Source of the DNA: Candidatus Pseudothioglobus singularis PS1
GTDB taxonomy: Bacteria; Pseudomonadota; Gammaproteobacteria; PS1; Pseudothioglobaceae
Length of the DNA: 64,000 nucleotides
NCBI RefSeq assembly: GCF_001281385.1
Contig: NZ_CP006911.1
Coordinates: 1,550,001 to 1,614,000 of the forward strand
Direction: 5' to 3'
In this document: piece by piece, positions 1 to 64,000 of the stretch
Layout: every line of letters begins with the position of its first letter
How positions within the stretch are numbered: the stretch's first letter is position 1
Notes under the pieces: generated by a model
Told to the model about the DNA's origin: nothing
The model's database searches: none
The model's input: only the letters and a program-made list of their open reading frames with translations
Position numbers and translations under genes: made by a program

Positions 1-923
1 AGTGCGCTTTTTGAAACAATTTGCCCGCCCGACTCAACAATACTATAGACCGCAGCTAATGGGCCAATTGCATTTGCAACATCATTTGATCCATGAGCAA
101 AAGCCATTGAGCAAGCTGTAATTACCATCAGTCCGCCAAATAGTTTCTCCATATTTGCATAGGAGAACTCATTATCATCTTCGGGGTTGGTTTTAATTCG
201 CCTAATAATAATTGCGGCAATGATGGCTGCAAGAATTCCAACTAAAGTTGCAATCATCATGCTTGTTGGAAGGTCCTTACCGAGATGTTTTAAAGAGTCA
301 ACATGCTTGAGTCCTTTTAATAGAGTGACCAATGAGAGGACAAATCCTACAAAAAAAACGTAGAAAGGGAGGTATTTTTTTGCATTTTCAAGTGGCTGCT
401 CTGTATCTATTACTAGGCGCTGTAAGCTTTTAAATATCAAAATAGCCATTGTTCCTGCAATAAGTGGTGAGACCACCCAACTTGCAATAATGGCATACAC
501 TTTATCCCATGATACAGCCTCTATACCAACTCCAACTGCTCCAAAACCAACGATTGCACCAACGATTGAGTGTGTTGTGGATACTGGCCAACCAAGAGAT
601 GAGGCAATTAAAAGCCAAGTCGCTGCAGCCAATAGAGATGCAAGCATTCCATATACTAATAATTCTGGATTATTTGTAAATGCTCCTGCATCAAGAATAC
701 CTTTACGGACAGTTGCAGTGACCTCTCCACCAGCCAAAACAGCTCCTGCAAATTCGAAAATGACTGCGATAATGACAGCCTGTTTGAAAGTTATAGCACC
801 AGAGCCAACAGAAGTCCCCATTGCGTTTGCAACATCATTGGCACCAATGCCCCAGGCCATAAACAGGCCAAATCCAATAGCCAACATGATAAGAATATCT
901 CTATTTTGAACGATAATTTCCAT
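1..923 (-). CDS. pitA: PiT-family inorganic phosphate permease, C-terminus cut by window edge
   Basis: Low-affinity phosphate (probably metal-phosphate/H+ or Na+) transporter of the inner membrane. Reading the minus strand from the ATG at 923 gives a continuous hydrophobic frame to base 1 without a stop, so about 307 residues are visible and the C-terminus is missing. Both signature repeats of the PiT family are present: GANDVANAMGTS near the N-terminus and HGSNDVANAIGPLAA near the visible end, in the usual inverted-duplicated arrangement. An AGGGGG Shine-Dalgarno lies a few bases before the ATG and overlaps the stop region of the PhoU-like gene upstream, so the two are translated from one message. 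The pairing of a DUF47/PhoU-like protein with a PiT permease is a common arrangement. Family identity is firm; ion coupling is not visible. Confidence 0.93.
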   Translation of the reverse strand, partial: MEIIVQNRDILIMLAIGFGLFMAWGIGANDVANAMGTSVGSGAITFKQAVIIAVIFEFAGAVLAGGEVTATVRKGILDAGAFTNNPELLVYGMLASLLAAATWLLIASSLGWPVSTTHSIVGAIVGFGAVGVGIEAVSWDKVYAIIASWVVSPLIAGTMAILIFKSLQRLVIDTEQPLENAKKYLPFYVFFVGFVLSLVTLLKGLKHVDSLKHLGKDLPTSMMIATLVGILAAIIAAIIIRRIKTNPEDDNEFSYANMEKLFGGLMVITACSMAFAHGSNDVANAIGPLAAVYSIVESGGQIVSKSA

Positions 924-933
924 TGTTAGCCCC

Positions 934-1614
934 CTACTTTGTCAACATAACTTCAAAACGCGATCCAACCTTTTGGGCAGCATCAGCAGTCTCACCAAGC
1001 CACTCTATGGCTCGATAATAAAACATTACATCTATAGGTGGTAATTCGGCCTCAAGCAGATAAAGCTTTTTTCTAATAATTTCTTGAGCAACATCTGTCT
1101 CATGTTCCAATTCGTTGACTTTCTTAATCATCTTGTCAACAATTTTTCGCTCTCTAGAACTAAACGCAGTCTCTAAGAGCTCATCCAATTCATTAATTGC
1201 AACCAAGGCGGCCGCTGAAGTTTTAATGCATAGCTTAGATAATTCTAAAAAGTCTTCTGCAAACGCTTTTGGAAAGTGCATTTTTCTCGACATCATCAAG
1301 CCTGAAAGGTCTTTTGTAATGTTGGCAATAGAGTCCTGAATTAGCAAAACATCCAGTAAATCCCTTCTAGAGAAAGGCATCATAAATGTACTTGGCAAAT
1401 TCATTCTTAGTTTTTTCTTAAGAACATCTGCTTTCTGTTCTTTTTTGCCAATTGATAGATGAGCTGATTGAGCCTTTTCCCAATCTTCAGTATTAGCCGC
1501 TTTAGCAAAAACTCCAAACTCTTTTAAGCATGAATGAACCTGTTTCATGTGCTGCTGTAATGGGCTTATTGGTGACTTTCCAAATAGGCTAGTTATGTTG
1601 TCTTTTCCAGTCAT
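934..1614 (-). CDS. PhoU-like DUF47 (TIGR00153-type) phosphate transport accessory protein
   Basis: 226-residue, all-helical, soluble, charged protein of the DUF47 family, distantly related to PhoU. The N-terminal SLFGKSPISPLQQHM segment and the spaced acidic helices (for example LNELEHETD-like motif KVNELEHETDVAQ in the C-terminal half) are typical. These proteins sit upstream of PiT permeases and are thought to modulate phosphate uptake. The stop codon is 10 bases before the start of the PiT gene, so this is a two-gene operon. Starts at ATG 1614. The regulatory role is inferred from gene pairing; there is no catalytic motif. Confidence 0.85.
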   Translation of the reverse strand: MTGKDNITSLFGKSPISPLQQHMKQVHSCLKEFGVFAKAANTEDWEKAQSAHLSIGKKEQKADVLKKKLRMNLPSTFMMPFSRRDLLDVLLIQDSIANITKDLSGLMMSRKMHFPKAFAEDFLELSKLCIKTSAAALVAINELDELLETAFSSRERKIVDKMIKKVNELEHETDVAQEIIRKKLYLLEAELPPIDVMFYYRAIEWLGETADAAQKVGSRFEVMLTK

Positions 1615-1869
1615 ATCTCTAATCTACTCCGTATATAGTTTAAAGGTAAAAAAATACTACAAAATAACTCAAAATTTCTTTGGCAGTTGAAGCCAAAATG
1701 CGCATTATAACGAATTGAATTCAAATTTAGGTTGCTTTTTATTACAACAAGAAGTGTATTTAGTATCATTCAACCTCTTCATTATAGCTGAGTTGTTAAG
1801 CCTTAGTATTAAGGTACTAGAGAGAGCCCTTAGTTTTTCTGTAGTTGAATATTATTCAAACCGGATAGA

Positions 1870-2280
1870 TTATTTATCGAAAGAGTAATTATTTATAAAT
1901 GGCAATAATTTACTTTTAATCTCCTCAAAACAAAGCTCAAATGCCTCATATTCTTTCCCATCTGGATCATCAAAGCCGATATGAGTCACAGGAGTATTGC
2001 CAGGGAAAACGGGACAGGTTTGACTTGCATTCTCACAAACCGTAATCACTAGATCAAATTCAATTTGCTCTAAATCTTTGATGGGCTTAGAGTGGTAATG
2101 ATCTCTCCAAATACCTTTAGATTGAAGTATTTTTTTTGCACTTGGATTAACCATGCCGCTGGCAGAAACGCCACTTGAGTATGCTGCAATTTTTCCATCA
2201 AAAGTACGATTAATGAGGGCCTCTGCAATAATACTTCTGCAACTATTACCGGTACATAAAACCAATACTTTCTTTGCCAT
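1870..2280 (-). CDS. arsC: arsenate reductase, thioredoxin-coupled (low-molecular-weight phosphatase fold)
   Basis: 136-residue cytoplasmic enzyme reducing arsenate to arsenite. The N-terminal P-loop VLCTGNSCRS carries the nucleophile Cys9, and the relay cysteines Cys82 and Cys89 sit in VCENASQTCP, the triple-cysteine layout of the Staphylococcus/Bacillus thioredoxin-coupled ArsC class rather than the glutaredoxin-coupled E. coli class. Length matches the family (about 130-140). It lies 9 bases after the aquaporin gene's stop on the same strand, so aquaporin-arsC form an operon. Arsenate enters through phosphate carriers, and a PiT permease lies next door. No arsR or arsenite pump is in the window. 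Confidence 0.9.
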   Translation of the reverse strand: MAKKVLVLCTGNSCRSIIAEALINRTFDGKIAAYSSGVSASGMVNPSAKKILQSKGIWRDHYHSKPIKDLEQIEFDLVITVCENASQTCPVFPGNTPVTHIGFDDPDGKEYEAFELCFEEIKSKLLPFINNYSFDK

Positions 2281-2289
2281 AGTTAATTC

Positions 2290-2958
2290 TTATGAGTCTG
2301 ATTTAAAAACTTTCAGAAAAACTAAAGCTGCACATACCGCTCCCAAAATTGTTGCGACAATATAAAGCCATAGATGCTCAAAGTTTCCACTGACAAGGGC
2401 CGGTGCTATACTTCTTGCAGGATTCATGCTTGCACCTGTTATTGGTCCAGCAAACATCGATTCGAGTCCTACTGTGAGTCCAATTGCTAATCCTGCGAAA
2501 TCCTTTGTCGCCTTGCCATGAACTGCTGAAGAACAAATGACAATCATCAGAATAAAGGTGAGGATAAACTCAAAACCAAAAGATTGCGAAGCAGAGCCAC
2601 TTGGAAGGGTTGCCCCAAGATAGCTCACGTCTGACACTAAAACAAAATTTTCTCTCAAAAGTAAATAAAGGGCTAAGCTTGCAAGAACTCCACCAAGTAT
2701 TTGTGCTGAAATATATGGGATAACATTTTTTCGTTCAAATTCACCCATTGACCAAAAAGCAACTGTCACAGCTGGATTGAAGTGAGCGCCAGAGACATGT
2801 GCAAAGCTATAAATTAATGCAACGATAACAAACCCAAAAGTTAGGGCAATACCGACATGTCCAATTGCGTTAGCAATGTCGTTAATAATGATGGCCCCAG
2901 TTCCTGCAAACACAAGAATAAAAGTTCCAATTAATTCTGCAATTAGTTTTTTTTGCAT
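2290..2958 (-). CDS. MIP-family aquaporin/aquaglyceroporin, probable arsenite channel
   Basis: About 222 residues with six predicted membrane helices and the two half-helix NPA motifs: HFNPAVTVAFW (NPA at about 61-63) and SMNPARSIAPA (about 179-181). The open frame extends upstream to a TTG at 2976, but the first ATG is at 2958 and begins directly at the conserved KKLIAELIGTF segment, so I use 2958. Neither start has a convincing ribosome binding site. Generic function is water or small neutral solute passage. Its position just before arsC suggests the AqpS-type role in which arsenite made by ArsC leaves through the channel. General AqpZ-like water channel function is the alternative. Confidence 0.85.
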   Translation of the reverse strand: MQKKLIAELIGTFILVFAGTGAIIINDIANAIGHVGIALTFGFVIVALIYSFAHVSGAHFNPAVTVAFWSMGEFERKNVIPYISAQILGGVLASLALYLLLRENFVLVSDVSYLGATLPSGSASQSFGFEFILTFILMIVICSSAVHGKATKDFAGLAIGLTVGLESMFAGPITGASMNPARSIAPALVSGNFEHLWLYIVATILGAVCAALVFLKVFKSDS

Positions 2959-3141
2959 ACTATTTATTTTGCTCAATCTAACTAAAAAAATAAATCATCA
3001 TAATGGGTCAATATTTCTGCTTTATGACAAATGAAGTTTAAATTTGGAGTCTAAGAATTTAAAGGGTAACATTATACAAAATATTTGAAATAATTAATTC
3101 ATAGTATCAATTATTTCGAGATAAAAACGTACCCAATTAGA

Positions 3142-4497
3142 ATGAATACTGCAATTATATTAGCTGCTGGACAAGGCACTCGAATGAACTCTCAGACGGC
3201 TAAAGTTCTTCACAAAGTCGGCAACAAGAGTCTTCTTCAACACGTCATTGATGCATCTCGCCCTCTAGTCAATTCTATTAATGTAATTATTGGACATCAC
3301 TCAGAATCTGTCAAAAAAACAACTTCAAATGACGACATTAACTGGGTTAATCAAAAAGAGCAGCTTGGAACAGGTCATGCTGTTAAACAAGCAATCCCTC
3401 ATATCAATGACAACTTAATCTGTTTAATTTTATATGGTGATGTGCCCCTTATCAAAACTGAGACACTTCAAATACTGACTGACAAAGCAGAATCTTCAGG
3501 CTTTTCCCTGTTGAGTGTTATGATGGAAAATCCCTTTGGGTATGGCAGAATTATTAGGGATTCAAATAATTCTATTTTGTCAATTGTTGAACAAAAAGAT
3601 GCGAGCAAAGATGAACTTCAGGTCAGAGAAATTAATACAGGGATCATGGCAATCAGAGGCTCAATCTTAAAAAAATATTTAAAAGAATTAGAGCCAAATA
3701 ATTCCCAAGGAGAGCTTTATCTGACTGATATAGTTGAAAAAGCAGTTAAAGATAATGTTAATATTGCTTCATTTATATGTGAAAGTGTGGCAGAAGTTAT
3801 GGGAATTAACGACAAAAATCAATTGTCACAAGCTGAAAGAGCATACCAACAGAATAAAGCTAGTGATTTAATGTCAAAAGGTTTAACCATCATGGATCCA
3901 AAACGATTTGATTGTCGAGGTGAGTTGAGCTTTAAAGATGACTGCGTTATAGATGTGAATGTGGTATTTGAAGGTGATAATGATTTAGGTAAAAATGTTT
4001 TAATTTCGCCTAATTGTATTATAAAAGCGTCTAAAATCGGCGATAATACTCATATACTCGCAAACTCAATTATTGAAAATGCTGTCATTGGATCCAATGC
4101 TTCGATTGGCCCTTTCGCACGAATACGTCCTGAAACTAAGATAGGTAATCATTCAAAAATTGGTAACTTTGTTGAAGTTAAAAAGTCATCTATTGAGAAT
4201 AATTCAAAAGTCTCACATTTAAGCTACATTGGCGATAGCAAGATAGGAAACGATGTCAATGTTGGGGCTGGCGTTATTACATGTAACTATGATGGTATTA
4301 ATAAATTTCAAACTGAGATTAAAGATGGGGCTTTTGTAGGTTCCAACAGTCAGTTGGTCGCCCCGGTCACTATCGGGAAAAATGCAACAATTGGTGCTGG
4401 CTCCACTATAACTCAGAATACGCCAGACGGTCAACTCACTCTGAGTCGAAATAAGCAGTCCACCATTAGTAAATGGAAACGACCTCTTAAGAAGTAA
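3142..4497 (+). CDS. glmU: bifunctional UDP-GlcNAc pyrophosphorylase / glucosamine-1-phosphate acetyltransferase
   Basis: 451 residues, close to the E. coli length of 456. The uridyltransferase half has LAAGQGTRM (7-15), GTGHA (76-80) and YGDVPL (98-103). The C-terminal half is a left-handed beta-helix of hexapeptide repeats from about 250, with the catalytic His359 in KVSHLSYIGD. It acetylates GlcN-1-P and then makes UDP-GlcNAc for peptidoglycan and LPS in the cytoplasm. It stands without glmS here; the next gene, an MFS transporter, follows after 27 bases on the same strand. The ATG has no clear Shine-Dalgarno. Confidence 0.97.
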   Translation: MNTAIILAAGQGTRMNSQTAKVLHKVGNKSLLQHVIDASRPLVNSINVIIGHHSESVKKTTSNDDINWVNQKEQLGTGHAVKQAIPHINDNLICLILYGDVPLIKTETLQILTDKAESSGFSLLSVMMENPFGYGRIIRDSNNSILSIVEQKDASKDELQVREINTGIMAIRGSILKKYLKELEPNNSQGELYLTDIVEKAVKDNVNIASFICESVAEVMGINDKNQLSQAERAYQQNKASDLMSKGLTIMDPKRFDCRGELSFKDDCVIDVNVVFEGDNDLGKNVLISPNCIIKASKIGDNTHILANSIIENAVIGSNASIGPFARIRPETKIGNHSKIGNFVEVKKSSIENNSKVSHLSYIGDSKIGNDVNVGAGVITCNYDGINKFQTEIKDGAFVGSNSQLVAPVTIGKNATIGAGSTITQNTPDGQLTLSRNKQSTISKWKRPLKK

Positions 4498-4524
4498 TAT
4501 CTATCTCATAAAGGATACATCTGA

Positions 4525-5691
4525 ATGTTTAACCTACCAAAAAATGTATGGATACTGACCGCTTGTCAGTCCTTGTTTATGTCTCTGAGTGTTTTTATTG
4601 TTTTTGTAGCGGGCATTATTGGTAGTAACCTTTCACCAGTAAAAAGCCTGTCTACTTTACCTGTTGCGACTATTGTTGTAGGAACTGCGGTAAGTGTTAT
4701 TCCAGTGATAAGACTGATGTCAGTATTTGGCAGAAAAAAGGTTTTTTTAAGTGCCTGCCTTTACACAATTTTATTGATTTCTCTTTGTATCTTTTCAATC
4801 ACTAAAGAAATGTTTTTTCTTTTTAGCTTTTCTAGCTTCTGCCTTGGCGCCAGTGTGGCAACCATGATGCAATTTAGGTTCGCTGCCATTGAGAGTGTTG
4901 AACCTGAAAAAAGACCGTCAGCTACTGCGGTTGTTCTTCTTGGTGGATTAATTTCAGCCTTCCTTGGAACCGAAGTTGCAACTTTAGGCAAGAATTATTT
5001 TGAGACTGACTTTGTGGGATCTTTCGTTCTGCTGGCGTTTTTATTTGTAATTGCTTTCATTTTGATGACTTTTTTTCAGCCAGCTGTTAAGTTTAAAGAG
5101 CAAGTAGATGAGTCAAAAAGATCATTAGTCGAGATTGTCAAACAAGGATCTTTTATAGTCGCTGTATGTGCAGCAACTACTGGATATGTCGTTATGAGTT
5201 TCATTATGACTGCGACTCCTGTAAGTATGCACGTCATGGATGGCCACTCTCTTCACCATACTAAGGTAGTTCTGCAAAGTCATGTCATTGCAATGTTTCT
5301 CCCTTCTCTATTCACTGCAATAATTGTTCGATATATAGGGTTAACCCGTATGATGCTTTTAGGCATTTTATTATTCTTTATCTCGGTAATCATTGCCTTT
5401 ATGAGCCATGCACTTACTAATTATTGGTGGTCATTGGTGCTGCTAGGACTGGGATGGAATTTTCTATTTATTGGTGGTACAAATTTACTCCCAAGGTCTT
5501 ACAATGAGAATGAAAAGTTTAAAGTTCAATCTATCAATGATTTTTTAATATTTGGTCTACAAGCCCTTGCTGCACTCTCAGCGGGATGGTTTGTATTTAA
5601 TTTTAGCTGGGAAGTTGTTCTTCTTTCGGTGATCCCACTTCTTTTAATGCAATTGGTTCTGCTCTTGTGGTGGCTAAAGAAGAATGGTTAA
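4525..5691 (+). CDS. MFS transporter, substrate unknown
   Basis: 388 residues with about 11-12 hydrophobic segments, preceded by AAGGA ten or so bases before the ATG. The FGRKKVF loop after the second or third helix is the MFS cytoplasmic loop motif, and the central loop (about residues 185-205) is charged as usual. A histidine-bearing stretch GHSLHHTKVVLQSH opens the second half. No drug-efflux or sugar-specific motif is recognised, so the substrate is not called. It follows glmU by 27 bases but the TauD-like gene after it has its own -10-like TATAAT, so co-transcription with glmU is possible and functional linkage is not implied. Confidence 0.8.
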   Translation: MFNLPKNVWILTACQSLFMSLSVFIVFVAGIIGSNLSPVKSLSTLPVATIVVGTAVSVIPVIRLMSVFGRKKVFLSACLYTILLISLCIFSITKEMFFLFSFSSFCLGASVATMMQFRFAAIESVEPEKRPSATAVVLLGGLISAFLGTEVATLGKNYFETDFVGSFVLLAFLFVIAFILMTFFQPAVKFKEQVDESKRSLVEIVKQGSFIVAVCAATTGYVVMSFIMTATPVSMHVMDGHSLHHTKVVLQSHVIAMFLPSLFTAIIVRYIGLTRMMLLGILLFFISVIIAFMSHALTNYWWSLVLLGLGWNFLFIGGTNLLPRSYNENEKFKVQSINDFLIFGLQALAALSAGWFVFNFSWEVVLLSVIPLLLMQLVLLLWWLKKNG

Positions 5692-5744
5692 TTCTAATCA
5701 GTTTTTTTCTTTTATAATGCAACAAAATCTTATTGGAGTTATGA

Positions 5745-6575
5745 ATGTTTGAGGTTAGACCACTCACGCCATCAATTGGAGCTGAGATTTCAGGTATCTC
5801 TCTTAATGATGAATTAAATGATGATGCTATCGAGCAAGTATATAACTCTCTTATTAAACATCAGGTCATTTTTTTTAGAAATCAAAACCTTTCGCCAGAC
5901 TCACATCTTAAATTAGCAGAAAGTCTTGGAGAGATTGATCCTGGGCACCCCGTTTATCCTCATGTAGATGGCTATCAAAGTATTGTTTTACTGAGGAATG
6001 ATGCTAATAATAGGCCTGATACTGCTGACTGGCATAAAGATTTGACTTTTAAAGCAAATCCGCCTTTTGCTAGCATACTCCATGGGATAAAAGTTCCTAA
6101 GTCTGGTGGTGATACACTTTGGGCAAGCATGAGTGCTGCCTATGATCAGCTACCAGATGGCTGGAAAGATTATTTGGAGGGCCTTGAGGCGATCCATGAT
6201 ATGGGGACATTTCGCAACGATTACTATAAAGAAGGTGGCGTTGAGTCAATTAATAATGCTCTGAAATCTGTTGGCTCAGCAGTTCATAAAGTCATAGATA
6301 CTCACCCAATTTCTGGCCTTAAATATATTAATGTTAATCAGTCATTTACACGAAATATCGTTAATGAAAATCAAGGTCCAAGTGATCATGTGTTGCAGTT
6401 TTTATATCAGCATATGAATAAGCCTGAGTTCCAAGTGAGGTTTCACTGGGAAGATGACTCTGTTGCCATTTGGGATAATCGAATAACCCAGCATTATGCG
6501 GTATGTGACTACTTGCCTGAATTAAGGCATATGCAACGAATCACGGTTATTAACGATAAAAGGGATAAATCTTAG
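5745..6575 (+). CDS. TauD/TfdA-family Fe(II)/2-oxoglutarate dioxygenase
   Basis: 276 residues, the usual family length. Iron ligands are visible: the HxD motif at His97/Asp99 in DWHKDLTF, and the distal His250 in ITQHYAVCDY. Arg261 or Arg265 would bind 2-oxoglutarate. The start is ATG 5745 with GGAG six bases upstream; a nearer ATG at 5741 is out of frame and stops at once. Enzymes of this fold release sulfite from taurine or alkylsulfonates or hydroxylate other small acids. The substrate cannot be read from sequence, and no sulfonate transporter is adjacent. Convergent with the metC-like gene, 13 bases apart. Confidence 0.88.
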   Translation: MFEVRPLTPSIGAEISGISLNDELNDDAIEQVYNSLIKHQVIFFRNQNLSPDSHLKLAESLGEIDPGHPVYPHVDGYQSIVLLRNDANNRPDTADWHKDLTFKANPPFASILHGIKVPKSGGDTLWASMSAAYDQLPDGWKDYLEGLEAIHDMGTFRNDYYKEGGVESINNALKSVGSAVHKVIDTHPISGLKYINVNQSFTRNIVNENQGPSDHVLQFLYQHMNKPEFQVRFHWEDDSVAIWDNRITQHYAVCDYLPELRHMQRITVINDKRDKS

Positions 6576-6588
6576 ACTGTCAGTCACC

Positions 6589-7755
6589 CTAGCTTAAATG
6601 TGAGAAGCCCTGTTTTAAATCCTCAATAAGGTCAGTTGTATCTTCAAGTCCTATACTCAGACGAATTACATGCTTGCCATCATGAACCCATTGGCCATCT
6701 CTCTTATATGGTCTAGCAGTTAACAAACTTTTATAGCCTCCCCAGCTAAAACCAAGGGCGAACATCTCAAGCGAATTAATAAATAACGCAATTTGATCTG
6801 CGCTATAAGCCTCTTTAAATGTAAATGAAAATAAGCCTGAAGATCCTGAAAAATCTCTCTTCCATAATCCATGTTGGGGGTGTGACTCTAGGCTAGGATG
6901 AATGACACAATCTACTATATCTTGCTCATCAAGCCACCTAGCAACCTCATTTGCCGAGTTCTCATGAGCCTCCAATCGAACCTTAAGAGTTCTCAGGCCC
7001 CTAAGCGCAACATAACAGTCTTGAGGGTTTGTGTAATTCTCAACAGTCTTAAAATAGTCTGCAAATTCGTCAGCATACTGCTTATTAACCGTTGCGCAGC
7101 CCATTAGCATATCTGCGTGACCACATATATATTTAGTGACTGATTGAATTGCAATATCAGCCCCTAGATCAAGAGGCTTTAGATACAAAGGAGTAGCCCA
7201 GGTGCTGTCAATGATAGTCATAATGCCTGCTTTTTTTGCAGCCTTTACTACTTCTACAATATCTTGCATTTCAAATGTATTCGAACCTGGAGACTCTAGA
7301 AATATTAGCCTAGTTTTTTTGGTAATATAGCTACTAATCTTAGATCCAATATCTGATGGAATATGCGTTGTTTTTACATCATATTTAGAAAGAATCTTAT
7401 GACAAAACCTTGAGGTTGGGCCATACACATTATCACAAACTAAAACCTCATCACCACTTTGAGTAAAAGCCATCAAAGTACTTGTTATTGCATTAATCCC
7501 TGATGGAAATGCATAGGTTCTATGACCATTTTCAAGCTTACATATTGCCTCTTCAAAGGCTTTTTGAGTAGACAGACCATGTGTTCCATAATCTACGCCT
7601 GGATAATTACCCTCTAGGGCTAGCTGCATATCCTCAAAATTATTGAATAGTACTGTAGAGCCACTTTGAATGTCTGGGTTCACAGTTCGTATTTCACGAT
7701 CACCATACTTCTGGGTATAGTCTATCCAGCCAACATCATTACTTCGCTTTGACAT
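6589..7755 (-). CDS. metC: cystathionine beta-lyase-like PLP enzyme (Cys/Met metabolism family)
   Basis: 388 residues of the gamma-family trans-sulfuration enzymes. The PLP lysine is Lys208 in SVTKYICGHADMLMG, and the cofactor-stacking YGTHGLSTQ (56-64) and IDSTWATPL (182-190) segments are present. The N-terminal TVNPDIQSGSTVLF is typical of MetC-type cystathionine beta-lyases, which make homocysteine for methionine synthesis. A cystathionine gamma-synthase or lyase role cannot be excluded by eye. Monocistronic; convergent with the dioxygenase gene. Confidence 0.85.
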   Translation of the reverse strand: MSKRSNDVGWIDYTQKYGDREIRTVNPDIQSGSTVLFNNFEDMQLALEGNYPGVDYGTHGLSTQKAFEEAICKLENGHRTYAFPSGINAITSTLMAFTQSGDEVLVCDNVYGPTSRFCHKILSKYDVKTTHIPSDIGSKISSYITKKTRLIFLESPGSNTFEMQDIVEVVKAAKKAGIMTIIDSTWATPLYLKPLDLGADIAIQSVTKYICGHADMLMGCATVNKQYADEFADYFKTVENYTNPQDCYVALRGLRTLKVRLEAHENSANEVARWLDEQDIVDCVIHPSLESHPQHGLWKRDFSGSSGLFSFTFKEAYSADQIALFINSLEMFALGFSWGGYKSLLTARPYKRDGQWVHDGKHVIRLSIGLEDTTDLIEDLKQGFSHLS

Positions 7756-7834
7756 ATATATAATTATTTGAAGAATTGGATGCCATCATAGGAGGAATTG
7801 AATCCTTTGTCCAGCAATTTTTTTAGGGATAGCT

Positions 7835-10800
7835 TTATAGAAATATTAACTGGCTGGCTGCTGGACAATAGAGTGCCGATTTTGATGGAAGCTGAAAAAA
7901 CTCTTCAAGAACGCCCTTGTAGTTTTCAATTTGCCCCTGGTGAGCATTTTTTTGCCTCTCAATAAATGCATTAATATTTTCACCTTCATGAAGAGAGGAG
8001 GTCTTAAAGTCTATAATCCACAAAACTCCATCCTCAACAAATAATCGATCAACAATAATCGTTTGGGTTGAGTTACTAAATTCTGACTCAACTTCTGTTG
8101 ACTCTCTATACTTAAAAATCCACTCAAAGTTTTTATCACGCTTGGTATTTTTTAGGAGGCTTAAAATTGTATCAGACAAAGAATTGAGTAATCTTGATGG
8201 CACTCCCCTCTCTCTAAGCATTGTATCAACACTTAGCGATGATGGATTAAATTCAGCGTGCTCTAGATAGAAGTGAACAATAGTACCCAGAGCACCTTGA
8301 TAAATTAAATCAAATGCTTTTGGAGAGTTGTTTAAATCATCTACATAGTTTTGCTTTCTAACCAGAGGTGGCATTAAGATTTTGTTGCGCAGGAGTTTTG
8401 GAGGTTGTTCTATTTCTAAACTAGACTCATTTTGACTATTGATATGAATGACATTGTCCTCATAGTAGTCACTCAATAATGATAGAAATGAACCAGTTGT
8501 AGGCTTTCCACTTTTTGATAGAGCGCCTAATAAATGGACTTCTTGTTTGGCCCTACTCATTGCAACATAAAGGAGCCTCATTAACTCAAAGTGTGATTGT
8601 TGCTTCTTTAAATACTGCAAGTATAGATATGTCTCACTCTCGCTATCTTCATCTGTCGGCTTTATGGGAGCCAATAAAACATGATTATCTGAAAACTCTT
8701 GCATTTGCATTAATGGAAGGTTGTCATTCCTGCCCTTTTTGCCTAAACCAGGAATAATGACTATATCAAATTCCAAACCCTTGGCTTGGTGGATAGTCAT
8801 CAATTTCAAATTTGAACTTCTTGATGGTGCATATAAATCTTGAAGCATTGACTCAATCGTTTTGATATTCAAAACTTGATTCGACTCACAATGATTAAGT
8901 AGTTTAAGAAACTGAGTTTTAATATTTTTTTCTTGCTCTTCTAAATAATGGTCTTTATAAAGCATTTCTAATACAAATGAAAAGCGCTCAACAAAGGTAA
9001 ATTTACCCTCAGAAAAAATGGCTTCTTTTGTAGCCAGGAAAATGTGTTGTGCCCTTTTGATCCCATCATCACTCAGATTTTGAACTGACTCTACATTCAT
9101 TAATTGATTAAAAATGGTTTGATCTGATGTCTTACTAAGCGCCAATAAGTCTTTTAGTTTCAGGCCACACCATGGAGCCCTGAGGATTGAAAGCCATGCT
9201 AGCTTATCGCTCAAACTAAGAAGAGCCCTTGTTAAACTTAATAAATCCCTAGTAAAAAGATTCGATCGAAGGGACTCAGTCTTTAATGATTCAAAATTTA
9301 TATTATTTTTTTGAAGCGCTGAACTCACTTGGCTTAAATGAGATCTTGATCTGACAAGAACAGCTATTTCTTTCTCTTGATTTCTAAGAAGAGATTGTTG
9401 AATAATTTTTACTATCTCTTCTGCCTCTTCTTGATCCTGATTTGGACTAAATACATAAAAGGATATAGCATTTTTTTGCTCTTCTTTCGAAAATGGAGTC
9501 GATTTTGAGTAATGAATAGAACCAAGAATTAAATTATCTTCATTTGGAAAGATGTTAGCAAAAATCTCATTATTTTCTCTAACAATACTTTGAGTTGATC
9601 TAAAGTTAGTACTTAAAATGAGGGGTTTAATGTCAAGGTTCGCAATACCACTTCTGACGACCTCAAGAAATATTCCAACTTGTGACTCTCTAAACTTATA
9701 GATAGACTGCATTGGGTCACCAACAAAAAAAATGGTTTTACCGTCATCCTGCTGCCAACCTTCGACAAGCTTTTGAATTAAATTTAATTGTGAATAAGAA
9801 GTATCTTGAAACTCGTCTACAAGGACATGTTTAATTTGATAGTCTAGTAACAAAGCGATGTCAGTTAATTCCTCTCGAGTATCAAGCGCATTTATCGCCT
9901 GCAAACTGACTTCAGAGAAATCTTGAAGGCCTTTTTCATCAAAAATAACTTTAAGCTCTGCAACGCTCAACTTTAGTACCTGTGCTATGTCAGTAATATA
10001 TTTTTTTGTAAATTCAGGAAAGTGTTCACTGGGTAAATTATGTAAATTAATGAGCAATTTTTTAAGCTCAAACTCAGAATATAGGCCATCAATAAATTTT
10101 CTTAACTGATTTTTTTCATCTTTCATTTCAGCTGGGAAGCCAATAGTTACATCAATTTTCTTTCTCCAGTTTTTTGAACTTTTTGTAATCAGAATATCAG
10201 CAATAGCCCTCCAATCCTTTAAGTCTTTAATACTTGACCCAGGGAGTTTTGAAATCTGTGAGATATCTTCCCTCTTGCTAACCTTTAACAGACTAAAAAA
10301 ATTATCTCCAAGAGCATTTTGAGCAATACCTCGAAGATCTTCTAGATAGTCAGTTATTAATGTTTTTGAGATGCTCTCCAGTGAGCTGATATCTAAAGCG
10401 CCATCAATGAATAGCCTTGGTAGCCATTGTTCTCTTTTAGCAAGCATCTCCTCTATGAGGCGATAAAATCTATCAACATGATTATCAAGAGATAGTAAGA
10501 CTGAGGAAACGCTTGATTTATATTCATCATCATTGATCAATAGCAAAGTATTTTCTGCGGCCTGACGATAAATAAATTCGTACTCATAGGAGTCGATGAT
10601 TGTTCTGTGGGGAATCAATTGATCAAGAGATGGGAACCTTGAAACTATCAAATTAGATAATGAATCAATGGTAATGACTTTCAGCCGTGAAGGGTGCCTA
10701 AGAAGGTCCCAGTTTCTTTTCTTTGATTGATTTAAAACCCGTAAAGCAAGATTATAGGTTATAAGTTTATGAGGCTCCTTAGGTGGCTCCACTTGTGCAT

Positions 10801-11011
10801 CACTTAAAGCACTTACAATTCGGAGCTTTAACTCATCGACTGCCCTATTAGTGAATGTCATAACTAAGATATTTTCTGGTTCTTCAGAAGAGCCCAATAA
10901 TTTTAAATATCTTTGCGTGATAAGTTCAGTCTTTCCAGAGCCCGCTGGGGCTTGAACAATAAATGAGCTCTCAATATTTAACGCTTGGTCTCTTTGTTTT
11001 TGATCATTCAC
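7835..11011 (-). CDS. addA: AddA-type UvrD-family helicase with C-terminal PD-(D/E)XK nuclease
   Basis: 1058 residues. Walker A is APAGSGKT (21-28), the DEXX box is [14 protein letters not shown], and helicase motifs [30 protein letters not shown] and [11 protein letters not shown] follow in superfamily 1 order. The last 120 residues hold a nuclease domain with [18 protein letters not shown] and QIENYK, the AddA/RecB-type PD-(D/E)XK layout, and all of its motif positions look intact. It would process double-strand breaks for RecA. It starts at GTG 11011, overlapping the argS stop as GTGA, so it is translationally coupled to argS. The partner AddB is not in the window. Confidence 0.85.
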
Positions 11012-12756
11012 ATTGACTCAGGAGCGCCCACCCCAAGAATAGAGAGTCCATTTCTTAAGATCTGTTTCGCTGCATGAATAAGTGATAGTCTAGCTTGAGT
11101 CAGATCTTGGTCTTCCAAAATAAATGTGCAAGCATTATAGTAACTATGGAACTGAGTAGCTAAGTCACGGAGATAGTAAGCAAGTTGGTGGGGCTCATAC
11201 TGAATCGCTGCCGACTCAATAACACTTTTATAACGACTAAGCTCTCTTAGAATATTTTTTTCAACCTCTTCTGTTAAAAGGGATAAGTTCGCATCTTCAA
11301 GATTTGACTCAAAACCTTTTTCATTTGCTTGTCTAAAAACAGAGCAAATTCGTGCATGTGCATATTGAATATAGAAGACTGGGTTCTCATTTGTTTTTGA
11401 TTTAGCCAAATCTAAATCAAAATCCATATGCTGCTCGGATTTTCTAAGAATGTAAAAAAAACGAGCTGCATCATTTCCCACTTCCTTTCTTAAATCTTCA
11501 AGAGTTACAAAAGAACCACTTCGAGTTGACATTTGTACTTTTTGGCCACCACGATATAGATTAGCAAATTGAACCAACAGAATTTCTAATTTATCAGGTT
11601 TATGACCCAAGGCTCCTATAGAAGCCTTGACCCTTGGGATATAGCCATGATGGTCCGCCCCCCAAACATTAATAATTTTGTCGTAACCACGCTCTAATTT
11701 TTCAAGGTGATAAGCGATATCAGAAGCAAAGTAAGTATGATTTCCATTGTCACGAACGACAACACGATCTTTTTCATCTCCATAGTTTGTCGTTTTAAAC
11801 CAAAGTGCCCCATCTTTTTTATAAATATGTCCACTATCTTTTAGTCTTGTAATGCAAGACTCTGAAAGACCACTATCGATTAATGATTGCTCTGAAAACC
11901 ATTTTTCAAAGCGCACTCCAAAATCAGCAAGATCATCTTTTATACCACCAAGAATACTTTCGATACCGACTTGAAAAATAGTCTGAAAATTGTCGCCTAA
12001 TAAGTCTTTTGCTCTGACAATTAACTCATCAATATGGGACTCTTTGTCTCCACCCTCAATGCCATCTTTACAAATATTTTCAAAAACTATATCTGCACTC
12101 TGTTTAAAAGACTCACCACTTTCAACAACAATACTATCGGCAATATCATTGATATATTGGCCTTGGTAACCATTATCAGGAAATCTTATTTGCTCTCCAC
12201 AAAGGGATAAGTATCGTAAAAATATGCTCACCGTTAAAATATCCATTTGTCTGCCGGCGTCATTTACGTAATACTCATTATCAACCTTAAAACCAATATT
12301 TCTTAACAAGTTAGATACTGTCGCACCATATGCTGCGCCTCTTCCATGGCCAACATGAAGCGGTCCAGTTGGATTGGCTGAAACATACTCTAAAAGAATA
12401 CTTTGGCCTTTACCAATTTCTGATTTACCATACATTTCACCCAGCTCAATAATCTCACTTACTATCGAGGTACTGGATGCATCCGAAAGGAAAAAATTAA
12501 TAAACCCAGGGCCAGCAATTTCAGTTTTTTTAATAAAACTTGCATCCTCTAGTTGATTAACAATAATTTTTGCAAGCTCAAGAGGGCTGGTTTTGGCTTG
12601 TTTGGCAAGCATCAATGCAATATTAGTTGCATAATCACCGTGACTTTTGTCTTTTGTATGATCGAGCCTTACTTTAGGGGGCATCTCATTAATTAGCCCT
12701 TCATTAATAAGATCCTGGATACATTTTTTAAGTAAGTCTTGTAATTGATCTTTCAT
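11008..12756 (-). CDS. argS: arginyl-tRNA synthetase
   Basis: 582-residue class I synthetase. The HIGH signature appears as HVGHGRG (134-140) inside [11 protein letters not shown], and the MSTRSG loop takes the place of KMSKS, both as usual for ArgRS. The N-terminal Add1 domain and the C-terminal DALR anticodon-binding domain (about 470-582, ending [13 protein letters not shown]) are complete. First gene of an argS-addA pair sharing a GTGA overlap. A -10-like TATAAT lies about 67 bases upstream of the ATG. Confidence 0.97.
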
Positions 12757-12863
12757 ATAATCTTGCGAATGATTTCTATTATTTTCTAGATTAGTATTTT
12801 CTTAATATTAAACTAGGCTCAAATTATACTTTCAGCGTCCGCTGTAAAACATCTACTTTAAAG

Positions 12864-15596
12864 CTAATGAGCCTCTTGCCAATTTGATCCAATACCAATA
12901 TCAACCTCAAGGGGGATGTGCAGCTTTAAAGCATTCGACATCATTAATTTTATTTTATTTGCATACTCATCAGCCTTTTCAGAGTTGATCTCAAATACTA
13001 ACTCATCATGCACTTGCATAAACATCTTGATCTCATGGCCTTCTGAATCAATCCAATCCTGAATATTAAGCATTGCTTTTTTGATAATATCAGCAGATGA
13101 CCCTTGCATAGGAGCATTAATAGCAGTCCTCAATGCATGCTGCTGAAGCATTTTATTTTTAGAATTAATTTGAGGCAAATAAAGCCTCCTACCTAATACT
13201 GTCTCAACATATCCCTGAGATTTCGCTTTCTCTTTTGTCTCATTCATAAATTGAAGGACACCAGGATAATTTTCAAAGTAGCCATCTATATATTGTTTGG
13301 CTTCCGTCCTTGAAACATCGATTTGTTTAGCTAAACCAAATGCACTCATTCCATAAATTAGGCCAAAATTAATGGCTTTAGCCTTTCGACGCTGATCTTT
13401 AGTCACCTTAGAAATTTCTGTATCAAAAACCTGAGAAGCGGTTGATCGGTGGACATCTTCATTATTATTAAAGGCAGTGAGTAAGTTTTTATCCTCTGAG
13501 ATATGGGCCATAATCCTCAATTCAATTTGAGAGTAATCGGCAGCAAGAATAATGCTTCCCTTATTAGCGATAAAAGCGGACCTAATTTGAGCACCCTGTT
13601 CGGTTCTTATTGGGATATTTTGAAAATTAGGCTTTGATGATGAAAGTCGGCCAGTTGCGGTTACAGCCTGATGATATGAGGTATGCAGTCGACCTGTTCT
13701 TCTATTGATCTGTTTAGGAAGTGCTTCTAGATATGTAGAATTTAACTTTGTCAGAGTTCTATAGGAAAGAATTAAGTCAACTAAGGGATGATCTAACAAC
13801 TTTAATGCTTCTTCATTTGTGGATGGTTGGCCTTTGGCTGTTTTCTTTTTTGGCTCAAGCCCAAAACCCTCCTCACTAAATAATATTTGTTGTATTTGCT
13901 TAGGCGACTCCAGATTAAACTCATCACCTGCTACTTCAAATGCCTTTGATTGAATGCTAGCCATCTCAGCCTTTATTTCAACTTGCTGATTAAAAAGAGA
14001 TGTCTCATCTAAAAGTGCACCGTTCCTTTCCAGTCTGAGCATGACCTTAATTAATGGAATTTCAATACTCTTGTACAACGCTACAAGCTTAGGAAAGGAT
14101 TGAAGTTTTAGCTCAAGTAAATTATTAAGTTCATTTGTCACAATTACATCCTCACAGGCATATGGCATTGCCTCATCAATACTGACCTGATTAAAGGTTA
14201 ATTGTTTTTTACCGCTTCCAGCTACATCTGAATAATGGATTGTAGTGTGATCTAAATAATGCAGCGCCAAGTCATCCATGTTGTGGCGACTTGCTACTGA
14301 ATCCAAGCAATAAGATTTAAGCATTGTGTCATCAACAATTCCATTGAGCTCTATGTCGACATTAGCTAAAACATGGGCATCATACTTTAAGTTCTGACCA
14401 ATTTTGCCTATTACCTCACTTTCTAAAATTGACTTGAGAGAATTCAATACCATATATCTTGGAAGCTGCACTGGAGCATCCAAATAATCATGGGCCACTG
14501 GGACGTAATAACTGCTCTTTTCAATAAGGAAAACGAATCCAACGATTTCGGCCTCCATATAGTCAAGACTATTTGTCTCAAGATCAAATACAAAGGACTT
14601 GCTAGAGGATAACTTCGATAATAACAATGTAAATTCATCTTCAGTGAGCACTAACGATTTAGTATAGTCATCCATCGATATTTTGGCATCAGTGTTTGGA
14701 GATTCTGGTATCTCTTTTTCTTGTGAATTAATTTGAACAGTCTCATTCTTTTCATCTAACTGCTTTAACCACATAGAGAAGCCAAACTCTTTGTATAGGG
14801 CAATTAATTCTTCTGTATTTTCTCCAGGCTCCTCTTCTAAAATATCAAAAGGCAGCTGAACATCAAACTTAAGTTGAACTAATTGATAAGAGAGGTCTAA
14901 TAAATCAAAAGATTCCCTAAGTTTTTCACCTACCTTACCACCAATCTTCTCAGCATTGGCTTTGACTCCTTCAATATTAGAATATTGCTCAAGCCATTTA
15001 GATGCAGTCTTAGGCCCAACACTCGGCACACCGGGAATATTGTCTGCAGAATCACCTGTTAAAGCGAGCAGATCTAAAATTTGATTAGGATTAACTCCCA
15101 TTTTTTCTTTGACATCAGCTTCACTATATAATTTCCCTTTCATATCTAGTTGCTTAATATTTCCACCGACAAGCTGGAAGAGGTCTTTATCACCGCTTGC
15201 AATGATTGTCTCAATATCACTTTGAGCTGCAAATCTTGACAATGTAGCAATGACATCATCGGCCTCAACACCTTCAACACATAAGAAATGGAAACCCATA
15301 GCGCGAATAATTTTATATAGAGGCTCTATCTGAATAATTAAGTCATCATGAGCGGGACTTCTATTTGCCTTATAGTCAGGAAACATTTGATGGCGAAAAT
15401 TGGACCCTTTCGCATCAAATACCATTATGAGTTTTGCTCCTTGGTACTTTCTTTGTAGGTGCTTAATGGCATTCACGACGCCAAACATTGCTCCAGTAGG
15501 AAAACCACTATCATTGGTTAAATTCTGAGATATAGTTGAAAAGTATGAGCGAAATAAAAACGCTGAACCGTCAACTAAAATGAGTGGGTGGGCCAT
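12864..15596 (-). CDS. polA: DNA polymerase I with 5'-3' and 3'-5' exonuclease domains
   Basis: 910 residues from ATG 15596; an upstream in-frame TTG at 15602 adds two residues but MAHPLILVDGS matches the family start. Order: 5' nuclease (about 1-290; VDGSAFLFRSYF, EGVEADDVIATL, SGDKDLFQLV, TGDSADNIPGV), 3'-5' exonuclease with FDLETNSLD, GQNLKYDAHV and YACEDV, so the DEDD proofreading residues are kept, then polymerase with AADYSQIELRIMAH, the O-helix RRKAKAINFGLIYG and VHDELVFE. Replication gap filling, primer removal and repair. Divergent from the znuC-like gene. No clear Shine-Dalgarno. Confidence 0.97.
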   Translation of the reverse strand: MAHPLILVDGSAFLFRSYFSTISQNLTNDSGFPTGAMFGVVNAIKHLQRKYQGAKLIMVFDAKGSNFRHQMFPDYKANRSPAHDDLIIQIEPLYKIIRAMGFHFLCVEGVEADDVIATLSRFAAQSDIETIIASGDKDLFQLVGGNIKQLDMKGKLYSEADVKEKMGVNPNQILDLLALTGDSADNIPGVPSVGPKTASKWLEQYSNIEGVKANAEKIGGKVGEKLRESFDLLDLSYQLVQLKFDVQLPFDILEEEPGENTEELIALYKEFGFSMWLKQLDEKNETVQINSQEKEIPESPNTDAKISMDDYTKSLVLTEDEFTLLLSKLSSSKSFVFDLETNSLDYMEAEIVGFVFLIEKSSYYVPVAHDYLDAPVQLPRYMVLNSLKSILESEVIGKIGQNLKYDAHVLANVDIELNGIVDDTMLKSYCLDSVASRHNMDDLALHYLDHTTIHYSDVAGSGKKQLTFNQVSIDEAMPYACEDVIVTNELNNLLELKLQSFPKLVALYKSIEIPLIKVMLRLERNGALLDETSLFNQQVEIKAEMASIQSKAFEVAGDEFNLESPKQIQQILFSEEGFGLEPKKKTAKGQPSTNEEALKLLDHPLVDLILSYRTLTKLNSTYLEALPKQINRRTGRLHTSYHQAVTATGRLSSSKPNFQNIPIRTEQGAQIRSAFIANKGSIILAADYSQIELRIMAHISEDKNLLTAFNNNEDVHRSTASQVFDTEISKVTKDQRRKAKAINFGLIYGMSAFGLAKQIDVSRTEAKQYIDGYFENYPGVLQFMNETKEKAKSQGYVETVLGRRLYLPQINSKNKMLQQHALRTAINAPMQGSSADIIKKAMLNIQDWIDSEGHEIKMFMQVHDELVFEINSEKADEYANKIKLMMSNALKLHIPLEVDIGIGSNWQEAH

Positions 15597-15697
15597 GTCC
15601 AAATTTTACATCTAAACTAAGTTTTGTTGTTCTTGAAAACTAAGTTATAAATTTGCTATTTCAAAATATATATATTGAGTCTGTATATAAATTGTTA

Positions 15698-15703
15698 TAT
15701 AAA
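15698..15703 (+). promoter_or_regulatory. sigma70-type promoter -10 for the znuC-like gene, nearly leaderless
   Basis: TATAAA at 15698-15703 is preceded, across 17 bases, by TTGAGT at 15675-15680. A start of transcription six to eight bases downstream would fall at 15709-15711, right at the ATG 15712. This fits the lack of any Shine-Dalgarno and suggests a leaderless message. The stretch TTGTTATATAAAATG over the -10 resembles one half of a Zur-type operator but is not a good palindrome, so zinc control is only a guess. Confidence 0.55.
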
Positions 15704-15711
15704 ATGTAAAG

Positions 15712-16431
15712 ATGTCTGACGCTCTAATTACACTTAACAATATAAGCCTAAGCCATAATGGAAAAAATGTCCTTGATGATGTTAGCTTTAAACTCCATGA
15801 GGGTGAATTTATAACATTAATAGGCCCAAATGGAGCTGGCAAAAGCTCTTTAATTAAAGTCCTGTTGGGCGTCATTAAGCAGGACTCTGGTGATATAACA
15901 TATACTGATAACATTAGACTAGGCTACACACCTCAAACTTTTTCAGCCAATCCTTTTATACCGATCTCTGTAAAGGATTTTTTAACCTTAAATCAAAAAT
16001 TAGACTCTGAATTTATGCTCAAGACTTTTGAGCTAACAGGAATAAAGGATTTACTTAAATCCCCTTTAAAAAACTTATCTGGCGGTGAATTGCAAAAGGT
16101 ATTGTTAACAAGGGCACTTCTCAACAAGCCAAATGTTTTAATACTGGATGAGCCTGCTCAAAATCTTGACGTTGATGGGCAAATGCAGCTTTACAAGTTA
16201 ATTCAAGACATACATCAACAACAAAATTGCGCGGTTCTAATGGTATCCCATGATCTCCATAGAGTTATGAAAGAGTCAACTCAGGTTTTATGCCTCTATC
16301 ACCACATTTGCTGTGAAGGACTTCCAGAGTCAATTTTAAAGGATGAGAAATTTAATGACTTATTTGCTGATCAAATCAATGATTTAATGGCAACTTATGA
16401 GCATCATCACAACCACCATCACGAACATTAA
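15712..16431 (+). CDS. znuC: ABC transporter ATPase, ZnuC-like (zinc/manganese uptake type), orphan
   Basis: 239 residues with Walker A GPNGAGKS (38-45), Q-loop in YTPQTF, signature LSGGE (122-126), Walker B LILDEP (143-148) and switch His in [10 protein letters not shown]. The size, the [15 protein letters not shown] stretch and the histidine-rich tail HHHNHHHEH fit the ZnuC branch of metal ABC ATPases. The tail may bind Zn. Unlike the usual layout there is no permease (znuB), binding protein (znuA) or zur beside it; it lies between polA and dapD. The partners must be elsewhere, or the substrate differs. Confidence 0.8.
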
Positions 16432-16456
16432 ATAGCTTTAAAAGCAATGTAAATGA

Positions 16457-16462
16457 TATAAT
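16457..16462 (+). promoter_or_regulatory. extended -10 promoter for dapD
   Basis: TGATATAAT gives a TATAAT hexamer at 16457-16462 with the TG extension one base upstream, and no good -35, as is normal for extended -10 promoters. Predicted start about 16469, 19 bases before the dapD ATG. This gives dapD its own message although the znuC-like gene ends only 56 bases before it. Confidence 0.5.
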
Positions 16463-16487
16463 TCTTCCTTTTTTTAAGCTAAGAATT

Positions 16488-17303
16488 ATGAAAAATATTA
16501 TTGAAGCAGCTTTTGAAGATCGTAACCATCTCACACCAGAATCAGCTAGCTCTGAGGTCAAAGAAGCAGTTAATGAAGCAATACATTTGCTTGACTCTGG
16601 AAAGGCTAGGGTTGCAGAGCAAAAAGGCATTGGTGATTGGGAAGTCAATGAGTGGCTTAAAAAAGCAGTATTACTATCGTTTAGACTTGCGGACAATGTC
16701 CCCATGCCCTCTGGGTTTACACAGTACTTTGACAAGGTTCCATCTAAATATGCTGAAACTACTTTAAAAGAATTTCAAGCTTCAGGCGTAAGAGTAGTCC
16801 CGCCTGCAACTGCAAGAAGAGGCTCATACATCGCCCCAAATACGGTCTTAATGCCATCTTATGTAAATATTGGTGCATATGTTGACTCTGGAACAATGGT
16901 TGATACATGGGCCACAGTAGGATCTTGTGCGCAAATTGGTAAAAATGTCCACCTTTCAGGTGGTGTTGGTATTGGTGGGGTATTAGAACCTTTGCAAGCG
17001 AGTCCAACTATTATTGAAGACAATTGCTTTATTGGAGCCAGATCGGAAGTAGTTGAGGGTGTCATTGTTGAAGAAGGAGCTGTTATATCGATGGGAGTTT
17101 ATATTGGCCAATCAACCAAAATTTTTAATAGAATGACAGGTGAAGTCAGTTATGGACGTATTCCAGCTGGATCAGTTGTAGTTTCAGGCAACCTTCCCTC
17201 TACTGATGGAAGTTATTCTCTCTATTGTGCGGTTATAGTCAAACAGGTTGACGCCAAGACAAGATCAAAAGTAGGCATAAATGAACTCCTTAGAGGAATT
17301 TAA
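16488..17303 (+). CDS. dapD: 2,3,4,5-tetrahydropyridine-2,6-dicarboxylate N-succinyltransferase
   Basis: 271-residue trimeric left-handed beta-helix enzyme of the succinylase branch of lysine/diaminopimelate synthesis. The N-terminal helical part includes [18 protein letters not shown], and the helix repeats carry the family landmarks [46 protein letters not shown] and [11 protein letters not shown]. Full length. Followed by a strong terminator. Confidence 0.97.
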
Positions 17304-17330
17304 ATTTTGACTTAATTAGATTATAAAAAA

Positions 17331-17353
17331 CCCGCCGTAAGGCGGGTTTTTTT
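17331..17353. terminator. bidirectional rho-independent terminator between dapD and the first 72-aa gene
   Basis: Perfect 6-bp G+C stem CCCGCC-GTAA-GGCGGG (17331-17346) with A6 on the left and T7 on the right, so it ends transcription from both sides. The same stem with one loop change recurs at 17761-17776. Confidence 0.92.
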
Positions 17354-17369
17354 ACTAAGCTAGTATTGA

Positions 17370-17588
17370 TTACTTAGTAAAGATCTTATACAACAAACCA
17401 ACAGCAATTAAGCCGACCAAGTTTGCAGAACCAAGTCCCATAATAATATCTGTTAATCTAGCTATGACATCACCAGGTAGAAATGCAGCTTGACTACCAA
17501 AAATTATTTGAACAACAACTGCAAGTGCAATGATACTTACACCAGCTTCAGTTAATTTTTTTACCCAACCAATTACATTATCTAACAT
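17370..17588 (-). CDS. 72-aa small membrane protein, copy A of a tandem pair, function unknown
   Basis: I do not recognise the family. The protein has a short amphipathic N-terminus (MLDNVIGWVKKLTEAG), a hydrophobic segment at about 17-35, a polar link FLPGDVIARLTD (36-47) and a second hydrophobic segment at about 48-70 ending in Lys, so two membrane helices in a hairpin. There is no signal-peptide cleavage site. It is identical to the 17802-18020 product at 54 of 72 positions with no gaps. It has its own promoter (TTGACA, 15 bases, TATAAA), a leader with a GGGGAG-type ribosome site and its own terminator, which suggests strong, single-gene expression. Not a fragment of a neighbour. Confidence 0.82.
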   Translation of the reverse strand: MLDNVIGWVKKLTEAGVSIIALAVVVQIIFGSQAAFLPGDVIARLTDIIMGLGSANLVGLIAVGLLYKIFTK

Positions 17589-17642
17589 ATAGTCTCCCCA
17601 TTAATTTTAAGATAACCAGATTCTTCGCTGATTGTTAAACTT

Positions 17643-17669
17643 TTTATAGTATCGAAATCAGTGTGTCAA
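17643..17669 (-). promoter_or_regulatory. promoter of small membrane protein copy A
   Basis: Minus-strand TTGACA (17664-17669) and TATAAA (17643-17648) separated by 15 bases. The stretch between promoter and start codon is visibly similar to that of copy B, including the ACTTTTTATAGTA..GAAATCAG..TGTCAAG blocks as read on the plus strand. The consensus -35 with a short spacer is present in both copies. Confidence 0.65.
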
Positions 17670-17753
17670 GTTTTCAAGACTCAGAATGGCTAATAATTAG
17701 CTAAGATCTTCTAATCTCAATTTAAATAACACAGAATTATTTCATTTATATAT

Positions 17754-17776
17754 TAAAAAACCCGCCGTTAGGCGGG
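17754..17776 (-). terminator. rho-independent terminator of small membrane protein copy B
   Basis: CCCGCC-GTTA-GGCGGG stem (17761-17776) followed on the minus strand by T6 (plus-strand A6 before the stem). Nearly identical to the terminator of copy A, so the duplicated unit included promoter, gene and terminator. Confidence 0.9.
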
Positions 17777-17801
17777 TTCTTCTTGAGTAAATATGAAATG
17801 T

Positions 17802-18020
17802 TTACTTAGAAAAGATGGTATACAACAAACCTGCTGTAATTAAACCAACTAAGCCAGCGCTACCAAGAGCACCAATCATATCCGTTAACCTAGCCACAAC
17901 ATCACCAGGAAGGAATGAAGCGCTTGAGCCAAATATTACTTGAACAACAACTGCAAGTGCTACAAGACCAACACCTGCTTCAGTTAATTTTTTAATCCAA
18001 CCAGTTACATTACTTAACAT
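17802..18020 (-). CDS. 72-aa small membrane protein, copy B of a tandem pair, function unknown
   Basis: Same design as copy A: N-terminal MLSNVTGWIKKLTEAG, first hydrophobic segment about 17-35, conserved link FLPGDVVARLTD, second hydrophobic segment about 48-70, C-terminal Lys. Most differences from copy A are conservative (I/V/L, A/S, G/A), which suggests both are under selection as proteins. Preceded by GGAGAG seven to eight bases before the ATG. The neighbour ubiA has its own terminator, so this too is a one-gene unit. Possible roles such as a pore, a subunit of a membrane complex or an envelope stress protein cannot be chosen between. Confidence 0.82.
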   Translation of the reverse strand: MLSNVTGWIKKLTEAGVGLVALAVVVQVIFGSSASFLPGDVVARLTDMIGALGSAGLVGLITAGLLYTIFSK

Positions 18021-18076
18021 ATTTTCTCTCCATTAATTATAAAGATAATCAGCATCTTTGCCGATTGGTGGACTTT

Positions 18077-18103
18077 TTATAGTAATGAAATCAGAGTGTC
18101 AAG
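18077..18103 (-). promoter_or_regulatory. promoter of small membrane protein copy B
   Basis: Minus-strand TTGACA (18098-18103), 15 bases, TATAAA (18077-18082), with the same spacing as the copy A promoter. Leader of about 50 bases to the ATG at 18020. Confidence 0.65.
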
Positions 18104-18123
18104 TTTAATTGATGAAAAAAACT

Positions 18124-18148
18124 AAAAAAAGAGCAAAAATGCTCAAAA
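18124..18148 (-). terminator. terminator after ubiA
   Basis: GAGCA-AAAA-TGCTC stem (18131-18144) followed on the minus strand by T7. It closes the minus-strand run mnmG-rsmG-tatD-rluC-ubiA and separates it from the small membrane protein genes. Confidence 0.75.
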
Positions 18149-18186
18149 ATTGACTAGAAGTTGCAAAAAAACAACAAAATTTAACT

Positions 18187-19029
18187 TTATAGGGCCACAG
18201 ATAAGAAAATCCCTGCAAACGCAGTCATACCAATGTAATTATTGCTTAAAAAGGCCAGAAAATACTGCTCATTTTGACGTTTTCTCATTAAAAACTGATG
18301 ATAAGTCATGAAAATAGCAATAATTATTAAAGAAAAGTAATAAATTTGGCCTAATTTGAATATATTTCCCATCACTATAAAAATTAAAATGAGCAAGATT
18401 TGTAACAAAGTGATGATGATCTGATCGTACTTTTCAAACAAAATAGCGGTTGACTTTACTCCAATTTGGATATCTTCATCACGATCTGCCATTGCGTATA
18501 GCGTGTCATAGATCAGTGTCCATACAAGCGTTGCAAGAAATACAATTCCAGCAGTGATAGGCAATGAACCAGTTTGCGCACTGAATGCCATAGGAACACT
18601 CATACCAAATGCGGCCCCTAATACAAACTGAGGTAGGTTAGTCCATCGCTTTGTAAAGGGGTATAGCGATGCGAGAAATAGCGCTATAAATGAAAGCTTA
18701 ATTGTAAGTTGATTAGTTTGCAAAACTAAAGCTAAAGCTATCAATAGCAATATAAAAAACAATATTAAGGCGGACCTTGGTGAGATTTGGCCTGAGGTGA
18801 GCGGCCTATCTTTTGTTCTTTTAATATATTTGTCGATGTTTCGATCGGCAAAATCATTAATAACGCACCCGGCAGTCCTCATAACGATAACACCCAAAGT
18901 AAATATAATCAATAAATCAAAATCTGGCCATCCACCTGCACTCAAAAAAAGTGCCCAATAGGTTGGCCATAGAAGAAGTAATATGCCTATAGGTTTATCT
19001 AGCCTCATTAATTGGATATATGCATTCAT
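18187..19029 (-). CDS. ubiA: 4-hydroxybenzoate polyprenyltransferase
   Basis: 280-residue integral membrane prenyltransferase of ubiquinone synthesis with about eight or nine helices. The two Asp-rich motifs are NDFADRNIDKYIKRTKDRPL (near residues 58-77) and YDTLYAMADRDEDIQIGVKST (near 174-194), which bind Mg-prenyl diphosphate. The N-terminus YIQLMRLDKPIGILLLLWPTYW is typical of UbiA rather than of heme or chlorophyll homologues. Overlaps the rluC stop as ATGA. Confidence 0.95.
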   Translation of the reverse strand: MNAYIQLMRLDKPIGILLLLWPTYWALFLSAGGWPDFDLLIIFTLGVIVMRTAGCVINDFADRNIDKYIKRTKDRPLTSGQISPRSALILFFILLLIALALVLQTNQLTIKLSFIALFLASLYPFTKRWTNLPQFVLGAAFGMSVPMAFSAQTGSLPITAGIVFLATLVWTLIYDTLYAMADRDEDIQIGVKSTAILFEKYDQIIITLLQILLILIFIVMGNIFKLGQIYYFSLIIIAIFMTYHQFLMRKRQNEQYFLAFLSNNYIGMTAFAGIFLSVAL

Positions 19030-19949
19030 AATTTATTTAAAAATTCTTCTAGATCATTAGGTAATGGTGCTGTAACTTTTTGGATCTCATTGTTCATTGG
19101 ATTAGTAAATGTAATAGTTTTTGCATGCAAAAATAATCGGTTTAAACCTTTCTTTTTCATAAACTGATCAAATAAGCTGTCTCCATATTTATTATCCTGG
19201 GCCACAGGATGCTTGGCATACTGAGCATGAACCCGAATTTGATGGGTTCTGCCTGTTTCAATTAGGACTTCGACTAATGATGCGCTGAAGTCTCCCAGTT
19301 GGAAATTTTTGATTGGATGGAAATGGCTTAATGATTCCTTGCCTTTTGAGTCAATAACGCTGTATCTAGAGTTTTGATAGATAGGCGCATCTATAGTATG
19401 TTTTTTCTTGCTCCAAGTATCTTTAACAAGTGCTGTGTATCTTTTTTCTAGTTCGTGATTTACCAGCTGTTCATGAAGTGATTTAAGAACTGATCTTTTT
19501 TTTGCAAGAATTAGACAACCCGAGGTGGCTCTATCTAATCGATGAACCAGCTCTATTGGCTCTTTATATTGTGACTTGAGCGCCTCAATGATTCCGATCG
19601 AAACTCCACTTCCACCATGAACGGCCATTCCATGCCTCTTGTTGATTACAACAAGTCCCTTGTCCTCATATAGAATTGAAGAATTAAGTAACGCTAGTAG
19701 GTCCTCAGATGGCTTTATATCTTTTGCTGAAGAAGTCCTGATTGGTGGAATTCGAACAACATCTTCTGAATTAAGTTTATAGTCAGCTTTTTTTCTACCT
19801 TTATTAACTCTTACCTCGCCTTTACGGATAATTCGATAAATTCGTGATTTTGGAACACCCTTAAGCTGTTTAATTAAATAGTTATCAAGTCTCTGACCAA
19901 CCGAAAAATCATCAACAGTTATAAATCTTGGTGAGTCATGATTGATCAT
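19026..19949 (-). CDS. rluC: 23S rRNA pseudouridine synthase, RluC type
   Basis: 307 residues: an N-terminal S4 RNA-binding domain (about 18-80, QRLDNYLIKQL..VNKGRKKADYKLNSED) and a pseudouridine synthase domain with the catalytic HRLDRATSG motif near 140-150. The RTHQIRVHAQYAKHPVAQD C-terminal motif supports the RluA/C/D family, and S4 plus sequence around PRFITV favours RluC (positions 955/2504/2580) over RluD. Lies 4 bases after tatD and overlaps ubiA. Confidence 0.9.
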   Translation of the reverse strand: MINHDSPRFITVDDFSVGQRLDNYLIKQLKGVPKSRIYRIIRKGEVRVNKGRKKADYKLNSEDVVRIPPIRTSSAKDIKPSEDLLALLNSSILYEDKGLVVINKRHGMAVHGGSGVSIGIIEALKSQYKEPIELVHRLDRATSGCLILAKKRSVLKSLHEQLVNHELEKRYTALVKDTWSKKKHTIDAPIYQNSRYSVIDSKGKESLSHFHPIKNFQLGDFSASLVEVLIETGRTHQIRVHAQYAKHPVAQDNKYGDSLFDQFMKKKGLNRLFLHAKTITFTNPMNNEIQKVTAPLPNDLEEFLNKL

Positions 19950-19953
19950 TAGT

Positions 19954-20724
19954 TTAGGTGAAGAATAGTCTATTGAAATTTTGAGTAGTTACTTTGGCAA
20001 TCTCTGAAATACTTGTATTACGAATCTCAGCAAGTTTTTCTGCTACGTAATATGTGTAAGCCGGGCTATTAGGCTTACCCCTTTTAGGGACTGGGGTTAA
20101 GTAAGGAGAATCTGTCTCTACTAAGATTCGTTCAGCCGGAATTTTTTTAGCAACCTCTCTTAAAGATTCAGCGCTCTTAAAAGTCAAAATTCCAGAAAAT
20201 GAGATATAGAATCCAAGATCTAGAGCAGCTTCAGCAGTATGTAAGTCCTCTGAAAAACAATGCATAACGCCTTTTTGAGCCTTCTCTTTAGAGAGCATTT
20301 CAATCGTATCCTCCTTAGAATCTCTCATATGGATAATCATAGGCTTACCAGAAACATTAGACGCTTCAATATGCCTCTTAAAACGCTCTCTTTGCCAATC
20401 TGCCTCATCTTTTCTAACATGGAAATAATCTAAACCAGTCTCGCCAATCGCAATAACCTTTTCTTTATCCGCATACTCCAATAACTCTTCTACAGATGGA
20501 TCCTTACAATTTGTTTCTGTTGGATGAACCCCAGCGGATGAGTATATATTTGGGTAGGTAAGCGATAGATTATGAACTTGTTCAAAATGCTCCAAATCAA
20601 TACAAACACATAAAAATTTAGAAACAGATAATTCACTTGCATGCCTTAGCATTGACTCCATACTTCCACCAAAGGCGTCTAAATCAACTCGGTCAATATG
20701 GCAATGGGAATCAACTATTTGCAT
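19954..20724 (-). CDS. TatD-family metal-dependent hydrolase (YcfH-like DNase)
   Basis: 256-residue TIM-barrel amidohydrolase-like nuclease. Metal ligands are visible as DSHCHID (His7, His9), GETGLDYF, IHMRDS, MHCFSED and ETDSPYLTP. The family has 3'-5' exonuclease and tRNA-processing or proofreading activities; the exact cellular role is not settled. In an operon between rsmG and rluC. Confidence 0.88.
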   Translation of the reverse strand: MQIVDSHCHIDRVDLDAFGGSMESMLRHASELSVSKFLCVCIDLEHFEQVHNLSLTYPNIYSSAGVHPTETNCKDPSVEELLEYADKEKVIAIGETGLDYFHVRKDEADWQRERFKRHIEASNVSGKPMIIHMRDSKEDTIEMLSKEKAQKGVMHCFSEDLHTAEAALDLGFYISFSGILTFKSAESLREVAKKIPAERILVETDSPYLTPVPKRGKPNSPAYTYYVAEKLAEIRNTSISEIAKVTTQNFNRLFFT

Positions 20725-20733
20725 AATAAAAAA

Positions 20734-21345
20734 TTATATCTTAATTTCTAAAAGTGAACGATTATCTGAAACAAATGGAACCTGCAAAATATGTACTTTA
20801 GATTCCATATTTTCAATATTTTCTAAAGCGATATTGTCACCCTTCATTAATAAATATCGCCCATCATTAGCTATCAAATGCTTAGTTTTATTAACTGTAT
20901 CAATCGCTGAAGCAAAAGCCCTTGAAGTTATTTGGGAAAACGATTCGGGGTAATTAAAAGATTCAACTCTAGTATTTATTACCGTTAAGTTTTCAAGACC
21001 TAGCTCAGTCTTAACTGTTTGCATAAAACGACACTTCTTTCCAACACTATCGATTACAAAAACATTGGTTTTAGGCTTCATAATTGCAATGATAATACCT
21101 GGCAAGCCAGCTCCAGAACCAACATCTAGTAATAATCCTGGTTTGATAAACTCTAAAATCGAGAAACTATCCAAAAAGTGTTTTTTTATAGACTCAAGAG
21201 GATCTCTTATGGCACTTAAGTTATAAACCTTGTTCCATTTATTAATAAGCGCATGATAATCTAAAAGTTGTCTAACCTGTTCATCTGTAAGTGAAACATC
21301 CATTGTCTTTGCGCCCTCGCAAAGCAATTTTTTGATCTCACTCAC
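20734..21345 (-). CDS. rsmG: 16S rRNA (guanine-527-N7) methyltransferase
   Basis: 203 residues with the SAM-binding [17 protein letters not shown] and the upstream [20 protein letters not shown] signature of RsmG/GidB. Starts at GTG 21345, overlapping the mnmG stop as GTGA. The mnmG-rsmG (gidA-gidB) pairing is widely conserved. Confidence 0.95.
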
Positions 21346-23213
21346 GACAATGTTTTATAAGTTTTGAGAAAGACCAATAATATTGAAATGGAAGCGGGAG
21401 TTACCCCTTGAATTCTGCTAGCTTGACCGATGGTTTCAGGTTTAAACTCGTTTAACTTTTGTCTGACCTCATTAGATAGAGCTTTAATCTCTGAATAGTC
21501 AATATCTGAGGAAAGTTTCGTATTTTCATTTTTACGATATTTTTCAATTTCATCTAGCTGTCTCTTGATGTAACCTTCATATTTAATTTGGTTTTCTACT
21601 TGCTCAATGATTAATCTATCCTCTAAAAAAGGCTTGGCGCTTTCGATTTTACTAAGAAGTTTGTAATCTATATTTGGTCTTTTTAGCAACGCTTCTAGAC
21701 TGTACTCATGACTAAGTTTAATTCCAAGCACATCCTCAGCTTGGGCATCACTTGACTGAATCCAAAAAGATTTGAGCCGTTTTTTTTCAAGTGCTACTTG
21801 CTCATATTTGCCATTGAATGACTGCCAACGATTATCATCAATAAGTCCCAACTCTCTTGCTTGGGGGGTTAACCTTTCATCAGCATTATCCTCTCTAAGT
21901 AGTAATCGGTATTCTGCTCTAGAAGTAAACATTCTGTAGGGTTCAGTTGCACCCTTAGTGGTTAAATCATCAACCATGACCCCGATGTAAGATTCGTCTC
22001 GCTTAGGTATCCAAGGATTTTTTTCTTGTACTTGCAGAGCAGCATTAACCCCCGCAAGTAAACCTTGTGCAGCTGCCTCTTCATAACCCGTCGTTCCATT
22101 AATTTGCCCTGCAAAAAATAGACCAGAGATTTTCTTGACCTCAAGTGTTTGTTTTAATCCACGCGGATCAAAAAAATCATATTCGATTGCGTATCCAGGT
22201 CTCATAATCTTGGCATTTTCAAAACCCTTAATTGAGTTTACAAACTCTTCCTGAACATCATAAGCTAATGATGTAGATATGCCATTGGGATAAACCTCAT
22301 GTGTTGTGAGGCCTTCAGGTTCAACAAAAATTTGATGAGAGTCTCTTTCAGAAAATCTAACCACTTTATCCTCTATTGATGGGCAATATCTCGGACCAAT
22401 TCCTTCAATTTTTCCACTAAATAGTGGAGAGTCCTTTAATCCATTCGTGATATGCTCATGAGTTTTAGCGTTAGTATGAGTTATAAAACAAGAAATTTGC
22501 TTTGGATGATCTGATGATTTACCCATAAAAGAAAAACTAGGTAATGGAGTATCACCCTCTTGTTTTTGAAGAAGACTATAGTTTATGGTTCTTCCATCTA
22601 GACGTGGTGGTGTTCCAGTTTTTAGCCTTCCTACTCCCAAATCGTATGAACGCAACCTTTCTGACAAAATATTGGCTGGAGCATCACCCGCTCTTCCACC
22701 CTGATAATTTTGTTGCCCAATATGTATGATTCCACCCAAAAACGTACCAGAAGTAAGAATGACCTTATCAGCAAAAAAGTCAAGCCCCATCTGGGTTATG
22801 ACACCCTTTACTCGGTTATTTTCGATAATTAAATCATCGACTGGTTGCTGAAATAAAGTTAAGTTGTCTTGGTTTTCGAGCTTCTCTCTAATAACACCCT
22901 TGTATAAAAGTCTATCTGCCTGTGCTCTTGTTGCTCTAACAGCGGGCCCTTTTGATGCATTCAGAGTTCTAAACTGAATGCCTGCTAAATCAATCGCTTG
23001 TGCCATTGATCCGCCCATTGCATCAATCTCTTTTACCAGGTGTCCTTTACCAATTCCTCCAATAGCAGGATTGCAACTCATCTGACCAAGTGTCTCGATA
23101 TTATGTGTGATTAATAGTGTATCCACACCCATCCTTGCAGAAGCCAATGCAGCCTCAGTTCCAGCATGACCACCGCCGACAACAATCACAGGATAATATT
23201 TACTTTGGTTCAT
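21342..23213 (-). CDS. mnmG: tRNA uridine-34 carboxymethylaminomethyl modification enzyme, FAD-binding subunit
   Basis: 623 residues from ATG 23213 ([24 protein letters not shown]). The open frame extends to ATG 23261, but those extra 16 codons run through a rho-independent terminator hairpin, and the family begins close to the FAD motif GGGHAG, so the shorter start is right. Landmarks: [63 protein letters not shown] and the C-terminal [10 protein letters not shown]. Works with MnmE (not in the window). First gene of the mnmG-rsmG-tatD-rluC-ubiA run. Confidence 0.96.
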
Positions 23214-23230
23214 CTTTTTTTGCCTATCAA

Positions 23231-23256
23231 TAAAAAAGGCCCGATTAATCGGGCCC
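23231..23256 (-). terminator. rho-independent terminator at the end of the tkt-gap-pgk-pyk-fba operon
   Basis: An 18-base perfect palindrome GGCCCGATTAATCGGGCC (23238-23255) is followed on the minus strand by T6. It lies about 66 bases after the aldolase stop and just before the true mnmG start. The mnmG promoter would have to be within or just before this hairpin, or mnmG depends on readthrough. Confidence 0.9.
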
Positions 23257-23321
23257 TTCATTATACGCTTTAAGACTTTAACTTGATAAATTAAGTCATT
23301 GGTTGCTTTATTGAGCTGATA

Positions 23322-24383
23322 CTAATACTTATAGCCTGCCTCAAAAAGAGTCTCTTGTGATGAAGGCTGAGAGCCCGCAACATAGTCTCCAGTTGAAGCT
23401 TCTGAATTCGCTTGACATCTAGCCATTAAGGCCTTTTGGCCTGCTTCAATATTAGTTCCACTCCATGCTTGTAAGCATGACTGTTGAAGCGCTCTACCAT
23501 ATGAAAACGTGAGACTAGTTGAACTTTTATGCTCAATACTATTCATCGTATTAAGATAAACAGAAGCATCTTCTTCTGTTAAACCACCTGACAAGAACAT
23601 AATCCCAGGTACTGAGGCAGGAACACAACGATTCATTGTTCTTACTGTCATTTTTGCAACCTCTTCAGATCCAGCTTTATTTTTATTATCAGCTCCTGAA
23701 ACAGTCATTGACGGCTTCAATAATGTTCCCTCTAAGAAAACTTTATTTTCTGAGCAAGCTTTATAGACTTCAACTAAAACTTTTTCTTGAACCTCTGCTG
23801 TTGTTTCAATTGTATGGTCACCATCCATTAGGATTTCTGGCTCAATAATTGGGACAAGTCCAGATTCTTGGCAAATCTTTGCATACCTTGCAAGACCCCA
23901 AGCATTTTCGCGAATTGCTAAATCAGTTGGACAACCGTCAGCAGTAATTTGTAAAACAGCTCTCCATTTTGCAAATCGCGCGCCCTGCTTATAATACTCA
24001 GCAGTTCTCTCAGCTAAGCCCTCGAGCCCCTTACACCAAGTTTCAACTTCGTGAGCACCTGCAAGCGGACTTAAACCTTTGTCGACTTTAATACCAGGAA
24101 TAATTCCGAGCTTATTAATCTTTGAAACCATGGTCTCACCATCAGCATGGTTTTGATATAGAGTCTCTTCAAAAAGGATTGCACCACTGATAAATTGACC
24201 AAGGCCCTCTGAGGTGAAAAGCATGCCTCTGTATGCCTGGCGATTCTCTTCTGTATTCTCAACATTAATTCCAGCAAGTCTTTTACCTATGGTTGGAGTA
24301 GATTCATCTACTGCAAGCAGTCCTTTGCCTTTCGCAGAAAGTTGATTGGCCGTTTGTCTTAACTCTTCTTGATTATTTATCAT
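23322..24383 (-). CDS. class I fructose-bisphosphate aldolase (Schiff-base, eukaryote-like)
   Basis: 353 residues. The Schiff-base lysine is Lys223 in LEGTLLKPSMT, with Asp26 in LLAVDES and Lys139 in GARFAKWRAV also conserved. This is the metal-independent class I enzyme of the animal/plant type, not the zinc-dependent class II FbaA usual in gammaproteobacteria. Last gene of a five-gene operon; the gap to pyk is 23 bases. It would serve glycolysis, gluconeogenesis or the Calvin cycle. Confidence 0.95.
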   Translation of the reverse strand: MINNQEELRQTANQLSAKGKGLLAVDESTPTIGKRLAGINVENTEENRQAYRGMLFTSEGLGQFISGAILFEETLYQNHADGETMVSKINKLGIIPGIKVDKGLSPLAGAHEVETWCKGLEGLAERTAEYYKQGARFAKWRAVLQITADGCPTDLAIRENAWGLARYAKICQESGLVPIIEPEILMDGDHTIETTAEVQEKVLVEVYKACSENKVFLEGTLLKPSMTVSGADNKNKAGSEEVAKMTVRTMNRCVPASVPGIMFLSGGLTEEDASVYLNTMNSIEHKSSTSLTFSYGRALQQSCLQAWSGTNIEAGQKALMARCQANSEASTGDYVAGSQPSSQETLFEAGYKY

Positions 24384-24406
24384 AATATTTACCCTTTTAT
24401 TTTCTT

Positions 24407-25855
24407 TTAATAATTTCCATCACCAACACGCAAAATTTTCATCAAGTTTGTTCCACCCGATTTATCTTTATGCATACCCTTTGTAACAATAACAATATCT
24501 CCATTAGTCACCTCAGCCCTATCCTCAAGATTTTCAATAACATGACTATTAACATCATTCCAATCATCGGCGCTAGTTTTGTCAATATAACAAGGATAGA
24601 CTCCTCTGTAAATAGTAACTTTCTTTAATGTTTTATAATTATCTGACATAGCAAAAATTGCAATATTTGAACTAATTCTAGACATCCATAGCGCTGTTTT
24701 ACCTGTCTGAGTGAGTGTAGCAACAACTCTAGCGCCTAGGTGATTGGCTGCATACATAGAACTCAATGCAATCGTTTCATCAATACCTTCAAAATTTTCA
24801 TGAAGTCTATGATGAGAAACTTTTGCTGTTGGGCTCTTCTCAGCCTCTAGACATACATCATTCATCGTTTTAACAGCATTCACTGGGTGCTTACCAACTG
24901 CTGTTTCAGCAGATAGCATGACAGCATCAGTACCATCTAAAACAGCATTTGCAACATCAAAAACTTCAGCTCTTGTAGGTATAGGGCTCATAATCATTGA
25001 TTCAAGCATCTGAGTTGCAGTAATCACAAATCTATCATTAGCTCTAGCTAACAAAATTAATCGCTTTTGCTGAGCGGGTAATTGAGGATCACCAATTTCA
25101 ACTCCTAAATCACCTCGAGCTACCATAATGCCTGCCGACTCCTGAATGATTTCAGTAATGACGTCTTCTTGAAGAGACTCTGCTCTTTCAATTTTTGCAA
25201 TGACACTTGCGTTAGAACCTGCATCCATTAGAAGTCTCTTTGTTTCACGAACATCATCTGCATTAATAGGAAAAGAAATTGCAACGAAATCTGCGTCAGC
25301 TTTAGCCGCAGTAATAATGTCTTGTTTGTCTTTTTCAGTCAGCGCGCTCGCACTTAAGCCGCCACCTCGCAGATTAATTCCTTTGTTGTTAGAAAGAATT
25401 CCACCTTGCGATACCTTAGTTAGAATTTTTTGTCCCTTAATCTGCTGGACCTCTAGAATTATCTTTCCATCATCTAGCAACAACGTATTACCCACATTTA
25501 AATCATTTGGGAGCTCCTTATAGGCGATTCCAACAGAATCCTGACTACCCTCAGATTCATCAAGTTCAGCATCAAGTGCAAAATGATCACCTTTTTTCAG
25601 CTCTATACTTCCATCTTTGAATCCTGAAATTCTAATCTTTGGACCCTGTAAATCCATCAAGATTCCAATAAAGCTATCATTCTCTTTTTCGTATTTTCTT
25701 ATTTGAGCAATACGCTCTAAGTGTTCTTTTTCGTTATTATGAGAAAAATTGATTCTCACAACATTCACTCCTGCATCCAAAATGCCTTTTAAAACTTCTG
25801 GATTATCCGTTGATGGACCGAGTGTTGCTAAGATTTTAGTACGTCTATTAATCAT
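24407..25855 (-). CDS. pyk: pyruvate kinase
   Basis: 482 residues. RRTKILATLGPSTDN opens the barrel domain; RINFSHN, MDLQGPKIRISG, VAISFP, AKIERAES, MVARGDLGVEIG and MLSAETAVGKHPVNAV are in order. The C-terminal regulatory domain (from about 345) is complete. Its ATG shares one base with the pgk stop (TAATG). ppsA, which catalyses the opposite net conversion, is in the same region. Confidence 0.97.
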   Translation of the reverse strand: MINRRTKILATLGPSTDNPEVLKGILDAGVNVVRINFSHNNEKEHLERIAQIRKYEKENDSFIGILMDLQGPKIRISGFKDGSIELKKGDHFALDAELDESEGSQDSVGIAYKELPNDLNVGNTLLLDDGKIILEVQQIKGQKILTKVSQGGILSNNKGINLRGGGLSASALTEKDKQDIITAAKADADFVAISFPINADDVRETKRLLMDAGSNASVIAKIERAESLQEDVITEIIQESAGIMVARGDLGVEIGDPQLPAQQKRLILLARANDRFVITATQMLESMIMSPIPTRAEVFDVANAVLDGTDAVMLSAETAVGKHPVNAVKTMNDVCLEAEKSPTAKVSHHRLHENFEGIDETIALSSMYAANHLGARVVATLTQTGKTALWMSRISSNIAIFAMSDNYKTLKKVTIYRGVYPCYIDKTSADDWNDVNSHVIENLEDRAEVTNGDIVIVTKGMHKDKSGGTNLMKILRVGDGNY

Positions 25856-27018
25856 TAATTTTGTAATCTTTCCTCAAGTATTTCAACAACTGGAAGTTTT
25901 TTTCCCTCTAGGAACTCTAAAAAGGCACCACCGCCTGTAGAAATATAAGAAATTTTATCTTCAATATTAAATTTATCAACTGCAGCCAGTGTATCCCCGC
26001 CTCCAGCAATCGAAAATGCCTCAGATTCTGCTATTGCTCTTGCAAGCTGCTCTGTGCCATTTGCAAACTGATCAAATTCAAAAACTCCTACGGGACCATT
26101 CCAAACAATTGTTCCAGCGTTCTTCATAATTTCGCATAGTTCAGCTGTTGAATTGGGACCAATGTCAAAGATCATATCATCTGAGGCAACGCTAGTTGCA
26201 TTTTTAGTGTCTGCTGCTGCAAACTCTGAAAATTCTTTACCGCAAACAACATCGCCAGGAACTGGAATTTGGCAATCTTCCATTAAAGCCTGAGCTGTTG
26301 GAATGAGATCATGCTCACATAAAGATTGTCCAACACTATGGCCTTGGGCTGCAATAAATGTATTTGCGATACCACCTCCAACTACTAGCTGATCAACAAT
26401 CTTAGATAGGGCATCTAATACAGTTAGTTTAGTGGATACTTTTGAACCACCAACAATTGCAACCATTGGCCTTTTAGGATTATCAAGTGCCTTACCAAGA
26501 GCCTCAAGCTCTCCAACCAAAAGAGGACCTGCGCAAGCGATAGGTGCAAACTGAGTAACGCCATATGTAGAAGCATGCGCTCTATGGGCAGTTCCAAAAG
26601 CATCTTGGACACAAACGTCACATAAAGCTGCCATTTTTTTAGATAAGGTCTCGTCGTTTTCTTTTTCGCCCTCATTAAATCTTACATTCTCACAGAGAAC
26701 TACTTCTCCTGACTCCATCTCAACGCCTTCTAGCCAATCAGATTCAAGCCTGACTTTCTGTCCAAGCAATGTTGAAAGGTGATCAGCAACAGGTCGAAGT
26801 GAGAATTTTTCTTCATACTCACCAGCATTAGGCCTTCCCAAATGCGAGGTAATTATAACTTTAGCACCAGCTTTAATAGCATGAAGGATAGTTGGCAATG
26901 ATGCAACAATTCTTTTATCACTTGTTACTTCACCATTTTTTATTGGAACATTTAAATCTTGTCTAATTAGAACTCTTTTACCATTCAGGTCTAAATCAGT
27001 CATCTTTAGTAAATTCAT
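25855..27018 (-). CDS. pgk: phosphoglycerate kinase
   Basis: 387 residues from ATG 27018, equal to the E. coli length. The frame opens four codons earlier at a TTG, but GGAG sits six bases before ATG 27018 and [11 protein letters not shown] matches the family start. Motifs: [46 protein letters not shown] and the nucleotide-binding [12 protein letters not shown]. Third gene of the operon. Confidence 0.97.
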
Positions 27019-27046
27019 CAAATGCTCCAACTCAATAAAATAAGGC

Positions 27047-28054
<1,008 letters not shown>

Positions 28055-28064
28055 CTATAATAAA

Positions 28065-30053
28065 TTAACTTAAAACTCTCTCAACAGTAGAAACTACATT
28101 GTCTACGGTAAAACCAAAATGCTTAAATAGTTCTCCGGCAGGTGCTGACTCACCATAGGTACTCATTGCAACAATGCCACCATCTAGCCCAACATATTTA
28201 TACCAAGATTCGGAAACACCAGCCTCAATCGCCACTCTCTTAACTCCTGGCGTTAGCACTGAGTCTCTATAAGACTGTTCCTGCTCATCAAAGGCGTTAG
28301 TTGATGGCATCGAAACCACTCGAACCTTTTTGTCACCCATTGCTTTTGCAGAATCGATCGCAAGTGAAACCTCTGAGCCAGTTGCTATCAGAATAATGTC
28401 AGCCTTTCCACTGCAGTCTGAAAGCACATAGCCCCCTTTTTCAATATTGGAAACCTGCTGACTTGTACGCTCCATTGGCGTTAAATTTTGTCTCGAAAAT
28501 ATTAGTGCTGTTGGAGCATTTCCTCTCAGCATAGCTACTTTCCACGAAACTGCAGACTCGATAGCGTCACATGCTCGCCATGTTTGAAAATTTGGAATTA
28601 CTCTCATAGTTGCAATTTGTTCGACTGCTTGATGCGTTGGGCCATCCTCACCCAAACCAATAGAGTCGTGAGAGTAGACAAAAATGGTTCCAATTTTCAT
28701 CATTGCAGCCATGCGTAATGCGTTTCGCATATACTCCATAAACATTAGGAATGTTGCGCCGTAAATCTTGAATCCACCATGCAGAACCATACCATTCATC
28801 ATAGCAGCCATCCCAAACTCTCTAACTCCCCAAGAGATATAATTTCCATTTGCATTGTCTGCATTAACTAAGATACTTCCAGACCAGTTAGTCAAATTTG
28901 AGCCCGTCAAGTCTGCTGAACCGCCAAATAACTCTGGAACAAGAGGGCCCATAGCTTCAATTGCATTTTGAGATGCTTTTCTTGAAGCAATATTTGGCAT
29001 ATCCTGCTGAGTTTTAGCAATAAATTCATCCATTTTTGTTGAAAAATTCTCAGGTAATTTTCCACTGATGCGACGCTGATACTCAGCCGCTTCATTGGGG
29101 AAAGAGGCGCTGTAAGCTCTAAATTTTTCACTCCACTCTTCTTCAACCTCTGCACCTTCAGAAACATGATTCCAGCCCTCGTAAATCTCTTCAGGGATAT
29201 CAAAAGGCTCATGTTTCCAGCCTATATTCTCTCGTGTTTTTGCAATTTCCTCATCCCCTAAAGGGGCTCCATGACAATTATGTGAACCAGCAAGATTAGG
29301 CGAACCGTAACCAATAACTGTTCGAGTACAAATTAAAGAGGGTCTATCCTGAATTCCTTTAGCTTCATTAATAGCAGCATTAATAGCCTCTGGGTCATGC
29401 CCATCAACATCGGATATAACATGCCAATTATATGACTTGAAGCGACCCGGAACGCCCTTCTCCATCCAATCACCAATATGGCCATCGATTGAAATATCGT
29501 TGTCATCCCAAAAGGCGATTAGTTTACCCAGCCCAAGTGTTCCAGCTAGAGCACATGATTCATGGGATAAGCCTTCCATTAAACACCCATCTCCCATAAA
29601 AACGTATGTATTGTGGTCCACAATAGAGTGTCCTGGCTTATTGAATTGGGCAGCTAGAGTTCTCTCAGCAATTGCCATACCAACAGCATTAGTAATTCCT
29701 TGTCCAAGAGGGCCAGTTGTAGTTTCTACACCCTCAGCATAACCATACTCAGGATGTCCAGGTGTTTTAGAATGTAGTTGACGGAAATTTTTAAGATCCT
29801 CTATGCTCAAATCAAATCCAGCTAAGTGAAGCAATGAATAGATAAGCATTGAGCCATGACCATTAGATAATACAAAACGATCTCTATCAGACCAGTTTGC
29901 GTTAGACGGATTGAACTTTAAATGCTTATTCCATAAAACTTCAGCAATATCAGCCATACCCATTGGAGCCCCTGGATGTCCAGAGTTTGCTCTTTGTACA
30001 GCATCCATGCTCAAAGCACGGATTGCATTTGCTAATTCGAGTTGTGTAGCCAT
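28065..30053 (-). CDS. tkt: transketolase
   Basis: 662 residues, the usual length. Motifs: [28 protein letters not shown], thiamine diphosphate motif [18 protein letters not shown]...[14 protein letters not shown], and [20 protein letters not shown]. First gene of the tkt-gap-pgk-pyk-fba operon. A -10-like TATAAT (30087-30092, minus strand) lies 34 bases upstream of the ATG. Confidence 0.97.
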
Positions 30054-30344
30054 TGTTAAAACCTATGAAAAAATAGTGAACCCCAAATTATACATTTTTT
30101 TTTCTATCATCTTGCCCTCAAAAGCCTCTATGAAAGCAAATTTGAGGAAAAATATTCAATAGCAGTATAGTATCATTACTACTTTATTTACAAAAGTTAA
30201 ACTATACTTAGGAATGCATAACTCACTTCATTTCTAATGTATTAAAATTATACTTTTGATGAAAAACTCTATTATTACATTTTGTGTCAAAAATAGCTGC
30301 TACGCATCGTATCTTAAAAATAAGAACCATAGATAAGGGGTCTA
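30054..30344. promoter_or_regulatory. divergent control region of tkt operon and ppsA (291 bases, no gene)
   Basis: Holds the starts of two opposing carbon-metabolism units. A TATAAT at 30087-30092 on the minus strand probably serves tkt. Before ppsA there is a good ribosome site AAGGGG about five bases from the ATG. I could not assign a -35/-10 pair for ppsA or a clear Cra-type operator. No small gene or RNA is evident. Confidence 0.45.
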
Positions 30345-32708
30345 ATGATTGAAAATATTGTCTGGCTGAAAGATGTCACTATGACTGACGTTGAAAGAGT
30401 TGGTGGAAAGAATGCGTCACTTGGTGAAATGATTAGTGGTCTCAATTCCCAAGGTGTGAGAGTACCAGGAGGATTTGCAACAACAGCGGTCGCATTTGAG
30501 TCCTTCTTAGACCATTCCGATCTTAAAAGTAAAATAAACAATCTACTCTCTAATCTTGATATTACCAACATTAAGGAACTTACTAAAACTGGCTCATTGA
30601 TAAGACAATGGGTTGAAGAGGCACCTTTTCCAGAGGATCTCCATCAGTCTATTGTCGATGGATATGAAAAACTGACTAAGCAGTATGGCTCAGATGTTAC
30701 CTTCGCAGTTCGATCTTCCGCTACTGCTGAAGATTTACCTGAAGCATCCTTTGCTGGGCAACAAGAAACCTATCTTAATGTCAGTGGAATTGATGACATC
30801 TTAACCTCAATACGAAGAGTTTACGCATCTCTATACAATGATAGAGCAATCTCTTACAGGGTCCATCAAGGCTTTGAACATGAAATGGTTTCATTGTCTG
30901 CTGGTATTCAGCAGATGGTTCGAAGTGATATAGGCTCTAGTGGTGTTATGTTTACTCTGGACACGGAATCCGGATTTGATGATGTAGTATTCATCACTTC
31001 GGCTTATGGCCTAGGTGAAACGGTTGTTCAAGGCTCTGTCAATCCAGATGAATTTTATGTGCACAAACCTACCTTAAAATCTGGAAAACCTGCAATTCTA
31101 TCTAGAAGCCTTGGCTCTAAATCAATAAAAATGGTTTACGCAGAAAAAGATTCGGGATCACTAGTTAATACAACCGAAGTAAATTCTGATGATCGAATAA
31201 GATTTAGTTTAAATGATTCTCAAATTGAAGAGCTTGCTCATTATGCAATTAAAATTGAAAGCCATTATGGAAGACCAATGGATATTGAGTGGGCACTGGA
31301 TGGAGTTGATGGACAAATCTATATCGTTCAAGCCAGACCAGAAACTGTTAAAAGCAGACAAAGTTCTCAAAAAATTGAACGCTATAAACTTCTTGAAACA
31401 TCAAAAACGATTGTTGAAGGAAGAGCCATTGGCCAAAAAATTGGCACAGGAAAAACTAAGATAATTAATGACTTATCTGAAATGGACTCAGTTCATGAGG
31501 GCGACGTACTTGTTACAGACATGACCGACCCTGACTGGGAGCCAGTCATGAAATTAGCTTCTGCAATTATCACCAATCGTGGTGGGAGGACTTGCCATGC
31601 TGCGATTATTGCTAGAGAGCTCGGAGTTCCTGCCATTGTTGGAACTGGAAATGCGACTGAACTATTAAAAAATTCTGAAGAGGTCACGGCTTCATGTGCA
31701 GAGGGTGATACAGGCAAAGTCTACCAAGGTAAATTAAATTTTGAACACACATTTTCTGAAGTAAGCAACCTTCCTGATATTCCAGTCAAAATTATGATGA
31801 ATGTAGGAAATCCATCTCGCGCATTTGATTTTGCAAGTATTCCCAATACTGGGGTAGGGCTCGCTCGCCTTGAATTCATTATCAATAATACGATTGGCAT
31901 TCACCCAAAGGCTTTACTTGAGTTTGATACCTTGCCGTCTGAACTCAAAAGTGAAATCAAAAAAAGAACATCCTGCTATAAATCACCTGTGGACTTTTAT
32001 GTTCAAAAACTCACTGAAGGAATTTCAACCATAGCAGCCAGTTTTTCTAAATCCCCTGTAATCATTCGCATGTCAGACTTCAAATCTAACGAGTATTCAA
32101 ATTTATTTGCAGGAGAACTCTATGAACCCAATGAAGAAAATCCAATGATTGGATTTAGGGGCGCTTCAAGGTACATCTCAACAGATTTTAGAGAGTGTTT
32201 TGAACTTGAATGCAAAGCCATAAAAAATGTCAGAAATGTAATGGGTTTAACAAATGTTGAAATCATGATCCCTTTTGTTCGAACCACATCTGAAGCCTCA
32301 AAAGTAATTGATCTTCTGAAAGAAAATGGCCTTGAAAGGGGTAAAGATGGTTTGAGAATAATCATGATGTGTGAACTTCCTTCGAATGCAGTTATTGCTG
32401 AAGAGTTTTTGGAATACTTCGATGGCTTTTCTATTGGCTCAAATGATTTAACACAACTGACTCTAGGAATGGATAGAGACTCTGGCCTTATTGCTGATGG
32501 TTTTGACGAAAGAAATGCAGCAGTTAAGAAAATGATCACGATGGCTATTGATGCTTGTCACCGTGAAGGCAAGTATATTGGTATTTGTGGACAAGGGCCC
32601 TCTGATCATATGGATTTAGCTCAATGGCTTTTAGAAAAAGAAATTACAAGTATCTCTCTTAATCCAGATACTGTTGTTGAAACCTGGACCAAACTGGGTA
32701 CGCTTTAA
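30345..32708 (+). CDS. ppsA: phosphoenolpyruvate synthase (pyruvate, water dikinase)
   Basis: 787 residues. N-terminal ATP-grasp ([11 protein letters not shown] at 19-29, [26 protein letters not shown]), central phosphohistidine domain with His418 in [20 protein letters not shown], and C-terminal PEP-binding barrel ending in the [12 protein letters not shown] and GICGQGPSD motifs. Makes PEP from pyruvate for gluconeogenesis. Divergent from tkt, with ppsR immediately after. Confidence 0.97.
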
Positions 32709-32712
32709 TAGC

Positions 32713-33525
32713 ATGAGAACCGTATTTTTTATTTCAGACAGAACGGGAATAACTGCTGAAGCACTTGGAAATAGTCTTCTTACTCAGTTTCCCCAAATTG
32801 ATTTTAAAAGAGTCAATCTTGCCTTTATTGACACTCAAAAAAAGGCACAAACAGCAGCTCAATTGATTAAAGAGGCGTCAGAGACTGATGGTCAGGCTGC
32901 TCTAATTTTCAGCACTCAAGTTTCAAATGAATATCGTCATCTTCTTGAAAATAGTGGTGGGATTATTTTTGATTTTTTTGAGACTTATATTTCAAAAATG
33001 GAGAAAATACTTGAAACTCAATCTTCACATGAGATGGGGCTTTCTCATGGCGTGGGTAATAAAAATACCTATTCAGGTCGAATTGATAGCATAAATTTTG
33101 CCCTTAATAATGATGATGGACTTACTACTAAAAATTATGAAACTGCTGACATAATTCTGACAGGGGTCTCTAGGTCTGGAAAAACACCAACATGTCTTTT
33201 TTTAGCACTTCAGTATGGAATCTATGCTGCAAACTACCCACTTATTGATGAAGATTTAGATACCTCTAAACTTCCAAATGCTCTTAAAGGCTTTAAAAAT
33301 AAACTCTATGGCCTAAGTATTAACCCAGTTAGACTCCAAAACATAAGAGATGTTAGAAGATCTAATAGCGGTTATGCCTCAATTGAACAATGTCGAAAAG
33401 AGGTGAGAAGAGCGGAGGATATGTTTGTTCAAAATGATGTTCCTTATATCGACACCAGCCACATCTCAATCGAAGAAATTGCGGGACGTATACTTCAAAA
33501 AAGTAAACTAGAGAGAAGGTATTAG
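32713..33525 (+). CDS. ppsR: PEP synthase regulatory protein (bifunctional kinase/pyrophosphorylase, DUF299)
   Basis: 270 residues from ATG 32713 (MRTVFFISDRTGITAEALGNSL), four bases after the ppsA stop; a longer frame starting inside ppsA is less likely. P-loop GVSRSGKTPTC near residues 150-160 and the LYGLSINPVRLQNIRDVRR region are typical. It inactivates and reactivates PpsA by ADP-dependent phosphorylation and phosphate-dependent dephosphorylation of a Thr near the catalytic His. Gene pairing confirms the target. Confidence 0.95.
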   Translation: MRTVFFISDRTGITAEALGNSLLTQFPQIDFKRVNLAFIDTQKKAQTAAQLIKEASETDGQAALIFSTQVSNEYRHLLENSGGIIFDFFETYISKMEKILETQSSHEMGLSHGVGNKNTYSGRIDSINFALNNDDGLTTKNYETADIILTGVSRSGKTPTCLFLALQYGIYAANYPLIDEDLDTSKLPNALKGFKNKLYGLSINPVRLQNIRDVRRSNSGYASIEQCRKEVRRAEDMFVQNDVPYIDTSHISIEEIAGRILQKSKLERRY

Positions 33526-33530
33526 GTTTT

Positions 33531-33565
33531 AATAAAGTGAGCCCTTTAGACTCACTTTATTGATT
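33531..33565. terminator. bidirectional terminator between ppsR and fdhA
   Basis: Perfect 11-bp stem AATAAAGTGAG (33531-33541) and CTCACTTTATT (33551-33561) with a 9-base loop, U-rich on both sides, exactly between the convergent stops. Confidence 0.88.
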
Positions 33566-33569
33566 TTCG

Positions 33570-36284
33570 TCAGGAGGCTTTTAATACGTCTACAGCTACA
33601 ATTTTGTATTCAGGACACTTTGTCTCTTCATCTGTAACACCACTAGTAACCTCATTGATTAGCACTTCTGGGAAGTGGAAGGTTGTTCTAACTACACCTT
33701 TCTTAACCCTATCTGTAACCTCGACATCAAGTGTGACTTGACCCCTATCAGACTTCAAAGTTGCACGATCACCAGATATGAGATCCTTTGCTTTTGCATC
33801 TCTTGGGTTGAGCATAATGACATCTTTAGTTAGGATTTGAACATTTGAAGTTCTCCTAGTCATTGTTGCACAGTTGTAATGTTGAAGTTCACGACTAGTT
33901 GTAAGAATAAATGGGTACTCATTCTTATGCTTAGTAAGCTCTTCACTCTCTTTCCAGTCATGGTAATGAAACTTACCTTTGCCACGCTTAAACTCTCCAA
34001 TATGAAGGATTTGTGTATCTTCACCTTTTTTGTTTACAGGCCACTGAAGCCCCATTGGGCTTGCTGCAAGACCTTCCCAAGTGACACCTTCAAAAAATGA
34101 TACAACACTAGCAACCTCTTTAAGAACCTCTGCTGCATCAAAATCAGGCTGATCAAGGCCTAATTTACGCATCATTTCAACGATAATTTGACCATCTGTT
34201 TTTGTACCTGGAAGAGGTTTAACTGCGGCATTAACTTGTTGAATTCGTCTTTCTGTGTTTGTAAAAGTTCCACTCTTTTCAAGAAAAGTAGTTCCGGGAA
34301 GAACTACATCTGCCATCTTAGCAGTTTCACTCATAAATATTTCTTGAACAACAAGTAAATCAAGCCCCTGCATTGCCTTAACGACATGATGGGTATTTGG
34401 ATCAGTCTGAACAACATCCTCAGCAAAAATCCAAAGTGCTTTAAGTGAGCCGTCAACTGCACCATCGAACATTTCAGGAATTTTTCTTCCAGGAGTTGTT
34501 GGTGTCGGAAGACCCAACTTATCCTCATAAAAGTCTTGAACATCTTTTTGATCCATCCACAAATATCCTGGACCATGATGTGGCTGACATCCCATATCGG
34601 CTGCGCCTTGAACATTATTCTGACCACGAAGTGGATTTACACCCACGCCAGGTCGACCTAGATTTCCTGTCATCATTGCCAAATTAGAAATTAGCATAAC
34701 AGTCTTTGTTCCTTGAGAATGCTCAGTAACACCTAAACCATGAAATTCCATTGCATTATTTGCTGAAGCATAAGCAATTGCAACAGCCTTTACATCCTCT
34801 TTATCAAGCCCTGAAATTTCTGCCATTGCATCCACATCGAGCTCTTTTATTTGCTCTATGAAATCCTCTCCACCTTCACAGCGTTCTTTAATAAACTCAT
34901 GATCTAAAAGACCAGCCTCGACTATATAGTACTGAATCATATTCAGAACAGCGACGTTAGTCCCTGGTTTGAGTTGAAGATGGTGATCAGCCATTCGAGC
35001 TAACTCTGTTCTCACCGGATCAATCACGATTAAAGTAGCCCCAGACATAGCCTGCTGCTTAATTTTAGCGCCAGTTACTGGATGCGCTGCAGTTGGATTA
35101 GCACCAATTACGATCATCAAATCTGCTAATGGAATATCTGCAGTTGAATTCGTTCCGGCACCTGTTCCAAAGCTTTGCTGCATTCCCCAAGCTGTTGGGG
35201 AATGACAAACACGAGCACAGCAATCAATATTATTAGTTCCAACTAACTGGCGAATCATTTTTTGGAACATATAATTTTCTTCGTTAGTACATCGTGCTGA
35301 TGATATTCCAGCAATTGCATCTGGACCATGATCTTGTTTTATTGATTCAAATTTTCCTTTAATGAAATCTAGCGCTTCGTCCCATGAACATGGCGTTAAA
35401 ACTCCATCTTTTCTGATTAAAGGGGAAGTTAGCCTATCTTCATGATTATAAAACTTAAATGCATAACGACCTTTTAAACAAGTATGACCAGCATTTACTG
35501 CATCTTGAGGCGCTCGAATTGATAAAACCTCATCATTCTTTACGGCAACTTCTAGATTACACCCAACACCACAATATGAGCATGTTGTTCGCACAGTTTT
35601 ATCTGCTTCAACTGACTTAGATTGAAAAACGTCTGAAATAGCTGAAGTTGGACAAGTTTGTGCACAAGCACCACAAGAGACACAAGAAGAATCTCCAAAA
35701 AGCATGTCGTTATCAGTAGTAATACGAGACTCAAAACCACGTCCAGTCATTGTGAGAGTAAACTGGCCCTGAACCTCATCACACGCTCTAACACACCTTG
35801 AGCAGTTAATACATTTAGACAAGTCCATTCGCATATATGCATGAGATAAATCTTTTTCACGATCGCAGTGATTATCACCTTTTGCATATCTTATTTGACG
35901 AACACCAACGCTTGCAGCAACATCTTGAAGCTCACAGTTGCCATTGACTTCACATGTCAAACAATCTGGCGGATGATCACTAAGAACTAACTCAACAATG
36001 TTTTTGCGAAGCTTCTTAACGCTCTCTGAGTTAGTATAAATTCTCATTCCAGGAGCTATTGGTGTATGACATGAAGCGACTGTTCTCTTTGGCGCATCTT
36101 CTGATTGCTGAACTTCAACAGAACAAACCCTACATGCTCCATAGGGATTCAAATTATCATCATTGCATAGTGTAGGAATAATTTTATCGCCAAGCGCTTT
36201 ATCAGTAAAAGCTAAAATTGATGAAGAGTCATCAAAAGGAAACTCAACATCATCAATAAATACACCTTTTGGTTGATCTGACAT
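33570..36284 (-). CDS. fdhA: NAD-linked formate dehydrogenase, catalytic (molybdenum) alpha subunit
   Basis: 904-residue cytoplasmic subunit. N-terminal [2Fe-2S] domain (Cys40, 51, 54, 72), NuoG-like HPPDCLTCEVNGNCELQ cluster, two ferredoxin [4Fe-4S] motifs (CINCSRCVRAC at 158-168, CVSCGACAQTC at 201-211), a further CSYCGVGC, then the bis-molybdopterin guanine dinucleotide domain. The metal ligand is cysteine (Cys360-His361 in CCARVCHSP), not selenocysteine. This FdsA-like architecture oxidises formate and passes electrons to FdhB and NAD+. Last gene of fhs-fdhD-fdhB-fdhA, one base after fdhB. Confidence 0.95.
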   Translation of the reverse strand: MSDQPKGVFIDDVEFPFDDSSSILAFTDKALGDKIIPTLCNDDNLNPYGACRVCSVEVQQSEDAPKRTVASCHTPIAPGMRIYTNSESVKKLRKNIVELVLSDHPPDCLTCEVNGNCELQDVAASVGVRQIRYAKGDNHCDREKDLSHAYMRMDLSKCINCSRCVRACDEVQGQFTLTMTGRGFESRITTDNDMLFGDSSCVSCGACAQTCPTSAISDVFQSKSVEADKTVRTTCSYCGVGCNLEVAVKNDEVLSIRAPQDAVNAGHTCLKGRYAFKFYNHEDRLTSPLIRKDGVLTPCSWDEALDFIKGKFESIKQDHGPDAIAGISSARCTNEENYMFQKMIRQLVGTNNIDCCARVCHSPTAWGMQQSFGTGAGTNSTADIPLADLMIVIGANPTAAHPVTGAKIKQQAMSGATLIVIDPVRTELARMADHHLQLKPGTNVAVLNMIQYYIVEAGLLDHEFIKERCEGGEDFIEQIKELDVDAMAEISGLDKEDVKAVAIAYASANNAMEFHGLGVTEHSQGTKTVMLISNLAMMTGNLGRPGVGVNPLRGQNNVQGAADMGCQPHHGPGYLWMDQKDVQDFYEDKLGLPTPTTPGRKIPEMFDGAVDGSLKALWIFAEDVVQTDPNTHHVVKAMQGLDLLVVQEIFMSETAKMADVVLPGTTFLEKSGTFTNTERRIQQVNAAVKPLPGTKTDGQIIVEMMRKLGLDQPDFDAAEVLKEVASVVSFFEGVTWEGLAASPMGLQWPVNKKGEDTQILHIGEFKRGKGKFHYHDWKESEELTKHKNEYPFILTTSRELQHYNCATMTRRTSNVQILTKDVIMLNPRDAKAKDLISGDRATLKSDRGQVTLDVEVTDRVKKGVVRTTFHFPEVLINEVTSGVTDEETKCPEYKIVAVDVLKAS

Positions 36285-36285
36285 A

Positions 36286-37926
36286 CTATTTCTCCATTAA
36301 AGGTTTAAACTCGTCACTACAGTGTTCGAGTAAATTTTTAATTGCAAGAGGTAATCCACCGCCCAAAGCGCACAAGGAACCCACCTCCATTGTTTCTAAT
36401 AAATCATATATTAATTCTTCTGAGAATTTTTGATTATTATCAATCGCTGAACCTAGCATTTCTTTTCCACGAGTAGAGCCAAGCCTACAAGGGAAACATT
36501 TCCCACATGACTCATGGGCTGTAAATGCAAATAAATGCTTTGCGTACTCCACAGCAGAAAATGACTTAGGAATGCATACAAAGCTAGCGTGTCCAAGTAA
36601 AAAACCAGCCTCAGCAAAAACTTCAAAATCTAGTTTTAAGGATTTCAGTTTGTCCACTGGAACAATTCCTCCAAGCGGACCCCCAATCTGAATTGCCTTA
36701 ATATCAGCATTAAACCCGCCGCCAATCTCATCAATAATAAATTCCAGTGAGGTCCCCAAATCTACTTCATAAAGACCAGGATTATTGAAAAACCCATCAA
36801 GAGAAATCAGCTTAGTTCCCAGAGAACGACCATTTCCTATTGACTTATAAGATTTGCTGCCGTTCTTTAAAATAGCTGCAACTGCTGCTAAACTCTCAAC
36901 ATTATTGACAACTGTTGGTTTTTTATAGAGGCCTTCAACAACAGGAAAAGGAGGTCGAACATCAACCTCAGCACGGCGACCCTCTATTGATGCTATAAGT
37001 GCTGTCTCTTCACCACAGATATATGCACCTTGGCCTTCAACCACATTCATATCAAAATCAAACCCACTACCTAAAATGTTTTCACCTAAAAGACCTAATT
37101 CTCTTAATTTGGCTAAAGCTTCATTAGTAATATCAATCGATTCAGGATATTCTCCACGAATATACATAAAACCTTGCTTTGAACCAATAATGTATCCGCA
37201 AACTACCATGCCAAAAAGGACTTTCAAAGCCTGCTCTTCTAGTAAATAACGATCAGAATACGCGCCTGGATCTCCTTCATCAGCGTTACACACCACATAC
37301 TTAGCTTTGGCTTCCTGCGCTTTACAAAATTCCCACTTCATCCCAGTTGGAAATCCGGCACCACCTCTTCCTCTAAGGCCTGAATCCTTGAGCGTATTAA
37401 TAAGCTCATCCTTGTCAGTTTCAAAACAATTCTGAAGTAATTCTTTAAAATCTTCAAAAGAAGAAAATACCTCATTCTCTACTAAGAATGAAGTTTCTGA
37501 ATAAGATTTCATTGTGTAAGGAAGGCTTTTATGCTTACCAGCCAAAATATTATCTAATTGATTAATATCATCGCCTGAGTAGTTTTCACCATCATAATAA
37601 AATGCACTATTTTCATAACACCTACCTAAGCAAATCATTTCACCGACACTATCTTCGCCAAGCTTATTCTTTAGTTTTTGAGTAACATCTTCCTGTGTAC
37701 CTCTACACATACAGGCACTTCCAGTACAAACATAAGCTTTTTTATTTTTGAAATCTTCGTTCAGGAAATCATAGAAACTTTTAGTACTATGAATTGTCGA
37801 TACGCCCAGGTTGTACTCACCCGCAAGTTGGGCATCACTGGTGTCATTTGGACTTACAGATATTTTTCCAAATAAACTATTCTTATCGTCTTTTTTACCA
37901 GACAGTAAACTTATGTTTCTAGACAT
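36286..37926 (-). CDS. fdhB: formate dehydrogenase, NAD-reducing beta subunit (NuoE+NuoF-like fusion)
   Basis: 546 residues. The N-terminal 150 residues form a thioredoxin-like [2Fe-2S] module (TGSACMCRG and CLGRCYE), followed by a NuoF-like flavin and NADH domain with GLRGRGGAGFPTGMKW, VVCNADEGDPGAYSDR and GAYICGEETALI, and a C-terminal [4Fe-4S] site ESCGKCFPCRLGSTRG. It takes electrons from FdhA through FMN to NAD+. In some relatives the NuoE-like part is a separate subunit; here the two are joined. The genes before and after abut it directly. Confidence 0.94.
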   Translation of the reverse strand: MSRNISLLSGKKDDKNSLFGKISVSPNDTSDAQLAGEYNLGVSTIHSTKSFYDFLNEDFKNKKAYVCTGSACMCRGTQEDVTQKLKNKLGEDSVGEMICLGRCYENSAFYYDGENYSGDDINQLDNILAGKHKSLPYTMKSYSETSFLVENEVFSSFEDFKELLQNCFETDKDELINTLKDSGLRGRGGAGFPTGMKWEFCKAQEAKAKYVVCNADEGDPGAYSDRYLLEEQALKVLFGMVVCGYIIGSKQGFMYIRGEYPESIDITNEALAKLRELGLLGENILGSGFDFDMNVVEGQGAYICGEETALIASIEGRRAEVDVRPPFPVVEGLYKKPTVVNNVESLAAVAAILKNGSKSYKSIGNGRSLGTKLISLDGFFNNPGLYEVDLGTSLEFIIDEIGGGFNADIKAIQIGGPLGGIVPVDKLKSLKLDFEVFAEAGFLLGHASFVCIPKSFSAVEYAKHLFAFTAHESCGKCFPCRLGSTRGKEMLGSAIDNNQKFSEELIYDLLETMEVGSLCALGGGLPLAIKNLLEHCSDEFKPLMEK

Positions 37927-38787
37927 CTATTCTCCGAAATTTTCACTGATACGCCAATTACCAGTGTAGATATTATATTTATTTTTTTTAATAAAGCCAA
38001 TTAAAGTGATATCAAATTTTTCTGCTAAATCAAGAGCCAATGAAGTTGGCGCACCAATACCAACTATCATTCCAATACCAGACATAACAGCTTTTTGAAT
38101 AATGTCAAAACCTAAGCGCCCAGAACACATTACAAATTGTTCTAGTGGTTTTAACATTTCGTTGGTGCGAACATGTCCAATTAACTTATCAAGGGCATTA
38201 TGTCTACCAACATCTTCAGCTATATGTAAGACTTCACCTTTATCAGAAAGTAATGCACTAGCATGAACTCCTCCAGTACTTGCAAATTGCTTTTGCTTGT
38301 CTGACAGTATATTGGGCAGCTTACTAATTAAACCAATACTCACTATAGGTCCTTCTTTATTAATTTCTGGCTCATAAGCGATTTCAATCGCATTTAAGGT
38401 ACCTTTTCCACAAACACCACAACTAGAGTTAACCATAAAATGACGCTGAAGATTCTTTAGATCAAGTTTATTACCTTTTGAGAGAGTTACAATCAAAGAA
38501 TTGTCAACGTCATACTTCCCTTTATTCTTAGCGTTAACTTTAATTGAATCAATAGCACTTTTATCCTGAATAACACCTTCAGAAAATAAAAGTCCACTCA
38601 CTAAATTCGAATCATCACCTGGCGTTCTCATTGTCACCATAAGTGGCTCAATGACCCAATCATTGCCCTTGTAATACCTTACAATTATCTCAAGAGGCTC
38701 CTCAATTGCAATGCAGTCAGCCGATATTCCTCGAGTTAAACCTTCAACTCTGTGAATCTCATAATCAACTGAGCCAACATCTTTCAT
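37927..38787 (-). CDS. fdhD: formate dehydrogenase sulfurtransferase FdhD
   Basis: 286 residues with the CxxC pair Cys123-Cys126 in SSCGVCGKG, which carries the persulfide passed to the molybdenum cofactor of FdhA, and the later AEDVGRHNALDKLIG and CSGRLGFDIIQKA motifs. It directly abuts fdhB and follows fhs by two bases, so cofactor sulfuration is co-expressed with the enzyme. Confidence 0.95.
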   Translation of the reverse strand: MKDVGSVDYEIHRVEGLTRGISADCIAIEEPLEIIVRYYKGNDWVIEPLMVTMRTPGDDSNLVSGLLFSEGVIQDKSAIDSIKVNAKNKGKYDVDNSLIVTLSKGNKLDLKNLQRHFMVNSSCGVCGKGTLNAIEIAYEPEINKEGPIVSIGLISKLPNILSDKQKQFASTGGVHASALLSDKGEVLHIAEDVGRHNALDKLIGHVRTNEMLKPLEQFVMCSGRLGFDIIQKAVMSGIGMIVGIGAPTSLALDLAEKFDITLIGFIKKNKYNIYTGNWRISENFGE

Positions 38788-38789
38788 AT

Positions 38790-40469
38790 CTAGAATAGTC
38801 CTTGAACTAATCCATTTTCATCTAGTTTAATTTTATCTGCAGCTGGAACCCTTGGTAGTCCAGGCATAGTCATGATTGCGCCACATACAACAACTACAAA
38901 CTCTGCACCCGCAGAAAGTCTCACTTCTCTAATAGAAAGTGAGTGGCCCGTTGGAGCACCAAGTAACTGAGGGTCTGTAGAAAAACTATATTGAGTTTTG
39001 GCGATACATACTGGAAGATTTCCAAAGCCATTCTCTTGAAACCAGTTCATTTTGTCTCTCACCACTTTGTCTGCCATGACCTCATCCGCCTGATAAAGCG
39101 TTTTAGCAATTGTCTCAACCTTTTCTAACAATGGAAGTTCATCATCATACAATGTCTTAAATTGTGAAGCACCAGAGTCAGCCAATTTGGCAACTTTTTC
39201 TGCTAAATCAATCGCACCATCACCGCCATGCTCCCAGTGACTTGTAACACTGACTTCAACGTTAAATTGCTCACAATAATCTCTAATAACTTGGAATTCA
39301 GCTTCAGTATCCGAAACAAATTTGTTAATGCCAACTACTAATGGCACCCCAAATTGGCTTAAGTTGCGTATATGCCTTCCTAGATTTGAACAACCTATTT
39401 TGAGGGCCTCAACGTTTTCATTATTTAACTTATCTTTAGCGACGCCTCCCTGATGCTTCAGCGCTCTTACAGTGGCAACCAAAACAACAGCATCTGGAGC
39501 TAGTCCAGCCTTACGGCACTTAATATCAAAGAATTTTTCAGCACCCAAATCAGCTCCAAAGCCTGCTTCAGTAACCACATAGTCTGATAATTTAAGTGCT
39601 GTCTTTGTTGCAATAACTGAATTACATCCGTGTGCAATGTTTGCAAAAGGTCCACCATGAATAAGTGCAGGATTACCCTCTAGAGTCTGAACAAGGTTTG
39701 GTCTGAAGGCATCCTTAAGAAGAACTGTCATTGCCTGATGAGCATTGATCTGCTTTGCTCTAACTGGAGTCATATCTCGCGTATATGCAATAATAATATT
39801 TCCTAATCTCTCCTCAAGCTCCACTAGATTTTGAGACAAACAGAAAATTGCCATAACCTCTGAAGCAACTGTAATGTCAAAGCCGTCTTCCCTTGGATAT
39901 CCGTTAGTAGAACCGCCAAGAGATGAAGTGATAGTTCTTAGAGATCTATCATTCATATCTACAACGCGGCGGAATGCAACCTTTCTGCTGTCAATATTGG
40001 TCGAGTTGCCCCAATAAATATGATTATCAATCATTGCAGATAGAAGACTATGCGCTGATGTTATTGCGTGGAAGTCACCTGTAAAATGAAGATTGATATC
40101 CTCCATAGGGATAACTTGTGCGTAACCGCCTCCAGCGGCACCACCCTTCATTCCAAAACAAGGTCCTAAACTTGGCTCACGTAGACAGACCGTAGTTTGT
40201 TTACCAATCTTATTTAAACCATCTGTAAGGCCTACCGAAGTAGTCGTTTTACCTTCACCTGCTGGAGTTGGAGTGACTGCTGTTACTAAAATAAGTTTGC
40301 CATCCTTATTTTTTTGGACACTATCAATTGCGTTCCAAGAAATCTTAGCCTTATCATGGCCAAAAGGAACCAGATCCACTTTATCAATGTTGAGCTTTGC
40401 TCCAATATCATTTATGTGTTCACCAGAAACTTCTCTAGCAATATCAATATCTGTTTTGTACTCGCTCAT
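38790..40469 (-). CDS. fhs: formate-tetrahydrofolate ligase
   Basis: 559 residues. ATP site [15 protein letters not shown] (67-80), then [39 protein letters not shown] and LLSAMIDNH. It interconverts formate, ATP and tetrahydrofolate with 10-formyl-THF. Sitting at the head of a formate dehydrogenase operon and downstream of methyl-transfer genes, it most likely runs towards formate, making ATP. The formate-assimilating direction is the alternative. AGGAGA precedes the ATG. Confidence 0.96.
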
Positions 40470-40661
40470 TTCTTCTCCTAAGTGCGCTTTAAATCAATTA
40501 ATAAAGAAAAAAGTCTATTACCACGAAAAAAAATTGGCGGTATAAAACTTGAATCTTGGTGTTAGAATTTTTAGAATAGATATTATCTTACAAATTCAAG
40601 CAGCTATTAATAATTAAATTCATAACAGCTTGAATTTTAATAAATGCAGATCTAAACTGTA
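40470..40661 (-). promoter_or_regulatory. gap between the mttB-like gene and fhs with a 10-bp inverted repeat
   Basis: 192 bases without a gene. AAATTCAAGC (40592-40601) and GCTTGAATTT (40628-40637) form a perfect 10-bp stem around a 26-base loop that can itself partly pair. There is no strong T-run after it, so it looks more like an RNA 3'-end or attenuating structure than a classical terminator. A promoter for fhs may lie between it and 40470, but I see no convincing hexamers. Confidence 0.45.
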
Positions 40662-42209
40662 TTAAACATTAGAATCCTCAAAACTATCTTTGCGTTCTTT
40701 CATATAGGCTAATAATGCCTCATCAATTTCTGTATCAAGTGGTGGCAATTCATATTCTGATAGCATTTTTTTATAAATGCCATTTGCGAGCATTGCTGTA
40801 TCTCTTGATCCATCCTGAACCCATTGTTCAAAGCTATTATCATCAAGAACATCTGACATATAAAAGGCTGTCTTAAAATTTTTCTTAGTGTGTTCACACC
40901 CTAAAAAATGTTTAGGAACATCATCAGAAAAACTTCCAATTTCACGAATTGCGTCCATTGCTTGGCCATTTTCACTCATGTCGATTCCCTCTGCAGAAAC
41001 TCTCATCATTCCTGCTTGATCAGCGTCCATTATAAATTTTTCATAACTCATGCATAAACCGCCTTCTAACCAGCCAGCGGTATGAAGGTTAAAGTTAACA
41101 CTTGCATTTAAAGTAGCTTGCATTGTATTCGCAGCCTCATAGCCTGCTTGAGCATCTGGCATCTTTGCACCATTAAACCCACCTCCACTTCTAAATGGAA
41201 CGCCTAATCTTCTAGCCAAAGCTCCTGAAATATTCATCATGTGGGCAGCTTCAGGGGTGCCGAATGTTGGCGCACCAGATTTCATTGACATTGCAGTAAC
41301 AAAATTCCCATAGATAACAGGCGCACCCGGTCTCACAAGTTGGGCAAATGCCATGCCAGCAAGCCCCTCTGCTAAACTTTGTGCGGCTACACCTACAGCA
41401 GTTGTTGGAGCCATTGCCCCTGCAACAATAAATGGCGTAATGATAGTTGCTTGATTATTTCTTGCGTAGACCTTAAGGGCGCCTAACATCGTTGCATCAA
41501 ATGACATAGGTGAACTGGCATTGATTAAACTAATTAACACACAGTTTTTGTCTACGAACTCATCTCCAAAAACTATTTTCACCATATCAACAGTATCCTG
41601 AGCTCTCTCGGCTGCAGTAACAGACCCCATAAAAGGTTTGTCTGAGTATTTGATATGACTATAAACCATATCAAAATGACGTTTATTAACCGGTAAGTCA
41701 ACTGGCTCACAAATCGTCCCACCAGAGTGATGAAGATTGTCTGACATATAAGCAAGTTTTATAAAATTCCTAAAATCTTCTATTGTTGCATAACGTCGGC
41801 CTTCATCAAGATCATGAACAAATGGAGGGCCATAAGCAGGAACTAAAACCATATTGTCGCCACCAATTTCAACATTTCTCTCAGGATTACGAGCGAATTG
41901 AGTAAATTGCTTTGGAGCATTGTCTTGAATTAGTTTGCGACACATTCCTTTTGGAAATCTAACACGCATACCATCAATGCTTGCACCCGCTTTCTTAAGA
42001 ATATCAAGTGCCTCTTGATCTTCAGAGAAAACAATGCCAATTTCCTCTAGAATAGTATCTGCATTGTCTTCAATAATACTCAGATCATCATCACTAAGAA
42101 TACTGTAGTGAGGTATTTTTCGTTTTATATAAGCCGGCGCTTTAGGAATATTCTTCGCATCAGACTCATCAGCAGATCCGCCCCGACGTCTTCTTCTTTC
42201 TCTAGCCAT
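40662..42209 (-). CDS. MttB-superfamily methylamine:corrinoid methyltransferase without pyrrolysine
   Basis: 515 residues of the COG5598/trimethylamine methyltransferase family, read through without any in-frame TAG, so it is the non-pyrrolysine branch that includes glycine-betaine (MtgB), proline-betaine and carnitine demethylases. It would transfer a methyl from a quaternary amine to Co(I)-corrinoid. Recognisable parts: HYSILSDDDLSIIEDNADTIL, then GGTICEPVD and the TIM-barrel segments SLINASSPMSFD, TPFIVAGAMAPTT and PVIYGNF. The N-terminus MARERRRRRGG is an unusually basic tag. Substrate unknown; glycine betaine is plausible in a marine cell. Last gene of the corrinoid operon. Confidence 0.88.
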   Translation of the reverse strand: MARERRRRRGGSADESDAKNIPKAPAYIKRKIPHYSILSDDDLSIIEDNADTILEEIGIVFSEDQEALDILKKAGASIDGMRVRFPKGMCRKLIQDNAPKQFTQFARNPERNVEIGGDNMVLVPAYGPPFVHDLDEGRRYATIEDFRNFIKLAYMSDNLHHSGGTICEPVDLPVNKRHFDMVYSHIKYSDKPFMGSVTAAERAQDTVDMVKIVFGDEFVDKNCVLISLINASSPMSFDATMLGALKVYARNNQATIITPFIVAGAMAPTTAVGVAAQSLAEGLAGMAFAQLVRPGAPVIYGNFVTAMSMKSGAPTFGTPEAAHMMNISGALARRLGVPFRSGGGFNGAKMPDAQAGYEAANTMQATLNASVNFNLHTAGWLEGGLCMSYEKFIMDADQAGMMRVSAEGIDMSENGQAMDAIREIGSFSDDVPKHFLGCEHTKKNFKTAFYMSDVLDDNSFEQWVQDGSRDTAMLANGIYKKMLSEYELPPLDTEIDEALLAYMKERKDSFEDSNV

Positions 42210-42229
42210 TAAAATTCTCCTTGATAAAC

Positions 42230-44170
42230 TTATGACGCTCTTTTTCGGCGCCTAACTTTTTTAGTTTGTTGTTGCTTAACAGGTGATACACTGAATTTCA
42301 TCGCATCAACAAAAAACTCTTGAAACCTTGGTTCTGTAGCAGTTTCAATTTTCACAACTTTGTCTACCGCCTCGATAATTGCTTGCTTTTTATTAACATC
42401 TAATAGTGCTGCACTTGCGCCAATACCAGCAGCATTGCCCACTGATTCTATTTTTTCAGCCGTTGATGTTGGGATAATATCTAGTAAAGCGACATATCTT
42501 GCATCTAGGTGGGCACCAAAAGCACCTGCTAATAATATTTTATCAAAATGATCACAATCAAGGTAGTCCATCAATATTGATACACCCGCTGATAGGGCCG
42601 CCTTGGCTAGTTGAATAGATCGAATATCCACTTGTTCGATATAGATCGATTTATCACCCTGATCAACTAATAAAAATCGAGTTGTGTTCCCTTTTTTTGA
42701 AAAGAGTTCTGGGGCAATTGATTCAACAAAAAGACCACTCTGGTCAATAATTCCTGCTTCTGCGAATGCAACAATGGCCTCAATAATACCGCTTCCACAA
42801 ATCCCAACTGCCTTCATTTGAACGAGTTCATAATCAGGCTCATCAGACCAGGCATCACAACCAATTACCTTGAAACGGACCTTCAAACTATCTTTATCTA
42901 TCCTAACTCTCTCAATAGCGCCATAGGTCGCCCTGACGCCCGAACTAATTTCAGCGCCTTCAAATGCAGGGCCTGTTGGTGATGAAGTGGCATAAACTTT
43001 ACCTTCTTTAGAGAGCATGATTTCAGCATTTGTACCGATGTCAACTAGCAAAGTCGTTTCGGTATGCATTGTATCCATTTGACTGAGATAGGCTGCCGCT
43101 GTATCAGCGCCAACATGACCTGCAATCAAAGGTAAGAATGATAATCTAGTTTTTGGATAGAGGTCAAAACCCAAATCTTTAGCGTCAACATCAAGCCAGC
43201 TTCTTATAGATAAAGTAAAAGGGGCCTGCCCCAACTCAACTGGCGAGATTCCAAAAAATATATGGTGCATAATGGGATTACCAACCAATACAACCTCAAG
43301 TAATTTATCCCATTCTGTTTCTAAATTTTCACATGCTTCATGGAGCATTTCAGTGATTTTTCCTCTAACGGCAGCAGTCAACTTTTCATCGCCGCCCTTA
43401 TTCATCATGACATAAGAAACTCTACTCATTAAATCTTCACCAAAACGAATTTGTGGATTCATTGCTGAAGACTCATAAACCAATTTACCATTTTTTAGAT
43501 CATAAACATAAAGCGCTAAAGTTGTTGAGCCGATATCAATCGCTGCCCCTAGGATTTGATGAGTGCCTTTTGGATATGCGGCAACGATTTGACTGCTGTC
43601 ACGAACTGCAACAGTGAGGTTGCCTTTGCATTCATGAATAAGTGGCTGAAGATCTCTCAGTAGATTAAAGTCAATGTTTGCCTTAACGCCTTGTTTTGTT
43701 AGCTGAGCAATAAGGTTTTCTGAAGCTGATGGGTTTTCATCCAGGGTTGCCTCATCTAGTGTGCAATCAATGAGACTTATTGAACTAGAAATTGAATAAG
43801 TTTGAGCAGCATTTTTCTTACTAATATAGGCCTTGTGTTCTTGACTATCTTCTGGAACATCAATAACTAAATCACCCTGTATACAGGACTGACAAGCCAA
43901 TCTTTTTCCTTTGTATGTTGGGTTATCTTGAATTAATTGTTTTTCAAGTCTTGTAACAGCGCTTACATTTTCAGGGTCACACTTTACACCAAATTTCGAA
44001 TGTTCTCCCTCTGAAACCTCTATCCAGCACTGATGACACTGTCCATATCCACCACATAGTGAACGAATAGCGACTCCTGCATCTTGTGCAACTTGTAATA
44101 ATGTATCACCAAACTCACCCTTAAATTGGCGGCCTGAAGGAGTGAAACATACTTGATAATTATCATCCAT
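42230..44170 (-). CDS. RACo/RamA-like ferredoxin-ASKHA ATPase for corrinoid reductive activation (DUF4445)
   Basis: 646 residues. N-terminal plant-type [2Fe-2S] domain with Cys39, Cys45, Cys48 and Cys93 (CGGYGQCHQCW...ACQSC), a linker, then an actin/Hsp70-type ATPase domain with AAIDIGSTTLALYVYD, LVDIGTNAEIML, GICGSGIIEAI and LAGAFGAHLD. In methanogens and acetogens such proteins use ATP to reduce Co(II) corrinoid that has become oxidised. Placement directly before the mttB-like gene fits that job. C-terminus ends KKVRRRKRAS, a basic tail like those on its neighbours. Confidence 0.9.
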   Translation of the reverse strand: MDDNYQVCFTPSGRQFKGEFGDTLLQVAQDAGVAIRSLCGGYGQCHQCWIEVSEGEHSKFGVKCDPENVSAVTRLEKQLIQDNPTYKGKRLACQSCIQGDLVIDVPEDSQEHKAYISKKNAAQTYSISSSISLIDCTLDEATLDENPSASENLIAQLTKQGVKANIDFNLLRDLQPLIHECKGNLTVAVRDSSQIVAAYPKGTHQILGAAIDIGSTTLALYVYDLKNGKLVYESSAMNPQIRFGEDLMSRVSYVMMNKGGDEKLTAAVRGKITEMLHEACENLETEWDKLLEVVLVGNPIMHHIFFGISPVELGQAPFTLSIRSWLDVDAKDLGFDLYPKTRLSFLPLIAGHVGADTAAAYLSQMDTMHTETTLLVDIGTNAEIMLSKEGKVYATSSPTGPAFEGAEISSGVRATYGAIERVRIDKDSLKVRFKVIGCDAWSDEPDYELVQMKAVGICGSGIIEAIVAFAEAGIIDQSGLFVESIAPELFSKKGNTTRFLLVDQGDKSIYIEQVDIRSIQLAKAALSAGVSILMDYLDCDHFDKILLAGAFGAHLDARYVALLDIIPTSTAEKIESVGNAAGIGASAALLDVNKKQAIIEAVDKVVKIETATEPRFQEFFVDAMKFSVSPVKQQQTKKVRRRKRAS

Positions 44171-44178
44171 CTTTATTC

Positions 44179-44586
44179 TTACTCGTCTATTTTGCTGTTG
44201 CCATAGCCCTCACTTTGAGGCTCTTTAGGGTTAATATTATAATAACATCCTTTTTCTTCAGTAAATATATGGTGCCAAGTCCTTAGTTCTTTGGAATCAT
44301 CAATACTTCCTGCTGTCACGCTTATAGTTGGTTTGTTGTCATTCTGCCAAAACATATTTGCACCACAGTTATCACAAAAGCCGTGCCTTGAGCCTTCATG
44401 AGTATAAAACCACTTAATCTTACCCTTGATTTTAATATTCTCTCTGCTTACTTGTGATGCAGCCATAAAGTGGCCTGTCATTTTTCGACACTGCTCACAG
44501 TGGCAATATGAAATATCATTCAAATCAAAAGCTGTATAGGAAGTCTGTCCACAAACACAAGACCCCTCATACTCTATGCTAGGCAT
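44179..44586 (-). CDS. GFA/CENP-V-fold zinc protein (glutathione-dependent formaldehyde-activating family)
   Basis: 135 residues. Zinc-binding cysteines: CVC (Cys10, Cys12), CHCEQC (Cys28, 30, 33) and CDNC (Cys71, Cys74), the GFA layout. Gfa is said to help formaldehyde react with glutathione, though most family members are uncharacterised. Position between the methyl-THF methyltransferase (3 bases) and the ASKHA ATPase (8 bases) makes it part of the operon. It may deal with formaldehyde released from methylene-THF, or have an unrelated zinc role. Confidence 0.82.
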   Translation of the reverse strand: MPSIEYEGSCVCGQTSYTAFDLNDISYCHCEQCRKMTGHFMAASQVSRENIKIKGKIKWFYTHEGSRHGFCDNCGANMFWQNDNKPTISVTAGSIDDSKELRTWHHIFTEEKGCYYNINPKEPQSEGYGNSKIDE

Positions 44587-44589
44587 AAT

Positions 44590-45483
44590 TTATGCACGTC
44601 TCCTTCTTCTTCCTTCCCTAGGATTTTCACCCTCTTTCAATGGTTCTTTGTAGGCTGATATCCACTTTGTACATCCATCATCCACACCTGTCAACACATC
44701 TCCAGCTCTAATGGCTTGGACAAGTTCTGGATGCAAAGGGTTAACAATGGCAGAGGTCATTCCAGCTGCAATCAACATTGGTAAGAAGGCATTATTAATT
44801 CCACTTCTTTGAGGTAAGCCAAAACTTACATTTGAAGCTCCACAAGTTGTATTCACCTTTAATTCACTGCGAAGCTTTCTAACCAACTCAAATACTTGAT
44901 TTCCAGCTTGAGAGATGGCGCCAATTGGCATCACTAATGGGTCAACAACAACATCTTGTGGCTTGATTCCATAATCAGCAGCATGTTCAACAATTTTTTT
45001 AGCAACCTTAAATCTTTCATTTGGATCTTCACTGATTCCCGTCTCATCATTAGAAATTGCAACAATGGCTGCATCGTATTTTTTGACAAGAGGTAGCACC
45101 CTTTCCAATACCTCTGTCTCACCAGTTGTGGAATTGACTAACGCTCTTCCTTGGTATGCACCTAATCCAGCTTCAAGCGCTTCAATTATTGAAGAGTCAA
45201 TTGATATTGGGACATCCATAACAGCCTGAACACGTCTAATAGACTCCGCCAATATTGCCGGTTCATCAGCCAATGGAATACCTGCGTTTATATCAAGCAT
45301 TTGTGCGCCTGCCTCAACCTGAGCAATTGCATCTGCAACAACACGAGAGTAATCTCCTGCTTTCATTTCCGCAGCTAAAATTTTTCTGCCAGTAGGGTTT
45401 ATTCTTTCTCCAATCATTACAAATGGATGTCCAAAACCAATGGTTACCTCTCTTGATGAAGATGATAGTGTTGTTGTTGCCAA
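44590..45483 (-). CDS. methyltetrahydrofolate:corrinoid methyltransferase (pterin-binding, AcsE/MtvA/MtgA-like)
   Basis: 297 residues, pterin-binding TIM barrel: IGERINPTGRKILA, MLDINAGIPLADE, IDSSIIEALEAGL, LVNSTTGE, VVDPLVMPIG and TTCGASNVSFGLPQR are all typical. It would move the methyl from methyl-corrinoid to tetrahydrofolate. The start is a TTG at 45483 with GGAG eight bases upstream; the next Met is at residue 23, already inside the conserved fold, so the TTG is well supported. The C-terminus ends EGRRRRRA, a basic tail not needed for the barrel. Confidence 0.9.
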   Translation of the reverse strand: MATTTLSSSSREVTIGFGHPFVMIGERINPTGRKILAAEMKAGDYSRVVADAIAQVEAGAQMLDINAGIPLADEPAILAESIRRVQAVMDVPISIDSSIIEALEAGLGAYQGRALVNSTTGETEVLERVLPLVKKYDAAIVAISNDETGISEDPNERFKVAKKIVEHAADYGIKPQDVVVDPLVMPIGAISQAGNQVFELVRKLRSELKVNTTCGASNVSFGLPQRSGINNAFLPMLIAAGMTSAIVNPLHPELVQAIRAGDVLTGVDDGCTKWISAYKEPLKEGENPREGRRRRRA

Positions 45484-45500
45484 TTTACTTACTCCTATTT

Positions 45501-46403
45501 TTAATTATTTGTTGCATTCTTAATCCATGAAGCATTCACATTTATCCCCCCTAAAGGAAAAAAATGAACATTTGTGATATTGAAGCTGGGGTTAGCTTTT
45601 TTGTGCTCAGCCAATGTCTCTAAAAAATCATTTGGCTCAAAAGGCAACAATAATTTCTTAACATCTTTTGCTCTTTTTTGCAAAACTCTCAGAGATGGCC
45701 CAACACCGCAAGCGATTGAAAATTTGATTAAAGTTTGTAATTTAGCCGGCCCTGCAACACCAATATGAACTGGAATGTCAATACCGTTTTTGATTAGAGA
45801 GTCTGCCCATTCAATTACAGGACTAGCCTCAAAACAGAATTGTGTCGTTAAAGCTAGATTGATATCTGTGCGTTCTTTAAATTTTTGTTTCCAGCTAAGG
45901 GCCTGATCAATATTCTTATTAGAGCTATCAGGGTCAATATCCTTGTTACCCTCTGGATGGCCAGCAAAATGCAGATGCTTAAAGTTATACTTCTCAAAAA
46001 GCTCTGTCTCAACAAGCTGCATTGAACTGGTGTAATCCCCATGGGGATTAGTCACCCCTCCAGCCAAAAGCAGCGCTTGCTCAATACCAGCCTCATTCTG
46101 GTATCTATTTATCCAATCTTCAAGCGTATTTTGATCTTTAATAATACGCGCAGGGAAGTGGGGCATCACAGCAAAACCTTCACCACTAATTCGCTTTGCA
46201 GTTTCAACCATCTCTTCAATTGGAACACCTTCTATATGGGCGATATAGACCCTTGTATTTTGTGGCAATATCTCTTTAAAGCTCTCAATTTTTGAGGCAG
46301 TGCGCGGCATAACCTCAATTGAGAAATCATCTAAAAAATTCTTAAGTTGATCACTTGTTTTCTTATTATTTTCTTTTGAAGAAAATGCACTTAGTAACGA
46401 CAT
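45501..46403 (-). CDS. methylenetetrahydrofolate reductase family (MetF-like)
   Basis: 300-residue flavin TIM barrel with FSIEVMPRTASKIESF, ALLLAGGVTNPHGDY, HFAGHPEGN, TQFCFEASPVIEWAD and GVAGPAKLQTLIKF. In the operon it would oxidise methyl-THF to methylene-THF, the reverse of the biosynthetic direction. It differs from housekeeping MetF in the N-terminus and is probably dedicated to this pathway. An electron acceptor partner (for example MetV) is not next to it. Confidence 0.88.
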   Translation of the reverse strand: MSLLSAFSSKENNKKTSDQLKNFLDDFSIEVMPRTASKIESFKEILPQNTRVYIAHIEGVPIEEMVETAKRISGEGFAVMPHFPARIIKDQNTLEDWINRYQNEAGIEQALLLAGGVTNPHGDYTSSMQLVETELFEKYNFKHLHFAGHPEGNKDIDPDSSNKNIDQALSWKQKFKERTDINLALTTQFCFEASPVIEWADSLIKNGIDIPVHIGVAGPAKLQTLIKFSIACGVGPSLRVLQKRAKDVKKLLLPFEPNDFLETLAEHKKANPSFNITNVHFFPLGGINVNASWIKNATNN

Positions 46404-46458
46404 TATTTAACCTTCCTAAAACTCGCAGTAATATTAATCTCTTTTCACTTAATTTAAC

Positions 46459-47097
46459 TCATGAACTTAATGGTTGGATGTCTATTTCCTCAAAAACAGA
46501 ATCAAGACTGCCTGTTCCTACAAGCCTATACTCGTATTCAAAGCCAAAATCTTTTGCATACTTCTCTGCATCCTTATTCCACTGCTCATTTTCTGTTTGA
46601 GCTAAATATACTAATTTTTTATAATGTTCAAAATAGACTTCAAAAAGTTCTGGATGCTTATCAAGGCCCAAACCTTTAATCATTATTCTATTAAAATTTT
46701 TTACCAAATAGTCTGTTAAATAAAAAGTTCCTATTTCCTCTTCTGATAGCCTATCAAAGACATCTTTGCCAGCAAAAAATTCATAACAATGTGCTCCCTC
46801 TATTCGCTTCGCTTTGTACTTATTGATAACTCTATCAAGTGCACCACCTGTTCCACAATCAGCATAAGCAATATATACTTCTTCATAAAGATGAGCATTT
46901 TTTGATAAATAATCCTCCACACCTGGGGCAATTAATTGGGGGGAGTTATGCCAACCAGCTGGTAAACATTGAAGATTGACTTTATCTGAAAATGAGGGGT
47001 TTTGCTTTATTAATCTTAAAAGATCATAAACAAGCGCACCACAACCTAATACTAATCTTTTTTTATTTTCACTGGCGACTTCCTTACCTGTGAGCAC
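46459..47097 (-). CDS. DUF1638 protein of the corrinoid operon
   Basis: 212-residue soluble protein of unknown biochemical function. Landmarks are LVLGCGALVYDLL near the N-terminus, LPAGWHNSPQLIAPGV and YADCGTGGALD, with several conserved Cys and His (GCGAL, AHCYEF) that could bind a metal or a cofactor. It starts at GTG 47097 and overlaps the end of the corrinoid protein gene by 14 bases. DUF1638 genes often travel with corrinoid methyltransferases, so a role in corrinoid loading or protection is likely but unproved. Confidence 0.8.
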   Translation of the reverse strand: MLTGKEVASENKKRLVLGCGALVYDLLRLIKQNPSFSDKVNLQCLPAGWHNSPQLIAPGVEDYLSKNAHLYEEVYIAYADCGTGGALDRVINKYKAKRIEGAHCYEFFAGKDVFDRLSEEEIGTFYLTDYLVKNFNRIMIKGLGLDKHPELFEVYFEHYKKLVYLAQTENEQWNKDAEKYAKDFGFEYEYRLVGTGSLDSVFEEIDIQPLSS

Positions 47098-47788
47098 GAT
47101 TTTTTTTCAGACCACGAACATGCTCTTCAGCCATTTCAGCACTTCTTGCTGCATCACGACCATAAGCAGGAACGCCAATTGAGTCTGCAAATTCTTGGTT
47201 CAAAGGTGCGCCACCACACATAATGTGAACATCTTTACGCATACCTCTTTTTTCCATTTCTTCAACCACAACACCCATATAAGGCATCGTCGTAGTCAAT
47301 AATGCAGACATTCCAACAATAACTGGCTCATGGGTATCTACCGCTTCAAGATAGTTCTCGACAGGGTTATTAATTCCCAAATCAATGACCTCAAATCCTG
47401 CTCCCTCGCACATCATTCCAACTAAGTTTTTGCCAATATCATGAATATCACCCTTAACAGTTCCGATCACAAATTTGCCAAGCGATGTATCTTCCGCCGA
47501 TTCTGCAAGTATTGGTCTCAGAATTTTCATTCCACCTTTCATTGCGCCAGCACACTTTAAAACCTCAGGAACAAATAGAATACCATCCCTAAAATCAATC
47601 CCAACAATCTTCATACCACCAACGAGCGCCTCACCCAAAACATCATTAGCGTCCCAACCCCTTTCAAGAAGTATATTGGTGCCTTCAGTTACCTCTGCAT
47701 CAAGGCCATCATAAAGGTCATCTTGTATCTGCTCTACAAGCTCTTTATCATCGAGATCATTCAGGTCAAAATCGTCTTCGTCACTCAT
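47084..47788 (-). CDS. methyl-accepting corrinoid protein (MttC/MtgC-like)
   Basis: 234 residues. N-terminal helical cap (about 1-95) and C-terminal B12-binding Rossmann domain with the GDIHDIGKN motif, where His116 is the lower cobalt ligand, then VIDLG and MSALLTTTM. It shuttles methyl groups between the MttB-like enzyme and the pterin methyltransferase. First gene of the seven-gene operon; GAGG seven bases before the ATG. The N-terminus is very acidic and the C-terminus ends in basic LKKNRAHR. Confidence 0.92.
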   Translation of the reverse strand: MSDEDDFDLNDLDDKELVEQIQDDLYDGLDAEVTEGTNILLERGWDANDVLGEALVGGMKIVGIDFRDGILFVPEVLKCAGAMKGGMKILRPILAESAEDTSLGKFVIGTVKGDIHDIGKNLVGMMCEGAGFEVIDLGINNPVENYLEAVDTHEPVIVGMSALLTTTMPYMGVVVEEMEKRGMRKDVHIMCGGAPLNQEFADSIGVPAYGRDAARSAEMAEEHVRGLKKNRAHR

Positions 47789-47835
47789 TGCTTTGCCTCG
47801 GTTATAAAAGGAATAATTAATACTTAAAAAACGGA

Positions 47836-47864
47836 AAGATACCTTGAATTAATTTCGGTGTCAA
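47836..47864 (-). promoter_or_regulatory. proximal sigma70 promoter of the corrinoid operon
   Basis: Minus-strand TTGACA (47859-47864), 17-base spacer, TATCTT (47836-47841). Predicted start about 47829, giving a leader of about 40 bases before the corrinoid protein ATG at 47788. Confidence 0.65.
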
Positions 47865-47941
47865 TCATTAAATTTACATTTAAAAAAAATTGTACAATTT
47901 GCATAGTTTTTTAGAACTTATTTCCCTTTAAGATGTTGTTA

Positions 47942-47984
47942 TATATAACTATTGAACGTTTTAAAATATGTGAAATAAATCACA
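47942..47984 (-). promoter_or_regulatory. CRP-type palindrome with class II promoter geometry upstream of the corrinoid operon
   Basis: TGTGAAATAAATCACA (47969-47984) has both perfect TGTGA/TCACA half-sites with the N6 spacing of the CRP consensus. On the minus strand a TATATA box lies at 47942-47947; with a start at about 47935 the CRP centre falls at -41.5, the standard class II position. This would be a second, distal promoter about 106 bases upstream of the TTGACA/TATCTT promoter. The binding protein is not in the window. Confidence 0.55.
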
Positions 47985-48002
47985 AAAAAAACTTGAATTT
48001 AA

Positions 48003-48716
48003 CTAAACTATCTCACTCATGAAGTTATCATAAATTTGTCTCGCACAGCTGAGGCATTGACTCATATTTGCATCGGTATTTTTTTTAAGATTTGAGAGTG
48101 CGCCTTCACCTAATGTGTTTGTCAACGCTTCAGCATAAGCTGGAATTGCCCCCCAATTATCTACAGTATCTGATTCGATCTCGACATGATATTGCATGGA
48201 CCAGGCATTAGTTCCAATCCTCATTGCCTGAATTGAACATACATCTGACTTAGCCAAAACAATTGCACCTTCTGGCGCTTGTGCCACTCGAACTGAGTGC
48301 CATTGAAGACATTGCTGTTTAGGGGCTGTCCCTAAAAATAGTGGATCCTTCTTTCCCTCTTCCGTTAATTCAACTTCAAGTACTCCAATTTCAGGAACTT
48401 TTTGTGGACCACATGTGCCACCTAATGCATCTGCAAGCAATTGATGACCCAAACATAAACCAAGGTAAGGTCTCCCTAGCTCAGAAACCCAATGCCTAAT
48501 TGCTGCCTTTTCTTCAACGAGCCACGGATTTTCTTCAATGTCCCATACATCCATTGGCCCCCCCATAACCCAAAGTGCATCATACTTATCAAAGCTAGGA
48601 ATTTTATCGCCGCGATGTAAATATACAGGATCCCATTCAATTTCATCTTCAGCCAGGAATTGTCTTAATGACCCGGGATGTTCACAATCAACATGCTGAA
48701 AAACTAATATTCGCAT
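48003..48716 (-). CDS. class I glutamine amidotransferase (GMP-synthase-like GATase1)
   Basis: 237 residues. Nucleophile elbow GLCLGHQLLADALGG with the catalytic Cys, and the His-Glu pair in YHVEIE, so the triad is complete. Resembles stand-alone GuaA-N/YfeJ-like amidotransferases rather than CarA or PuuD. Substrate unknown; gamma-glutamyl amide hydrolysis or amide transfer during nitrogen scavenging from methylated amines is a possibility suggested only by position. Divergent from the MFS gene. Confidence 0.82.
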   Translation of the reverse strand: MRILVFQHVDCEHPGSLRQFLAEDEIEWDPVYLHRGDKIPSFDKYDALWVMGGPMDVWDIEENPWLVEEKAAIRHWVSELGRPYLGLCLGHQLLADALGGTCGPQKVPEIGVLEVELTEEGKKDPLFLGTAPKQQCLQWHSVRVAQAPEGAIVLAKSDVCSIQAMRIGTNAWSMQYHVEIESDTVDNWGAIPAYAEALTNTLGEGALSNLKKNTDANMSQCLSCARQIYDNFMSEIV

Positions 48717-48828
48717 CTGCAGACTCCTTTTTAAAATACAAAATATGTAATAAAATATATATTAATACTTATACATAAGCTCGTCAAATAATAGTGGTTA
48801 TATTGTCCTAAGTTTTCAATGCAAAAAA

Positions 48829-50049
48829 ATGGTTCAACATAAAAAAATAATTAGTTTGGCAATTGCACTTGCTTGTGTACTTTTGGCTATTAATTTTGGC
48901 TTGAGGTCGTCTCTTGGCTTATTTCTTAAGCCCGTTTCAGAAACATTTGGATATGGTCGAGAAGTTTTTGCATTCTCATTGGCCCTTCAAAATCTTTTTT
49001 GGGGATTATCTCAACCAATTGCTGGAGCATTTGCAGATAAATTTGGAACATCTCGAGTCATTATATTAGGAACTCTCTTTTATTCACTGGGCCTCTATAT
49101 TACAGCCACTGCAGATAGCTTTATGGGTCTTCATATAGGTGCAGGAATTCTTATTGGTATGGGTATTGCAGGAACTGGTTTAGGGGTCATACTTCCAGCT
49201 ATGGCAAGAATGGTTTCACCAGAAAAAAGAGCTATGGCATTAGGCATAGGAACCGCAGCTGGATCTGCAGGTCAATTTTTACTTATCCCAGTTGCTAGAG
49301 AGTTTTTAGTGGCCTATGGATGGCAGACAGCTCTTATTATTATGGCAATTGGGGCGCTCTCAATGATCCTTTTTTCGCCCGTATTTAAAGGCGATGAAAT
49401 CAAAAATACTACTTTAGATAATGAACCATCCCAAACTCTAAAAGAAGCTCTCAATGAAGCCTCAAGACATATTCATTATTGGCTTCTTATTGCTGGTTTT
49501 TTTGTATGCGGCTTCCAGCTTGCTTTTATTGTAGTTCATATGCCTTCCTATCTAGCAGACAAGGGCTTTGATAGCTCTGTCGCAGCTGCAAGTTTATCCA
49601 TTATTGGTCTTTGTAATATTTTTGGCTCACTCATTTCTGGACACTTTTCAGGAATCTATTCAAAAAAATGGATTCTCACTTATATTTATGCAGCTAGATC
49701 AATTATCATTGTTTTATTTCTTATAACGCCGATTTCAACTTTTACAATTTACGCTTTTTCTTTTGCAACAGGTTTTCTTTGGCTTGCAACAGTCCCTCCA
49801 ACATCAGGATTAGTTGCTCAGATGTTTGGCTTAAGATTTATGGGCACACTTTACGGTATCGTTTTTCTAAACCATCAAATTGGCTCATTTACCGGTGTTT
49901 GGATTGGAGGTTATCTCTTTGATACAACTGGTTCTTATGATCAAGTCTGGTGGTGGGCAGCCATCATTGCGGCAATTACTGCACTGATACATGTCTACAT
50001 CGATGAGCGGCCAATAAAAAGGATTCGAGCTAACGTTGAGACCAGTTAA
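48829..50049 (+). CDS. MFS transporter of monocarboxylate/oxalate-formate type
   Basis: 406 residues, 12 predicted helices. The N-terminus ALACVLLAINFGLRSSLGLFLKPVSETFGYGREVF and the loop ADKFGTSRVIILG resemble the OFA/MCT branch, which moves small organic anions. Lying next to formate- and methyl-group-oxidising genes, it could carry a C1-related acid or the methylated substrate. The 3' end overlaps the modC stop by 4 bases in convergent orientation. No Shine-Dalgarno is seen. Confidence 0.8.
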   Translation: MVQHKKIISLAIALACVLLAINFGLRSSLGLFLKPVSETFGYGREVFAFSLALQNLFWGLSQPIAGAFADKFGTSRVIILGTLFYSLGLYITATADSFMGLHIGAGILIGMGIAGTGLGVILPAMARMVSPEKRAMALGIGTAAGSAGQFLLIPVAREFLVAYGWQTALIIMAIGALSMILFSPVFKGDEIKNTTLDNEPSQTLKEALNEASRHIHYWLLIAGFFVCGFQLAFIVVHMPSYLADKGFDSSVAAASLSIIGLCNIFGSLISGHFSGIYSKKWILTYIYAARSIIIVLFLITPISTFTIYAFSFATGFLWLATVPPTSGLVAQMFGLRFMGTLYGIVFLNHQIGSFTGVWIGGYLFDTTGSYDQVWWWAAIIAAITALIHVYIDERPIKRIRANVETS

Positions 50050-51107
50050 GAGAGTATCGCCACACTTTTGACTTGAACAAAAACCTCTGATCCCTTTTCT
50101 AATCGAAGCTTATGGGATGATTTACGAGTGATGCATGCAAGTAGAATGGTCTCCTTAATCTGGAGGCGGACCATGACTTGGGCTTCACCTTCATTTACTA
50201 TTTGCTGAACCATTGCTGGAAAAATATTCAAAATACTTGTATCAACCTGTTTTAATTTTGTAAGACTCACATCACGTGCTACCACTCTAATCCTAACTTT
50301 GGTTTGAACTGGAAAGCGATTGTCTGGAACTATAAATTGCCCCCCTAAAAACTTCAAATGCATCAAATTAAATTCTAATTCACGTTTCATGACTTCAGCT
50401 TCGATTATTGATACTGCGTCACCACCATGAGATAAAGGCATATCAAATCGAGTTAACATATCATTTACAGGCCCGCTACCAAGAATATTTCCATTTTCAA
50501 TTAGAAGAAGATGATCGGCTAACCTTGACATCTCATCTTGAGAGTGGGTCACATAAAGAATTGGAATTTCCAAATCATTATGAATGGAATCTAGGTAAGG
50601 TAGAATTTCGTTTTTACGTTTTGAGTCTAGAGCAGACAGAGGCTCATCCAAAAGTAAAATTTTAGGGTTAGTCAATAAGGCTCTTGCAATTGCAACTCTC
50701 TGCCTCTCCCCCCCTGAAAGCTGCGTTGTTTTCCTGTTAAGTAGGGTTTTTATTTCTAATAAATTATGTATGGATTCTATAAAATCTTCTTTTAGTCCTA
50801 TTGCTCTTTTAACTACAAAATTGAGGTTACCCTTAACGTCAAGGTGATCAAATAGTGCAGCATCTTGGAAGACATATCCAATCTGGCGTTTATGTGTTGC
50901 CAAAAAATCTTCACCTTTCTGCCAAACTGAATCGCCGATTTTAAGAAAGCCATCATCACTCTTTTCAAGTCCTGCAATCGCTCTGAGTAGGGTTGTCTTT
51001 CCAGATCCAGAGGGACCAAATACTACAGTTATGCCCCTATCAGGAATACTAAAATTAGCATCAAGCATAAAGCTTTCTAATTGAATTTTTATGTTACATT
51101 CAATCAC
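50046..51107 (-). CDS. modC: molybdate ABC transporter ATP-binding protein
   Basis: 353 residues. Walker A GPSGSGKT (31-38), signature QLSGGERQRVAIARAL, Walker B ILLLDEPLSALD, switch YVTHSQDEM, then a C-terminal Mop/TOBE-like domain from about 280. Starts at GTG 51107, sharing one base with the modB stop. Completes a modABC operon that would supply molybdate for the formate dehydrogenase cofactor. Confidence 0.93.
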   Translation of the reverse strand: MIECNIKIQLESFMLDANFSIPDRGITVVFGPSGSGKTTLLRAIAGLEKSDDGFLKIGDSVWQKGEDFLATHKRQIGYVFQDAALFDHLDVKGNLNFVVKRAIGLKEDFIESIHNLLEIKTLLNRKTTQLSGGERQRVAIARALLTNPKILLLDEPLSALDSKRKNEILPYLDSIHNDLEIPILYVTHSQDEMSRLADHLLLIENGNILGSGPVNDMLTRFDMPLSHGGDAVSIIEAEVMKRELEFNLMHLKFLGGQFIVPDNRFPVQTKVRIRVVARDVSLTKLKQVDTSILNIFPAMVQQIVNEGEAQVMVRLQIKETILLACITRKSSHKLRLEKGSEVFVQVKSVAILS

Positions 51108-51793
51108 TAGTCTTTACTCCTCATAATTGAAAAATGACGATTAATGATATAAACAAATAACAGCATTAGAAATGATGTGGCAAGTAAGCCTCCTGCTAAC
51201 CAGTGAGCTTGTCCATATTCCATTGCCTCAACATGATCATAAATTGCGATTGATACTACTCCTGTTTCACCTGGGATATTACCTCCTATCATGAGTACCA
51301 CCCCAAACTCTCCTACCGTATGAGCAAACCCTAATACAGCAGCAGTAATAAAGCCAGAACGTGACAAAGGAACAGCAACTGAAAAAAAGCGATCAATTTT
51401 TGACGCACCTAATGTCGCAGCAACCTCCAGTGGCTTTCTTCCAACAGAGCTAAAGGAATTTTGAAGTGGCTGAACCACAAAAGGCATAGAATAAATAACT
51501 GAGCCTACAACCAGACCAGTGAAAGTAAATGCTATTGAACTTCCCCCAAGAGACTCCAATAGCTTTCCAATAGGACCGTTAGATCCAAGTGTTATTAACA
51601 AATAAAAACCTAGTACTGTTGGTGGAAGAATCAGTGGCAAGGCTATGAGTGCCTCAAATACTGCTTTAAATTTAAACTTAGTTTGTGAGAGCCACCAAGC
51701 GATCGGAGTTCCAATTAAAATTAATATAGAAGTACTTACTATGGCTAACTTAATAGTAACAATGATTGCAGATAAATCTAATTCATTTAACAT
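51107..51793 (-). CDS. modB: molybdate ABC transporter permease
   Basis: 228 residues, about five or six helices, with the permease EAA-type loop LEVAATLGASKIDRFFSVAVPLSRSG and the ModB segment LPLILPPTVLGFYLL. Its ATG overlaps the modA stop by one base (TAATG), so the three mod genes are translationally coupled. Confidence 0.95.
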   Translation of the reverse strand: MLNELDLSAIIVTIKLAIVSTSILILIGTPIAWWLSQTKFKFKAVFEALIALPLILPPTVLGFYLLITLGSNGPIGKLLESLGGSSIAFTFTGLVVGSVIYSMPFVVQPLQNSFSSVGRKPLEVAATLGASKIDRFFSVAVPLSRSGFITAAVLGFAHTVGEFGVVLMIGGNIPGETGVVSIAIYDHVEAMEYGQAHWLAGGLLATSFLMLLFVYIINRHFSIMRSKD

Positions 51794-52563
51794 TATGGTA
51801 AGTCATATCCGAATTTGGAAATTATATTTAAGACCTTATCAGTTTGAACAAACTCCATAAAACTTCTACCGAGTAAACTGTCTCTTAAAAGAACCACTTG
51901 CTGCTCTATTGGATTATAGAGAGACTTTGGAACCTCCCAAAAGGACCCCAATAAAGAGAAATTAGGGCTCATTAATTGTGAGAATGAGACAAAACCAAGC
52001 TCTGCATTTCCACTATTTATGAATTGAAATGCTTGGGCTATATTTTCACCTTTGACTACTTTTTTACCCATATTATTCCACAAACCCATTGATACCAATG
52101 TTTCCTTAGTTGCTATTCCATAAGGAGCAATTTTAGGATTGGCTATAGCTAAAAATCGAAAATTGTTATCATAAAGAACCTGTCCTTTTGAATCCACAAA
52201 CCCATTAGCTGGACTCCATAATACAATTTTACCCAAGGCATAGGTAAATCTAGATTCATTCTCAACTATTCCTTCTTTTTCAAGTAAGACAGGTCTTGCT
52301 TTATCAGCTGAGAAAAAAATATCAAATGGAGCACCGTTTATGATTTGTGCATAATGTTTACCTGAGGACCCAGAAATCAAAACTATTTTGTTAATTTTAG
52401 AAGACTCATAATTTTCTAACTCAAACTCTTCAACAATTGCTTTCATTGTTGGATAAAAATTACTTGCAACAGCTATTCTTATTTCATTAGCCAAAGAATG
52501 AGTGCCAATAAAAAATTGGCATACAAATAACAAAGCAAAAACCTTTAACTGAGAATTCAACAT
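51793..52563 (-). CDS. modA: molybdate-binding periplasmic protein
   Basis: 256 residues. Signal peptide 1-25 (LLFVCQFFIGTHSLA, cleavage after Ala25) and a mature part starting NEIRIAVASNFYPTMKAIVEEFE, with ISGSSGKHYAQI and GAPFDIFFSADKARP oxyanion-binding segments of the ModA type. First gene of modABC. Confidence 0.93.
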   Translation of the reverse strand: MLNSQLKVFALLFVCQFFIGTHSLANEIRIAVASNFYPTMKAIVEEFELENYESSKINKIVLISGSSGKHYAQIINGAPFDIFFSADKARPVLLEKEGIVENESRFTYALGKIVLWSPANGFVDSKGQVLYDNNFRFLAIANPKIAPYGIATKETLVSMGLWNNMGKKVVKGENIAQAFQFINSGNAELGFVSFSQLMSPNFSLLGSFWEVPKSLYNPIEQQVVLLRDSLLGRSFMEFVQTDKVLNIISKFGYDLP

Positions 52564-52631
52564 ATCTATTTCATGACTTTTTTAATGATTAGATTTTTAA
52601 CAAATGAATCAGCAAATTTGAAAAATCTATC

Positions 52632-52648
52632 CACTATATTCTATAGTG
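52632..52648. promoter_or_regulatory. candidate operator upstream of modABC
   Basis: Perfect 7-bp inverted repeat CACTATA-TTC-TATAGTG lies 69 bases before the modA ATG. The CTATA/TATAG core is reminiscent of ModE sites in other bacteria, but the spacing differs and no modE gene is present here. Confidence 0.45.
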
Positions 52649-52767
52649 ATTTAGCTTATTAGTTATTCATATTAGAGTCTTTCAAACCTGCATAAATAAA
52701 TACAAATATGTTAATATATTTTATAATAGACTTTAATTAGTAAAAACGTGCAAATCAAAAGGGAAAA

Positions 52768-53304
52768 ATGTCAAAAAATCATACTTTATTAGTTTTTTTA
52801 TTCTCCTTATTCTTTACATTAAATGTATCAGCTGACTATATTGATGGTCAGAGGGCCTATGCAAGTGGTGACTATGGTGTAGCTATTCTTGAATGGACTC
52901 AAGTTGCTGAAGATGGTAATGCAAGAGCACAATATAATCTTGGCTGGATGCATGCAAACGCTAAAGGCACAGTGCAAGATTTTAAAGAGGCCATCAAGTG
53001 GTATACAAAATCTGCTGAACAGGGGAATGTTAATGCTCAGTATAACTTGGGTAACCTCTACTTAAGAGGCCAAGGAGCGACCCAAAATGATAAACTTGCT
53101 TTTAGTTGGTTTATCAAAGCAGCTGAACAGGGTGACGCTCCTGCTCAATACAATCTAGGAAGAATGTATATACTCGGTAAGGGCGATGATAAAAACTTCT
53201 TAGAGGCAAGGTTTTGGATAAAGCAAGCTCTAGAAAACAATGATCAATATATTGGCGCACTTGCACAACAAGTTTGGGATGACTATAAACTTGGAACCTA
53301 CTAG
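52768..53304 (+). CDS. secreted Sel1-repeat protein
   Basis: 178 residues. Signal peptide with cleavage after Ala22 (LFFTLNVSA), then about three and a half 36-residue Sel1-like repeats of the pattern GNxxAQYNLGxMYxxGxGxxxDxxxAxxWxxKAAEQG, covering about 45-165. Such periplasmic helical-repeat proteins scaffold protein complexes. A TATAAT sits about 40 bases upstream. Unlinked to either neighbour; convergent with the Gfo/Idh gene. Confidence 0.85.
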   Translation: MSKNHTLLVFLFSLFFTLNVSADYIDGQRAYASGDYGVAILEWTQVAEDGNARAQYNLGWMHANAKGTVQDFKEAIKWYTKSAEQGNVNAQYNLGNLYLRGQGATQNDKLAFSWFIKAAEQGDAPAQYNLGRMYILGKGDDKNFLEARFWIKQALENNDQYIGALAQQVWDDYKLGTY

Positions 53305-53336
53305 TAATAAACTGTTTTACAAAATTTTGTTTTAAT

Positions 53337-54368
53337 TTAGGCTTTTACAGCAACAACTGAGCAAGTTTCAATACTTATTTTCTCAGCCTCTATAATTGCA
53401 ATGGTTTTTGCTGCTTGAATCAATAGATCTAAATTAGTCTTATTTCCAGATAAGATTTCATCAACAAAAGCGCGAATTTCAAACTCATACCCCATGCCTT
53501 CTTTTAACTTTATATTTTCAGACTGCGCATCTCTAGAAAGCTTTAACGTTTCTTCTCCATCTAAAAGATAGCTAAGTGTTCCATTTTCAAAGTTAGCTGT
53601 ATATGACATATTGAAGCCATATCCCTCTTGCATGGTCCAGGACCCCTCAGAACTCACTAAAGGTGATGCATTTGTCTTATTAAAAATATAATTTGTCACT
53701 ACATGATCAACGCCTCCACTTGGACCTTTGTAGCCTTGACTGAAGACAGCATCTGGCAACCCCATGCAGTAATTCACAAAGTCAGTATCATGGACATGAA
53801 GATCGAGAAGTGCACCGCCACACTGATTATCATCTGAATAAAAAGCACCGCCAGGAAAACTTGTTTGTCGTCTAAAGTTTAGTGATAAACATTTTCCATA
53901 TGTTGAATTTTCAATTGCTTCCTTAAGAAAAACCCATGCTGGCCAATACCTTAGACACATCGCAGACATAATATTGCAGGTGGACTGCTCTGCTAATTGA
54001 ATTATTTTTTGAGCTTCGTCGTATGTTCTAGCCAATGGTTTTTCAACTAATACATGTTTATTTTTGGCAAGAGCGGCCTCTACAAAAATATAATGAAGAT
54101 CTGTACCAACACATATATCCACTATATCAATATCTGAATTATTAATAAGATCCATTCCATCAAGATATTTTTTAACACTAAGGCCAGAGACTCCACCTTC
54201 CGCTTGACCACTAATATTACCTTCAGCTTTACTAGACCCATCGAGTCTACTCTGGATTGAATCCGCAACAGCGACAACCTCTACACCTTTTATTTTGGAA
54301 TAAATATCCAGGTGGGTGGAACCCATACTTCCAAGACCAATGATTCCAACTTTTAATTTCTTGCTCAT
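53337..54368 (-). CDS. Gfo/Idh/MocA-family NAD(P) oxidoreductase
   Basis: 343 residues. Rossmann motif VGIIGLGSMGSTH (about 7-19) and the EKPLARTYDEA catalytic lysine region (about 110-120), followed by the alpha/beta domain. Sugar or inositol dehydrogenase-type activity. It is the last gene of the amino-sugar operon, 21 bases after the isomerase gene. Confidence 0.86.
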   Translation of the reverse strand: MSKKLKVGIIGLGSMGSTHLDIYSKIKGVEVVAVADSIQSRLDGSSKAEGNISGQAEGGVSGLSVKKYLDGMDLINNSDIDIVDICVGTDLHYIFVEAALAKNKHVLVEKPLARTYDEAQKIIQLAEQSTCNIMSAMCLRYWPAWVFLKEAIENSTYGKCLSLNFRRQTSFPGGAFYSDDNQCGGALLDLHVHDTDFVNYCMGLPDAVFSQGYKGPSGGVDHVVTNYIFNKTNASPLVSSEGSWTMQEGYGFNMSYTANFENGTLSYLLDGEETLKLSRDAQSENIKLKEGMGYEFEIRAFVDEILSGNKTNLDLLIQAAKTIAIIEAEKISIETCSVVAVKA

Positions 54369-54389
54369 ATTATTTATTTCTAAACTAGT

Positions 54390-55235
54390 TTATTTAAAGT
54401 TAAATATTTGATCCATAGCCACCGATGTCCGAGACAAAATTGTTTCATCCCAAGGTAACATTTCAGCAATAATAGTACTTTTGTATTGAATAGATTTTAA
54501 GGCAGATACTGTTTCTTTCCATGGAACATCTCCCGCTCCAAGGTCACAAAAACTGAAACTACCAGTCCAGTCAAAGTTCTCTTGAAAATCTTTAATTTGA
54601 ACCCTCTTGATTCTTGAGTTAAGGAGCTCAATCCAGTGAGGTGGGTACTGCTGATAACCAATTAAATTTCCAATATCTAAATACACTCCAAGCTTATCAG
54701 ACTCAAAAGAGTCTACAAAATCTCTAAGCTCTATAGGCGAATAAAAGAACCCATTCCAAACGTTTTCCATGCACAAGTCAACATCGAGCTCTTCTGCAAT
54801 AGGAAGCATTTGATTAATAGCCTCCCTAAGTCTATCCAAGGCTTTATCGTAACGAACAATTTCAGGAGAAATTGGACTTTTTACGACGCCTGGAACAAAT
54901 AATAAAGCTTTGCAATCTAGGTAACTTGCGACCCTAATTGCATCTTGATGGAGCTTAATAGAATTTTTCCTAACTTCTACATCATCACTAGTAGGACTGA
55001 TGCCCCAACTCATTCCTGTTGCAATACTGTCTACAAAAACCCCTGAATCATTTATTTTATGACGGATTGCACCGCACTCGCTTTCTGACAAGTTGGTGTT
55101 TATGACGCCCTCATTAGACACTGACAATTCTAGTGCTTCAAACCCATTCGATTGGGTTTGGATTAAAGCAGAATCAATAGACTCATTATTAGACAAACCA
55201 TTCTCAAATGAAAGATAACTGATACCTTTAATCAA
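54390..55235 (-). CDS. sugar phosphate isomerase/epimerase, xylose-isomerase-like TIM barrel
   Basis: 281 residues. Metal-binding acidic residues appear in CMENVWNGFFYSP, YLDIGNLIGYQ, VQIKDF and IIAEMLPW, the layout of the AP-endonuclease-2/IolE/hydroxypyruvate isomerase family. The start is TTG 55235 with GGAG six bases upstream; the next Met is far inside, so the TTG is the real start. Acts between two Gfo/Idh dehydrogenases, suggesting oxidation-isomerisation-reduction of a sugar. Confidence 0.84.
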   Translation of the reverse strand: MIKGISYLSFENGLSNNESIDSALIQTQSNGFEALELSVSNEGVINTNLSESECGAIRHKINDSGVFVDSIATGMSWGISPTSDDVEVRKNSIKLHQDAIRVASYLDCKALLFVPGVVKSPISPEIVRYDKALDRLREAINQMLPIAEELDVDLCMENVWNGFFYSPIELRDFVDSFESDKLGVYLDIGNLIGYQQYPPHWIELLNSRIKRVQIKDFQENFDWTGSFSFCDLGAGDVPWKETVSALKSIQYKSTIIAEMLPWDETILSRTSVAMDQIFNFK

Positions 55236-55246
55236 AACAAACTCCT

Positions 55247-56401
55247 TTAATATAATGAATCAAGCTTTTGCCAAGTCTCAGTCATATCAACAATCTGACT
55301 GGTCTTCATACTTTCATCTATTGCCATAGCAACAAGGCCTGCAGCAATTGCCTCCTTAGGACCCACAGGCAAAGAACTCAAGTCACCTCTTAGAAAACTA
55401 ACAATATCCTCACACATTAATTGATCAGCACCATAGTGAGATGGATAGTTTCCTGAACCAGGAGTGCTTGGATAGCTAAAATCATGCTCTTCAAGGCAAT
55501 CACCCGTTCTAGCATCAGTTATTCTGAGGCCTCCACGACCAAAATCTCCCTCAGCCATTCCGCGACTACCAATAACACAAAAACGTCTCTGCTCATCAGG
55601 CACATTGATGCTTGTATGGAAAGAAAAGGTAACCTGATTTGGATATTCAATTAATGCATTTTGATGATCAATAATATCAGCATCACTAGTAAATGGATTA
55701 TCAACATTTTCCCAGTAGGAGAGTTTTTTTTGATAGACATTGTCATATTTATTATCTGACGGGGCCTCAGAAGGAATGAAATTATTTCTTCCTCCAAAAC
55801 TGACCACCCTTACTGGTCTCTCACCAACAATACTGTTATATAGATCAATGTCGTGACAACATTTTTCTAACATGAATCCGCCGGAGTACTTTTCTAACCT
55901 TCTCCAATCTCTCATAAAAAAGGATCCGTGATAAGGTGCAATATGCTCATTTGCTTCAAGAGAGGTGACACTGCCTAAGGTTCCTGCATCAAGGACTCGC
56001 CTCATTTCTCTCATATGAGTGGAGTAGCGTAAAACAAGCCCAACAATAAGTTTATTTTCACCAAATTTTTTAATTAGCTTGGCAAGCTCAAAACTATCTT
56101 CTTTACTCGTTACTATCGGTTTTTCTGAAAAAACCTGAAGCCCTGCCTCAAGTCCTAACTTAATATGCTCTAAATGAAGGTGATTTGGTGAAGCAACCCA
56201 AAGCAAATCAAGCTCACTTTCGCTAATCATTTTCGTAAGGCTTTCAAATTGTTTTAATTGACTTGCATGTTCCTCTATTATTGATAACCCGCAAGGATCT
56301 GGATCAACATAACCAACTAACTCAAGCTCGGGCATTTCTTTCTGAATCATCTTTAGAACATTTCCAGCTCTGAGTCCTAAGCCAACAATACCAGTTCGCA
56401 T
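55247..56401 (-). CDS. Gfo/Idh/MocA-family oxidoreductase
   Basis: 384 residues. Rossmann GIVGLGLRAGNVL at the N-terminus, SPNHLHLEHIKLGLEAG and SEKPIVTSKEDS with the catalytic lysine, then LEKCCHDIDLYNSIVG in the second domain. Longer than the 343-residue homologue and only distantly similar to it, so not a recent duplicate. Eleven bases before the isomerase gene. Confidence 0.86.
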   Translation of the reverse strand: MRTGIVGLGLRAGNVLKMIQKEMPELELVGYVDPDPCGLSIIEEHASQLKQFESLTKMISESELDLLWVASPNHLHLEHIKLGLEAGLQVFSEKPIVTSKEDSFELAKLIKKFGENKLIVGLVLRYSTHMREMRRVLDAGTLGSVTSLEANEHIAPYHGSFFMRDWRRLEKYSGGFMLEKCCHDIDLYNSIVGERPVRVVSFGGRNNFIPSEAPSDNKYDNVYQKKLSYWENVDNPFTSDADIIDHQNALIEYPNQVTFSFHTSINVPDEQRRFCVIGSRGMAEGDFGRGGLRITDARTGDCLEEHDFSYPSTPGSGNYPSHYGADQLMCEDIVSFLRGDLSSLPVGPKEAIAAGLVAMAIDESMKTSQIVDMTETWQKLDSLY

Positions 56402-56423
56402 AATTTACTCCTTGTCTTTGTAA

Positions 56424-57506
56424 TTAGCTTTTTAAAAGAGAATGACCGGATGAATCAAAAGCGTGGCATTTAAGAGGTTCTAAAGCTAGGTTGACAGTAT
56501 CACCTGGTTTAACAACTGAGTCGCTTGGTAAAACAGCACAAAAATTACTATTGCCCAAAACAGAACCATAAAGGATTACTGTTGCTCCAATATGCTCAAC
56601 AACATCTACAGTCATTGGAATTCCTCCTTTTTTTGAAGAAACAATCAAGTCTTCTGGCCTGATTCCAATATCTACTTCGTCACCTGTTTTTATGTTTGAA
56701 ACATCAACAGCTAGTTCCAAAGATAGTTCACCAATATTTGCAGTTAGCTTCTGATTTTTAATATCTATGTCACTTGTTTTAAGGAAATTCATATTTGGCT
56801 GGCCAATAAACCCTGCTACAAACTTTGTTTTAGGGTTGTGGTATAAGTCCATTGGTGAGCCAACCTGCTCAATAACCCCATCTCGCAATACGACAATCTT
56901 GTCAGCCATTGTCATAGCTTCAATTTGATCATGCGTAACGTATATCATAGTCGTTGCTAAATTTTGATGAAGCTTTGCTAGCTCAACTCTCATATCTCCT
57001 CTAAGAGCTGCGTCTAAATTAGACAAAGGCTCATCAAAAAGAAATACTTTAGGGTCTCTTACAATCGAGCGACCAATAGCAACCCTCTGGCGCTGACCTC
57101 CTGATAGTTGTCCTGGTTTAAAATCTAAACGATCTCTTAACTGCAAAATATCAGCAGCTTTAAATACCTTTTCTTCAAGCTCTTTCTCATTAACTTTTGC
57201 AACTCTGAGTGGAAAGGCTATATTCTCAAACACTGAAAGATGAGGATAGAGAGCATAAGATTGAAAGACCATCGAAATTCCTCTTTCAACTGGAGGGGCA
57301 TTAGAAACATCTTTATCATCAATAATTACACCGCCTGTTGTAGCTTCCTCTAAGCCTGAAATGATTCTTAATAATGTTGTTTTTCCACAGCCCGATGGGC
57401 CAACAAAAACAACAAATTCTTTATCATTTATTTCTAGGTTAATATCAAATAAAACTTCTGTCTCACCAAAACTTTTATAAATATTTTCGAGTTTTACTGT
57501 TGCCAT
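56424..57506 (-). CDS. sugar ABC transporter ATP-binding protein (UgpC/MsmK type)
   Basis: 360 residues. Walker A GPSGCGKT (36-43), signature PGQLSGGQRQRVAIGRS, Walker B VFLFDEPLSNLDA, switch YVTHDQIEAMTMAD and a C-terminal OB/TOBE domain (about 240-360). AAGGAAG precedes the ATG. Energises the two permeases and binding protein encoded upstream. Such ATPases can serve several sugar importers. Confidence 0.93.
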   Translation of the reverse strand: MATVKLENIYKSFGETEVLFDINLEINDKEFVVFVGPSGCGKTTLLRIISGLEEATTGGVIIDDKDVSNAPPVERGISMVFQSYALYPHLSVFENIAFPLRVAKVNEKELEEKVFKAADILQLRDRLDFKPGQLSGGQRQRVAIGRSIVRDPKVFLFDEPLSNLDAALRGDMRVELAKLHQNLATTMIYVTHDQIEAMTMADKIVVLRDGVIEQVGSPMDLYHNPKTKFVAGFIGQPNMNFLKTSDIDIKNQKLTANIGELSLELAVDVSNIKTGDEVDIGIRPEDLIVSSKKGGIPMTVDVVEHIGATVILYGSVLGNSNFCAVLPSDSVVKPGDTVNLALEPLKCHAFDSSGHSLLKS

Positions 57507-57626
57507 TCTTTCTTCCTTAAAAAGAGCGCAAACTTAGTGCGCATTTAAATTTTCTACTTATAGTTAAAGCAAGCTTCAAAAAGATCCTTTGAGGAAAGTC
57601 TCTTTTTGAGGTATGCCTTTTAAAAA

Positions 57627-57655
57627 TTCAGGGGTAACAATGTGTTACCCCTGAA
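57627..57655 (-). terminator. 13-bp hairpin after the solute-binding protein gene (attenuator or mRNA stabiliser)
   Basis: TTCAGGGGTAACA (57627-57639) and its exact complement (57643-57655) around a 3-base loop; on the minus strand it is followed by a short T5 run. Lies 18 bases after the stop of the binding protein and before the ATPase gene in the same operon. A partial terminator or a 3'-end protecting stem that keeps binding protein message above that of the ATPase and dehydrogenases is the likely role. Confidence 0.8.
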
Positions 57656-57672
57656 ATAGTCAATTAATTGAC

Positions 57673-58878
57673 TTAATTACCTTCAGCTAAAATTTCAGCA
57701 GCTTCTGCAACTAGATCAGCAGCAGAACCTTCACCCAAAATGATGCCTTGGATAGCACCATTGATACCAGCTTGCAATGCTTTAAAGTCTTCAAACATTG
57801 GCTCTGGACCACCACTACCAATTGGCGCAACAAATGTCTGCCAGTAGTCGGTAGTATAGTAAACATCATCCATCATTTTTTCATACTGCATGATTGGTGT
57901 TAAACCCCAGCTCTTATCTAGGTCGTACTGAGCTTCACCAGATGAAAGCATTGAAGCTAGCTCCATGGCTAGATCTTCATTAGCTGAACCTTTAAATACT
58001 GCAATAGAGTCAGTAATTAAAAGTGTTCCGCTCTCACCACTTGGGCCTGCAGGAATTGGAACAACAATTTCAGAAATATTATCGTTATGCTGTCCAGCAC
58101 CCCATGGTCCATTGATATACATACCAATTTGTCCATCGTTATAAAGCTGAGTCAACTGAGAACGCTCATATCCCATAGGTCCTTCCTGAGCAACACCCGC
58201 TAACTTACCATAAAACTCAAGAGTTTCGATAGTCTCGGGACTATTAAAAGTGATTTCACCAGTTGCTGCATCATTTACAGAACCGCCATTACTATATAAG
58301 TAATTTAAGAATTGGTGCATAGTGTTATCAAAGTCCTTTCCAGTTACGCCAACACCCGCAGCCGAAGTATTATCATTGATAGCTTTAGCCATGTTGTACA
58401 TTCCTGTCCAAGTTTTAGGTGCGACACAAGCCATACCTGCTTCTTCAACTAGACCACAGTTAATAAATAAAGCCTTGGTTGAAAACGCATGAGGGAAGCC
58501 CCAAGTTTTTCCACCATCACTGACAGTATTAAGAATACCTGGCTGATACATGCCTTGTTGCTCATCAGAAATATTAACTGGAACAATCAGACCACTACGA
58601 GCTAGTTGCTTAAGAGTACGTGAACCCATATAAGCCAAACCTACTGGATCACCAGCAGCAGCTAGTGTCATTGATTTGTCTTGGCATGTTCCCCAAGGAA
58701 CTGCTTCAGCATTCACTGTAACACCTGAGTATTTCGCTTCAAAAGCAGAAATTACTACTTGATCAGCTTCACGGATTTCACCGCCGCACATAATCATGTG
58801 TACTTCTTCAGCCTGCACTGGAGCCATTAAACTGGCACCCATTACAGCTAAGAAGAGTGCTTTTTGTATATTTTTCAT
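57673..58878 (-). CDS. extracellular sugar-binding protein of ABC transporter
   Basis: 401 residues, family 1 solute-binding protein. Signal peptide ends VQA after residue 23, with no lipobox, so free in the periplasm. Mature sequence has HMIMCGGEIREADQVVISAFEAKYSGVTVN, a typical ligand-binding ADQFVKEF-type opening, and the later GPSGESGTLLITDSIAVFKGS. Ligand inferred from context to be a GlcNAc oligomer. GGAG precedes the ATG. Confidence 0.92.
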   Translation of the reverse strand: MKNIQKALFLAVMGASLMAPVQAEEVHMIMCGGEIREADQVVISAFEAKYSGVTVNAEAVPWGTCQDKSMTLAAAGDPVGLAYMGSRTLKQLARSGLIVPVNISDEQQGMYQPGILNTVSDGGKTWGFPHAFSTKALFINCGLVEEAGMACVAPKTWTGMYNMAKAINDNTSAAGVGVTGKDFDNTMHQFLNYLYSNGGSVNDAATGEITFNSPETIETLEFYGKLAGVAQEGPMGYERSQLTQLYNDGQIGMYINGPWGAGQHNDNISEIVVPIPAGPSGESGTLLITDSIAVFKGSANEDLAMELASMLSSGEAQYDLDKSWGLTPIMQYEKMMDDVYYTTDYWQTFVAPIGSGGPEPMFEDFKALQAGINGAIQGIILGEGSAADLVAEAAEILAEGN

Positions 58879-58958
58879 TTACTTCTCCTTTTCTATTTAC
58901 ATCAAGTTACTAGAAATTAAAAAAAATCTAATAACACTTTATGTGAGACTCTTACCTC

Positions 58959-59843
58959 TCACTCCTTTACTGCCCCTGCTGTTAATCCTGATATGAGATG
59001 TTTCTGCATAAACAGGAAAATTAATAGCACGGGCAGAATTCCAATAAGGCTTGCTGCCATCATTTCATTCCAGAGCACTGTCTGGTATCCAACAAATTCA
59101 AATATGCCAGCTGGAAGTGGCATGTAATCTCTATTTTGGTTAAAAGTAATTGCAAATAAAAACTGTTGTGCATAGGCACCAATAAACATTGCAACACTAA
59201 CAACAATTAGACCAGGAACTGCAAGAGGTAGGATAACACGTCTTAATGTGTAAAGTCGAGATGCCCCATCAACAAATGCAGCCTCCTCCAGTTCGTATGG
59301 AATCTTTTCTAAAAAAGACTTAAGTAGCCATATTCCCGTTGGTATAAGGAAAGCCACACCAGGAATAATCATAGCCCAATATGTATTAAGCAAACCATAA
59401 GATCGTAATAATTTATACAGAGGTATTAAAAGAACAGCCCCTGAAAACATATTCACTGCTAAAAATAATGTAAGGCTAGTTGTTTTGCCACGAAAGTCAA
59501 AGCGGGCATAAGCATAAGCAGCAGGAATAATGAAACACATTGATAAAAGAGTAACAGCTGTTGCTATAAATACGCTATTAAATATATAGCGAGGCAACTG
59601 AGGAACTGTAACCCACATATCTCTATAGGCTTGAAAACTCATAGTATCTGACCAGAATCGACTCATAAAGTCGAGAAAACCCATTGTTTCACCAACCTCT
59701 AATTCTGGACGACTAAACAAATGAGTTATGGGTCTGAGTGATGCTACAAACATTTCAACAAAAGGCAATAACATAAATAATATGAACAGCCCAAGGGAAA
59801 AATAGATGCCTATTTTGTGAAGTAATGAGTATTTATCCATCAT
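58959..59843 (-). CDS. carbohydrate ABC transporter permease (MalG-like)
   Basis: 294 residues, six helices. The EAA loop ELEEAAFVDGASRLYTLRRVILPLAVPGLI contacts the ATPase. The first ATG overlaps the upstream permease stop as ATGA. C-terminus ends LTAGAVKE as usual for this subfamily. Confidence 0.93.
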   Translation of the reverse strand: MMDKYSLLHKIGIYFSLGLFILFMLLPFVEMFVASLRPITHLFSRPELEVGETMGFLDFMSRFWSDTMSFQAYRDMWVTVPQLPRYIFNSVFIATAVTLLSMCFIIPAAYAYARFDFRGKTTSLTLFLAVNMFSGAVLLIPLYKLLRSYGLLNTYWAMIIPGVAFLIPTGIWLLKSFLEKIPYELEEAAFVDGASRLYTLRRVILPLAVPGLIVVSVAMFIGAYAQQFLFAITFNQNRDYMPLPAGIFEFVGYQTVLWNEMMAASLIGILPVLLIFLFMQKHLISGLTAGAVKE

Positions 59844-60763
59844 TTTTGAACCCCACTGTATCCATACTTTTTACTCAGTCTTCCAAGCACAGTTAAATAT
59901 ATTACTGAAAATACCCCTAGAATCAAAACAACAAGAACTGCTCTAGTTGCGCCAGCACCAAACTTATAACTAAAGATTGCTGTTTTGAAGGTGTCAATAA
60001 TTAATGTAGTAGTTGCACCACGAGGTCCGCCTTCTGTCAAAATCCAAATAATTTCAAATGAGTTGAACGTCCAGATTGCAGATAACAAAGCCATAGAGAT
60101 AATAGTAGGCATAATTTGGGGCAAAGTGATTCTTCTAAAACGATACCACCTTGATGCACCATCAACATAAGCAGCCTCATATAAATCTTTTGGAACGCCT
60201 TGCATTGCCGCCAAAAAGAATAAGGTTACCATTGGCGTTCCAATCCAAACATCTGTGACAACTGCTGAGTAAAAAGCACTCTGCTTGTAAGCCAAGAAAC
60301 TAAATGGTCCATTGGTAATCCCAACCATTTCTGCAAAGTTTGAGAGCAATCCAAAATGACCATTATAAAGCCACAACCACCCAAAACAGCCAATAGCAAT
60401 AGGGACAATCCATGGTGGCATTACTAAAGCGCGCATAAGACCTCGGCCTCTTATATTACTTGCTAAAAGTGTTGCACCGATTAAGCCTAAAATCATTTTA
60501 AAACCAACTGAAAGGAACATCCAATAAAAGGTTCTTGTAACAATTGCAGGAAACTTACGTCCTCCTATAGCTTTTTCATAATTTTCCCAACCTACAAAAT
60601 CAGCACCTCCCATCAAGGTTCCAAGGTTTGAATTAGTAAAAGACAGTCGAAAGGTTTCATATAAAGGCCAAAGTACAATCCAAAACATAACCAGTGCAGC
60701 AGGCGCAATTAATGCCCAAGCAAACATGGTTGTTGTTTGTGCCTTTGTTTTAGGTTTAAGCAT
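59840..60763 (-). CDS. carbohydrate ABC transporter permease (MalF-like)
   Basis: About 307 residues from ATG 60763 (MLKPKTKAQTTTMFAWALIAP). The open frame extends to 60826, but the extra 21 codons lie inside the end of the hexosaminidase gene and add no conserved residues. Six helices; EAA loop DLYEAAYVDGASRWYRFRRITLPQIMPTII. Forms the channel with the MalG-like permease. Confidence 0.88.
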   Translation of the reverse strand: MLKPKTKAQTTTMFAWALIAPAALVMFWIVLWPLYETFRLSFTNSNLGTLMGGADFVGWENYEKAIGGRKFPAIVTRTFYWMFLSVGFKMILGLIGATLLASNIRGRGLMRALVMPPWIVPIAIGCFGWLWLYNGHFGLLSNFAEMVGITNGPFSFLAYKQSAFYSAVVTDVWIGTPMVTLFFLAAMQGVPKDLYEAAYVDGASRWYRFRRITLPQIMPTIISMALLSAIWTFNSFEIIWILTEGGPRGATTTLIIDTFKTAIFSYKFGAGATRAVLVVLILGVFSVIYLTVLGRLSKKYGYSGVQK

Positions 60764-60773
60764 TTGTATAAAA

Positions 60774-62765
60774 TTACTCACTCGCCAGAACCTCCTCATT
60801 CTTTGCTGGATCTGACATGATATCAAATTTCTCGGCTATATAATAGTCCCATCCAATTCTATCAAACAATTCTCTAAAGCTATTTGTGGCCAAATTATGG
60901 AGATCAGTGCCTTTTCGTCTGTTTTCATTAGATGTCCAAGCACTCTCTGAAAGTCCAATAACTCTTGGACAAAGCATTGATTCCATCTCACTATCTTTTA
61001 GAATTGTTTCACACCAAAGATGCCCCTGAATACCCATAATATTAGATTCAAGTTCTGGCTCATCTTCAGGAATAATTTGCCAATCAACAGAACTCTCAAA
61101 AGGTATCACAGCTGCCCAATTTGCCCCTCGATCAGCATAGTTTCTACTTTGAGCCATATCAAAATAAATGTTCTCAGCTGGACACAAGACCACTTTATAG
61201 CCTTGTCTTGCTAGATCAAAACCAGACTCAAGATTCTGCCATGAAAATAATAATTTCTCTGACTTATCGTCATGATGATTGCCATCTTCAGCCTCCTGCC
61301 AAGAGGCAGTTTTTTTGTTATTTAACTCTACTCTTTTTGAAAGCTTATTGATAAACCATGAAGCAACATCTTTAGCACTGTTAAGATCATGCTCTTTCAT
61401 TAAGTCTTGTACTTTAGGAGATTTTTCCCAAGCGCCGGGCGCTACTTCATCCCCACCCAGATGGATATATTCCCCAGGAAATAGATTACACATATCGTCT
61501 ATTAAAGACTCGACAACCTTTATGGTTTCAGGCATGGCTGGATTCAACGTGTTCTCTCTATAGCCTTGAACTGAAACTTCATTACTTTTGTCTTCAGGGT
61601 CTCTCATCTCAGGGTACAAGTTAATTAGCGCCATATTATGGCCCGGCAAATCAAACTCGGGTATGACTTCAATATAGTTAGCTGAGGCCCTACTAATAAT
61701 TCTATCAATATCTTCTTTGTCATAATAACCACCAGTTGCATCTGATCCAGATCCGAAAACAGGTGGTACTAATAAATTATTTCCTCTTTTTGAAGTTTCA
61801 GTAGCAGCTTCAGGATAACTATCTAATTTAAATCGAAAGGCTTCATCATCGACTCCATGCCAATGAAACTTATTCAGCTTGAAAAGACTCATTAAATCTA
61901 GTAATTTAAATAAACTGTCTACCGAGAAAAAATGCCTCACAGTATCTAAATGCTGTCCTCTCCAACTAAAACGAGGCTTATCAAAGATAGAACCACACGG
62001 GACTAGCTGATGATAATTTTGGGAAAGCTGCATCAAAGAGACAAGAGCATAATAAAAGCCTGATTCATCACCTGATACAATCTCAACATCATCACTCGTT
62101 ATGGTAATTTTATAGGCAGAGTCATCAGAAAGATCCTGAAAAGTTAGCTTTAGTGATGTGGTTGCTTTCTTATTTATCTCGTTTGTTGAGTTAGATAAAA
62201 GATTGAGATTAAGTCGATTACCAAGTTCTAAAGCTGATTGATAGGCACTTGTTATTATTTCCAGATTTTCAAACGCTACATTAATCGGCGAACACAGGTT
62301 ACAAACACCTGCACTTGGATTCCATGAGTAAGGGTGTGGCACCAATCTAAAAGATTCATAATTTAATTTGTCTCCCAAAAAATTGGGAATTGGGGCCACG
62401 GAGGAGATTCTTTCTAGATCTAAATCTATCATTTCAAGATTGATCAGATCTCCATTATCTTTTTTTAAAAAACAGCCTTGGGGTGACCATCGATGATTCA
62501 TAGGCTTGTGCCTAGACTCTTCATAGGCATATTTAAAACTCCACTGTTCACCAGGCTTTAAAATCAACTCTTCAGAATGACATAACTCTGTATAACCACC
62601 TGAACTTTTGACGACACTACAATTTTCAATCGCTTTTGAAGGTGCAAGTAAGCTAAAACAAAACCTAAAATTCTCTATCGAGTTATCAGAATTATTGCTC
62701 AAGCTTGAACAAAAGTAATTGTCTGAATTGATTGATGTAGTCATCACAAAACCAGTTGTATTCAT
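60774..62765 (-). CDS. beta-N-acetylhexosaminidase, glycoside hydrolase family 20, cytoplasmic
   Basis: 663 residues. The GH20 catalytic pair is Asp439-Glu440 in YIHLGGDEVAPGAW; other landmarks are SWRGQHLDTVRHFF (strand 1), LNKFHWHGVDDEAFRF, PEFDLPGHNMALI and GIQGHLWCETI. No signal peptide or lipobox is seen, so the enzyme would act inside the cell on imported chito-oligosaccharides or other beta-GlcNAc compounds. First gene of the transporter operon, with its promoter under the GntR operator. An internal ATG seven codons in is an alternative start. Confidence 0.93.
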   Translation of the reverse strand: MNTTGFVMTTSINSDNYFCSSLSNNSDNSIENFRFCFSLLAPSKAIENCSVVKSSGGYTELCHSEELILKPGEQWSFKYAYEESRHKPMNHRWSPQGCFLKKDNGDLINLEMIDLDLERISSVAPIPNFLGDKLNYESFRLVPHPYSWNPSAGVCNLCSPINVAFENLEIITSAYQSALELGNRLNLNLLSNSTNEINKKATTSLKLTFQDLSDDSAYKITITSDDVEIVSGDESGFYYALVSLMQLSQNYHQLVPCGSIFDKPRFSWRGQHLDTVRHFFSVDSLFKLLDLMSLFKLNKFHWHGVDDEAFRFKLDSYPEAATETSKRGNNLLVPPVFGSGSDATGGYYDKEDIDRIISRASANYIEVIPEFDLPGHNMALINLYPEMRDPEDKSNEVSVQGYRENTLNPAMPETIKVVESLIDDMCNLFPGEYIHLGGDEVAPGAWEKSPKVQDLMKEHDLNSAKDVASWFINKLSKRVELNNKKTASWQEAEDGNHHDDKSEKLLFSWQNLESGFDLARQGYKVVLCPAENIYFDMAQSRNYADRGANWAAVIPFESSVDWQIIPEDEPELESNIMGIQGHLWCETILKDSEMESMLCPRVIGLSESAWTSNENRRKGTDLHNLATNSFRELFDRIGWDYYIAEKFDIMSDPAKNEEVLASE

Positions 62766-62827
62766 CGTTATTTATCTTTCTCAAAATAGACTCATTGCAG
62801 CGTCTAATTAGCACTTAGTCTAGTAAA

Positions 62828-62875
62828 AATTGGTAATATAATGGTATTATATAACAGGTACTAAATAAAAAGCAA
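62828..62875 (-). promoter_or_regulatory. promoter of the hexosaminidase-transporter operon with paired GntR operator
   Basis: Minus-strand TTGCTT (62870-62875), 18 bases, TATAAT (62846-62851). Immediately downstream on the same strand are two TACCA-type half-sites (plus-strand AATTGGTA at 62828-62835 and TAATGGTA at 62839-62846), 11 bases apart, i.e. one helical turn, overlapping the -10/start region. A third, weaker AACAGGTA lies in the spacer at 62853-62860. Confidence 0.65.
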
Positions 62876-62984
62876 ATAAGATTTATTGATTAGTATTTAA
62901 TTAATCTCATAAAGATCATTTAATCCAATATATATGATTATTATATGGGTAATAAACGCTTTTAAATATTTTATATTCTTGTTA

Positions 62985-63035
62985 TTGACTTTCTTTAGAC
63001 TATTAGAATATAATAATACCAATTAAATACCAATT
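62985..63035 (+). promoter_or_regulatory. promoter of gntR-nagA with paired GntR operator
   Basis: TTGACT (62985-62990), 18 bases, TATAAT (63009-63014). Just after the -10 are two identical TACCAATT copies (63017-63024 and 63028-63035), again 11 bases apart. Same spacing and sequence as the operator of the opposite promoter, so the regulator most likely represses both and itself. Confidence 0.7.
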
Positions 63036-63080
63036 TAACTAAAAATGCTGTTAATTTATTTAACAGCTTAATTCAATCAT

Positions 63081-63833
63081 ATGGTGAGTACTGACAATTT
63101 AATTAACTTCTTAAGACCATCTGGTGATAGTTCTGAATCTCTATACAAACAATTATCTCGCTCACTAAATAGTGCCATTCAAGAGGGAATTTTAAAGCCT
63201 GGTGATGCGCTTATGCCAGAGAGGGATTTGGCTTCTAATTTAAAAATGTCTCGCATCACTGTCCGTAAGGCGATAGATCAGCTTGTAGAAATTGGAATGC
63301 TTATTAAGAGACAAGGTGCTGGAACAGTTGTATCTGAAAATGTTGACCTTGTTCTTCACAAAAACCTCTCCTCTTTAAATAGTTTTACCGCTGATATGAA
63401 GAAAAGAGGCCTTGAGTCCTACTCAAGAATTACTCTTAGAGAGGAAGGCAAAGCTACCGCGAAGGAAGCGTTGATAATGAACTTAAATGAAGATGACTTT
63501 GTGCATAGACTCAATCGAGTTCGATACCTAGTTAATGAGCCACTTCTTTATGAAATAGCTGTCATACCTGCGTCAATCATTTCAATAACCTCTGCCATTG
63601 ACAATTCTTTATATGAACTTCTTGAATCCAAAAAAATGAACCCAGTCACTGCAAAACAAAATATTCACGCGATTATTGCAGATGATAATTTAGCTGATAA
63701 GCTTGAAGTCAATCCTGGAAGTGCTATTTTATTTGTTGAAAGAAAGGGTAAAGATGCCAATGGTCGAGTGGTCGAATATACCCAATCCTACTATCGTGGT
63801 GATCGCTATGATTATGTGGTCGAATTAGGATGA
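63081..63833 (+). CDS. GntR/HutC-family transcriptional regulator (NagR/DasR/YvoA type)
   Basis: 250 residues: winged helix-turn-helix at about 15-80 (LYKQLSRSLNSAIQEGILKPGDALMPERDLASNLKMSRITVRKAIDQL) and UTRA effector domain at about 95-240 (RVRYLVNEPLLYEIAVIPASI, LFVERKGKDANGRVVEYTQSYYRGDRYDYVVEL). Homologues bind GlcN-6-P or GlcNAc-6-P and repress amino-sugar genes. Its stop overlaps the nagA start as ATGA. No Shine-Dalgarno before the ATG. Confidence 0.9.
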   Translation: MVSTDNLINFLRPSGDSSESLYKQLSRSLNSAIQEGILKPGDALMPERDLASNLKMSRITVRKAIDQLVEIGMLIKRQGAGTVVSENVDLVLHKNLSSLNSFTADMKKRGLESYSRITLREEGKATAKEALIMNLNEDDFVHRLNRVRYLVNEPLLYEIAVIPASIISITSAIDNSLYELLESKKMNPVTAKQNIHAIIADDNLADKLEVNPGSAILFVERKGKDANGRVVEYTQSYYRGDRYDYVVELG

Positions 63834-64000
63834 AACAAGCAATCACAGGCTCGAAGCTTTTCAACGGTATAGATTTTATTGAGCATAAAGCACTCCTCAT
63901 TGAAGATCAACATATTGCTGGAATTGTAAATAAAGATGCTATACCCACTGACTTCCAAGTCAAAAAACTAGATGGTGGCATCTTGTCTCCAGGCTTTATT
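63830..64000 (+). CDS. nagA: N-acetylglucosamine-6-phosphate deacetylase, start only (cut by window edge)
   Basis: 57 codons are visible, starting MKQAITGSKLFNGIDFIEH and reaching LDGGILSPGFI, the N-terminal strand segment before the metal-binding barrel (the family continues D-hQ-N-G). Identity rests on this segment plus the GntR/GH20 setting. The ATG overlaps the regulator's stop, so they form one transcript. Confidence 0.85.
   Translation, partial: MKQAITGSKLFNGIDFIEHKALLIEDQHIAGIVNKDAIPTDFQVKKLDGGILSPGFI

Follow-up and report, generated by a model that had tools for sequence, protein, structure and literature searches.

The window analysed here, a stretch of 64,000 nucleotides covering positions 1,550,001 to 1,614,000 of the 1,714,148-base genome of Candidatus Pseudothioglobus singularis PS1, holds two small tandem genes for membrane proteins which are identical in 54 of 72 residues (75%) without any gap. 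Each gene has its own promoter and terminator, and the leaders of the two copies are similar. A sequence-only reading of the window had described such a pair of cassettes with TTGACA-15-TATAAA promoters, similar leaders and CCCGCC/GGCGGG terminators; open reading frames and alignment confirm the two genes, and the signals lie at the positions collected in Table 1. The neighbouring genes on both sides are those which we take, from their sequences, to be ubiA and dapD, and the stem behind copy 1 perhaps serves the latter too.

Table 1. Coordinates in the window of the two hairpin genes, their signals and their neighbours
Feature	Position	Strand	Basis
Copy 1, two-helix membrane protein, 72 residues	17370..17588	-	Open reading frame; family searches
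Copy 2, two-helix membrane protein, 72 residues	17802..18020	-	Open reading frame; pairwise alignment
Promoter of copy 1, TTGACA-N15-TATAAA	17643..17669	-	Exact match; conserved among relatives
Promoter of copy 2, TTGACA-N15-TATAAA	18076..18102	-	Exact match; conserved among relatives
Leader hairpin of copy 1 (putative)	17614..17633	-	Aligned with covariation over 34 leaders
Leader hairpin of copy 2 (putative)	18047..18066	-	Alignment with covariation; own fold z -2.5
Terminator stem of copy 1, CCCGCC-N4-GGCGGG, T-run adjoining	17331..17346	-	Read from sequence; motif conserved
Terminator stem of copy 2, CCCGCC-N4-GGCGGG	17761..17776	-	Read from sequence; motif conserved
ubiA-like gene, conserved neighbour	18187..19029	-	Open reading frame; synteny
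dapD-like gene, conserved neighbour, opposite strand	16488..17303	+	Open reading frame; synteny

Expression signals, predicted structure and family searches

By themselves the exact promoter hexamers are weak evidence, since a TTGACA/TATAAA pair with a spacer of 14-18 occurs five times in the 1.71-Mb genome against four times in a reversed control, a rate so close to the control that the case rests on conservation. Where 90 nt or more of upstream sequence is available, all 59 distinct family copies reach a promoter score of at least 10 of 12, which is reached by 21% of shuffled upstreams, and the spacer of these near-consensus promoters is 15 in 49 copies and 16 in ten; a generic promoter scan was confined to spacers of 16-18, so that both window promoters, with spacer 15, went unlisted. 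Regarding the terminators, the sole matches to CCCGCC-N4-GGCGGG within the window are the two stems behind the genes. A CCCGC/GCGGG stem with T-run is kept within 140 nt at most in 55 of 58 family copies, and the remaining three carry a hairpin with changed letters. A stricter script found terminators in 35 of 59 copies and, as did a generic terminator scan, missed many stems, both of those in the window among them, because the stem swallows the T-run. The leader, taken from the -10 box to the start codon, is 46-64 nt long in family copies. Over 34 leaders the aligned hairpin has 92.4% of its cells paired, with both sides changed in five of seven pairs, and its covariation score was attained by none of 500 shuffles, although kinship alone can lift related sequences above shuffles where structure is absent; the covariation gives the hairpin support, not proof, and the leader of copy 1 taken alone folds no better than shuffles (z 0.5). 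As the earlier reading had proposed from the strong-looking signals of the two cassettes, the conserved promoter, leader and terminator suggest strong expression, and to judge from these signals the protein may be abundant.

The AlphaFold2 model of copy 1 has helices at residues 2-30, 41-54 and 57-71 (pLDDT 88) and that of a viral member has two long helices (pLDDT 77.5, pTM 0.41), predictions which support a helix-loop-helix shape. The mean charges per protein are 1.58 K+R against 0.10 D+E in the tail after helix 2 and 0.12 against 1.29 in the loop, while the start tail is nearly neutral (2.25 against 1.92) and its side unsure; in the topology predicted from these values the acidic loop would face outward, with a cytoplasmic tail behind helix 2. 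Of the oligomeric membrane subunit that had been suggested from the shape, the membrane hairpin is upheld by prediction, and an oligomer is a form that the protein could take.

Nothing significant was found in Pfam, NCBIfam, PHROGs, PADLOC, the PDB (by sequence and by profile) or, for two models, Foldseek. The best single values over 59 members were E 0.004 in Pfam and E 0.007 in NCBIfam, each in one member, and in PADLOC-DB no family was matched below E 0.01, the best value being E 0.01; two families were matched there, one by two members and the other by one. The coat protein of inovirus PH75, a profile candidate at E 0.23, was gone once a broader profile was used. A literature search by titles and the starts of abstracts gave no description of the protein. 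In the libraries tested the hairpin proteins thus appear to form an undescribed family, as had been supposed when no family could be named for them, and a significant match to a holin or secretion family, by which that view might have fallen, did not occur there.

Occurrence and duplication in Thioglobaceae

Far from being private to one strain, the gene is present in 49 of 83 Thioglobaceae genomes, in four of which (G063, G065, G069, G076) the matches are only partial or interrupted by stops. In the genus of the window 25 of 29 genomes are positive, with two copies in 20, three in one and a single one in four (the third match of G021, at E 0.003, was left uncounted), and in the other genera 24 of 54 are positive with a single copy each. 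Two genera, g5 and g8, stand apart: one of their 24 genomes is positive against 48 of 59 outside them, the gene being found in none of twelve genomes in g5 and in one of twelve (G056) in g8. The negatives beyond these genera are four of the 29 same-genus genomes, which are drafts, and seven further genomes, many of them incomplete. Two copies with an internal stop (G069:C208:6764-6949 and G065:C98:8040-8243) are perhaps decaying genes or assembly errors.

The ubiA-like and dapD-like genes flank the hairpin gene in all 15 Thioglobaceae loci read, with one extra gene between them in four; at the same 15 host loci no outer-membrane gene adjoining the hairpin was seen by eye. In the ubiA region of seven genomes of g5 and g8 that lack the gene, no significant match was obtained and no remnant was recognised, with G056 as the positive control. 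The dapD gene is still near ubiA in four of these seven, and in one locus (L387) the gap between the two is 4 nt. Genera g5 and g8 are probably intracellular symbionts of animals, of the clam and mussel type, and if we infer this identity correctly, the family has been kept by most free-living relatives and lost in symbiont-like ones.

Copies 1 and 2 of the window have diverged to dS 0.63 and dN 0.20 (22.6 synonymous and 28.4 non-synonymous differences). The pooled pN/pS over six orthologs each is 0.106 for copy 1 and 0.095 for copy 2, values which support purifying selection on both and agree with the earlier view that both are in use. Duplication of the whole cassette, also proposed then, is supported too; since relatives outside the genus are single-copy, the pair appears to have arisen by duplication within one genus, distinct from the split between paralogs A and B described below. 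In the tree, likewise, the Thioglobaceae pair arises inside the genus. This tree was built from 73 columns and leaves 53 of its 126 inner branches open; the sequence set comprised proteins of 55-110 residues free of X, of which those of at least 60 residues entered the tree, and the viral sequences of the FGMD type were added later and are absent from it. One genome (G007, L087:5041-6094) has three tandem copies, and the first and third of these are alike in 69 of 72 residues, therefore one of them should be a recent re-duplication or a converted copy.

Relatives in other bacteria and in viruses

Relatives turned out to be common in viral contigs, which the sequence-only reading had not foreseen, and other gammaproteobacterial lineages have separate pairs of two paralogs. 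The wider searches used a profile (A2) which includes divergent single-copy members. In a sample of the Gammaproteobacteria six of 369 genomes match at E 1e-5 or better, two of the six being Thioglobaceae, and the family is rare in the class. A second order, that of G745, has matches in 99 of 121 genomes at E up to 0.001, with exactly two in 94, in a scan whose profile already contained two genomes of that order. Its genomes are of 0.7-1.8 Mb and fall into four families and twenty genera, and the order is probably SAR86. The two genes here are distinct paralogs, A and B, which adjoin each other in all 20 loci read, and a strong hairpin (-8 kcal/mol or stronger) stands between them in 16 of 18 distinct pairs; the two pairs scored without a hairpin are those in which the script took an ATG at the stem start as the gene start. 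An intergenic hairpin is a layout known from operons that overproduce the product of their first gene, and by this analogy A and B may be major and minor subunits.

Separate pairs of paralogs are also present in G801 and G575, and the G575 pair (L229:1075-1719) sits between genes which we presume to be ilvA and that of 5-formyltetrahydrofolate cyclo-ligase. In profile-profile comparison the Thioglobaceae, viral, A, B and FGMD groups match one another with probabilities of 95-99%, six controls reaching 0-0.3%, and this supports the homology of the groups; the proteins of G575, G692 and G801 stand outside this comparison, and their relationship is indicated by search E-values of 3e-9, 3e-7 and 9e-6, respectively. 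The G692 relative (L176:1153-1701) is fused in frame to a long lysine/threonine-rich, histone H1-like tail, and such a tail after helix 2 fits a cytoplasmic end. Phylum-wide samples of 398 genomes each yielded nothing convincing beyond the Gammaproteobacteria, the matches in G274 (E 2e-4) and G460 (E 1e-3) being judged chance, and plasmids gave no match.

With the window protein as the sole query no IMG/VR contig was matched, and the match came with a profile of the divergent single-copy relatives. Three overlapping profile scans found 217, 77 and 326 IMG/VR loci that encode relatives, of which up to 80 per scan were examined further. Among the 50,697 named phages there was no significant match. 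A self-test showed that low-complexity filtering masks some of the signal of several queries, though not of window copy 1, so that the absence is a fair result where close relatives of the window protein are concerned and a weak one for other types. Each of the 233 viral loci examined, a number that includes duplicate contigs and falls to 141 after removal of like contexts, has one full hairpin copy, and no type B paralog was found among the viral contigs. In one locus part of another hairpin gene, 30 residues in length (L130:2742-2831), lies upstream of the full copy. The viral pN/pS, computed on 30 sequences of 72-73 residues, is 0.12 over 52 close pairs and 0.23 pooled over all 30, from which the viral copies are judged to be under purifying selection.

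In the tree the viral genes form several groups beside different host types, and on the viral genomes they occupy several unrelated positions. Neighbours match the PHROG families of terminase, tail sheath, tail tube, head closure, exonuclease and PhoH, and ribonucleotide reductase and glutaredoxin were recognised nearby by eye; family searches covered 17 of the neighbour proteins, the remaining clusters being assessed by eye. With a vertically inherited host homolog and viral homologs amid virus genes, the hairpin gene is placed among auxiliary viral genes of host type. Another membrane protein, some 145 residues long and with PHROG 38283 (function unknown) as its sole match, occurs in L162:1644-2102 and 30 other viral loci and directly precedes the hairpin gene in 26. 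A second small membrane protein, of 65-69 residues, adjoins it in 11 viral loci (L325-L329, L333 and others), and profile comparison gave no relation between this protein and the hairpin family.

Outer-membrane-like proteins were flagged among the neighbours by a crude rule, namely a signal peptide plus a C-terminal beta signature, applied to open reading frames of at least 60 codons on either strand in the 141 non-redundant viral loci. The flags fall on 34 of 254 adjacent genes, on none of 225 second neighbours and on one of 802 further ones. The FGMD clade supplies 28 of the 34, and with this clade removed the counts are 6 of 196 adjacent genes against 1 of 830 others (p 3e-4). Of these six, L294 belongs to the same clade by eye and L306 and L307 are CsgF, which is itself no barrel, leaving few independent cases of a barrel (L112, L270, L283). 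The families matched by neighbours of this kind are Porin_4 (E 9e-23), Gcw_chp (3e-7, from a scan of a single cluster member), CsgF (1e-10) and CsgG (1e-46), and the commonest neighbouring barrel has a weak family match (E 0.006). Of 12 loci with Gcw_chp-like genes, seven have them adjacent to the hairpin gene and five at a distance of two or three genes.

Candidate functions of the hairpin family

The fixed locus, the conserved cassette, purifying selection and the absence from likely symbionts point to a housekeeping role in the envelope outside animal hosts. Together with the retention of a single copy in viruses, in some of them beside an outer-membrane neighbour, this leads us to favour, tentatively and with rather less than even confidence, a hairpin that forms oligomers in the inner membrane of free-living marine cells and that myoviruses carry as an auxiliary envelope gene and supply for themselves, possibly with a matching outer-membrane pore. 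The two window genes would encode inner-membrane hairpins which, if made in the quantity that their signals suggest, could form oligomers, which some lineages would build from a major and a minor paralog. Such a complex would serve the envelope of free-living marine cells and be dispensable within animal hosts. Myoviruses of such cells would supply their own copy while the host genome is shut down, and some viral lineages may combine the hairpin with a virus-encoded outer-membrane protein, as if setting passage across both membranes in the course of infection. What the analysis shows is the family itself, its synteny, the conserved cassette, the pattern of loss, the carriage by viruses and the statistics of the neighbours; abundance, oligomer, topology, a transport or permeability role and the symbiont and host identities are our inference.

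The main rivals are phage exclusion and holin activity. The same distribution might be read as that of a phage-exclusion protein which blocks the DNA entry of other phages and so provides superinfection exclusion to viruses and a standing defence to free-living hosts, lost in intracellular symbionts that are rarely exposed. The T4 protein Imm, a small membrane protein of T4-like phages and in this like the hairpin, is said to block the DNA entry of other phages from the inner membrane. Carriage by viruses in several sequence types, one full copy per viral locus, absence from likely symbionts and the adjoining outer-membrane proteins, which could alter the surface in some viruses, all suit exclusion; yet defence genes are usually patchy and change fast, unlike this slowly evolving gene with its vertical inheritance at a fixed locus, PADLOC gave none of the 59 members a match below E 0.01, and the hairpin differs from Imm by host copies fixed among housekeeping genes and by having no significant match in the libraries searched with family members. 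We hold exclusion to be somewhat unlikely. A holin or pinholin function, by which the viral hairpin makes lysis-timing lesions and the host copies are domesticated forms or antiholins, appears to us quite unlikely. The pinholin of phage S21 has a similar size of about 70 residues and two helices and is likewise found in phage genomes, and a weak PHROG holin match exists (E 0.32 at best, in three of 59 members), but no holin family is among the Pfam or NCBIfam matches listed. A pinholin has two helices and keeps both ends in the cytoplasm; in the hairpin family the helices are predicted, with an end tail that is clearly positive and a start tail close to neutral. Unlike S21, the hairpin family combines strong-looking expression, with a strong-looking host promoter, and a fixed host locus, and it has no significant family or fold match; no endolysin was recognised among the viral neighbours, whether scanned against families (17) or judged by eye, and the several unrelated viral positions do not make a single lysis cassette. 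In favour of a holin, one paper proposes that the CsgG outer-membrane pore of a related marine phage could work in a pinholin-like way (PMC9004378), a sign that how such phages lyse their hosts is still open.

An accessory subunit of a respiratory or ATP-synthase complex would be a small hairpin with signs of strong expression, as the present one is, and is plausible for energy-limited marine cells; subunit c of the ATP synthase, of about 75 residues, is also a hairpin of two glycine-rich helices. Helix 2 of the family, however, lacks the conserved carboxylate (charged residues occupy any column in at most 13 of 59 members) and no Pfam match to subunit c was found, no respiratory or ATP-synthase genes were recognised near the locus in 15 loci read by eye, and the gene is absent from likely symbionts that still respire; such a function is very unlikely. 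Least probable is a type I toxin repeat, that is, tandem small hydrophobic toxins under antisense control. Tandem cassettes of a small hydrophobic protein, each with its own promoter and terminator, speak for it, but a two-helix protein conserved over orders and viruses at pN/pS near 0.1, and single-copy in every positive Thioglobaceae genome outside the genus, speaks against it.

Beyond the preferred inner-membrane hairpin, a bolder case, which we regard as unlikely, is that free-living streamlined marine gammaproteobacteria have the undescribed major/minor hairpin assembly as a standard part of their envelope, and that marine myoviruses make their own version, which with a virus-encoded outer-membrane barrel spans both membranes as a conduit in infection. 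The viral inner-membrane hairpin with its outer-membrane neighbour does point to a testable cross-envelope function during infection, the absence from likely symbionts ties the family to open-water life, and cultured Thioglobus strains offer a direct route to testing. Moreover, a family that has no significant counterpart in Pfam, NCBIfam or PHROGs, yet is conserved in two marine gammaproteobacterial orders and hundreds of viral loci, would mark a sizeable blind spot in ocean genomics.

Like psbA in cyanophages, the hairpin gene is a host-type gene kept by marine viruses under apparent purifying selection; unlike psbA, its product belongs to an undescribed family and is not a known enzyme. A further comparison is given by the curli pore operon of pelagimyophages. 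Papers on related phages describe small proteins next to a CsgGF pore of unknown role (PMC7029224, PMC9004378). The small membrane proteins which HTVC008M and Melnitz carry there are other ones, with no significant match to the hairpin family, and the likeness lies in the pairing of a small membrane protein with an outer-membrane pore that the virus encodes. One viral curli-like locus of our set (L306:314-4523), with CsgF, CsgG and curlin-like repeats, has the hairpin gene in front, preceding CsgF and CsgG.
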